Assembly (NCBI GenBank): GCA_012034615.1 | Contig: JAAUPA010000013.1 | Span: forward strand, 1-39,933 | DNA: 39,933 nucleotides | Direction of reading: 5' to 3' | From: Leptolyngbyaceae cyanobacterium CSU_1_4 | Lineage (GTDB): Bacteria > Cyanobacteriota > Cyanobacteriia > Elainellales > Elainellaceae | In this document: positions 1-39,933 of the stretch, one piece after another | Numbering within the stretch: the stretch's first letter is position 1 | How the letters are laid out: each line of letters opens with the position of its first letter | Translations under genes and position numbers: made by a program | Notes under the pieces: model-generated | Told to the model about the DNA's origin: nothing | What the model saw: the letters and a program-made list of their open reading frames with translations, nothing else | The model's database searches: none

Positions 1-1
1 G

Positions 2-97
2 TTGATTCGTTGGGAGAAGAAATCTGAGAACTACTTAGCGATGATTCACTTATCCTTCGCTTGCATTGCTATACGGGCAATTCGAGTTTTCGGATAG
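2..97 (+). pseudogene. IS5-family transposase, C-terminal end (cut by window edge)
   Basis: Reading from base 2, the peptide contains IRWEKKSENYL followed by a short hydrophobic stretch and ends RVFG-stop at 95-97. The R-W-E-K-K-x-x-N-Y-L block near the C-terminus is characteristic of IS5-type DDE transposases (family knowledge). Only the last 31 residues fall inside the window, so I cannot tell whether the upstream gene is intact. The bases TTTTCGGATAGGCTC at 88-102 overlap the stop codon and look like the terminal inverted repeat of such elements, which would put the IS end near base 103. The partner repeat lies outside the window. Confidence 0.7.
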
Positions 98-272
98 GCT
101 CTAAGTGGCAGCGAAAAGTGAAGAACAAAGGAAATGGGCTACTTGCAAGTTAAATGTTGAGTAGCTTAGCTCATTTTGATTACTCTTCACCAGTGATCAG
201 AAGATTACTAATTTAGTGATGCATTTATGATCATATTCATAACAGAGCAATTTCACGATTGAAATTGCTCAA

Positions 273-524
273 GTCCGCACTAATCTAGAACAGGCTCATA
301 TCTTACCGATTTTTGTTGTGATATCTAACGTCGTGGCAGAGCACCGTAGCTTAGCAGATCAGTTGAGGTTCGACGACCGCATTGTATTTGACTTAGGATC
401 TGTCGCCAACAATCCCTCTCAACTTACAGCACAAATTGCTGCGACATCAACAAATTTAATAGGCATTGTGCAAGGAGGAGGAGGATTAAACTTAAGTGGC
501 TCTTACTTCAGTTACATCAGCTAA
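273..524 (+). pseudogene. Possible DUF4347-domain relic
   Basis: The frame reads LPIFVVISNVVAEHRSL, then a hydrophobic strand, then NLIGIVQGGGGLNLSGS before a stop. The pattern (strand, xxxYQSL-like helix, second strand, ITxxL helix, strand followed by a glycine-rich HG-like turn and LxLG) resembles the DUF4347 domain found at the N-terminus of large cyanobacterial adhesin or cadherin-like proteins. The usual S-H-G is V-Q-G-G here. There is no ATG start (only GTG at 318) and the domain stops early, so if the resemblance is real it is a fragment. The similarity is from memory and weak. Confidence 0.3.
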
Positions 525-637
525 ACAAGTACATCAGCTAAACCTTGAGCATTTATTTCGATGGTGAGCAGTGGACTGGAGGATCTAACGCGATCGCTTT
601 AGAAAAGATTTGCAGGAGTTGCAAGATCTTCCTATCA

Positions 638-659
638 CACAGTAAGATTATAGACTGTG
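638..659 (+). promoter_or_regulatory. Inverted repeat upstream of rpmI
   Basis: CACAGT, 10 nt, ACTGTG, ending 27 bp before the rpmI ATG. The spacer carries a TATAGA-like -10 element (TTATAG). It could be an operator or a 5' leader hairpin of the ribosomal-protein operon. No function can be read directly. Confidence 0.35.
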
Positions 660-686
660 CAAATTATCTGAACATAAGGCAAACTC

Positions 687-884
687 ATGCCCAAACTTAA
701 GACTCGGAAGGCAGCCGCAAAACGCTTCCAAAAGAGCGGAACTGGCAAGCTCATGCGCCGCAAAGCGTTTAAAAATCACTTGTTGCAGCATAAATCTACT
801 AAGCGCAAGCGTACCCTTTCTGGGTTAGCAGTCGTGAACGAGCGCGATGCTGATAACGTGCAACTCATGCTTCCTTACCTCTAA
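687..884 (+). CDS. rpmI: 50S ribosomal protein L35
   Basis: A 65-residue, highly basic protein that begins [14 protein letters not shown], the invariant start of bacterial L35, and has the conserved core [14 protein letters not shown]. It is a small structural protein of the large ribosomal subunit. The length is exactly that of the family and the ATG at 687 is the only sensible start. It precedes rplT by 175 bp, the usual rpmI-rplT pairing. infC, often the first gene of this operon in other bacteria, is not in the window upstream. Confidence 0.98.
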
Positions 885-1059
885 GGAATTCGGGTTCCCA
901 AGATTCTAGATTCAAGACATCCTTGGTTTAGAAACACTTTTAGAACTCAGGCTAGGGCTAGGTTGAGTTTCTACCACCTACCGCCTGCCACTGGCAAATG
1001 CTTAAGCAACTGCCAATGCTCACTGTTCTATTCATACTTCAAGCGTAGGAAATTGTTCT

Positions 1060-1410
1060 ATGACTCGTGTAAAACGCGGTAATGTGGCTCGTAAGCGCCG
1101 CAAGAAAATTCTTAAACTCGCTAAAGGCTTTCGGGGGTCTCACTCTCGGTTGTTCCGGACGGCGAACCAACAGGTGATGAAGGCGCTGCGGAATGCCTAC
1201 CGCGATCGCCGCAAACGGAAGCGCGATTTTCGCCGCCTTTGGATTACTCGCATCAATGCAGCAGCGCGTCAGCATGGCATTAGCTACAGCAAATTGATGG
1301 GCGCGTTGAAAAAGGCAAACATTGAAATTAACCGGAAGATGCTATCCCAAATGGCGATTCTTGACCCGGCTGGGTTTGCAAAAGTGGTTGAACTTGCCCA
1401 AAAGGGATAA
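1060..1410 (+). CDS. rplT: 50S ribosomal protein L20
   Basis: A 116-residue basic protein with the typical L20 N-terminus [16 protein letters not shown] and the globular part [20 protein letters not shown]20 binds 23S rRNA early in large-subunit assembly and in many bacteria represses its own operon (family knowledge). It is the second gene after rpmI and is followed by a strong intrinsic terminator at 1457-1482, so the pair forms a complete transcription unit. The 175-bp spacer before it is unusually long for a two-gene ribosomal operon and could carry a leader structure: the TGGCAAATGC/GCAACTGCCA segments near 1000-1018 are self-complementary. Confidence 0.98.
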
Positions 1411-1419
1411 ATTTGCACC

Positions 1420-2343
1420 ATGAGACTAGCTATTTCACTAGCTCATCAAGGGATGAGGGCACGAGGCGATCGTGCCCTTTTTAGTTGTAGGAAAGTTTTA
1501 AGTAGCCTGTTTGGGATCATGGCTTCAGGAGCCATGACCCTACCCGGTTGCTGTCGCCGCAGATCTGTCAGAGATTCGGGAGCGGGGCTACATTATTGTG
1601 GGCGTGAAAGATAACTTACGTCCGTTGGGGTTTCAGAATGCGGCAGGGCAGTTGCAAGGCTTGGAAATTGACTTGGCGCGACGCATTGCCCAAGACATTC
1701 TGGGTGATGTTGAGGCAATTACCTTACAACCGCTCGCCAATTCCGATCGCATTCCTGCTCTTTTAGAAGACCGGGTGGATTTAGTCATTGCCAGAGTTTC
1801 TGCCACGCCGCGCGGGCTCGTTTAGTAGATTTTAGTACTCCTTATTATTTAGATGGCACCGCGTTTGTGACCCGAAGCGCCCAGACTGTGGGGGATTTGC
1901 GGCAACAATCGATCGCCGTCTTAGAGGGATCAGACACGATCGCGGTGGTGCGATCGCGGCTCCCGCAAGCCCGCTTGGTTGGCGTTGATTCCTATGAAGC
2001 AGCCCGAATGCTGCTAGAAGCCAACCAGGTCAGCGCATTTGCGGCAGATGCGACGGTTTTAACAGGCTGGGTACAAGAATTTCCGCAGTATGATCTTTTG
2101 CCCCCCTTAGTCTCGACCGCCGCATTGGCAGTCGCAATGCCCCGAGGATTGCAGTACGAAGATTTGCGACAGCGGGTGAATGGGGCGATCGGCAACTGGC
2201 AAGCTGAAGGACTATTAAGACAGAGCGTTTTGAATTGGGGATTGCCCGAAGCGGGGATACCCGCTCTGAGGCTGAACGCCAGTCCAGAAACTAGTCCAGA
2301 AACCCGTGTGGAAACTGAGCCAGCCGCTAAATCTAGAATTTAA
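1420..2343 (+). CDS. Amino-acid ABC transporter periplasmic binding protein, two frameshifts
   Basis: The reading passes through two frames. The middle part reads ERGYIIVGVKDNLRPLGF and GLEIDLARRIAQDILG, the N-terminal lobe of a family-3 solute-binding protein (PBPb/GlnH type). The rest, VDFSTPYYLDGTAFVTR onward in the first frame, is the second lobe. One extra C in the CCC run at 1542-1544 and one missing base near 1808-1814 explain both breaks. Once corrected, the N-terminus becomes a signal peptide (FGIMASGAMTLPVAVAAD). The true start is unclear: in-frame ATGs at 1420 and 1453 lie on or before the rplT terminator, while the ATG at 1519 shortens the signal. No permease or ATPase is adjacent, so it would serve a distant transporter or act as a sensor-type binding protein. 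Confidence 0.72.
1457..1482 (+). terminator. Intrinsic terminator after rplT
   Basis: GGGCACGA (1457-1464), five-base loop, TCGTGCCC (1470-1477), then five T. An 8-bp perfect GC-rich stem with a T-tract sits 47 bp after the rplT stop. Confidence 0.88.
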
Positions 2344-2481
2344 TTCCAGAAGATAGTATCAGTCGATACAAAGTAACTTCATGAATTCCCCTAACGTGGC
2401 GGTACAGAGGAAAGCGATCGTCCGATCGCCTTCCATCTCTCTGTTCTATTGATCCAATCGGTTTAGTCAGCTTTTAAGATT

Positions 2482-3417
2482 ATGCGCCTGGAACAATTGC
2501 AAGCTTTTTTGGCAGTCGTGGAAGCAGGCAGCTTTCAGCAAGCGACTCAGCGCTGTAAGGTCACTCAATCTACCATTAGCCGCCAAATTCAGGGCTTGGA
2601 AGCAGAATTAGGAATGCCGCTGTTTCATCGAACGTCTCAGTCAAAGTTGACTTTGGCGGGCGAAATGTTTTTGCCACGCGCTAGCCGGATTTGTCAAGAA
2701 TGGGCTAATGCTGCTTCAGAGTTAGCGAAGTTGGTGTCGGGCAACCAACCCGAATTGTGTGTGGCAGCGATTCACTCGGCTTCTGCCCATCACTTGCCCC
2801 CGGTTCTCCAGCAATTTTGCCAAGACTACCCAGCCGTACAGTTGCGTGTCACTTCGTTAGGCAGCGATCGCGCCCTCAAAGTTCTACGAGATGGGTTGGT
2901 CGATGTGGCGATCGTCATGAATAATCGATTTTTGACCGCCAGCCCCGAAATGGTAGTAGATATTTTGTATGAGGAGCCTGTGGAGGTCTTAATGGCGACC
3001 GGACATCCGTTGAGCCAATACGATCAGGTGCCGTGGGAGGCGATCGCGGAGTATCCTCAAGTGGTGTTTAAAGATGGGTATGGAATGCAGCGAATGGTGC
3101 AGGAACAGTTCCAGCGCAACGGCTTACAGCTCAAACCCATGGTAGAGTTAAACACCCTAGATGGGTTTAGAGGCATGGTTCGACAAAGCGATCTGGTTGC
3201 CCTTCTCCCTCGCTCTGCCCTTATGGAAATTGGCAATGATCCCACGCTAGTGGTTCGTCCGACTGCAAACCCTGTGTTAAGCCGTCAGGTCGTTTTGGTG
3301 ACCACTCAAGATCGTCTCGATATTCCACCGATTCAGCATTTTCGAGCCTTGGTCAAAAAGCTGGTGAGCACTCCCTCGGCTACCCCCTTAATCCCCACCC
3401 CTTTCCCCCTTCCATGA
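2482..3417 (+). CDS. LysR-family transcriptional regulator
   Basis: 311 residues. The N-terminal winged helix-turn-helix (about 1-60) is classic LysR: MRLEQLQAFLAVVEAGSF, then TQSTISRQIQGLEAELG and LFHRT. The periplasmic-binding-protein-like effector domain spans about 88-295. Such proteins bind DNA as tetramers and respond to a small molecule. The stop overlaps the start of the TrpD-like gene by 4 bp (ATGA), so the two are translationally coupled. This is uncommon for LysR genes, which usually sit divergent from their target. The effector cannot be read from the sequence. The C-terminal tail is proline-rich (TPLIPTPFPLP). Confidence 0.93.
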   Translation: MRLEQLQAFLAVVEAGSFQQATQRCKVTQSTISRQIQGLEAELGMPLFHRTSQSKLTLAGEMFLPRASRICQEWANAASELAKLVSGNQPELCVAAIHSASAHHLPPVLQQFCQDYPAVQLRVTSLGSDRALKVLRDGLVDVAIVMNNRFLTASPEMVVDILYEEPVEVLMATGHPLSQYDQVPWEAIAEYPQVVFKDGYGMQRMVQEQFQRNGLQLKPMVELNTLDGFRGMVRQSDLVALLPRSALMEIGNDPTLVVRPTANPVLSRQVVLVTTQDRLDIPPIQHFRALVKKLVSTPSATPLIPTPFPLP

Positions 3418-4544
3418 GCGTCGTCTTTCGAGAACTTCTCCGCAAAGTGGGCAGCGGTTCCCACACTAGCGAAAATCTTACCCGCGCCGAAGCCGCAACG
3501 GCGACTGAAATGATGCTGCGGCAAGAAGCCACGCCTGCCCAAATTGGCGCTTTTATGATTGCCCACCGGATTAAGCGCCCTACCGGAGAAGAGTTAGCCG
3601 GAATTTTAGATGCTTACGATCGTTTGGGACCTAAGCTTCAAGGGTTTTCGTCGGCTTATCCTGCTGTCGTTTTAGGAATTCCTTATGATGGGCGATCGCG
3701 CACGGCTCCCATCAGCCCGATCACAGCGCTCATTCTCACCGCTGCCGGATGCCCCGTTGTGATGCATGGCGGACGACGGATGCCGACTAAGGAGGGCGTG
3801 CCCTTAGCCGAAGTTTGGCAAGGGTTGGGCGTAGATTGGACGCATTTATCCTTGGAGCAGGTGCAACAGGTTTTTGAAAGAACCTGCTTAGGCTTCGTTT
3901 ATCTGCCGCAACATTTTCCCTACGCTGAAGCGATGGTGACCTATCGGGAAGAATTGGGCAAACGTCCGCCTTTTGCCACGGCTGAGCTGTTTTGGTGTCC
4001 TTATGAAGGCGATTTTTTAATGATTTCGGGTTTTGTCCATCCGCCCACCGAGGACATGGCGCGATCGGCGTTTTCATTGCGAGGAACACAGCGATTGATC
4101 ACGGTAAAAGGGCTAGAGGGGAGCTGTGATTTGCCGCGCGATCGCACTTGCATTATTGGTATTAAACAGCCTGGTATTAAACAGCCTGGTATTAAACAGC
4201 CTGGTATCAATCAGCCTAATGCAGACGCTGAGAGCGATCGTCTTTTGCTGCATCCCCGCGACTATGGATTTGCTGCTCCAGAGTTGTCGCTTTCAACGTT
4301 AGAACAATTGCAGATCGATCTACAGGCAGCGTTGCAAGGCAAGACCGGCGAGATGTTGGAATCGGCGGTTTGGAATGGGGGGGTTTATTTGTGGCAAGCG
4401 GGCGTTTGCTCCAACCTTGAGGCAGGGTTGGAGCAAGCCAGGGCGATGTTAGGCGATGGGCGGGTGGCGGCACACTGGGCGGAGGTGGTGGAGGCGATCG
4501 CGGGTGTGACGGCAGCAGAATTTACTCCGGCTGCCATTGGCTAG
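3414..4544 (+). CDS. TrpD-like (anthranilate phosphoribosyltransferase family) protein
   Basis: 376 residues with the fold signature of the nucleoside/anthranilate phosphoribosyltransferase family: an N-terminal helical domain with TRAEAATATEMMLRQEATPAQIGAF, then a glycine-rich PRPP-type region. The diagnostic motifs of real TrpD are altered. Where GTGGD is expected there is PYDGR (about residue 90), and where KHGNR is expected there is MHGGRRMPTKEGVP (about 117). It is therefore probably a paralogue with another substrate rather than the tryptophan enzyme. A fourfold GIKQP-type repeat (about residues 249-268, encoded by 4158-4217) inserts a repetitive loop. It is coupled to the LysR gene, and its 3' end overlaps convergent cobI by 23 bp. 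Confidence 0.82.
   Translation: MSVVFRELLRKVGSGSHTSENLTRAEAATATEMMLRQEATPAQIGAFMIAHRIKRPTGEELAGILDAYDRLGPKLQGFSSAYPAVVLGIPYDGRSRTAPISPITALILTAAGCPVVMHGGRRMPTKEGVPLAEVWQGLGVDWTHLSLEQVQQVFERTCLGFVYLPQHFPYAEAMVTYREELGKRPPFATAELFWCPYEGDFLMISGFVHPPTEDMARSAFSLRGTQRLITVKGLEGSCDLPRDRTCIIGIKQPGIKQPGIKQPGINQPNADAESDRLLLHPRDYGFAAPELSLSTLEQLQIDLQAALQGKTGEMLESAVWNGGVYLWQAGVCSNLEAGLEQARAMLGDGRVAAHWAEVVEAIAGVTAAEFTPAAIG
4158..4217 (+). repeat. Four 15-bp tandem repeats inside the TrpD-like gene
   Basis: The unit GGTATTAAACAGCCT is repeated exactly at 4158, 4173 and 4188; a fourth copy at 4203 has two changes. The length is a multiple of three, so the frame stays open and encodes G-I-K-Q-P steps. This looks like slippage expansion within a surface loop. 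Confidence 0.95.
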
Positions 4545-5229
4545 GAATGGAGATTAAGGCAAAATAGGGAACTTCCGCCGGATTGACCTCTCGAATGGGC
4601 ATAATTTTCTGGTTGGGCATCGTGGCTCGTTCAATGTAGCGCGCTCGGTCGAGCAGGTTCATTTGCTGTAGAACACTGTAGACCTTCGAGAAGTTTTTGC
4701 CCAGCTTAATGATGACTGCGGCATCGGCGATCGCCAATCGTTCTGCCAAAATTTCTGCGGGTAAAATACCAGGCAACACCACAAAAACGTCATTGCGATA
4801 CGTCAGCGGAGTCTCTAACATGGACGCGCTCGCCATGATGGAAGACACACCCGGAACCACCTCAGTTTGAAACTGATGGGATAAACGGTTGAACAAATAC
4901 ATGAACGTGCCGTAGAAGAATGGATCACCTTCACACAACACCACCACATCATGCCCTGCGTTAAGGTATCCTGACAACTTCAAGGCTGCTTCATCGTAAT
5001 AAGGTTGGGAAGACTGTTCTAACTTAAAGGGATACCATAACGGAACTTCAATTTGATCTTTCCGCAAATAATCTGCAACGATCGATCGCGACAAACTTTT
5101 ACCCCCATCTGACACTGGATAAGCGACCACAGGCGCAGCTTGCAAGAGCCGATATGCCTTCAGCGTCAGCAACTCTGGGTCGCCCGAACCTAAACCCAAT
5201 CCATAAAGCCGACCCATCGCCTGATCCAT
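4522..5229 (-). CDS. cobI: Precorrin-2 C(20)-methyltransferase
   Basis: 235 residues of the SAM-dependent tetrapyrrole methylase fold. GLGLGSGDPELLTLKA near residues 10-25 is the CobI/CbiL signature, and LCEGDPFFYGTFMYL near 100 is the SAM-pocket GDP loop. It methylates precorrin-2 at C20 to give precorrin-3A in cobalamin synthesis. It follows cobH with no gap (the TAA of cobH is immediately followed by this ATG) and is the last gene of the cobG-cobH-cobI unit. An internal ATG at 5217 (MGRLYG) matches the usual family N-terminus better and is a possible alternative start. Confidence 0.93.
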   Translation of the reverse strand: MDQAMGRLYGLGLGSGDPELLTLKAYRLLQAAPVVAYPVSDGGKSLSRSIVADYLRKDQIEVPLWYPFKLEQSSQPYYDEAALKLSGYLNAGHDVVVLCEGDPFFYGTFMYLFNRLSHQFQTEVVPGVSSIMASASMLETPLTYRNDVFVVLPGILPAEILAERLAIADAAVIIKLGKNFSKVYSVLQQMNLLDRARYIERATMPNQKIMPIREVNPAEVPYFALISIPSQWQPE

Positions 5230-5856
5230 TTAATATTCCTCCAGTTTTGCTAATGCATTAATTGCCGCTGCTGCCATGGCGCTGCCGCCCCGACGACCTT
5301 GCAAGGTAATAAAGGGAACACCCCGGCTATGTTCAGCCAACGCTGCCTTCGATTCTGCCGCACCCACAAACCCGACCGGAAACCCTAAAATGAGCGCAGG
5401 TTTGGGTGCGCCTTCATCCAGCAGTTCTAGCAAGCGAAACAGGGCAGTTGGGGCATTGCCGATCGCCACCACTGCGCCCTCTAAGTGCGATCGCCACAGT
5501 TCCATTGCTGCTGCCGATCGCGTGTTGCCGATCTTTTGTGCCAATGCCGGAACCTCAGGGGCATTGAGGGTACAAATGACTGCATTATCGGCGGGTAGAC
5601 GCTTGCGGGTCACTCCTTCCGCCACCATTTGCGAATCGCAGAGGATAGAACACCCCGATCGCAGCGCCGCCCGTCCCAGGTTGCCCGCCTGGGCAGAAGC
5701 CGCTAAATCTTGAACAATATCAGTCATACCGCAGGTGTGAATCAGGCGAACCGCAACCGCAACCAAGTCTTCGGGCAGGTTTTCTAACTGTGCTTCAGCG
5801 CGGATCAGAGCAAAGGAGTTGCGATAAATTTCATTGCCATCTCGAATATAATCCAT
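5230..5856 (-). CDS. cobH: Precorrin-8X methylmutase
   Basis: 208 residues, the usual length for CobH/CbiC. The enzyme moves the C11 methyl group of precorrin-8X to C12, giving hydrogenobyrinate. The catalytic histidine is seen in VRLIHTCGM (His40), and the C-terminal ligand-binding segment ILGFPVGFVGAAESK is intact. It lies 3 bp after the cobG stop and abuts cobI, so the three genes are co-transcribed from the riboswitch-controlled promoter upstream of cobG. Confidence 0.95.
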   Translation of the reverse strand: MDYIRDGNEIYRNSFALIRAEAQLENLPEDLVAVAVRLIHTCGMTDIVQDLAASAQAGNLGRAALRSGCSILCDSQMVAEGVTRKRLPADNAVICTLNAPEVPALAQKIGNTRSAAAMELWRSHLEGAVVAIGNAPTALFRLLELLDEGAPKPALILGFPVGFVGAAESKAALAEHSRGVPFITLQGRRGGSAMAAAAINALAKLEEY

Positions 5857-5859
5857 TAT

Positions 5860-7389
5860 TTAAACCTCTCCTTTTGAAGCATCAGAGGGAGAGGCATCAC
5901 ACCACTGCTGCAACTGAGCAATAGAATACTGATTTATAAACGTGCGAAAAGATTGATCTGGAGCAGTTCGTTGCTGTTGATACATCTGTAGCATTCGGAG
6001 GATTCTTGAGGGTAAATGTTCTGGAAAGATGGCGGCATCTAGTTTTCGACCAAAGGGGCGATCGCTAGCAGGCATCTCCAAGGGTTCGTTCTCTCCCCCG
6101 TAGAGTTCATAGGCTGGGCGCTGTTCAACCCACGTTCCTACTAAGGTAAGATCACTGGCACCGGGATGGGCACAGGATTTAGGACAACCGCTAAAATGAA
6201 TCGTGATCGGTCGGTCAAGTTGAATGGTTTTATCTAAGTAGTTTGCTAACGTGAGCGCATCAGTCTGAGTATCAGTTACAGACGAGGCGCATACCTTCCC
6301 TGCACAAGCTATTAACCCGCTGTAGACATGCATTGATGAATAATGAAGATCTAGCCGTTGCAGTTGTCGCTGAGCCTGAGGAAGAACAGCATGAGGAATG
6401 TGAGAAATCAACAGATTTTGACAGGGCGTAAGACGCAAAGGACGATCGCCTTGAGATATTCGCGAGGAGTCGCTCCACTCCTCGACTAAGTCTGCTAAGC
6501 CGTGAAGCTGCCAGGGTTCTAGCCGTCCCAACGGTAAACTGATGCCGATATAGGAAAGCTGGGTCTGACGCTGGGCATGGATGCCAATGGGAGGCTGGGC
6601 GTGAGCGTTCAGGGGGATTTGCTCAGGGGGAAGGGGAAGCAATGCAAGTTGAGCGCGATCGCACAATGCCTGAACGCCAATATTTTGAACGAATTGCTTG
6701 AGCCGCAGCTTGCGAGTTGCTTCATAGTTCTGGCTCGCTGTTAAATAAACCTTGGCAACAGCAGCGATCGCCCCGACACAGGCTTCCGGTTTCATCATTC
6801 CAACAGGAACTCCTGCTAAATAAAGGCAAAAGTAAATGCCATTGAGATCGATCGCTCTTAATAAAATGTCGTTATGGGGAGCGATCGCCACCTGTTCGCC
6901 ACCATCCAACCCGATGCTAAACTTTGCCGATAATGCTGCTAATTCTAAATGGCTAGAAAGATACTCATCTAGTTCTCTAACAAACGGAGTCATGTCGATG
7001 AGCTGCGCCCGATCAATTCCTGCGGTCGGACTCGCCATAATATTTCGCAAATGATCAACCGCGCCTATTCGCGCCGCTAATCCTGCTGCTTGAAGCTGAC
7101 TCAAAACCTCTGGAGGAATTTCGGCAGGCAGCCCCCGAATTTGGAGATTGGCACGATTGGTGACTTGTAGCGGCTTGCCCCAGCGATCGCCCACCCCCGC
7201 CAAGACTCGTGCCTGCTGACTGCTCAAATTTCCGCCCGGAGTCCGAATCCGAATCAGCCGTCCGTCTTTAGCAAACGTTGGATAGAACAATCCTGGACAA
7301 GCATCATAGGCAATCGGCTTTTGAGCCTCTGTTGAAACCCGTGGGTTTTGAACGGTTGGGTCAAGCGATTGAAGCGACAAGCGAAACAC
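5860..7389 (-). CDS. cobG: Precorrin-3B synthase
   Basis: 509 residues of the nitrite/sulfite reductase-like family: two ferredoxin-like half domains, each with an NLQIRGL- or NLLISHI-type strand, and a 4Fe-4S/siroheme motif CAGKVC (about 361-366) with SGCPKSCAHPG (about 401-405). CobG is an oxygen-using monooxygenase that prepares precorrin-3A for ring contraction, so it marks the oxygen-dependent corrin route. The given start is a GTG at 7389, but the Shine-Dalgarno GGAAGGAG runs directly into it. The TTG at 7378-7380 lies 8 nt after GGAG and is a better-spaced start. Upstream is a cobalamin riboswitch. Confidence 0.9.
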   Translation of the reverse strand: MFRLSLQSLDPTVQNPRVSTEAQKPIAYDACPGLFYPTFAKDGRLIRIRTPGGNLSSQQARVLAGVGDRWGKPLQVTNRANLQIRGLPAEIPPEVLSQLQAAGLAARIGAVDHLRNIMASPTAGIDRAQLIDMTPFVRELDEYLSSHLELAALSAKFSIGLDGGEQVAIAPHNDILLRAIDLNGIYFCLYLAGVPVGMMKPEACVGAIAAVAKVYLTASQNYEATRKLRLKQFVQNIGVQALCDRAQLALLPLPPEQIPLNAHAQPPIGIHAQRQTQLSYIGISLPLGRLEPWQLHGLADLVEEWSDSSRISQGDRPLRLTPCQNLLISHIPHAVLPQAQRQLQRLDLHYSSMHVYSGLIACAGKVCASSVTDTQTDALTLANYLDKTIQLDRPITIHFSGCPKSCAHPGASDLTLVGTWVEQRPAYELYGGENEPLEMPASDRPFGRKLDAAIFPEHLPSRILRMLQMYQQQRTAPDQSFRTFINQYSIAQLQQWCDASPSDASKGEV

Positions 7390-7425
7390 TCCTTCCCCGT
7401 GGAACGCAGGGAACCGAGAAGAATG
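7389..7425 (-). promoter_or_regulatory. Expression-platform hairpin covering the cobG ribosome-binding site
   Basis: Between the riboswitch core and cobG the minus strand reads CTTCTCGGTTCCC, a short loop, then GGGGAAGGAG. The two halves are complementary (CTTC..GTTCCC with GGGGAAG), and the second half is the Shine-Dalgarno region. There is no T-run, so control is more likely at translation initiation than by termination. Confidence 0.6.
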
Positions 7426-7435
7426 ATGCCTGATT

Positions 7436-7556
7436 TAGACATCCCAAGAGCAGGTATTCTGGCTTTGAGTCAGGCTGAATTAGCGTCAGCCGTTCCCTTT
7501 CACAGTTGCGTCACAGTGTCGGAATTGCACCGAACTTTCCCAGCCCAAGCCTGAGA
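7436..7556 (-). promoter_or_regulatory. Cobalamin riboswitch upstream of cobG
   Basis: On the minus strand the stretch contains GGTGCAATTCC (about 7521-7531), CACTGTGACGCAACTGTGA (7498-7516) and, further 3', AGCCAGAATACCTGC (7451-7465). These are the conserved boxes of the adenosylcobalamin riboswitch (G-GTGxAAxTCC, CTGTxxCGCAACTGT, GCCxGxAxACCTGC). It lies in the leader of the cobG-cobH-cobI unit, so corrin synthesis would be repressed by its product. Confidence 0.92.
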
Positions 7557-7647
7557 AATATATCATGGGCGTGGCGATCGATGATGACATCCCTCATCTT
7601 TCTTATCGTTCTAAGAAAAGTTTGATACTCAGTATGCTTCAAAAATA

Positions 7648-8874
7648 ATGACTCAAAAATGGCTAGCGATAGTAGGAATTGGCGAGGATGGGCTATTGGG
7701 TTTGACCCCGATCGCCCAATTTTTAGTCGAACAAGCCCAAGTCATTGTTGGCGGCGATCGCCATCTAGCGATGCTAACTCCTGGCGATCGGCGCAAGAAA
7801 ATTTGCTGGACTTCGCCCCTAGAACATTCCATCAACGAAATTTTGAACTATCGAGGGCAACCCGTCTGTGTCCTAGCCAGCGGCGATCCGCTCCATTACG
7901 GCATTGGCACCACTCTGTTGCATCAAGTGGCGATCGACGAAATGACGATTATTCCTGCGCCTTCAGCCTTCAGCCTTGCCTGTGCCCGTCTCGGTTGGTC
8001 GTTCACTGAAGTCGAAACCCTCAGCCTCTGCGGTCGCAGTCCTGCCCTTCTCCACGCCGCCCTTTATCCCGATGCGCGGCTCCTGGTTCTCAGCGAAAAT
8101 CGGCACACGCCTGCTGTGGTCGCCCAATACTTGACCGAGCAGGGCTGGGGAGAAAGCCAAATTACCGTTCTGCAACGCATGGGCGGAGACTCTGAGCGCC
8201 TTGCGACCGGCAGGGCTGCAACTTGGGCAGAGCAGGATTTAGCCCACCTCAACTTTGCAGACTTAAACACGTTGGCGATCGCCCTTCCCCTGGCAGCCTC
8301 TCCCCTCTCCTTCTCCCGACTTGCAGGCATTCCCGACACCGCCTACCACCACGATGGGCAACTCACCAAACGCGAAGTCCGCGCCATTACCCTTGCTGCC
8401 CTTGCCCCCCAGCCCCAACAACTCCTCTGGGACGTAGGCGCAGGCTGTGGTTCCATCGGCATTGAGTGGCTGCGCAGCCATAGGCAATGTCGAGCGATCG
8501 CCATTGAGCAAAACTGCGATCGTCTGCAACTCATCGCCCACAATGCCACGGCACTGGGCACTCCCCACCTCGAGCTCGTCAGCGGACAAGCTCCGGCAGC
8601 CCTCCACAATTTACCCGAACCCGATGCTATTTTCATCGGCGGCGGCGTGACAGCAACAGAGATGGTAGAAACTTGCTGGAATGCCTTGCGATCGGGGGGG
8701 CGATTAGTCATCAATGTAGTCACCCTAGAAAGCGAACAGGTCATTTTGCAGTGGCACAGCCAACTGGGAGGCGAGTTAAGCCGCATTGCCATTCAGCGGG
8801 CAGAACCGATCGGCAAATTTTTGGGATGGAAGGCAATGGCACCCGTGACTCAATGGCGAGTCGTGAAGCGCTAA
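7648..8874 (+). CDS. cobL: Precorrin-6Y C5,15-methyltransferase (decarboxylating)
   Basis: 408 residues with the two-domain CobL (CbiE+CbiT) organisation. The N-terminal tetrapyrrole methylase (about 1-205) starts WLAIVGIGEDGLLGL and has the LASGDPLHYGIG loop near 76. The C-terminal Rossmann methyltransferase (about 215-405) has motif I WDVGAGCGSIGIEW near 260. It methylates C5 and C15 of precorrin-6B and removes the C12 acetate carboxyl. It is divergent from cobG across the riboswitch region. The riboswitch is in the cobG direction, so cobL itself is not visibly under its control. Confidence 0.95.
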   Translation: MTQKWLAIVGIGEDGLLGLTPIAQFLVEQAQVIVGGDRHLAMLTPGDRRKKICWTSPLEHSINEILNYRGQPVCVLASGDPLHYGIGTTLLHQVAIDEMTIIPAPSAFSLACARLGWSFTEVETLSLCGRSPALLHAALYPDARLLVLSENRHTPAVVAQYLTEQGWGESQITVLQRMGGDSERLATGRAATWAEQDLAHLNFADLNTLAIALPLAASPLSFSRLAGIPDTAYHHDGQLTKREVRAITLAALAPQPQQLLWDVGAGCGSIGIEWLRSHRQCRAIAIEQNCDRLQLIAHNATALGTPHLELVSGQAPAALHNLPEPDAIFIGGGVTATEMVETCWNALRSGGRLVINVVTLESEQVILQWHSQLGGELSRIAIQRAEPIGKFLGWKAMAPVTQWRVVKR

Positions 8875-8919
8875 GGTCGCGAAGCGCTAAGATGGCTTAG
8901 AACTTCTTTGATTTCCCGA

Positions 8920-9777
8920 ATGTCTAGGTCAAAACAACTCACGATTTCCAAAGCAACCCGTTATCAAAACGCAGCATTGACCTACTATCTAGGGCTAACA
9001 GATTCGCCCTACCTGCACTATGGATATTGGGAGCCCATTCCGGCGGCTGAAGACTTGACGATCGCCAAACTCAGAGGGGCACAAGCAGCCTATTCAGCAA
9101 AACTCCTAGGATTCATGCCCGAAGGAATCAAAACCGTATTAGATGTGGGTTGCGGCATTGGCGGCAATGCGGCGTACTTATTAGAGCGCGGCTTTGCGGT
9201 TGAGGGGCTGGCTCCTGACCCGTTTCAGCAAGAGCGGTTTCTCAAACTCACGCAGAATCAGGCAATTTTCCATTTAAGCCAATTTGAAACGTTCACACCC
9301 AGCCATCCCTACGACCTGGTTCTGCTCAGCGAGAGTAGTCAATACATGGCGGCGATCGACATTGCTCAATGCGCCGCTGCTGCCTTAAACCCAGGCGGCT
9401 ACCTCCTGCTTGCCGATATGATGCGCTCTGATGCTCAGTACACCGAAGGCATTTTTTCCAACTGTCATGTCGTCATGGATCTGCATTTAGCACTAGAGCA
9501 AGCTGGGTTTACGTTAGTGAACAGTGAAGATATCTCTGCCCAAGCTGCGCCCACGATCGATCTGTATATCGATGTTTTTCGCCGCTTTGGACTTAGCACC
9601 ATTCGTTATCTGGCAGATTTGGTGGCGATCGCCGTTCCACCTTTACACACGCTGTTAAAATGGGCATATCGCCGTTGGCTAAAAAAGCTCGTGACAGAAG
9701 GATTAGAAGCAGGCAAAATTTTTGAGAAGCATCTGTGTTATCAAATCCAACTTTGGCAGTTAGCAAAACCCGATTGA
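8920..9777 (+). CDS. Class I SAM-dependent methyltransferase
   Basis: About 285 residues. Motif I is VLDVGCGIGGNAAYLLERG (near residue 73), the second acidic position is in AVEGLAPD, and the post-I part YDLVLLSESSQYM and LNPGGYLLLADMM are typical of small-molecule methyltransferases of the tocopherol/ubiquinone type. LHYGYW before motif I is also seen in that group. The substrate is unknown. A TTG at 8908 adds four residues, but the ATG at 8920 is preferred. It follows cobL on the same strand with a 45-bp gap that includes a short direct repeat (GAAGCGCTAAG twice, 8866-8891). Confidence 0.82.
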   Translation: MSRSKQLTISKATRYQNAALTYYLGLTDSPYLHYGYWEPIPAAEDLTIAKLRGAQAAYSAKLLGFMPEGIKTVLDVGCGIGGNAAYLLERGFAVEGLAPDPFQQERFLKLTQNQAIFHLSQFETFTPSHPYDLVLLSESSQYMAAIDIAQCAAAALNPGGYLLLADMMRSDAQYTEGIFSNCHVVMDLHLALEQAGFTLVNSEDISAQAAPTIDLYIDVFRRFGLSTIRYLADLVAIAVPPLHTLLKWAYRRWLKKLVTEGLEAGKIFEKHLCYQIQLWQLAKPD

Positions 9778-9799
9778 CATGGGCTTGCCCCTTAATCTT

Positions 9800-10234
9800 T
9801 CAGATTGGCAAGTGAAGAAGTTGCTGAACCGTATAAGGACATTCGGATGGAAATATTTCTGGCAACTTTTGCGTTTCCTTTGCCGCCTCTCGGCGAGCGC
9901 GGCGGTAATATTTTTCTACCCACTCTGGATTTTGAAGAAAACGCTGCAAACTAGGAGTATCTTCCAAGCAATCCTGGATTTTGTCTCGACAGTTAGAAAG
10001 GGTATCGTTCCAACTTTTGGTTCTCCGTTCAGGCTGATACTGGCACTTAAGCAAATGCATCATCAGAACCTGCAAGTAACTACCCAGTTCCTTTTGTTCG
10101 CTGCGACCCAATGTTTCTAATTCCTCAACCAAATTTTCAATGTCTAAGCTTGCCCAACGGCCTTTTCGCAAGCACTCAGCCTGTTGTTGAGTCCATTGCA
10201 GGAAGTCTTGATCATAGAGTGTTGCTTTACTCAT
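9800..10234 (-). CDS. DUF29 family protein
   Basis: 144 residues. The start SKATLYDQDFLQWTQQQAECLRKGRWASLDIENLVEELETLGRSE, given here only to identify the family by its pieces LYDxDFxxW and LDxxNLxEELE, is diagnostic for DUF29, a large family of mostly helical proteins multiplied in cyanobacteria. The C-terminal half has WNDTLSNCRDKIQDCLEDTPSL and the PEWVEKYY block. The function is unknown. Its 3' end faces the methyltransferase gene, with a 22-bp gap. A plus-strand reading of the same bases is not credible. Confidence 0.88.
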   Translation of the reverse strand: MSKATLYDQDFLQWTQQQAECLRKGRWASLDIENLVEELETLGRSEQKELGSYLQVLMMHLLKCQYQPERRTKSWNDTLSNCRDKIQDCLEDTPSLQRFLQNPEWVEKYYRRARREAAKETQKLPEIFPSECPYTVQQLLHLPI

Positions 10235-10660
10235 TTATATGTCGCTCTGAAATTCAGAAAGAGTCACGTTCAGCGTAAAATGCGCTTTAGTGGAAGCGTT
10301 AGCAACAGCTTAACGCATCCCTTAATGAGATAAATAGCGATCGCCCTACTCGTTCTTTATCTTATGTTTATGACGACTGTTCTGTGGCTAGGCGATCGCC
10401 ACCTGAATATCTTCAAGTGTAAATCTTGAGATTAGTTTCCTCTAGCTTGACCCTTAAGTTTTGGCAGTTTTGAGCTAAGGGTATCCCTAATTCTCAGACA
10501 ATCGCCAAGGCTTGCTGGCAAGACTCTTGCGCGAAGTGCGATCGCCCTATTGGATAATGCAAGCTGCTGGATTTTGATAGACCTTAACTTCTTCTAAAAA
10601 CCCTTACTAGCACAGAAAAGCCCTCCGAGTGGAAGGCTTTTACAGAGAACAGAGAAGAAT
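10235..10660. other. Intergenic stretch with HIP1 sites
   Basis: 426 bp without a credible gene. It contains several GCGATCGC octamers and the ndhD terminator at its right end. I see no tRNA, riboswitch or transposase fragment. Confidence 0.6.
10616..10641 (-). terminator. Terminator after ndhD
   Basis: On the minus strand AAAAGCCTTCC, loop ACTC, GGAGGGCTTTT forms a continuous 11-bp stem (one G-T pair) with the T-run inside its 3' arm, 20 bp after the ndhD stop. Confidence 0.7.
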
Positions 10661-12330
10661 TTATTTAACTATGCCTAGAATGACCTCCGGATCTCTAACT
10701 CTTGGAAAAGCAAACCCTTTGGCATAAAGCTGTGGATTAGCTTGAGAAACCTGGTTGTACGACTCTCGCACATGGGTATTAACAGCAACCGTTGTAGCAT
10801 CGTACATCTGAGTCATCAGCTTAGGATAAAACCCGATGCCAATAATCAACGAGAGGAAGCAAGCCGCAATGAATACTTCTCGCGGACTGGCATCACTAAA
10901 AATTGCATCGGCAGGTAGAACGCAATCTGTACCAAAGCAAACCGCTTCTTGATCACCTTCATTGGTCATAACAGCGCCAATGTCACACATGTTGCCTGTG
11001 CCGTAAAAGACTTGGCGCAGCATGGAGAGCAAATAAATCGGAGTGAGAATCACCCCAACGGCGGAGAGCACAACTGTAACAACGCGAAAGATAGAACTAT
11101 AGGTATCGCTAGTAGTGATGCCCACAAAGACGGCAATTTCACTGGCAAAGCCGCTCATACCGGGCAACGCCAACGATGCCATGGAACTGATGGTGAAGAG
11201 CGCGAAGACCTTGGGCATTGCTTGCCCGATGCCGCCCATTTCGTCCATTGCCATGGTGTGGGTGCGATCGTAGGTCACGCCTGCTAGGAAAAACAGCACT
11301 GCCGCAATCAAACCGTGGGAGATCATTTGCAACAGCGCGCCGCTAATCCCTACATCAGTGAAAGAAGCAATGCCTAGCAACACAAAACCCATGTGGGACA
11401 CCGACGAATATGCCAAACGTCGCTTCATGTTGGTTTGAGCAAAGGAGTTAAATGCTCCGTAAATAATGTTGATGACCCCCAGAATGGCTAGGACGGGCGC
11501 GAAGTAAACATGGGCATTAGGTAATACTTCTAAATTGAGACGAATTAAGCCATATCCACCCATTTTCAGCAACACGCCTGCCAAAATCATCGATACAGGG
11601 GCAGAAGCTTCGCCATGAGCATCGGGGAGCCAGGTGTGCAGAGGGAAGATGGCTAACTTAACGCCGAAGGCAATCAGCAACCCTGCGTAGACCAAGATCT
11701 CCATGAGCAGCGGATATTGTTTCTGGGCTAGCTCAGCGATATCAAATGTGAAACTGTCGCCGGAAAGACCCAGTGCTAAGCCTGCCACCAAATAAAGATG
11801 GAGGAAGCAGCGGTATATAGCAAAAACTTAGTGGCTGCGTAGCGTCGCTTCTGCCCACCCCAAATACAGACCAGGAGGTAGACCGGGATTAGCTCGACTT
11901 CCCACATGATGAAAAAGAGCAGAATATCTTGAGCAATAAATACGCCAATTTGGGCGGCGTACAGCATCAGCATGAGGAAGTAGAAGAGGCGAGGACGGCG
12001 ATCGACGCGCCAAGCGGCGAACATTGCCAAGGTGGTGACCAAACTCGCTAGCAGCACTAAGGGAGCAGACAAACCATCTACCGAAACCGACCAGTTCAGA
12101 CCAATTTGGGGAATCCAGGCGTATTTTTCCACGAGTTGAAACGTCGAACTATTCGCATCGTAGTGATTCCAGAAGGCGTAGCATATCAAGAAAAAATCTG
12201 CGAGACCTACACCCATGGCATACCACCGAATCATTTTGCCTTGTTTATCAGGCAGCACGGGGATAGGCAAGGAAGCAACGAGGGGGAGCAGGACGATCGC
12301 GGTGAGCCAAGGAAATTGATCCGCTGTCAT
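10661..12330 (-). CDS. ndhD: NAD(P)H-quinone oxidoreductase subunit 4 (NdhD), one frameshift
   Basis: About 556 residues once repaired. It is a proton-translocating membrane subunit of the thylakoid NDH-1 complex, homologous to NuoM. It starts [17 protein letters not shown] and contains [18 protein letters not shown] and, later, [17 protein letters not shown]-type sequence ([17 protein letters not shown]) and the helix [14 protein letters not shown], all core NuoM/NdhD features. The frame breaks at 11790-11792: one T missing from a T-run on the coding strand turns IFILVAGLAL into IFIWWQA-stop. The break is inside an invariant helix of an important gene, so an indel error is likely. It is a single gene here, without ndhF next to it. 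Confidence 0.9.
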
Positions 12331-12573
12331 GGCAATAGGAATTAATACTTATTGATGTGATAAATGTATATTACTAGACTTTGTAACGATTTGTTATCAG
12401 TTTTTACCCTGGGGTAAGCTTCATAATTTATACATTCTTAAGATTTAGGGAGAAGAAGGGGCAGGATGGTCTCTTTGAACCCATAGAATTCACTGATTTG
12501 GCTGGAATCTCCATCTAACCGATATGAAGATTGATGAAGCTCTATTGATCTATCAAGCGATGAGATTATGAAT
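12331..12573. promoter_or_regulatory. ndhD upstream region with TTACCC-TG-GGGTAA dyad
   Basis: AT-rich 243 bp containing a perfect 6-bp inverted repeat (12404-12409 with 12412-12417), 73 bp before the ndhD start. It is a candidate operator. I do not recognise it as a known NdhR/CcmR site. Confidence 0.3.
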
Positions 12574-13134
12574 TCATTCCTCTTGCCACAGCCGCTCTAG
12601 CTGATAACGCCACGCCTTTAGCACCTCGCCCCGCTCTTGGGAGCCTTGCTCTAGCCCACCTAGCACGCCTTCTTGATAAAGGCGATCGAGCATTTGTAGA
12701 GTGGTTTCTAGGGATTGTCCTTGCTGCTTGGCAACGCTGATAATCTGACGGACTTGGGTTTCTGCCAATTGGCTAAAGCTTTCTGATAACCCGCGTTGAT
12801 GCAGGGTCACGAGGCGGGCGATCGCAGACTGAAAGTCCTCGCGGGTCAGGCTTTCTAGGTTATGTTGAAATACGCCCCAGAGAATTTCTTGAAAGATGGC
12901 GTAGCGAGTCTCTTGGGTTTCGTCAAAATTTGCCGCCATGAGTTGAGGCAGGAAGGGCTCGGCTTCTTCAGCAGAAGTGATCGTCACGAGCGATCGCAGC
13001 CATTTTTGGTCTTCGGACAACAGCACCAACAGCCGTAGACTGTCCGTCTCAACCTGCCAAGAATCGGGTTCTTTCCCTTGGACGGTATCGCCAAAGATCT
13101 GAGCCAACGTGGGGGTGATTTCTGAAGGAGTCAT
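12574..13134 (-). CDS. Conserved hypothetical protein, possibly YbjN/CesT-like
   Basis: 186 residues, acidic and soluble, with no signal peptide or membrane segment. The first ~115 residues alternate short strands and helices (DSLRLLVLLSEDQKWLRSLVTI, then EPFLPQLMAANF and WGVFQHNLESLT), which recalls the YbjN / type III chaperone fold, but this is a fold impression only. The C-terminal third is helical and charged (LEQGSQERGEVLKAWRYQLERLW). It is preceded by the peroxiredoxin gene on the same strand (90 bp), so a shared transcript is possible. No catalytic motif is visible. Confidence 0.7.
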   Translation of the reverse strand: MTPSEITPTLAQIFGDTVQGKEPDSWQVETDSLRLLVLLSEDQKWLRSLVTITSAEEAEPFLPQLMAANFDETQETRYAIFQEILWGVFQHNLESLTREDFQSAIARLVTLHQRGLSESFSQLAETQVRQIISVAKQQGQSLETTLQMLDRLYQEGVLGGLEQGSQERGEVLKAWRYQLERLWQEE

Positions 13135-13224
13135 AGCCTAAAAAATGGGACAGGGGTGTTAGAAGCAGCTTAGCTGATCTTCAATCTCCCTGTCCCCCTC
13201 TTTTTAATCCTTGAGTCCGAGTGC

Positions 13225-13863
13225 TTACTTGTCGGGCTGAGGAGTCATCCGCAAGTAGGGCTTAACTTGGGTGTAGCCCTTGGGAAATTTTTCTGCCAAT
13301 TCAGCCGGATCAGTGATGGAGGGCACAATGACGCAGTCGCCGCCATCTGTCCAGTTTGCGGGGGTAGCAACGCTGTAGTGATCAGTGAGTTGCAAAGAGT
13401 CAATGACTCGCAGAATTTCGTCAAAGTTGCGTCCTGTGCTGGCAGGATAGGTCAGGGTGAGGCGCAGCTTTTTGTTGGGATCGATGATGAACACCGATCG
13501 CACCGTCAACGTATTGTTAGCGTTGGGGTGAATCATATCGTATAGGTCAGAAACCTTGCGATCGGGGTCTGCCAAGATGGGGTAGTTTAATGCCGAGCCT
13601 TGAGTTTCTTCAATATCGCCAACCCAGCCCATGTGGGACTCTACATCGTCTACGCTAAGGGCAATCGCCTTGACATTTCGCTGATCGAACTCGGGTTTAA
13701 GTTTTGCGACAGTTCCCAGTTCGGTGGTACAAACGGGAGTAAAGTCTTTAGGGTGAGAGAATAAAATCACCCAGCTATCGCCCGCCCACTCATAGAAGCT
13801 AATCGAGCCTGTGGTGGAATCTTGAACAAAATCGGGAACGGTATCACCAAGTCTTAGTGCCAT
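13225..13863 (-). CDS. 1-Cys peroxiredoxin (Prx6 type)
   Basis: 212 residues. The peroxidatic cysteine is in HPKDFTPVCTTELG (Cys45), preceded by the conserved P-x-x-x-T, and the long C-terminal arm (about 160-212) ends KPYLRMTPQPDK as in the Prx6/1-Cys group. The resolving cysteine of 2-Cys enzymes is absent; a later Cys in GGDCVIVPS is the conserved non-catalytic one. The protein reduces hydrogen peroxide and organic peroxides using thiols and is one of the standard antioxidant enzymes of cyanobacteria. The start follows MALRLGDTVPDF, the family N-terminus. Confidence 0.95.
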   Translation of the reverse strand: MALRLGDTVPDFVQDSTTGSISFYEWAGDSWVILFSHPKDFTPVCTTELGTVAKLKPEFDQRNVKAIALSVDDVESHMGWVGDIEETQGSALNYPILADPDRKVSDLYDMIHPNANNTLTVRSVFIIDPNKKLRLTLTYPASTGRNFDEILRVIDSLQLTDHYSVATPANWTDGGDCVIVPSITDPAELAEKFPKGYTQVKPYLRMTPQPDK

Positions 13864-13970
13864 AACTAAATGTCCTACTCTGTTGCATGTTTTCCAAGTC
13901 TAGCGTTTTATCATCTCATCAACTCCGGTATTCCGAGCGGAGTTTAGAGGTTTCTTAACGATCTTATCGT

Positions 13971-14903
13971 CTAGTGCGCAGATTTGCGTCCTATTGCAAT
14001 GCCCAAAGAGCCGATGACGACCAAGAAAGCGCCAATGACTGCCACGAGGGTAATTGGGGCAGGAGTAATCAGGGTGGGGAACAGCAGGGAGACTAAAAAA
14101 ACTGCACTCAGGGTCACGATGGGAGTGGTTGAAAGAATAGCACTGACTTTAGAAGCCTCCCAATGATCTAGGGCTTCAGCGAAAGCACCGTAGGCAACGA
14201 AGGTATTGAGCGCGCTAAACAGCAGCATTCCCCATTGCAAAGGCGTGAGGGTTTGCAGACTGGCGGGTGAAGTGAAAGGGGCAAATAGCAGAGCGCCGCC
14301 ACCATAAATGACCAGCATGATGATGGATGAGGGCACTTGCTGCAACAACTGCTTTTGAGCCAAGGCATAGACTGCCCAAACTGCGGCGGCAATGACAATG
14401 TAAACACTGCCCCACAAAAATTGGGTAGGAGCAGTCGCTAGGTGCTGGAGCTGGTCGTTAAAGAAGAGCAACATCCCCAGCAGCAAAATGCCCAGCGCTC
14501 CCCATTGCTGAAGGGTGTAGCGTTCTTTAAAGATGATTAAGCCGCCAATGCCCATCATGACCGGGGCAAGTTGAATGATGACTTGGGCATTGCTGGGAGA
14601 AGTGTCTTGCAGCCCTTTGAGATAAAAGAGATAGTTGGCGGCGAGGAAAAGAGTGGCGATCGCCAGTAAATCTAGCCGGGTTTTGCCTAACTTGCGTCGT
14701 CCTGTGCTTAGTTCTCCTTTTACGCCCAGATAGATCGCTAGCAACCAAAACGAAACCAAGAACCGAAACCAGGTCACTGTATAAACATCAACCGCCTGTA
14801 AAACGACCTTGAGGGCGATCGGCAGAACCCCCCATAAACCCATTGTAACCAGCGCCAGAAATAAACCTAAACGCCATCGACCCGAACTCTGGTGCAGTCG
14901 CAT
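13971..14903 (-). CDS. EamA/DMT-family transporter
   Basis: 310 residues with about ten hydrophobic segments in two halves, each an EamA domain. The first half opens LALVTMGLWGVLPIALK, followed by TVTWFRFLVSFWLLAIYL. Its end has the pattern NAQVIIQLAPVMMGIGGLIIFKERYT, and the second half has the matching STTPIVTLSAVFLVSLLFP. Such proteins export or import small metabolites or amino acids across the inner membrane; the substrate cannot be predicted. It stands alone: the gap to the peroxiredoxin is 107 bp and the next gene upstream is divergent. Confidence 0.88.
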   Translation of the reverse strand: MRLHQSSGRWRLGLFLALVTMGLWGVLPIALKVVLQAVDVYTVTWFRFLVSFWLLAIYLGVKGELSTGRRKLGKTRLDLLAIATLFLAANYLFYLKGLQDTSPSNAQVIIQLAPVMMGIGGLIIFKERYTLQQWGALGILLLGMLLFFNDQLQHLATAPTQFLWGSVYIVIAAAVWAVYALAQKQLLQQVPSSIIMLVIYGGGALLFAPFTSPASLQTLTPLQWGMLLFSALNTFVAYGAFAEALDHWEASKVSAILSTTPIVTLSAVFLVSLLFPTLITPAPITLVAVIGAFLVVIGSLGIAIGRKSAH

Positions 14904-14932
14904 TCATAACCTCAAAACAATAGGGTAGAAAA

Positions 14933-15028
14933 GGCTCTTCTGGCTTCTAGGTGATAAGGAAAAATTAATTTCCCGTAGGGCAGGCAACTTGCCTGCCCTA
15001 CGGTTTCCACCCTGATTCCAGAAGAGCC
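14933..15028. repeat. MITE/REP-like element with nested inverted repeats
   Basis: Outer 11-bp arms GGCTCTTCTGG (14933-14943) and CCAGAAGAGCC (15018-15028) enclose a perfect 15-bp palindrome, CCGTAGGGCAGGCAA / TTGCCTGCCCTACGG (14973-14987 with 14989-15003), around a single C. It lies in a divergent intergenic region, so it is not a terminator for either neighbour. Confidence 0.75.
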
Positions 15029-15186
15029 GTAGAAAACACAAATCAACCCTAAGACTAACGAATGATTTCAAAATATTAAGCAGTCCCTAAAATCTGAAGC
15101 AAGCAATCTTAAACCGTGCTGGCTTAAGCCTGCAAACTGTACTAATGTAGTCAATATCCTCGCCTAGGCGTTGCAAACCTTGTTTT

Positions 15187-15483
15187 ATGGCTCTATTCTT
15201 TTTCTTACTCTCTGGCTTAATTCATGCCATTCAGCCATTTTTAACTCCCCTTTGTTTTTTACTGGCTTGGGGAATTATTTTGATGGGAGGGTGGAGCATT
15301 CTTGCTGCGTTACGAGACGGAGTAAAGCAAGTGAGACAGTTGCATCAAATCCCTTGTGCAAATTGTCAATTTTTTACGAATAGTTCCTACTTAAAATGTC
15401 CCGTGCATCCATCCATGGCATTGTCGGAAGAGGCGATCGGGTGTCGAGATTATGAGGCAGGCGATCGGGCAGGAAGTCATTAA
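15187..15483 (+). CDS. Small conserved membrane protein with paired cysteines
   Basis: 98 residues. The N-terminal ~45 residues are two hydrophobic segments (LFFFLLSGLIHAIQPFLTPL and CFLLAWGIILMGGWSIL), and the C-terminal soluble part has IPCANCQFF, YLKCPVHPS and IGCRDYE. This spacing of C-x2-C ... C-P-x-H-P ... C is suggestive of a metal or redox site; I know similar small proteins only as cyanobacterial hypotheticals. It is 15 bp upstream of the cupin gene and likely co-transcribed. No function is assigned. Confidence 0.72.
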   Translation: MALFFFLLSGLIHAIQPFLTPLCFLLAWGIILMGGWSILAALRDGVKQVRQLHQIPCANCQFFTNSSYLKCPVHPSMALSEEAIGCRDYEAGDRAGSH

Positions 15484-15498
15484 AAATAGGCTGAAAAT

Positions 15499-15858
15499 AT
15501 GCTAATTCAAAAGTTGAACCATTGCCCAGAGTTTGTAGCTGGAGATGGCACTTTACTACGAGAATTGTTGCATCCAGACAAACAGGCGATCGCGCTACGA
15601 TACAGCCTAGCCCATGCGATCGTCCCTGTGGGGCAAACCTCCATTCCCCACGCCCTCACCACCACCGAGGTTTACTACATTCTCAGTGGCATCGGCGAAA
15701 TGCATATCAACGATGAAACCCAAATCGTAGAGCCAGGTGACGCAATTTATATTCCACCCCACGCCAAACAATTTATCCATAACAACGGCACCGAACCGCT
15801 GATTTTTATTTGTATTGTTGACCCTGCGTGGCAAAAGGTAGACGAAACAATTTACTGA
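15499..15858 (+). CDS. Cupin domain-containing protein
   Basis: 119 residues, a single cupin barrel. Motif 1 is in IPHALTTTEVYYILSGIGEM (H-x-x-x-x-x-E pattern with the usual G-x-G-x-M turn), and motif 2 is PGDAIYIPPHAKQFIHNNG (P-G-D-x4-P-x-x-x-H). The histidines and glutamate could hold a metal. Cupins of this size range from sugar-binding to dioxygenase-like. It follows the small cysteine-containing membrane protein by 15 bp. Confidence 0.85.
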   Translation: MLIQKLNHCPEFVAGDGTLLRELLHPDKQAIALRYSLAHAIVPVGQTSIPHALTTTEVYYILSGIGEMHINDETQIVEPGDAIYIPPHAKQFIHNNGTEPLIFICIVDPAWQKVDETIY

Positions 15859-16197
15859 ATTTAAGCTCTAACAAACCACATCTAAATTAACTAACTATTT
15901 AATTAGTTAATCGGCAATAATTACCCTACTCCGCAATAATTCTCTTGAATTCCTGTTCTTATAGATAGGTAATTAGCGTAATACCCTACTTTGTAATTTT
16001 CAATACAGAATTGCCTTGCCAGAAATTGATGAAATAGGGCACTCAACAAGGTTCTTCTGAGAAAACTTCACTAATGTTCTTACTGAATTTTCTCGCAGAA
16101 CAGTTTTTGATATTCGTGATTGAGCCACGACAAGCTGGTCAGAAAGCTTGTTTAACTCAGGGCGATCCCATCCGTTTTCAAGGAATTTGCACTCATC
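15859..16197. promoter_or_regulatory. amt upstream region
   Basis: 339 bp, AT-rich, no gene. It holds TAACTATTTAATTAGTTA (a palindrome at 15890-15907), the repeated word TACCCTACT at about 15922 and 15982, and the NtcA-type box described separately. Confidence 0.5.
15993..16006 (+). promoter_or_regulatory. NtcA-type binding site before amt
   Basis: GTA-ATTTTCAA-TAC matches the NtcA consensus GTA-N8-TAC exactly, 192 bp before the amt ATG. NtcA, the cyanobacterial nitrogen regulator, activates ammonium transporter genes under nitrogen limitation (established). A perfect -10 hexamer at the canonical distance is not obvious, so activity is inferred. Confidence 0.6.
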
Positions 16198-17808
16198 ATG
16201 TCTAAATTAGTTTATGGAAAAAAGAAGCCCAGAGGTTGGCGAACGATCGCCCGAATGCCGATTACTGTTGGCTTGAACGACTTGCTGAATCATCTCAAAG
16301 ATGTCGGGAAGCTTTCCCCCAGTTGGCAAGCCTGCATCCCGCTGGCAGCAATGCTTGTAGGCATATTTGCCTTCTCCGCTTCTGCCCAAACCGCGCCAAC
16401 CCTTGCTGAAGTGAGTCAAGCTACTCAGGAACTGAAGGTGGGCATCGACACCATGTGGGTCATGGTGGCAGGAATGCTAGTGTTCTTCATGAATGCTGGG
16501 TTCTGCATGTTAGAAACAGGTTTTTGCCGCCAGAAAAATGCAGTCAATGTTCTCTCTAAAAATCTGATTGTATTTGCCCTTTCTACGATTGCTTTCTGGA
16601 TATTAGGCTTTGGTTTAATGTTTGGAAATGGCAATGGCTTTATCGGCGGTGAAGGGATTTTTCTCCTCTCTGGTGCTGACAATAGCCCTGCCATAGGAGA
16701 CGCTTATCAGGGTGCTTATTCTTCCCTGAGCTGGACAGGCGTGCCTCTACTAGCAAAGTTCTTTTTTCAACTGGTGTTTGCTGGAACCGCTGCAACCATC
16801 GTTTCAGGTGCAGTCGCAGAGCGCATCAAGTTTTTGATTTTCTCATTTTTAGTGTGCTGCTAGTTGGGGTCGCTTATCCCATCACAGGGCACTGGATTTG
16901 GGGGGGAGGCTGGTTGGCAGGCATAGGCTTTTTTGACTTTGCAGGTTCTACCGTAGTTCATGCAGTCGGGGGCTGGGCAGCATTGATGGGTGCAGCGTTT
17001 TTGGGTCCTCGGATGGGTCGATACAATGCTGATGGGTCTTCGACGGCAATGCCGGGTCACAACATGAGCATCGCAACTTTGGGCGCTTTGATTCTGTGGC
17101 TGGGATGGTTTGGGTTTAATCCGGGTTCGACGATGGCGGTAGGCAATGGTTCGTTGATTGCCCATATTGCAATTACGACTAATACGGCGGGGGCGTTTCG
17201 GTGCTCTTGCTGCTACCGTCACCGCATGGCTGGTGCTGGGGAAGCCTGACTTATCGATGATTATTAATGGTTTGTTGGCAGGTCTAGTGGCGGTTACTGC
17301 ATCTTGTGCTTTCGTAGGAATCATTCCTGCTGCCATCATTGGTATTGTCGGTGGCGTTTTAGTGGTCTTTGCAGTTATTTTCTTCGATAGTATCAAAATC
17401 GACGATCCGGTGGGTGCAGTTTCGGTTCACTTGGTTAACGGGGTCTGGGGAACTTTGGCAGTAGGTTTATTTGCAGTGGGTCCTAGCGATGCTGAAGGCG
17501 CATTGTATAGCGCTGGACCTGCGGCGGGTTTGTTGATGGGCGGTGGCATTGCTCAACTGTGGACTCAGTTTTTGGGTGTGATCACGGTGGGTGGAATGAC
17601 GGTGCTATTGTCTTCTATTTTCTGGCTGGTGTTGAAGGCAACGATGGGCATCCGAGTGAGTGAAGAGGAAGAGACTGTGGGTCTAGACATTAGCGAACAT
17701 GGCATGGAGGCTTATAGCGGTTTCATTAAAGATGCAAGTGGTATGGGCGGAACTCGGTCTTCGTTGTTTCCGAGCAGTAGTTCGCAAGAGTCGCCTAGTA
17801 ACCTTTAG
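16198..17808 (+). CDS. amt: Ammonium transporter Amt, two compensating frameshifts
   Basis: About 536 residues after repair. A long basic N-terminus and a signal peptide ([15 protein letters not shown]) precede the first Amt helices: [21 protein letters not shown], then AVAERIKF. The middle frame gives [17 protein letters not shown] and [27 protein letters not shown], the Amt signature with pore histidine. The last frame gives [22 protein letters not shown] with the second pore histidine. One T is missing from the run at 16846-16850, and one T is extra at 17196-17198. The protein imports ammonium across the cytoplasmic membrane. The C-terminal tail is cytoplasmic ([15 protein letters not shown]). 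Confidence 0.93.
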
Positions 17809-17899
17809 GGGCGATCGCCTGGTCTAGTTCACGTCTCATTCAGGTCTAGCGATTGCAATCCTCGATCGGAGGTAAAAATCGGTAGCAGGTGTGGAGCAA

Positions 17900-17949
17900 A
17901 GCGGAACGCACCAACCTTCAACGGCAGTACGTTTCGTTCCGCTTTTTTT
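17900..17949 (+). terminator. Intrinsic terminator after amt
   Basis: AGCGGAACG (17900-17908) pairs with CGTTCCGCT (17935-17943), followed directly by a run of T (17943-17949). It lies about 90 bp after the amt stop. Confidence 0.82.
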
Positions 17950-18046
17950 ACCCACGGCGCTGCCTCCCCTATCCCATGGAACTGATATAGGTTCTTAATC
18001 GGATCATTAATCCAATTAATCAAGAATCCCATTAATCAAGGTGCTC

Positions 18047-18115
18047 TATAGTATTTTTGATGATCTTTGTTTAATGATCTACAGAGCCGGTGAAATTCAC
18101 TAGCTCTGTTTTTTC
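18047..18115 (+). ncRNA. Candidate small RNA with orphan terminator
   Basis: A TATAGT -10-like box at 18047-18052 is followed about 35 bp later by a strong terminator: ACAGAGC (18081-18087) pairs with GCTCTGT (18103-18109), with an inner GGTGAA/TTCACT pair and six T after it. No gene lies between the amt terminator and this one, so if transcribed it would yield an RNA of about 55-60 nt. Two exact copies of ATTAATCAAG (18015-18024 and 18031-18040), 16 bp apart, sit just upstream of the -10 and could bind a regulator. The alternative is a leader attenuator for the downstream GDSL gene. Confidence 0.4.
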
Positions 18116-18210
18116 TATGTTTAAACAGATTTTTTCTTTTTCTTTGGCTTTGATCCGATTCTAGGGGGGTAGCTTAGCTTAGTATGTGATTTATTTCCTT
18201 AGGCTGAGCC

Positions 18211-19118
18211 GTGGTAGACAACAGGCAATGGGGACGAGTAGAAGACTGTGCAGAAGATGGATTTTTATTCAAAAAGTTTTTTAACCGTCAGGCTCGAAGA
18301 ATGGCGATCGCCTATAAGTTTTCGCCTTTCTTTTTGCGAATGCACTTATTGCCAAACTGGGTATTTTGGTCGCTGGCTGCCAACGGCGTTTTAGCGTTCG
18401 TGGTCGGGATATTTTTGTGGCAACAGATGGGATTATCGACTGCCACTCGTTTGTCAGACCCCGCAGAGGCTTCTGCCATGCCGCTCGAATCATCGGGTGC
18501 CTATCAGCAGTCGTTGGGGCAGCTCAAGGATGATGCTGAGCTGGTCACTGTTCTTAAACCCAAGCATTTAGCAATTTTGGCTGGAGATTCTTTAAGTCTG
18601 AGGTTTCCGGCGGGAAAATTGTCAGAATACCGCGTGTTGAATCAGGGAATTTCGGGAGAAACGACGGCAGGATTATTAAAACGCTTGAATTTGTTTAGCC
18701 AAACTCAGCCTGATGTTATTTTTGTCATGATTGGCATTAATGATTTGCTCCGAGGCAAATCAAATCACGAGATTCTAGCAGATCAGCAGCAAATGGTGGA
18801 GACTCTTAAAGCCGCTCATCCAGACGCAAAGATCGTCCTGCAATCGGTGCTGCCTCATGCGGTTGAACAGGTGACGTGGGAAGGACGCGATCGCCTGCTT
18901 GCCATTCCAAACCGTCGCATCAAGACCTTGAATGAAGGAGTAAAGGCGATCGCTCAAGCTGAGTCAGTTGATTTTTCAATCTTTATCCGCTCTTTGCAGA
19001 CTCTGAAGGGAACCTGCGCCGCGAACTCAGTTCAGATGGCTTGCACCTGAGCGCTCAAGGATATGAAGTGTGGGGAATTGCCTTGCAGGTTTATGGGGAA
19101 GTCTTGAAGCAAAAATAA
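18211..19118 (+). CDS. SGNH/GDSL-type esterase, one frameshift near the end
   Basis: About 302 residues from the GTG at 18211, or 272 from the ATG at 18301 (MAIAYKFSPFF), which may be the real start. A membrane anchor (WSLAANGVLAFVVGIFLW) is followed by the catalytic domain. Block I is ILAGDSLSL with the nucleophile Ser near 127, block III is VMIGINDLLRG, and block V, with the catalytic Asp and His, is DGLHLSAQGYEVW in the shifted frame. A T missing from the run at 18972-18976 ends the first frame early; restoring it joins SVDFFNLYPLFAD to block V and stops at 19118. It is probably an anchored or exported lipase, esterase or acyl hydrolase. Confidence 0.82.
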
Positions 19119-19206
19119 TGGGGCAGATGAGGTATGGTACTGCGTAAAGACCCTAGGACAAGAGGCTTAACGCAATTTCAGAATGCCATAAAAGGCTAAA
19201 TCATCA

Positions 19207-19356
19207 AGAGAATGTCTGAAAAGTCTCAAAGATTCGTACATTCGCCCCCCATTCCCCATTCTGCGAACCTCCGGATCCGTTTTCCTTCAAAGTCCTCCAG
19301 AATGGGGAGTTTAGGGGGCAGGTCTGGCTGAAATCTAGGCTTTTCAGCAACCTCTG
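19207..19356. mobile_element. MITE-like element, 150 bp
   Basis: The two ends are imperfect inverted repeats of about 55 bp: AGAATGTCTGAAAAGTCT at the left, and on the minus strand GAGGTTGCTGAAAAGCCTAG from the right. Both run into GCCCCC(C/T) and CCCCATTCTG. It has no coding capacity. A related, shorter copy lies at 33190-33303 and shares CCAGAATGG and GGACTTTGAAG blocks in the opposite orientation. Confidence 0.7.
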
Positions 19357-19395
19357 AGTGGATTATCAAATTTCTGATGATCTAAAATTCTAAAA

Positions 19396-20361
19396 TTAGA
19401 GGTTGCCTTTACGAGCGCGATCGATCTCCCGCTGCAATGCTTCCACCTCACGTTGGAGCCTTGCTACCTCTGCCTCATCAGACGACACAGCCACATCAAC
19501 GGCACCTTCCCCCGTTCGGCGATAGTTGCCCTTGCGAATTTGTTGATACTCTTCAGAAGCCGACCAGTCTTGCAAATATTGCACCCGCTCTAGGGCAAAG
19601 GGATGGGTGAGAAAAACGCCCTGGGGCAAGTTGTTGTATAGCAGAAATTTGTAAACCTGATTTAAGCCATCTTGATTCAGCCCTTCGTAACGCTTGGCTT
19701 GGGCAATAAATTCGGGCAGGCTAACTTCGTTGGCATAGCGAGAACTGCCCCCCGCTAGGCGCATCATGCTGTGGAGAACGGGAATCGGATCATCTAAAAC
19801 TAAAAGAGCCGCGCGATCGGCAGAAAGTTCGGCTTTACGCAACCATTCATAAAAGGACATCATCAACCCCGTGCTGACCAAAGTGCTTAAGCCAAACGTC
19901 ATATCGGTCAGCCCGGTTGCCAGATTAATTGCCCAGGTTGCCATTTGATTGAGGGTTGTGTGTCCGCATTTAATGTGCCCGAGCTCATGGGCGATCGCGG
20001 CTCTCAGTTCTGCCTCGCTCATTAAATCCAACAGCGCCGTATTAATCACCACAGAAGGCTTCTCTTGCCCCAGCGCATAGGCATTAACAGACGGAGACTG
20101 AGACACAAAAATAGCAGGTTCCGGCGACACATCCAAATCGCGGGCACACTCTCGAAACACATGATAAACCGAAGAATACTGCCGAGGACCCACCTCAATG
20201 CTGTTGCCCATCAAAAACAAATGCCGAGGTCGTTCGTAGGTAAACTCTACAAACTTACGGGCAATCAGATCAAAGCCCGGCACACTTCTCAAAGCCTGTT
20301 CTGCTTGAGCATCGAGGGGGTGACGAAAAGCTTCGCTAGAGATTCCGGTATAGGTTGGCAT
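19396..20361 (-). CDS. M48-family metalloprotease
   Basis: 321 residues. The zinc site is AAIAHELGHIKCGH (His125, Glu126, His129), and the third ligand is in RKAELSADRAAL (Glu178, with Asp182), the M48 arrangement. Unlike HtpX it has no strong N-terminal membrane helices, although the segment at about 145-170 is hydrophobic. The C-terminus ends in a short coiled coil (LQREVEALQREIDRARKGNL). This subgroup is common in cyanobacteria as an uncharacterised protease of the Ste24/HtpX superfamily. The gap to the upstream exported-protein gene is 51 bp. Confidence 0.9.
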   Translation of the reverse strand: MPTYTGISSEAFRHPLDAQAEQALRSVPGFDLIARKFVEFTYERPRHLFLMGNSIEVGPRQYSSVYHVFRECARDLDVSPEPAIFVSQSPSVNAYALGQEKPSVVINTALLDLMSEAELRAAIAHELGHIKCGHTTLNQMATWAINLATGLTDMTFGLSTLVSTGLMMSFYEWLRKAELSADRAALLVLDDPIPVLHSMMRLAGGSSRYANEVSLPEFIAQAKRYEGLNQDGLNQVYKFLLYNNLPQGVFLTHPFALERVQYLQDWSASEEYQQIRKGNYRRTGEGAVDVAVSSDEAEVARLQREVEALQREIDRARKGNL

Positions 20362-20412
20362 AGGAATAGAACAAAAGAGGGTTTAAGGGGCACTTTCTGC
20401 CCCTACCGCATT

Positions 20413-21084
20413 CTAACGAGTGGAAGTATTCTGTAGGGCAAAGTCAGACTGTAGAGTTAAATTCAGGTCTGCCTCTGGGTTGACCACAATCACTTCTACC
20501 TCTTCTCGATCGCGAATTAAAACCGACCCAAGTGCCCCTAAACCAGCACCACCCAGAACTTCTAGGATATCAATTCTACCTAAAACTTCTGACAAAACTG
20601 CCGCTGCCGCCGCTCCGATCGCCGCCCCTTGCAAAATTTTGGGGTCGCTGCGTTTATTAATAGTTTCTCGGCGAGTAATCACGTTAGAAATAGCATCAAT
20701 CGGCGTTCTGCTACTGCGTCCATCAATGACCAAATTATTAGCAACAAATTGAGTACCATCGCCTGCCGGTTCAAGTTCACCCTCAATCACACTGCCTTCA
20801 GGAATCACAACCGTGCCGCCGCTAGTCGTCACATCTTGAGCCACTTCTAGCTTAATGGGCGCGGTTTCGCCAGGAGTCACAATGATCCTTTCCTTGTCAT
20901 AAGTAATAGGAATTTCAGTGCCCGATGGAACTGTGTTTCTCCAGCTATCGGGAAAGCGCTGCGCCACTTGCATAGGAACGGCCGTGGCAGGTTTAATCAC
21001 CGTTAAAGGAATGGCGAGAGTTGAAACAGTAGTCATCACTAAGGTTAGAGCAGCGCCCGATTTCCAGCATTTGGGAAGAAGCAT
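20413..21084 (-). CDS. Exported protein with TrbI/VirB10-like domain
   Basis: 223 residues. The N-terminus has a signal peptide (ALTLVMTTVSTLAIPLTV). The central part, VPSGTEIPITYDKERIIVTPGE, VVIPEGSVIEGELEPAG and GTQFVANNLVIDG, has the alternating strand pattern (x-G-T-x-I-P ... I-P-x-G-S) of the C-terminal beta-barrel domain of TrbI/VirB10 proteins. A hydrophobic glycine-rich segment (GAAIGAAAAAVLSEVLG, then GGAGLGALG) follows, resembling a glycine zipper. No conjugation genes are nearby, so it is not a type IV secretion component by context. Similar stand-alone proteins occur in cyanobacteria with unknown function. Confidence 0.72.
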   Translation of the reverse strand: MLLPKCWKSGAALTLVMTTVSTLAIPLTVIKPATAVPMQVAQRFPDSWRNTVPSGTEIPITYDKERIIVTPGETAPIKLEVAQDVTTSGGTVVIPEGSVIEGELEPAGDGTQFVANNLVIDGRSSRTPIDAISNVITRRETINKRSDPKILQGAAIGAAAAAVLSEVLGRIDILEVLGGAGLGALGSVLIRDREEVEVIVVNPEADLNLTLQSDFALQNTSTR

Positions 21085-21286
21085 AAGTTAATCTCCTGTA
21101 GAGTGAAACTTCTAAGAATATTCGTTAATTCATCCAGAATTTATCCAATTACTGCTCTTGACCTGAACTAGAAAAGAATGTTCCCAAATTTTTCCAAACT
21201 CTCCGGACGAAGCGTTACGGGCACTGTCTTAATTACAGGGACAATCCAGGCTAGAACCTCTAAATGATCTAGAGTGGAGGCGCTTT

Positions 21287-21332
21287 AGATTCACGAGATT
21301 AGAGATTCACGAGATTAGAGATTCACAAGATC
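21287..21332. repeat. 16-bp tandem repeat
   Basis: AGATTCACGAGATTAG occurs exactly at 21287-21302 and 21303-21318, with a third imperfect copy to 21332. It is directly downstream of the unknown gene ending at 21342. Confidence 0.9.
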
Positions 21333-21341
21333 AAAGCAGCT

Positions 21342-21725
21342 TTAGGTGGGGTCAGCGATCCATTCACAACAGCCTGCTAATCCGAGGCTAGGGTTTTGTA
21401 AATAGAGGCTGTCTGGCACCCAAATCCTAACCTTTCGATCTGCGCCAATTTGGTATAAATAAGCGGCATCCGGACGATAGTAGTTGACCCCCACCCGCAG
21501 ATTAGAATAGTCGTCTTCGCAAATCTCAAACCCAAAACGCACAATAATTTGAGCCACCAAGCATTCAGGAGTATCAACCCTCTCACCAGAGGTTTCTCGC
21601 TCTTGCCAAAATTTATTTAAGAAGGGAATTAAGATTGGCAGCATTCGATGGGGTGAGCCATTGCGACTGGCATAAATAATGGCAAGATTTCCCTCAACGA
21701 TGATGTGGCAGGAGTTGCTGGGCAT
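21342..21725 (-). CDS. Hypothetical protein
   Basis: 127 residues, not recognised. It is soluble and mixed alpha/beta, with no signal peptide. Visible features are a hydrophobic strand IIVEGNLAIIYASRNG at the start and a Tyr-rich middle (VGVNYYRPDAAYLYQIG); two cysteines sit together near the end (LAGCCEWIADPT). It lies 30 bp downstream of larB on the same strand, so it could be co-transcribed with it, but nothing in the sequence links it to nickel-cofactor synthesis. Confidence 0.65.
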   Translation of the reverse strand: MPSNSCHIIVEGNLAIIYASRNGSPHRMLPILIPFLNKFWQERETSGERVDTPECLVAQIIVRFGFEICEDDYSNLRVGVNYYRPDAAYLYQIGADRKVRIWVPDSLYLQNPSLGLAGCCEWIADPT

Positions 21726-21755
21726 GGGGTTTTCTCCTTGGGCGTGAATTTAATT

Positions 21756-22546
21756 CTATGCCTCCTTCTGCATTCTTTCTCCAATTTTGCTAGCCGTTCT
21801 TAAGATTTGTCCGGCTAACATTGCCGCACCAAAGCCATTGTCAATGTTGACTACGCCAATGCCGACGGCACAGGAATTTAGCATTGTCAGCAGGGCAGAA
21901 AGCCCGTTAAAGCTAGCTCCATAGCCAATGCTGGTAGGCACGGCAACGACAGGACAGCCCGCCAGTCCGGCAACGACGCTAGGCAATGCCCCTTCCATTC
22001 CGGCGATGACAATCAACACGTCGGCATCGTCAATGAGGTGGCGGTTTTGCAAGAGGCGGTGAATGCCTGCTACGCCCACATCCCAAAGGCGCTTGACTTG
22101 GAAGCCGCAGAGTTCGGCAGTAATGGCGGCTTCTTCGGCAACGGGGAGGTCGGCGGTGCCTGCGGAGAGGAGGGTGATGGTGCCGGGATAGTGGGATGTA
22201 AGGGTGAGTGGGCGATCGCCCCAATGCGGGCAGTGGCAAAGTACTGCAATTCGGGTATTTTTTCTTGAAGCTGTTGGGCAACTGCTGCGTCGATGCGAGT
22301 TGCCATGACGACCGGATTCTTCAGTCGCAGCGCCCCCATAATTTGAATAATTTGATCGGGGGTTTTATCTTGCCCCCAAATCACTTCGGGGAAGCCGGTG
22401 CGGAGCGATCGATGATGGTCAATGTTGGCAAAGTCGGAGACAGGCTCGAAGTCAAAGTGGCGGAGTTTTTCGAGAGCGGCATCAGGGCTGAGGCTACCTT
22501 GAGCAACAGCATCGAGCAGGTTACGGATGGCTTCAGGTTGGGTCAC
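21756..22546 (-). CDS. larB: LarB, nickel-pincer cofactor synthesis (AIR carboxylase-like), one frameshift
   Basis: About 263 residues after repair, the family length. The first part has [21 protein letters not shown]-like sequence ([16 protein letters not shown]), followed by VMATR. The second has [25 protein letters not shown] and [16 protein letters not shown], the PurE-like nucleotide/CO2 site. LarB carboxylates and hydrolyses nicotinic acid adenine dinucleotide on the way to the nickel-pincer cofactor. One C missing from the run at 22210-22212 (GGG on the plus strand) shifts the frame; restoring it gives [19 protein letters not shown]. No larC or larE gene is in the window. Confidence 0.9.
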
Positions 22547-22617
22547 GGCTGGGGATAAATTCTGTATTAGAACCTTTCAATTATGTTGCTTTAATAAAAT
22601 TCAGGCTTTCCTCGTTG

Positions 22618-22631
22618 TACTTACGTAAGTA
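22618..22631. promoter_or_regulatory. Perfect 14-bp palindrome TACTTACGTAAGTA
   Basis: An uninterrupted palindrome, 72 bp upstream of the larB start and just before the candidate small RNA. It has operator-like symmetry. The regulator is unknown. Confidence 0.55.
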
Positions 22632-22639
22632 GAAACGAT

Positions 22640-22725
22640 AAAGTGTATTGAAGCTAACACAGACGAGTTGGCTGACATAGGAAGTTAATCAGGATCTAGA
22701 GCGTAAGAGATTGCGCTCTTTTTTT
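22640..22725 (+). ncRNA. Candidate small RNA ending in an orphan terminator
   Basis: AGAGCG (22698-22703) and CGCTCT (22714-22719) form a stem with a seven-T tail to 22725, an intrinsic terminator reading to the right. No plus-strand gene precedes it: the neighbours larB and tyrS are both on the minus strand. A short RNA starting after the palindrome and a weak TTGTAC...GATAAA promoter at 22615-22642 would fit. The exact 5' end is not determinable. Confidence 0.4.
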
Positions 22726-22775
22726 CCTTTATTAAAGTTCTCTATAGTAAAGTTCTCCGTTCTTCTAGAGCTCTC

Positions 22776-24014
22776 TTAAAGCCCCAACCGGACAAACTTA
22801 TTCTTGCCCACTTGCAAGACTTTCCCCTCTAGCTCTGTGGCGCTTTCAAAGACGAGGTTGAGGTCTTCAACCCGATCGCCATCTAGTCGCACCGCGCCGC
22901 CCTGAATTTGTCGGCGCGCGTCAGAACTGCCGCTGCATAGCCCACTGGCACTAAGAATATAGAACAACTTTGCCGGAAACTGAATGGTTTCCAGAGAAAA
23001 TGCTGGCACCGCATCGGCTTGTTTGGCATTGCCTTGAACCAGAGTAATGGCTGCTTTTTGGGCTTCTAACGCCGCCGCCTCACCATGATATTGACTGACC
23101 ACCGTGAGAGCCAAGAGCTTTTGGCGATCGCGCGGGTTCTCTGGCAATTCCGCCAGCGGCAAGTTGGTTAACAGCTCAAAATACTGAGTAATTTGGCTAT
23201 CTGGCGTTTTCTCCAGTTTGGAGTACATACTGAGAGCATCTTCCTGTAGCCCGACAAAATTTCCGAGGGATTTAGACATTTTCTGCACGCCGTCTGTGCC
23301 AATTAAGATCGGCATGAGCAAGCCAAACTGAGGACGCTGACCAAAGTGGCGCTGCAAGTCTCGTCCGACTGCCAGGTTAAATTTTTGATCAGTTCCTCCT
23401 AGCTCCACGTCTGCCTCAAGCGCCACCGAGTCGTAGCCCTGCATCAGCGGGTAGAGGAACTCATGGAGATAAATAGGGTTCTCTTTCTTATAGCGCTCAG
23501 AAAATCCTTCCTTGGCTAGCATTTGCCCGACGGTCATGGTGGCGAGGAGCTCCTGAATTTTGCCTAGGTCGAGCTTAAAGAGCCACTCAGAGTTGTAGCG
23601 AATCTCTAGCCGTCCGGGCGTGTCAAAGTCTAAGATGGGGCGAACTTGGTCAATATAGGTTTGGGCGTTTTGCAGAACTTCTGCCTCAGTCAACTGCTTG
23701 CGCACTTCTGACTTGCCCGTGGGATCGCCAATCCGCGCCGTAAAGTCGCCAATGAGCAAGATGGCAGTATGCCCGGCATCTTGAAACGCCCGCAGTTTAC
23801 GAATCACGATGCTGTGCCCCAGGTGAATGTCGGAGCCTGTGGGGTCAATGCCAAACTTAATCCGCAGGGAGCGATCGGGGTTGCCGTTCCCCCCAGGGTC
23901 GCTCTTCTCTAGCCTTGCCTCCAAATTTTCGTCGGGGTCAGTAGAGGTGGGCTGATGGGGAAAGATTTCAGAGGTGCCCCGATGCAGCCAAGGAAAAGGT
24001 TGAGATAGATTCAT
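22776..24014 (-). CDS. tyrS: Tyrosyl-tRNA synthetase
   Basis: 412 residues, class I synthetase charging tRNA-Tyr. The HIGH-type motif is GSDIHLGHS (His64-His67), the KMSKS motif is [11 protein letters not shown] (about 245), and the C-terminal ~60 residues are an S4 RNA-binding domain ([15 protein letters not shown]). The N-terminus carries an acidic, low-complexity stretch of about 35 residues ([20 protein letters not shown]) between the first helix and the Rossmann core, not typical of the enzyme and probably a surface insertion. Start ATG at 24014. It is divergent from the PBP1A gene across 151 bp. Confidence 0.96.
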
Positions 24015-24165
24015 AGAAGATATTTAACCGCGATCGCTGACCCATATCAAAATAAAACTACAATTAAACGTTCCTCTCTACACAGGTTAACCCGTTCAGG
24101 GCTTCTCATAACATTTGCCAAACTCCACACTATAATCACAAGCATTCAAGGAAAAAACCATAGCT

Positions 24166-26109
24166 GTGTCATCCAATACTGCTGAACCTAACCGCGCTTC
24201 TCAGAAACCCCCTAGTCCGGCAAGGCTTGCTAAGCCCCTTTCGCCTACCCGCGAATACCTTCAAGGAGTCGCGCAAGTAACAGCCGGGACGCTGCTAGGG
24301 TTGACCATGCTTGCCAGCTCGATCGCCGCCGGAGGCTTGGTAGGCTTGGCAATTAGCTTTCGCAACCTGCCCGATGTGCGGGTACTGCGGAACTATATTC
24401 CTTCAGAAACCAGCTACGTTTACGACATCAACGGCACGCTGTTGACCAGTATGCACGACGAAGCCAACCGAGAAGTGGTTGATCTTAACGATATTACGCC
24501 CCACTTGAAACGAGCCACTCTGGCGATCGAAGATAGCTACTTTTTCTCTCACCAAGGCGTTAACCCGATCGGCATCGCCCGCGCCAGTATTGCCAACTAT
24601 CAAACCGGGCGCACCGTGCAGGGTGGTTCAACAGTGACGATGCAGTTGGTCAAAAATCTGTTCTTAAACCCAGAGCAATCGATTAAGCGAAAAGTTGCTG
24701 AAGCCGTTTTATCCCTTAGGTTAGAGCAAGTCTTTACCAAGGATCAAATTCTGCAAATGTACCTTAATCAGGTGTATTGGGGACACAATACCTACGGCGC
24801 TCAGACGGCGGCAAAGAGCTACTTTAATAAGTCGGCAGCAGACTTGACCCTGGGTGAGTCGGCGATGATGGCAGGCATTATTGCGGCACCCGAAACCTTC
24901 AGCCCGTTTGTTGATTATCAACTGGCAAGGAAACGACAGGCGATCGTTTTGAACCGAATGCGAGAGCTGAACTGGATTACGGCCGCCGAAGAGAAAACTG
25001 CCCGCCTCCAAGAAATTAAGCTAGGACAAATTACCTCCTTCCGGCAAAGTCAGTCGCCCTACCTGACGGATGCAGTGGTGCAAGAACTAAAAAATCGCTT
25101 TGGCAAAGATGCCGTGATTAAAGGCGGAATGCGGATTCAGACGACTGTCGATCTTAACTTTCAACGGATGGCAGAAGAAAGCGTCAGAGAAAGCTTTTAT
25201 CGAATTCAGGCAGGGGGCGTTTATGCCGACCAAATGGCGCTGGCTGCCGTTGATCCCCGCACTCATTTTGTGAAGGCAATGGTCGGCGGAATTGACTACA
25301 AACAAAGTCAATACAACCGGGCAACCCAAGCCCAACGGCAACCTGGTTCGGCGTTCAAGCCCTTTGTTTATTACACCGCGTTTGCCAGCGGTCGGTGGGC
25401 ACCCGACTCTACCATTTCCGACTCGCCTGTGAGCTATCCCGATGGCGACGGTTACTACAGTCCGCGAAACTATGACGGCAGTTTTTCAGGTGCCATTTCC
25501 CTTCGGACTGCCCTTGCCCTTTCTCGCAACGTCCCGGCTATTCGGCTAGGGCAGGATGTGGGTCTTAATCGCGTTATTGAAGTGAGCCGAACCCTGGGCA
25601 TTAAGAGCCCCATGGAGCCAGTCATTTCGCTGCCCCTCGGCTCAGTCGATCTCACACCCATGGAAATGGCGGCGGCATACGCCACTTTTGCCAGTGGTGG
25701 CTGGCAGTCTCCCACGACGACGATCGCCCAAGTCACCGACAGCAAAGGCAATATTCTCCTCGATAACACCCCCAAACCTCAGCTTGTTCTTGACCCTTGG
25801 GCTAGCGCGGCGCTCACCGAAACCCTAGAAAGTGTGATCACCAGCGGGACGGGCAGAGGCGCACAAATTGGTCGTCCGGCGGCAGGTAAAACCGGAACCA
25901 CGTCATCTGAGCGGGACATCTGGTTTGCAGGCTATGTGCCGCAATTATCGGTGGCAATTTGGGTGGGGAACGATAACTACGCTCCGATTGGGCAAGGGGC
26001 AACAGGCGGCACATTCATGGCTCCTGCTTGGAGAGATTTTATGCTGAAAGCGCTGGCAAACATGCCGGTCGAAGACTTTGCGCCCTCGTCAAACTTTAGC
26101 CGACCTTAA
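24166..26109 (+). CDS. Class A penicillin-binding protein 1A
   Basis: 647 residues, GTG start. A cytoplasmic tail and one membrane helix (GTLLGLTMLASSIAAGGLVGL) precede the GT51 glycosyltransferase domain, with EDSYFFSHQGV carrying the catalytic Glu, and QGGSTVTMQLVKN (about 151-163). The transpeptidase domain has PGSAFKPFVYY (Ser near 393 with SxxK), ALSRNVPAI (SxN) and GKTGTTSSERDIWFAGY (KTG, about 574). It polymerises and cross-links peptidoglycan at the cytoplasmic membrane. Length and motif order are complete. Confidence 0.95.
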   Translation: MSSNTAEPNRASQKPPSPARLAKPLSPTREYLQGVAQVTAGTLLGLTMLASSIAAGGLVGLAISFRNLPDVRVLRNYIPSETSYVYDINGTLLTSMHDEANREVVDLNDITPHLKRATLAIEDSYFFSHQGVNPIGIARASIANYQTGRTVQGGSTVTMQLVKNLFLNPEQSIKRKVAEAVLSLRLEQVFTKDQILQMYLNQVYWGHNTYGAQTAAKSYFNKSAADLTLGESAMMAGIIAAPETFSPFVDYQLARKRQAIVLNRMRELNWITAAEEKTARLQEIKLGQITSFRQSQSPYLTDAVVQELKNRFGKDAVIKGGMRIQTTVDLNFQRMAEESVRESFYRIQAGGVYADQMALAAVDPRTHFVKAMVGGIDYKQSQYNRATQAQRQPGSAFKPFVYYTAFASGRWAPDSTISDSPVSYPDGDGYYSPRNYDGSFSGAISLRTALALSRNVPAIRLGQDVGLNRVIEVSRTLGIKSPMEPVISLPLGSVDLTPMEMAAAYATFASGGWQSPTTTIAQVTDSKGNILLDNTPKPQLVLDPWASAALTETLESVITSGTGRGAQIGRPAAGKTGTTSSERDIWFAGYVPQLSVAIWVGNDNYAPIGQGATGGTFMAPAWRDFMLKALANMPVEDFAPSSNFSRP

Positions 26110-26131
26110 CCTGGACTGTGCAACTCTTGTA

Positions 26132-26455
26132 TTATACCTGTCGTTCTAATTCCGCTTTCATACGCTCCAGCGTGTAGTTCATTTGGTCAAACATTTGCTG
26201 CGGCGTGATGCCAAATTGATCGAGTTGAGTTTTCATTTGCTCTACGGTCATTTGTGCCATAAAGTCTTCAGATAACTCGAAGCGTTTCATGAAAATCCGG
26301 TAACGATCCATCATCGCTTCCATTTGTTCGATGAACATCTTTTTCCCTTCGCGGTCAAACTTGCCGTAGTCGGAGCCGAGTTGGGTGAGGGATTGGTAAT
26401 CATCGAACAACTTTTTGGCTTCTTGTTGAACAATATCAGAATCAAAGAATCCCAT
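26132..26455 (-). CDS. DUF1825 family protein
   Basis: 107 residues, almost entirely helical, beginning MGFFDSDIVQQEAKKLFDDYQ, with the cyanobacterial DUF1825 core QLGSDYGKFDREGKK and Met-rich helices MEAMMDRYRIFMKRFELSEDFMAQM. It is conserved in cyanobacteria, with unknown function. It stands alone: convergent with PBP1A (22 bp) and 145 bp from the toxin gene, on the same strand. No catalytic residue is visible. Confidence 0.93.
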   Translation of the reverse strand: MGFFDSDIVQQEAKKLFDDYQSLTQLGSDYGKFDREGKKMFIEQMEAMMDRYRIFMKRFELSEDFMAQMTVEQMKTQLDQFGITPQQMFDQMNYTLERMKAELERQV

Positions 26456-26599
26456 TGCTGCCTGTAGTTGGTGTTGTTCTAAGTGATAACTTGGGGCTAG
26501 TAATCTATGAAAGCTAGCGTCTTATATCTCTTATTTTAATGCAGCTTTTAGTTGACTTAAGTGCGGTTTCCTCTACAGGGATGAAGACGAAATATATTG

Positions 26600-26890
26600 C
26601 TATTCAAACAGTGTATTTAGATCCCGATAACCGCTGATGATGCGGGCGATATCGATGCCGTTGGTTCTGGGGTAATAAAAAATAATATAGTCATGAACGA
26701 TCGCCCCTCTGAGATTGGGTGCAAGGCGATCGTAAGATTTTCCCAGGCTGGAAAACTGCGCAAGGAGCTTGGCTTTTTGTCGAATTTCATCAAAAATCTG
26801 GCTAGCAGCTTTGGGATTAGTTTGAGCAATATAGTCGCAGAGATCTTCTAAATCTTGAACTGCCTCGTCTGATAACGAGTAAGTTTTCAT
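26600..26890 (-). CDS. RelE/ParE-family toxin
   Basis: 96 residues, the normal size. The features SDEAVQDLEDLCDYIAQTNPKAASQIFDEI (helical hairpin) and IVHDYIIFYYPRTNGIDIARIISGYRDL (closing strands with the R-I-I-S-G-x-R-D-L end) are those of ParE. Its start overlaps the antitoxin stop by 4 bp (ATGA), the usual toxin-antitoxin arrangement. ParE toxins poison gyrase and RelE toxins cut mRNA at ribosomes; the C-terminal pattern favours ParE. Confidence 0.9.
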   Translation of the reverse strand: MKTYSLSDEAVQDLEDLCDYIAQTNPKAASQIFDEIRQKAKLLAQFSSLGKSYDRLAPNLRGAIVHDYIIFYYPRTNGIDIARIISGYRDLNTLFE

Positions 26891-27141
26891 GCGTCGGGCT
26901 GGGAGAGCGAAGATATCTTGCTTTGGAGGCGATCGAAAACCTCTTCACCATCGGTTACTTGCCCATTGCGAATTTGCTCAGTGCCGACTGCTATTTGCTG
27001 GCGAAGTTCGGCTAGTTTTTGCTGGCGATCGGCAAGCAGCGTTAATGCTTCAGTAATTAGATCTTCAATGTTGTCGTATTGTCCTGTTGTGATTTGACTT
27101 TGGACAAAAGCTTGCTGAGCAGGACTGAGGGTAATGTTCAT
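26887..27141 (-). CDS. ParD-type antitoxin
   Basis: 84 residues. The N-terminal ribbon-helix-helix (MNITLSPAQQAFVQSQITTGQYDNIEDLITEALTLL, pieces of which match ParD: QQAFVxxQ, G-x-Y-xN-x-x-x-x-I-x-x-A-L-x-L-L) would bind the operator. The charged C-terminal tail (RQQKLAELRQQIAVG, then EEVFDRLQ) would wrap the toxin. It precedes the toxin and overlaps it by 4 bp; such operons are usually autorepressed. Start ATG at 27141. Confidence 0.9.
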   Translation of the reverse strand: MNITLSPAQQAFVQSQITTGQYDNIEDLITEALTLLADRQQKLAELRQQIAVGTEQIRNGQVTDGEEVFDRLQSKISSLSQPDA

Positions 27142-27369
27142 AGCAGCTAGAGAGGGTCTGAGAAAAGATACTTTTTCATTGTATCTCTCTCTATTCTCCT
27201 AAAATTTACACGCATCAGGGTCTAAGAGATAAAAGCTGGGTACGGTTGAGGGTGCCTCACTTTGACCCTGAACCTAGCCATTGCAAGTTTTCTATGGTAT
27301 TCGTGGGAAAAAACTTGATGATTTTAGATTTCCCCTCTAAAATCGCCTATCTAAGACCCAAAAGCCCCC

Positions 27370-28246
27370 ATGTCTTCTATCTCCTCCCCATTGCGCCCTA
27401 CTGACGCTTTGCCACTCAACTTTGCGGGGCAACGTCTGCGCGGACGCAACTTTAAAGGGCAAGACTTGACGGGTGCTGACTTTAGCGGAGCAGATATTCG
27501 GGGGGCAAACTTTACGAATGCAATTTTGAGAGGGGCAAATTTTACGGGGGCGAAGGCAGGAATTCAAAAACGTTGGGTAGTAGGACAGTTCGTGATAGTG
27601 TTGGCGCTGTCAGGGGTACTAAACTTTGTTGCAGTCCTTATTAACGCTGCTTTTACTGCCTCTTTTTTAACGCCCGATGGAATTAAGGAGTACACGATTT
27701 TCCCTGGACTCGCAATTCTGTTTGTGAATGCGGTGGTGATTTATGCGATCGCCCGTCAAGGCTTAACGACTAACGCGATGGGGGCAATTGTAGTCGTAGG
27801 CTTAGGCTTAGGCACACTCGCAGGCGCGGTCGGACTCGGTGTCGCAAACGCAACCGGAGTTGTAGTCGGAGCCACAGCCACGGTCGGAGTTGCAGTCGGA
27901 GTTGCAGTCGGAGTTGCAGTCGCGGTCATAGTTGCAAGCACAATCACAGGCGGCAGATCTACAAAACGCCATCCTTACCGAAACCTTAGCGATCGGGACT
28001 CATTTCACTGGGGCATACCTCACCGGAGCTTGTCTAGAATCTTGGAACATTGACCACACCACCCAACTCGAAGCGGTAAACTGCGATTTCGTCTTTCTGC
28101 TAGAACAACCCAACCGCCAAGGCAGCCGCGAACGTCGCCCCCACGATCCCGATGCCATCTTTGCCGAGGGCGACTTTACCAAGCTCTATCAAAAGATGAT
28201 CAACGTCGTGCAAGTTTTACTGCGAACTTACAACATCCTCCCATAA
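27370..28246 (+). CDS. Pentapeptide-repeat protein with membrane insert, one frameshift
   Basis: About 291 residues after repair. The N-terminal part is a pentapeptide-repeat coil ([22 protein letters not shown] and on), then three to four membrane segments ([39 protein letters not shown], and a long Gly/Val/Ala stretch). A second repeat block follows in the next frame ([18 protein letters not shown]) and the conserved tail with [12 protein letters not shown] and FTKLYQKM. One extra G near 27949-27954 (GGCGGC for GGCGC) gives the break; repaired it reads TITGADLQNA. Homologues with this layout are common in cyanobacteria; the function is unknown. Confidence 0.78.
27886..27921 (+). repeat. Three perfect 12-bp repeats encoding GVAV
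   Basis: GGAGTTGCAGTC occurs at 27886, 27898 and 27910, with a degenerate copy at 27856. It lies in the Gly/Val-rich membrane stretch of the pentapeptide protein, and each unit adds G-V-A-V. It could be slippage-prone. Confidence 0.92.
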
Positions 28247-28250
28247 ACGC

Positions 28251-28294
28251 AACCCTACGATCGCCAACCCTACGATCACCAACCCTACAGTGAT
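28251..28294. repeat. 15-bp tandem repeat, about three copies
   Basis: AACCCTACGATCGCC, AACCCTACGATCACC, AACCCTACAGTGAT in a row between the convergent pentapeptide and SLH genes. Confidence 0.88.
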
Positions 28295-28313
28295 ATGGCG
28301 ATCGCTCTTGAAA

Positions 28314-29329
28314 TTAGCGTGGATTAACGACGTAGGCTCCCGCTGGATTATTTGCCAACGGCGCTATTCTCCCTTGGGTTACTAGCGCCTGATGAACCCA
28401 TGCCGCAATCTCCCCACGAGTTGCAGGTTGATTGGGGTTAAGCACTTTAGGGTCGGGGTAGTTCACCACAATTCCCGCTTGCGTTGCTAAGGCAATATTA
28501 TTCACAGCCTCTGGCAGAATCTGATCCGCGTCTACGTAATACTCAGTTACAGAATTGGCAGCCTGTTGGGTAGGTGGCTGAATCGGTTGCTGAGCCGGTT
28601 GCTGAGCCGGTTGCGGATCTGGGGCAGGGGTGCTTTCAGCAGGCTGGGCGATCGCCTGGGAGGTTGCAGCGGCGCTGGCTTGGGCAGGACGATTGATGAG
28701 CGGTTGCAGCAGCATCGTCATTGCTATGGGATACATTAACGCTCTTCTTTTTGTGGCTTGAGGGCGATCGGGCGGGTTATTAGCGGGGCGTGGGAGGGGC
28801 AGCTTGAGCGGGGGGAACGGGAACCGCAGCAACGGGGCTGAGGGGGCTGGGGCAGAGGCGATCGCCTCCAAGTTTGCGCTAGCGATGAGAGGGCACTAGC
28901 CTTTGTAACGGGCTGTTGAGGGCGGAAGGAACCATCGGGATAAGCTTGGACAAAGCCCATTTCGTAGGCTTCTTCGATCGCCGGAACCGCCCAATACCCT
29001 TGAGGCACATCTTTGTAAACGCTGCCAGAGGCTAATTGCCGTTCGTCTGCTTGGTTAAAAGCGCTTTGGACAATAGCAGCAAATTCGTCGCGGCTCATGG
29101 GTTGATTGGGGCGAAAGGTGCCATCTAGATAGCCCGCAATAATGTTTTGTTCAGCTAAGGTTTGGATAAAGGGTTCTGCCCAGTAGCCTTGAATATCGGA
29201 GAAGCGAGGCGTGTTAGGAGCCGCAACGGAAGTATGGATCGGGAATGTAACGGCTGCGATCGCGCCTAGGGTGACGCTAGTCGTGGTGACTAAGCCAAGC
29301 ATTAAAGCCTTTTGAAAAGGGTAGAGCAT
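28314..29329 (-). CDS. S-layer-homology (SLH) domain protein, one frameshift
   Basis: About 338 residues from the ATG at 29329, which has a well-placed AGGAAAG upstream; the longer reading from 29545 is less likely. A signal peptide (MLGLVTTTSVTLGAIAAV) precedes SLH repeat 1 (FSDIQGYWAEPFI, GYLDGTFRPNQPMSRDEF) and SLH repeat 2 (YKDVPQGYWAVPAI, AYPDGSFRPQQPVTKAS). A proline/alanine/glutamine-rich linker and a third SLH repeat (YPDPKVLNPNQPATRGEIA) are in the second frame. The break lies near 28873-28882. Such proteins bind cell-wall polysaccharide at the cell surface; this one has no enzyme domain. Confidence 0.85.
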
Positions 29330-29408
29330 AGTTTCTTTCCTGGAAGTTTGGTGGAGGTGATCTTCACTCAACTGCAATTTCAAACCAACATAATTGTTTT
29401 GGCTTTCT

Positions 29409-29436
29409 ATTTCCTCCATCAAGTGATGGAGGAAAT
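29409..29436. other. 13-bp perfect hairpin in the SLH/MFS divergent region
   Basis: ATTTCCTCCATCA and TGATGGAGGAAAT with a two-base centre. It is about 80 nt upstream of the SLH start and probably in its 5' leader. The arm GGAGGAAAT resembles a sequestered ribosome-binding site, but it is not next to a start codon. Confidence 0.45.
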
Positions 29437-29567
29437 AATTAATATTGAAAGAACTTAAAGCAAACACCGACAGGAATGGCGATCGAGTAAACTCTAGCGA
29501 GGATCTAGCGTAAGCCGGGAACTCCCGTTCAGGATTTATGCTCAAAAAGCCCTCCTAACTTAGGCTC

Positions 29568-30819
29568 ATGCCCAAAAACTGCCCCTGGGGCTGCCCCCGC
29601 TCGATCGCCAAGTTTGGATTTTAATCATCGGTCGGTTACTCTCTAATATTGGGACGGGCTTTGTGCTGTTTTCTGCGCCCGTGTTCTTTGTCAACCAAGT
29701 GGGGCTTTCGGCTGCCGCAGTGGGGTTTGGAATTGGCAGCGAGTCGATTACGGGCGTAATGGGTCGAATTTTGGGCGGCTCTTTGGCAGATTCGCCGCGC
29801 TGGGGACGACGCAAAACGCTAATGATGGCAGTGGGGTTTTCGGCGATCGCAGACTTGATATTGGCAATGAGCCATGACTTTCCCTCGTTCTTGGTGGGCA
29901 ACTTGCTGATGGGCGTGGGGGTGGGGCTGTATTGGCCTTCCGCAGAGTCGATGGTGGCAGATTTGGCTCCCTTGGAATATCGCAATGAAGCCTTTGCGCT
30001 GAATCGGTTGGCGGATAGTTTGGGGCTCAGTTTGGGCGTGGTGATTGGGGGCGCTTGGATTGCGGCGACGGGTGCTTATCGGGCGCTGTTTTGGGTAGAT
30101 GCAATTTCGTTTTTGGTGTTTTTGGGGGTGGCGGCAGTGGCGCTGCAGGAGTCGCGTCCGGTGGCGGCGGGTGAGTTGCAGCGGCGAAGCTTGTGGCAAG
30201 GATGGGGTGAGGCGTTGGGCGATCGCACGCTCAGAATTTTTGTGGGGGTCAATATTTTATTTACCACCTATTTGGCATTGGTGAGCAGCACCTTACCCAT
30301 TTATTTCACCAATTTTGTGAGCCACGCCGAAACGGGTGAGTTTAGCTCTAAGGTCTTGAGCGCGCTTTTTGCCGGATATGTGGCGCTAGCGGCATTTACC
30401 CAACTGCCGATCGCCCGTTTTCTGAAGCGTTGGAGCCATCCCCAAGCCCTGACCCTATCGGCGCTGCTGTGGGCAGTTGGCTTTGGGGTGATGGGGCTGA
30501 CTGGAACCGTTGCCCAGCACCAAATTGCTTGGGCGGCGTTGGGGCTGGGTGTAATGGCGATCGCCACGGTTTCGTATACGCCTGCTGCCTCATCGATTGT
30601 GACTGGGTTGGCACCGGCGGCGCTGCGGGGCGTTTATCTGTCGATCAATTCTTTGTGCTGGGCAGCGGGTTATTTTATTGGTCCGGCAGTAGGCGGGTGG
30701 GCAATGGATCACGATCAGCGATCGCGGTGAGATTTTGGATTGCCGCAGCATTGAGTGTGACGATCGCTGTGACGATCGCCCAAGTTTTACACCGTCGGTT
30801 TCACAGAGATCCCGTTTGA
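29568..30819 (+). CDS. MFS transporter, two frameshifts
   Basis: About 417 residues after repair, twelve membrane segments. The N-terminus is recovered by adding one A to the A-run at 29574-29578, giving MPKKLPLGLPPLDRQVW and then RLLSNIGTGFVLFSAPVFFV. The signature loop 2-3 is in MGRILGGSLADSPRWGRRK. The C-terminus is recovered by adding one G near 30717-30719, joining DHDQ to AIAVRFWIAAALSVTIAV. It is a proton-driven transporter or drug exporter of the YttB/MdtH-like group; the substrate is unknown. It is divergent from the SLH gene. Confidence 0.88.
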
Positions 30820-30848
30820 GCAGAGACCCCGTTTGAAAGATAGGCGAG

Positions 30849-31571
30849 TTACAAGACTTTTTCTAAAAACTGGCAGGCTCGATCGCTTTTAGGCGTGGAA
30901 AAGAAAACCTCTGGCGTTGCATCTTCTGCCAAGCGTCCTTCATCCAAAAATAAAATGCGATCGGCAACTTCGCGGGCAAAACCCATCTCATGAGTGACGA
31001 TCGCCATGGTCATTCCAGTGGTTGCCAACTGTTGCATCACCTCTAACACCTCTTTCACCATTTCTGGATCAAGGGCAGACGTGGGTTCATCAAACAGCAT
31101 CACCTCCGGTTCCATGGCTAAGGCACGGGCGATCGCCACTCGCTGCTTTTGCCCCCCCGACAACCGAGACGGATAAGCCCCCGCCTTCTCCGACAACCCC
31201 ACCTTTGCCAACAGATCGAGTCCCAATTCCTGCGCCGCCGCATGAGATAACTTTTTCACCTTAATCGGCGCATAAGTCACATTTTCTAACACGGTCATGT
31301 GAGGAAATAAATTAAAGTGCTGGAACACCATCCCCACGTTTTGCCGAACCTTCATAATGTCGGTTTTAGCATGGGTAATGTCAACATTATTGATATAGAC
31401 TTTGCCCCTCGTCGGCACCTCCAACAAGTTCATGCAGCGCAACAGTGTTGACTTCCCCGACCCCGAAGGACCAATAATTGCCACCACTTGCCCCCTAGAA
31501 ATCTCTGTAGAAATTTCCTTCAGCACATTCAACTTCCCAAATGATTTACAGAGAGATTCAGTTCTAATCAC
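30849..31571 (-). CDS. glnQ: Polar amino-acid ABC transporter ATPase
   Basis: 240 residues of the GlnQ/HisP type. Walker A is GPSGSGKST, the Q-loop is in [13 protein letters not shown], the ABC signature is [16 protein letters not shown], Walker B is [14 protein letters not shown], and the switch His is in [14 protein letters not shown]. It energises import of glutamine, glutamate or other polar amino acids. It is the last gene of the binding protein-permease-ATPase unit; the GTG start overlaps the repaired permease stop. The name glnQ is by similarity of motifs and does not prove the substrate. Confidence 0.92.
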
Positions 31572-32270
31572 TTTGCCGTAGCCTCACTTCTAACGTTTTG
31601 CCCACCCAAGCTAGCCCCATCACCAAGATGTAATAAATCACGCCAATAAAATCAATGGTTCAAAGTAAACAAATTTTTCGGCTGCCACCACTTGCCCCCG
31701 ACGCATTAAATCCAGTACGCCCACCGTCGAAACCAGGGAGGAATCTTTGAGCAAGGCGATACTTTCGTTAATCAGAGCTGGCAAAATATTCTTGAAGGCT
31801 TGGGGCAAAATGACATCTCCCATCATTAGCTTGTAGGGAATGCCTAAGGACTTTGCCGCCTCGCTTTGTCCCTTGTCCACTGCCAAAATTCCGCCCCGAA
31901 TGGTTTCAGAGGTGTATGCTGCTGAGTTTAGGGCAAAGGTCGCTACCCCAGCTTCGAGGGCAGAAATGCTGTATCCCGTCAGTTGGGGTGTGGCGTAGTA
32001 GACCAAAGCCAGTTGCAGCAAGAGGGGCGTACCCCGAAACACTGAGGTATAAATGTCGGCAAAGATTCGCAGCGATCGCCACCCCGAAATTTTGAACAGC
32101 GACAGCACCGTGCCCCAAAGAAAGCCCAATAGGGCAGAGAGAAACGTGAACTGTAAGGTCTGTCCCATGCCACCCAAAATGAAGGGAATGGAAGGAACAA
32201 TTTTTGAAAAATCTAGGCTCAGTCCGCTAGGTGCGGCTTGGGCAATAATTCGGAACAAAGGATGAATCAT
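31564..32270 (-). CDS. glnP: Polar amino-acid ABC transporter permease, one frameshift
   Basis: About 235 residues after repair, with an N-terminal amphipathic stretch, five to six membrane helices and the EAA loop [23 protein letters not shown]. The frame stops early at 31638, but adding one T to the T-run (plus strand AAAA at 31648-31651) continues it as [20 protein letters not shown] and ends 31564-31566, where it overlaps the ATPase start. It forms the channel of the importer. It overlaps the binding protein stop by 4 bp. The symbol follows operon context. Confidence 0.88.
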
Positions 32271-33058
32271 GCTCCACTTGCCTTTTTCAGGGCTGGACTA
32301 TCTTCCCCAAACCATTTTTTTACCAGTTCTTCTAACTTGCCGTTCGACTTCATTTCTTGCAGAACGGGGTTGAACCGAGCTGGCAGCGGCGAACCTTTAG
32401 GGAAAGCGATCGCCGAACCCGCCTCCTCTGAGTTGGGCAACAGATTGAACTCTAGATCTGGATTGGCGGCAATATACCCTTTTGCCACCGTATCTTCAAT
32501 AATTGCCGCCTCAATGCGTCCTGCCTTAATTTCTTGCACTATCTCATTAATTTTGTTCAAGGGCTGCATGGTAATACCGGGTATTTTCTCCGCAACTCCC
32601 TGTTGAATCGAACCCAGTTGCACGCCTACTTTTTTGCCTTTCAGCGTGTCAGCCGTTGTCAGGTTAGCACCTTTTTTGCTAACGATGGTGTTCTTTGCCT
32701 CATAGTAAACCTCGGAGAAATCAACGCTCTTTTTCCGTTCTTCTGTCGGAGTCATGCCCGCCATAACCAAGTCTGCCCGTTTGGCTTGGAGGGCAGGAAT
32801 GAGACCGTTGAAATCAATGTTATTAATTTGCAATGTTTTTCCATTCTTTTCAGCAATATATTTGGCAATGTCAATATCAAACCCAATAATTTCTTCCTGA
32901 CCGCTAGAACTATCAATAAATTCGTAGGGCGGATAGTCGGCTGAAGTTGCCATGACGAGGACGTTGCTGTTGGTGTCTGCCGAGTTACAAGCTGTCACCA
33001 CCAATAGAGTTAGCAATGTGCTGAAAAGAGCAGTGAGTAAAAATTTGAAGCGTTTCAT
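32267..33058 (-). CDS. Amino-acid ABC transporter substrate-binding lipoprotein
   Basis: About 263 residues from the ATG at 33058 (MKRFKFLLTAL), chosen because GGAGA sits 5 nt upstream; a longer reading adds 15 residues with no support. The signal ends with a lipobox VVTAC, so it is a lipoprotein. The mature part is a family-3 solute-binding protein: YPPYEFI, IIGFDIDIAKYIAEKNGK, and MAGMTPTEERKKSVDFSEVYY. It captures polar or basic amino acids for the permease and ATPase that follow. It is a different subgroup from the disrupted binding protein at 1420-2343. Confidence 0.93.
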   Translation of the reverse strand: MKRFKFLLTALFSTLLTLLVVTACNSADTNSNVLVMATSADYPPYEFIDSSSGQEEIIGFDIDIAKYIAEKNGKTLQINNIDFNGLIPALQAKRADLVMAGMTPTEERKKSVDFSEVYYEAKNTIVSKKGANLTTADTLKGKKVGVQLGSIQQGVAEKIPGITMQPLNKINEIVQEIKAGRIEAAIIEDTVAKGYIAANPDLEFNLLPNSEEAGSAIAFPKGSPLPARFNPVLQEMKSNGKLEELVKKWFGEDSPALKKASGA

Positions 33059-33189
33059 ATGAGTCTCCAGGGAACAGTGTTTGGCTGTGGACACAGCAAG
33101 CACAGCCTTAATATCTACAAGAGTATGGAAATCAATCCTGTGTGGTTCGTTACGGTTTCACCTTACATTGTGCCAATTGCTGAAGCATT

Positions 33190-33303
33190 AGAGGATGTCT
33201 GAACAGTTTAGACTGCCATCCGATCTGCCCCCCAAATCTCCCAGAATGGTGGACTTTGAAGCAAGAATGGCTGGAAGTCTCCCATTCTGGGAGACCTTAG
33301 GAC
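33190..33303. mobile_element. Shorter copy of the MITE-like element
   Basis: It starts AGAGGATGTCTGAACAGTTT and has CTGCCCCCCAAATCTCCC, the same order as one end of the 19207-19356 element. The core TCTCCCAGAATGG (33236-33248) pairs with CCATTCTGGGAGA (33282-33294). Confidence 0.62.
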
Positions 33304-33342
33304 GAGTGTAAGAATCTTCAATTCATCGTTTTGGGATTTGCG

Positions 33343-33635
33343 ATGCCTAGCCGGGCAGATGTAGCGGTGCCGATGGGAGAGGTCGTGCCTGAGCTGCAAG
33401 AGGCAACTCAGATGCCGATGCTGTTGCCCAGCCAAGTGCCGATGGATGAAGTGTTTTGAGGTGTGGAAGCGGAGAGCGATCGCTATGATGTGAACCCGGT
33501 GGTGTGATGTATCGAGTCATGGTTAAAAATGGTGAGCGAGAAGGCACGATCGCCTTGGCGAATTCAGCAATGCTCAGGGGCGGATCGACGTTCTTCCTCA
33601 AGTTCTGCAACTCGTTCCACAAATCCTCCTAGTGG
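33343..33635 (+). pseudogene. Decayed coding relic, family unknown
   Basis: A frame from the ATG at 33343 (MPSRADVAVPMGEVVPEL) meets TGA at 33457, continues in the same frame as GVEAESDRYDVNPVV, meets another TGA, and a neighbouring frame then starts MYRVMVKNGEREGTIALAN. Joined, they look like one protein with a nonsense codon and a shift. I do not recognise the family. Confidence 0.35.
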
Positions 33636-33813
33636 CGGTATAATACAGCTTCATTCCCGTGACGTGGGTCTGCTATCAATGTTCACGCTGAGGGCAATAC
33701 GACGGCTGAAATCCTTCACTAGGGTGATTCGGGCAACCCCTTGCGGATATCTCGAAGAGATCGCATTAAGATTATGAATCAGCTCAATCAAGGCTAGGAT
33801 TATGCCAGACAGA

Positions 33814-33837
33814 CAAGGTGCCAACCATTCCCACTAC
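33814..33837. repeat. 24-bp direct repeat, copy A
   Basis: This 24-bp stretch begins CAAGGTGCCAACCATT and ends CCCACTAC. It is identical to copy B at 34266-34289, inside the coiled-coil gene. Confidence 0.9.
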
Positions 33838-33846
33838 TTAACGGGT

Positions 33847-34158
33847 TCAACCGTCCTCATCTGCCCAAGTAGCGATCGATCGGAAGACTTCAGGAATAAA
33901 AAAGTTTGGCTCTGGGGTAAACTCCAAGGTGGTTTCGCGTAAGCCTAAATAGCCCGATTCGCCGTAGGAAATGAGAACTCGTTGCAGCGCTAGCCAAACC
34001 TCAGATTCGTATTCCCAATCTCGATCAAAGGGCGCGTGTCCGGCGATCGATCGGAGTGTCCAAAAGTAAGTGTTTCGCACCACAGAACCCGTCTTTTTGT
34101 AGGACGGAACATCATCTTTGTGCAGAAATAAAACGTCGTTATCAATTCTGGCTCTCAC
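33847..34158 (-). CDS. Hypothetical protein
   Basis: 103 residues, not recognised. It is soluble and rich in aromatic residues (YFWTLRSIAGHAPFDRDWEYESEVW), with no signal peptide. Its start overlaps the stop of the coiled-coil gene by 4 bp (ATGA), so the two are likely made together. Immediately after its stop lies a copy of the 24-bp repeat whose twin is inside the upstream partner, suggesting a local duplication boundary. Confidence 0.6.
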   Translation of the reverse strand: MRARIDNDVLFLHKDDVPSYKKTGSVVRNTYFWTLRSIAGHAPFDRDWEYESEVWLALQRVLISYGESGYLGLRETTLEFTPEPNFFIPEVFRSIATWADEDG

Positions 34159-34406
34159 GAATTATCTTCACCCTCCCCACGCTGATGGAGCAAGTAGTCT
34201 AAAATTCTCCGAGACTCTAGCCGTAAACCGGTAATTTCTTGCTGCATATCATTTTGTTGCTCTGCCAAGGTGCCAACCATTCCCACTACATCTGTAATGC
34301 TGGCTCGCAGATCATTAATTTGTGCTTGTTGTTGTTGAATAGCCAATAGCGTGGTTTCTGCTAAGGCTTCGAGGCGATCGATTCGATCAGGTGGGTTAGT
34401 CGTCAT
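34155..34406 (-). CDS. Small coiled-coil protein
   Basis: 83 residues: a long heptad-like helix with RLEALAETTLLAIQQQQAQINDLRA and EQQNDMQQEITGLRLESRRILDYLL. It resembles the many short cyanobacterial coiled-coil proteins of unknown role, and I cannot assign a family. It precedes the 103-residue gene with a 4-bp overlap and is divergent from the GT39 gene (51 bp). Confidence 0.6.
   Translation of the reverse strand: MTTNPPDRIDRLEALAETTLLAIQQQQAQINDLRASITDVVGMVGTLAEQQNDMQQEITGLRLESRRILDYLLHQRGEGEDNS
34266..34289. repeat. 24-bp direct repeat, copy B
   Basis: Exact copy of 33814-33837. Here it encodes VVGMVGTL on the minus strand, within the coiled-coil gene. Confidence 0.9.
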
Positions 34407-34457
34407 ATTAAGCGATCGATGATAGGATAGCTCGTTGCTGTTGAAAGGATACGAGGT

Positions 34458-36059
34458 ATGAAAAATTACGCCAAGCGGACTGCTTCAGCCAGATTAAGGA
34501 TGCTGCTTACCATTGTAATCATCTTGGGCATCGCCCTGCGATTCATCAACCTCGATCGCAAAGTATATTGGCATGACGAAGTTTATACTTCTATGCGGGC
34601 AGCAGGGTTTACCCGTGGCGCAATTGATCAGGAACTGTTTCAAAACAAAATTATTCCCGCGCCCAGTCTGCAAAAGTTTCAGCAAATTAAACCCGGCAGC
34701 ACCGTTGCTGATACGATTAATTCGCTCAAAGTTGAAGATCCCCAACATCCGCCGCTGTATTTTCTGATGGCGCGATTTTGGATGCAAATTTTTGGGGGTT
34801 CTCTGACTGCCTCTCGGCTATTGCCCGCCTTGCTCAGCCTATTCAGTTTGCCGCTAATGTATAAGTTGGCGATCGAATTATTTGATTCTCAGCGGGTGGC
34901 GTGGATGGCAACGGCGCTTTTGGCAATTTCCCCGTTTGATATTTTGTTTGCTCAAACGGCTCGGCAGTACGGTTTGCTGACGACTTTAATCATTGGCAGC
35001 AGCTTATCTTTGTTGCGATCGCTTCGTCATTCCCACTGGAAAAACTGGGCTGTTTACGGTATTTCCGTCGCCTTAGGACTTTACACCCATCCCTTTTTCG
35101 CTCTGACTTTAATTGGGCAAGGCGTATTCGTTATTCTGAACAAACAACCTGTCAAACCTCACAAAGGCAACGTTGTTCCCAGGGTTCAAGGTGTCAATCG
35201 CTGGTTAGGATTTGCCAGCGCGATCGCCCTAGCCCTTTTGCTGTATGCTCCCTGGATTCAGGTACTCTACACCAATGCCCAACGCGCCGCCGATACCACC
35301 GACTGGGCACGCATTCCCCAACCGTTTTCCTACCTTGCCAAACTTTGGACACTCAGCTTCACTTCCCTGTTCATTGATCTTGATTTTGGCTTTGATAATT
35401 CCTGGAACTTTCTATTGCGGATTCCTTTCATAATTTTGATTTTGAGCGCATTCTATTTTGTCTACCGACGCACGTCTCAGCATGTCTGGTTGTTCATTCT
35501 GACCTCTGTGTTCGTGCCCTTTCTGCTGCTAGCACTGCCAGATTTACTTATTGGCGGCAAGCGATCGGCGGTGAGTCGGTATCTCATCTCTTGCTATCCG
35601 GGTATTCAATTAGCGGTGGCGTATTTGCTGGCGATCGGGCTAACCACGGGCAAAGTCTTCTGGCGCAGCGCCTTGGCGTTGGTGCTCACTGCTAGCGTGA
35701 TTTCCTGCGGCACCAGTGTCTTAGCAGAGACTTGGTGGAATAAAGATTTGAGCTACGACAACGCTACGGTTTCTCGCTTGGTCAATGCTGAAGCGGCGAA
35801 AAATCCGGTATTAGCCAGCGATATTGGTGATGATTTTACCAACACAGGCGATTTGATTTCCCTAAGCTATCGGCTAAAAGACAATGTGCGGCTGTTTTTG
35901 ATGAGCCGTCCCACAAATTTTGACGCGATCGCCCAAGAACCCGAAGTTTTGTTATTTCGCCCTTCTAATGCCATGCGAGAGGCGATCGCCCAAAAAGGCT
36001 GGAGACTCCAAGAGGTTTCCGCTCCCGGCAGACTTTGGCGCTTAATCCGTTCTGCATAA
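34458..36059 (+). CDS. Glycosyltransferase family 39-like membrane protein
   Basis: 533 residues with about ten to twelve membrane segments. The first extracytoplasmic loop has the conserved acidic pair of GT-C enzymes in NLDRKVYWHDEVYTSM, and later HPPLYFLMARFW, the dolichyl-phosphate-mannose/ArnT-like motif (H-P-P-L-Y-F). GT39 enzymes move a sugar from a polyprenyl phosphate carrier to a protein or lipid at the outer face of the cytoplasmic membrane. No polysaccharide cluster is adjacent. The ATG at 34458 follows a GGATACGAGGT ribosome-binding region. Confidence 0.87.
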   Translation: MKNYAKRTASARLRMLLTIVIILGIALRFINLDRKVYWHDEVYTSMRAAGFTRGAIDQELFQNKIIPAPSLQKFQQIKPGSTVADTINSLKVEDPQHPPLYFLMARFWMQIFGGSLTASRLLPALLSLFSLPLMYKLAIELFDSQRVAWMATALLAISPFDILFAQTARQYGLLTTLIIGSSLSLLRSLRHSHWKNWAVYGISVALGLYTHPFFALTLIGQGVFVILNKQPVKPHKGNVVPRVQGVNRWLGFASAIALALLLYAPWIQVLYTNAQRAADTTDWARIPQPFSYLAKLWTLSFTSLFIDLDFGFDNSWNFLLRIPFIILILSAFYFVYRRTSQHVWLFILTSVFVPFLLLALPDLLIGGKRSAVSRYLISCYPGIQLAVAYLLAIGLTTGKVFWRSALALVLTASVISCGTSVLAETWWNKDLSYDNATVSRLVNAEAAKNPVLASDIGDDFTNTGDLISLSYRLKDNVRLFLMSRPTNFDAIAQEPEVLLFRPSNAMREAIAQKGWRLQEVSAPGRLWRLIRSA

Positions 36060-36124
36060 GCGTTAAAATGAAGTTTCTTGATAACGTATCGACCCCTAGC
36101 AGATTGCCCCTTAATAGATTAACC

Positions 36125-36508
36125 ATGCCACCTACCGCAGAGGAACTCGCTGTCCTCGACAACAAACTCTCCAAGCGCTTCATCGAACTCGACCCCGACG
36201 GCTATTTTTTGATTTATCTTGACCGCGACGCTAACCTCATTTGCGCCAAACATTTCACTAACGTGATTAATGAAAAGGGCTTAGCCTGCGACCCCAATAC
36301 GGGCGAACCTATCCCCACAAAAGGAAAAGTCGATCGCGCTCCTACCACGCTCTATACCGGGCGAACCGCCAAAGAGCTAGCCATCAAAATCTTTGAGGAA
36401 AATAAGCCCGCCCCGATCGCCTTCCCCGATCATGCAGCCTATCTAGGTCGCGAGTTTGTTCGGGCAGAAATTGCGCTGATTACTGGGGCAGAATATGTTC
36501 AAGACTAA
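36125..36508 (+). CDS. DUF4346 family protein
   Basis: 127 residues from the ATG at 36125 (MPPTAEELAVLDNKLSKRFIEL); ATGs at 36035 and 36068 are possible but overlap or crowd the previous gene. The features LSKRFIELDPDGYFLIYLDRDANLICAKHF, APTTLYTGRTAKELAIKIFEE and DHAAYLGREFVRAE are those of DUF4346, a cyanobacterial/plant-type domain of unknown function. Only short pieces of these are diagnostic (DPxGYFxIxxD, YxGxTAKEL, H-A-A-Y-L-G-R-E). Confidence 0.88.
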   Translation: MPPTAEELAVLDNKLSKRFIELDPDGYFLIYLDRDANLICAKHFTNVINEKGLACDPNTGEPIPTKGKVDRAPTTLYTGRTAKELAIKIFEENKPAPIAFPDHAAYLGREFVRAEIALITGAEYVQD

Positions 36509-36646
36509 ACAAACTTAAAGCTTAAACTCTCAAAGATTAATCTCTCATTCAAGAACACTTGTCGGTTTTCCGCCCCTCTTCCTAGCATTTCCCACCCTCA
36601 AAAAAATGGAAAGTTTCGTATAACAGAAGTAAAGTAACTCTCTCCT

Positions 36647-37093
36647 ATGCCTCCGATGCCTGAAGAAATTTACCGTCAAGAAGATGCTCAGCAAATTCTG
36701 CATTTGGCGATCGCCCGTCAAGCAGAAGAGGGCGAATTGTCCCGTGCTCAGCTCTTTGAAATTGCCGCCGAACTGAACATTGCCCCTGCCGATATTCAAG
36801 CCGCAGAGCAAGATTGGCTTGCCAATAAAGGCATATTAAAAGAACAAGAATCTTTTAATCTATTTCGCAAAAGCAAGTTTCAGCAACGTCTAACCAAATT
36901 CTTGATCATGAATGGTTTTTTCATTACGCTTGATTTGCTGACCGGAGGCGGCATCGGTTGGTCGCTTTACATCTTACTTTTCTGGGGGTTGGGGATGGCG
37001 CTCAACGCTTGGAAAACATTCCAAACGAGTGGCGAAGACTATGACATTGCCTTCAGCGTTGGCGGCAAACTCGTCAGCTCAAAAAATCGGTGA
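36647..37093 (+). CDS. 2TM-domain protein
   Basis: 148 residues. The N-terminal half is a helical, soluble region (YRQEDAQQILHLAIARQAEEGELSRAQLFEIAAEL) of the SHOCT-like/DUF type seen before 2TM domains. Around residue 85-125 two hydrophobic segments (LIMNGFFITLDLLTGGGIGW, YILLFWGLGMALNAW) form the 2TM hairpin, followed by WKTF. The function is unknown. It is common in cyanobacteria. The ATG at 36656 is an alternative start three codons later. Confidence 0.82.
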   Translation: MPPMPEEIYRQEDAQQILHLAIARQAEEGELSRAQLFEIAAELNIAPADIQAAEQDWLANKGILKEQESFNLFRKSKFQQRLTKFLIMNGFFITLDLLTGGGIGWSLYILLFWGLGMALNAWKTFQTSGEDYDIAFSVGGKLVSSKNR

Positions 37094-37124
37094 GTAGTTT
37101 GGTCAATCGGCTTTTGGGCGTTTA

Positions 37125-37433
37125 ATGGACATTTCCAACCCTTATCGCTGTGTTCTGGTTTGTCAGTATCATTCCTGTGTTCGCAAAAGAGCGGCTCAAG
37201 TTCTAGAAGCGTTTCAACTTGCTGCTCTTCCAGAGGTATTCGTCAGTGCAAGCAACTGTATGGGACAGTGTTCATCGGGGTCTACCGTTTATGTCACGCC
37301 CGATCGCACTTGGTATTCTCGGGTTCAGCCTGAAGACGTTGCAGAAATTGTGATGCAGCATTTGCAGTTAAATCAACCTGTAGAGCGGTTATTACATCCT
37401 CGCTTTCATCCCCGTTTGGATTCCGATGATTAA
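37125..37433 (+). CDS. Thioredoxin-like [2Fe-2S] ferredoxin
   Basis: 102 residues. The cysteines [10 protein letters not shown] at the start and [18 protein letters not shown] in the middle match the C-x12-C ... C-x3-C cluster pattern of thioredoxin-fold [2Fe-2S] ferredoxins. The C-terminal tail ends LLHPRFHP as in cyanobacterial homologues. It may act as a small electron carrier or cluster-holding protein; the partner is unknown. It overlaps the DUF167 gene by 8 bp. Confidence 0.9.
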
Positions 37434-37656
37434 AATTTTGCATATCAAAGTTAAGCCCAATGCTAAGCAACCGTTTATTCAGAGGGCTGAGGACGGTAGC
37501 TTAATTGTGTCGCTCAAATCATCTCCGGTAGAGGGTAAAGCGAATGCAGAATTAATCAAAATTTTGGCGGCAGAGTTTAAAGTGGCAAAGTCCGATGTCC
37601 AAATTAAGTCGGGGCTATCATCCAAATACAAGCGAGTAGAAATTGAGTTCCCTTAA
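37426..37656 (+). CDS. DUF167/YggU-family protein
   Basis: 76 residues. The family core is plain: [13 protein letters not shown], then [21 protein letters not shown] and [16 protein letters not shown] (the G-x-x-S-x-x-K pattern). The function of the family is unknown. Its start lies inside the end of the ferredoxin gene, so the two are translationally coupled. Confidence 0.93.
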
Positions 37657-37680
37657 TCTAGAAATCTCTGATGCGCCTTG

Positions 37681-38331
37681 TCACTCGGCTTGGAAAACTA
37701 CTGAAAGATTGTTCGCAGGCATTGGGTAAATCTTTTTGAGAGACAAATTTTCTACTTGGGCAGCCGCAACCACTGCCTCCAAATCACGCACGCCCCATTC
37801 CGGGTTTCGCGCCTGCAAGCTTTCATCAAAGGCGGCATTGCTAGGTGCTGTATGCTGACCGTTTTGTTTGAACGGCCCATAGAGGTAAAGGATGCCACCT
37901 GCTGACAAAATTCGTCCTGCGCCTGCCATTAGACCTAAGCAAGCTGACCAAGGGGCAATATGAATCATATTGATGTTGACGATCGCCCGAATTGGATAAT
38001 TCCCCCAGTCAAAATCTTCCAGGGCTTCCGGCATCTCCACGACCCAGCGCCCCTCACTTGCATCCAGGGCGATCGGTGGATACAAGTTGTTGGCAGTTAC
38101 CTCTTGTTGCCATGCCGCAATGCTTGCTCGTGCCAGAGAGTTAGGGTCGGATGGTATCCAGCGTCGAGGAGACAGACGGGGCGCAAAATAGGCCGCGTGT
38201 TCTCCCGTGCCGCTAGAGATTTCTAGCACTGTTCCGGTCGGTGGCAGAACTTCTCGGAGAACGTTCAGAATCGGTTCTCGGTTGCGCTCGGTGGCAGGGG
38301 CATATTGACGATTATCGGGGCGATCGCTCAT
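37681..38331 (-). CDS. DUF938 methyltransferase-like protein
   Basis: 216 residues. Motif I is TVLEISSGTGEHAAYFAPRL, preceded by the DUF938 start RQYAPATERNREPIL. A second motif, INMIHIAPWSACLGLMAGAGRIL, and the tail KQNGQHTAPSNAAFDESLQARNPEWGVRD are typical of the family. It has the class I SAM-methyltransferase fold; no substrate is established for it. It lies 15 bp downstream of argG on the same strand, so it is likely co-transcribed with argG. Confidence 0.93.
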   Translation of the reverse strand: MSDRPDNRQYAPATERNREPILNVLREVLPPTGTVLEISSGTGEHAAYFAPRLSPRRWIPSDPNSLARASIAAWQQEVTANNLYPPIALDASEGRWVVEMPEALEDFDWGNYPIRAIVNINMIHIAPWSACLGLMAGAGRILSAGGILYLYGPFKQNGQHTAPSNAAFDESLQARNPEWGVRDLEAVVAAAQVENLSLKKIYPMPANNLSVVFQAE

Positions 38332-38346
38332 GGAATTTTTTGCTTT

Positions 38347-39589
38347 CTATAGCTTTTTAACTTGTCCACTTTTGGCGATCGCCCGTGCGCTCACGCCAAA
38401 CACCCGCAGCAATCCTTCCGAATCCGCATGGTTATAACTACCGATCCCTTCCATTGAGGCATCTTCTTCAGAATAAAGCGAGTGGGGCGCATGGTTGGCA
38501 GCGCTAAAAGAAATACTGCCCTTGTAAAGGGAAACAGAAATGGTTCCCGTAGCGAGTTCGACGGTGGGCTGAATCGCTTGTAGCGCCATTTGAGTAGCAA
38601 GATCGTACCAGTAGCCTTGATAAATTTGCTTGGCAATGAGTAGGGACAACTGGTCGTAAAATTCGCGGGCGCGGCGATCGAGCACTAATTGCAGCAGTAA
38701 GCCATAGCAGGTTCCCAAAATTTCTACTCCAGGGCTTTCATAAACCCCGCGCGACTTAATGCCCACAAACCGATTCTCAACCAGGTGAGTGCCAATGCCA
38801 ACGCCATGTTTCCCGCCGATCGCATTCGCCTGTTTAAACGCCTCTACCAGACTGACCTCTTGACTGTTCACCTTTACAGGTCGCCCTTGTTCAAAGTGAA
38901 CGGTAAACTCTTCAGCCGCATCGGGCGCGTCCACCGCATAGCAGCCCATGACGGGTTTAACAAAATGGGCGGGTGTGGTCAGAGCCTCCAACATTCCCGA
39001 TTCGTGGGTCAGACCCAACAGGTTAGCATCGGTTGAGTAAGATTTTTCTTTGGTGGCGGTGACAGATAAGCCTTTTTCTTGGCAAAAGTCAATCATTTCG
39101 CTGCGACCGGGGAAGCGTGCCAAAAAGTCGTCATCTCGCCAAGGCGCATACACCTCAAAGTCAGGAGCAAGCATATTGGTAATCAGTTGAAACCGCACCT
39201 GATCGTTGCCGCGCCCGGTGGCCCCGTGGCTAAAGATGGTGAGTCCACGCTTTTGCATGGCTTGAATCATTGCCTGAGTCAGGACACAACGAGCAATACC
39301 AGTAGTGTTCCAGTAGCGTCCTTCGTAACAGGGCTTGGGCATGGATGACCTTTAGACCAATTTCGGCGATCGCTTCTTGCACAGGCAACAACACAAAATC
39401 AGCGGCTCCAGCCTTGAGCATTCGCTGACGAATTGCGTCGGTATCGTCTTCATCGGGCTGCCCTAGATCAGCAGTAAAACAAATCACCTCCACCCCTAGA
39501 TCAGTCAACCACCGAGCGATCGTACAGCTATCCAGACCGCCAGAACCTGCAAATGCGATCGTTTTACCTTTTAGTTCCGTAGCTTTCAT
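38347..39589 (-). CDS. argG: Argininosuccinate synthase-like, one frameshift
   Basis: About 413 residues after repair. The ATP-binding P-loop is FAGSGGLDSCT near 15-24, followed by TADLGQPDEDD; the second part has TGIARCVLTQAM, SHGATGRGNDQVRF and KSYSTDANLLGLTHESG. These are the citrulline/aspartate/ATP-site blocks of ArgG, but the P-loop and TADLGQPDE are closer to the long variant than to the usual cyanobacterial enzyme (which has AYSGGVDTS). One extra C at 39331-39333 (GGG on the plus strand) splits it; removing it gives QACYEGRYWNTTG. It joins citrulline and aspartate in arginine synthesis. Confidence 0.87.
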
Positions 39590-39933
39590 TCCAGATTCTC
39601 CTTATTGATGCGATGTTGAGGCGATCGATAGTTGTCTGACTCGGTGCAAAGACAGTGCAAAGATAGAAAACCATTATCTATTGAATCTCAGCAAATTCTG
39701 TCAGCGGACGTACAGATCTTGACTCCTGCTACTGATACACAAAGTGGCACTTTTAGCTGAGTAGCGGGAAGCCTCACACCATAATCTTTGATTTGGTGTG
39801 AGATGAAAGCGAGTGAGTGAGGGTGCATCCTCTGCCCAATGCCGAAGGCGAGGGAAGGGGATAGCGCCCGAACGAACCCTCTATCTTGATGGTTGGTAAA
39901 AGCTATACAGAACATAGGTTTCAAGCTATAATA
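39590..39933. other. argG upstream region; possible IS200/IS605 relic
   Basis: 344 bp without a credible gene. It includes the hairpin CTCACACCA/TGGTGTGAG (39773-39781 with 39794-39802, loop 12 nt), preceded by an interrupted reading with CGGGAAGCCTCA (REAS). This layout is reminiscent of the 3' end of a tnpB gene and its downstream hairpin, but every frame is broken. It is also the promoter region of argG. Confidence 0.4.

Follow-up and report, generated by a model that had tools for sequence, protein, structure and literature searches.

A probable genus-specific small RNA gene between larB and tyrS of a Leptolyngbyaceae cyanobacterium, with predicted pairing to the purC start codon

What does an intrinsic terminator serve on the plus strand between two genes that are both read from the minus strand? 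The window analysed here is the whole stretch of 39,933 nucleotides from Leptolyngbyaceae cyanobacterium CSU_1_4 (genome label G000). A preliminary description had placed such a terminator between larB and tyrS, where no plus-strand gene ends, and had proposed a small RNA (sRNA) with a palindrome at its head. The terminator was confirmed, as was the lack of any plus-strand gene ending at it. Its stem occupies 22698–22719 (9 bp, 4-nt loop) and its T7 run 22719–22725. No other plus-strand stem in the whole window reaches 9 bp and runs straight into seven T. The palindrome was said to lie about 70 bp upstream, and the terminator indeed starts 66 bp after it. The features of the locus are as follows.

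21756–22546, minus strand: larB, divergent neighbour of the sRNA, frameshifted in the assembly (one base missing)
22580–22585, minus strand: possible −10 element of larB, CATAAT, lying within a conserved block (from sequence)
22615–22620, plus strand: putative −35 element TTGTAC of the sRNA (from sequence; conserved in the related genome G001)
22618–22631, no strand: perfect 14-bp palindrome TACTTACGTAAGTA, possible operator, inside the putative sRNA promoter
22639–22644, plus strand: putative −10 element TAAAGT (TATGGT in G001), 18-nt spacer (from alignment)
22650–22725, plus strand: sRNA gene, putative transcript of about 76 nt (from identity with G001 and fold; 5′ end placed from the −10 element)
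22652–22673, plus strand: 5′ hairpin AGCUAAC-ACAGACGA-GUUGGCU of the sRNA (predicted fold)
22674–22697, plus strand: single-stranded linker GACAUAGGAAGUUAAUCAGGAUCU, 24 nt (predicted fold); its first 13 nt (22674–22686) are exactly complementary to the region of the purC start
22698–22725, plus strand: intrinsic terminator of the sRNA, 9-bp stem, GAGA loop, T7 (from sequence and fold)
22776–24014, minus strand: tyrS, convergent neighbour of the sRNA

We compared the locus across 36 genomes of the family, which here means the whole order. One other genome of the same genus, G001, was among them. The TyrS proteins of G000 and G001 are about 95–97% identical, marking the two as close species, and both share the order larB, spacer, tyrS. 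Positions 22643–22724 (82 nt) are 100% identical between them; across the 33.8 kb of aligned sequence, which is 84.6% identical overall, only one identity run is longer. Identity is 89% in larB, 85% in tyrS, 67% at the third codon positions of tyrS and 35% in the 51 bp from the sRNA terminator to tyrS. The identical stretch breaks off partway through the terminator's T run. An 82-nt identity with this boundary is the signature of an RNA gene under selection whose 3′ end lies at the terminator. The block around the palindrome (approximately 22610–22633) is also identical in G001, and five substitutions fall within 22634–22643, between the palindrome block and the sRNA block.

The RNA from 22650 to 22725 is predicted to form two hairpins, one at its 5′ end and the other the terminator, with an open linker between them; the minimum free energy (MFE) structure agrees with the centroid structure. 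Transcription would start near 22650, as placed by the putative −10 element at 22639–22644. In the alignment only positions 1, 2 and 6 of this element are kept in G001, and it scores below the threshold of the promoter scan. The locus has the make-up of a trans-acting base-pairing sRNA, namely its own transcription unit, with a putative promoter, closing in an intrinsic terminator. Computation points to a selected, structured and terminated RNA here, and a real sRNA gene between larB and tyrS is highly probable.

The conserved stretch could alternatively act in cis, as a leader or regulatory region of minus-strand larB or as a processing or termination region of tyrS, with no separate plus-strand RNA. 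In favour of this, larB and tyrS both run on the minus strand, and conservation extends to parts of the spacer nearer larB. However, the folding z score is −2.4 for the sRNA plus strand versus −0.04 for the minus strand of the spacer, the latter no better than shuffled sequences. The T run follows the hairpin on the plus strand only, and the identity stops at the plus-strand terminator. A purely cis-acting element is therefore very unlikely. The idea that the locus encodes a micropeptide is harder still to credit and verges on the implausible. A 25-codon minus-strand frame from an ATG (MSANSSVLASIHFIVSTYVSTTRKA) is open in both species, but all four codons that differ between them change the amino acid, the remaining third positions of the frame do not vary, and no ribosome-binding site is seen ahead of the ATG. 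On the plus strand no frame exceeds 18 codons and none has an ATG.

Both genomes were searched for two 13-nt sequences complementary to the linker. The 13-mer AACTTCCTATGTC has one exact match per genome outside its own locus, in both cases at the ATG of purC, whose product is SAICAR synthetase (Pfam). The match lies at the same site in G000 and G001, the translation start AACTTCCT-ATG-TC. The exact complementarity of the linker over 13 nt to the purC start in both genomes is the new observation here. The predicted duplex has 14 (G000) or 15 (G001) continuous pairs across the AUG, and cofolding yields a gain of about −22 kcal mol−1 in both species with the same main pairs. The duplex energies are −24.2 and −24.9 kcal mol−1 in the two sRNA-bearing species versus −7.1 to −14.9 kcal mol−1 for the purC start region of 28 relatives without the sRNA. 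The complementarity between linker and purC start is conserved and clade-specific. Since only two close species carry the sRNA, the conservation of the purC site is that of one comparison. The start regions of larB and tyrS were also considered as targets and gave weak values (−7.2 and −15.1).

Conservation of a target across species is the criterion that CopraRNA applies to its predictions (PMC7154689). At this locus the predictions give both an accessible seed region and, at another site of the genome, a conserved target complementary to it. The small RNA of the preliminary description is well supported by the conserved transcript with its terminator boundary, by the fold and by the conserved target match. 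Regulation of purC is its best-supported function, and we lean towards it with some reserve.

A null scan covered 2067 start windows from gene models, about half of the G001 genome, and purC ranks third among them. Four of the 2067 windows score −23.5 or below, whereas shuffled linkers average 0.1 such windows and in 220 shuffles the count never gets to four; shuffles in which GACAU is kept control only partly for CCTATGTC-like start contexts. Windows shifted off the starts hold fewer strong matches than the start windows. Among these four, L225 probably does not represent a gene. The start window of a PEP-CTERM/DUF4114 protein (L307) scores −27.1 and that of an MFS transporter (L241) −23.7, while an FKBP (L263, −23.1) and ChlG (L264, −19.7) pair at their start codons; the last three were named from sequence. 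Orthologues of these other candidates are present in G000, and their pairing was computed in G001 only. The G000 positions are C336:3129 for the PEP-CTERM/DUF4114 gene, C63:6152 for the MFS gene and C307:7255 for the FKBP gene, all on the minus strand, and C350:631 on the plus strand for chlG. Pyrimidine-rich contexts resembling CCTATGTC are found repeatedly at start codons, so a complement finds some of them by chance.

These values bear on a reading in which the sRNA acts in trans, mainly on targets other than purC. The linker would then be a general anti-start-codon sequence, directed at mRNAs such as those of the PEP-CTERM/DUF4114 protein, the MFS transporter, FKBP and ChlG, and the purC match would be partly chance. 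Other start windows as good as or better than purC (−27.1, −23.7 and −23.1) speak for it, as does the enrichment of start windows over neighbouring ones. Yet purC alone is matched in both species, and it alone has an outgroup control. We consider a general linker of this kind unlikely.

The explanation that we favour, though without strong conviction, is a genus-specific trans-acting sRNA that blocks translation initiation of purC and perhaps of a few further targets. Plus-strand transcription of the spacer that separates larB from tyrS would give an RNA of about 76 nt, which would fold as predicted and leave the 24-nt linker open. The linker would pair with the purC mRNA and cover its start codon, as predicted in both species. 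Ribosomes would thereby be kept off purC, and less SAICAR synthetase and less purine synthesis would presumably follow. A few other mRNAs, those of the PEP-CTERM/DUF4114 protein and the MFS transporter, might be struck at their start codons likewise; this weaker prediction comes from one genome. A repressor at the conserved palindrome would plausibly control the sRNA promoter. The host is a filamentous cyanobacterium, and the sRNA would switch off translation of a gene of purine synthesis. If the proposal is correct, the pairing of sRNA and purC is precise and testable by one reporter assay.

The preliminary description had also placed the palindrome upstream of larB. The palindrome is perfect and 14 bp long as described, and TACTTACGTAAGTA has a single occurrence in the window, which stays the only one in the genome when one mismatch is allowed. 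The copy upstream of larB, about 71 bp before its start, is therefore the same one and not a second, and the genome-wide motif search yields no further copy upstream of other genes. Nor is the palindrome at the head of the RNA: it lies in the putative promoter, at about −32 to −19 of the predicted start and over the −35 element and spacer, and thus outside the transcript. In this position it is a plausible candidate repressor site. A literature search found no description of it. It does not appear to fit the LexA-, NtcA- or HLR1-type consensus sequences.

Compatible with the action on purC is the suggestion that a regulator uses the palindrome as its operator and controls larB and the sRNA jointly. 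The palindrome is kept in both species and lies between two putative divergent promoters. On the other side, it has a single genomic copy, no regulator gene adjoins it, and no such site is found at larB of 29 relatives. A palindrome of this length also means little alone, since perfect palindromes of at least 14 bp number three in the window versus an expected 2.5 ± 1.5. A shared operator is accordingly doubtful.

How widely does the sRNA occur? The hairpin and the palindrome are both kept in G001, but neither the sRNA nor the palindrome was found upstream of larB in the 29 relatives. A covariance model of the sRNA found it only in G000 and G001 among the 36 family genomes and 390 genomes of the class. 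Three further matches were rejected as chance-level: one in G024 (E 0.22) is a terminator behind a small gene, and those in G140 and G093 have E values of 0.06–0.09. No homologues were found in plasmids, viral contigs and genome contigs, a search from which records very near G000 were possibly left out. No Rfam family (release 15) matched at its gathering threshold; the best match below it was STnc40 (RF02057; E 0.13, score 21.5 versus a gathering score of 45). In a set of 30 tyrS loci that were read, larB adjoins tyrS only in this genus.

The predicted action resembles that of NsiR4 of Synechocystis, a trans-acting sRNA that pairs with 5′UTRs just before the start codon (−18 to −4 in pirA) and, as shown by experiment, lowers expression of a metabolic gene in nitrogen/arginine metabolism (PMC9196836). 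Both are cyanobacterial and pair near the start codon of a metabolic gene, here by prediction, but in CSU_1_4 the predicted target is purC, whose start codon itself falls inside the paired stretch. The cyanobacterial sRNAs PsrR1 and IsaR1 likewise stand alone and regulate groups of mRNAs through base pairing; their targets, as cited in PMC9196836, are genes associated with photosynthesis under shifts of light or iron. The CSU_1_4 sRNA matched none of the Rfam families, among which NsiR4, PsrR1 and IsaR1 may not all have models. With the Salmonella-family STnc40 it shares the form of a short sRNA with a terminator hairpin, but the match is at chance level. A literature search found no cyanobacterial sRNA acting on purC or purine synthesis.

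We tentatively extend the proposal, as a possibility that falls somewhat short of probable, to a young sRNA with an anti-start-codon linker that ties de novo purine synthesis, through purC, to a signal acting at a palindromic promoter site, the sRNA and the purC leader both having arisen within the genus. The sRNA and its target site would then have appeared together in one genus, and the outgroups have neither.

Some further observations concern the neighbouring genes. At 22200–22225 (at GCGATCGC-CC) larB is one base short of the intact G001 gene; the missing base splits it into two frames and reflects either an assembly error or a recent frameshift. No larB was found in G011 (92% complete), the closest genome of another genus, apart from a weak match to the C-terminal half of LarB; the 35 other family members have the gene. 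The nearest named relatives by TyrS are Synechococcales C42_A2020_086 (81%) and Elainella saxicola (78%).

The longest identity run with G001 in the 33.8 kb aligned is at 24127–24209 (83 nt). It spans the start (24166) of a class A PBP gene, and we read it as a conserved leader or promoter of that gene. Long identity runs at 26298–26353 and 26412–26465 lie in a stretch without an open reading frame of at least 150 aa. Another run is at 1032–1106. Near it, a 64-nt run at 1360–1423 is closely followed by a plus-strand terminator, GAGGGCACGAGGCGATCGTGCCCTT with a T run (1455–1479), and positions 1360–1479, possibly the first candidate of the preliminary description, perhaps hold a further small RNA.
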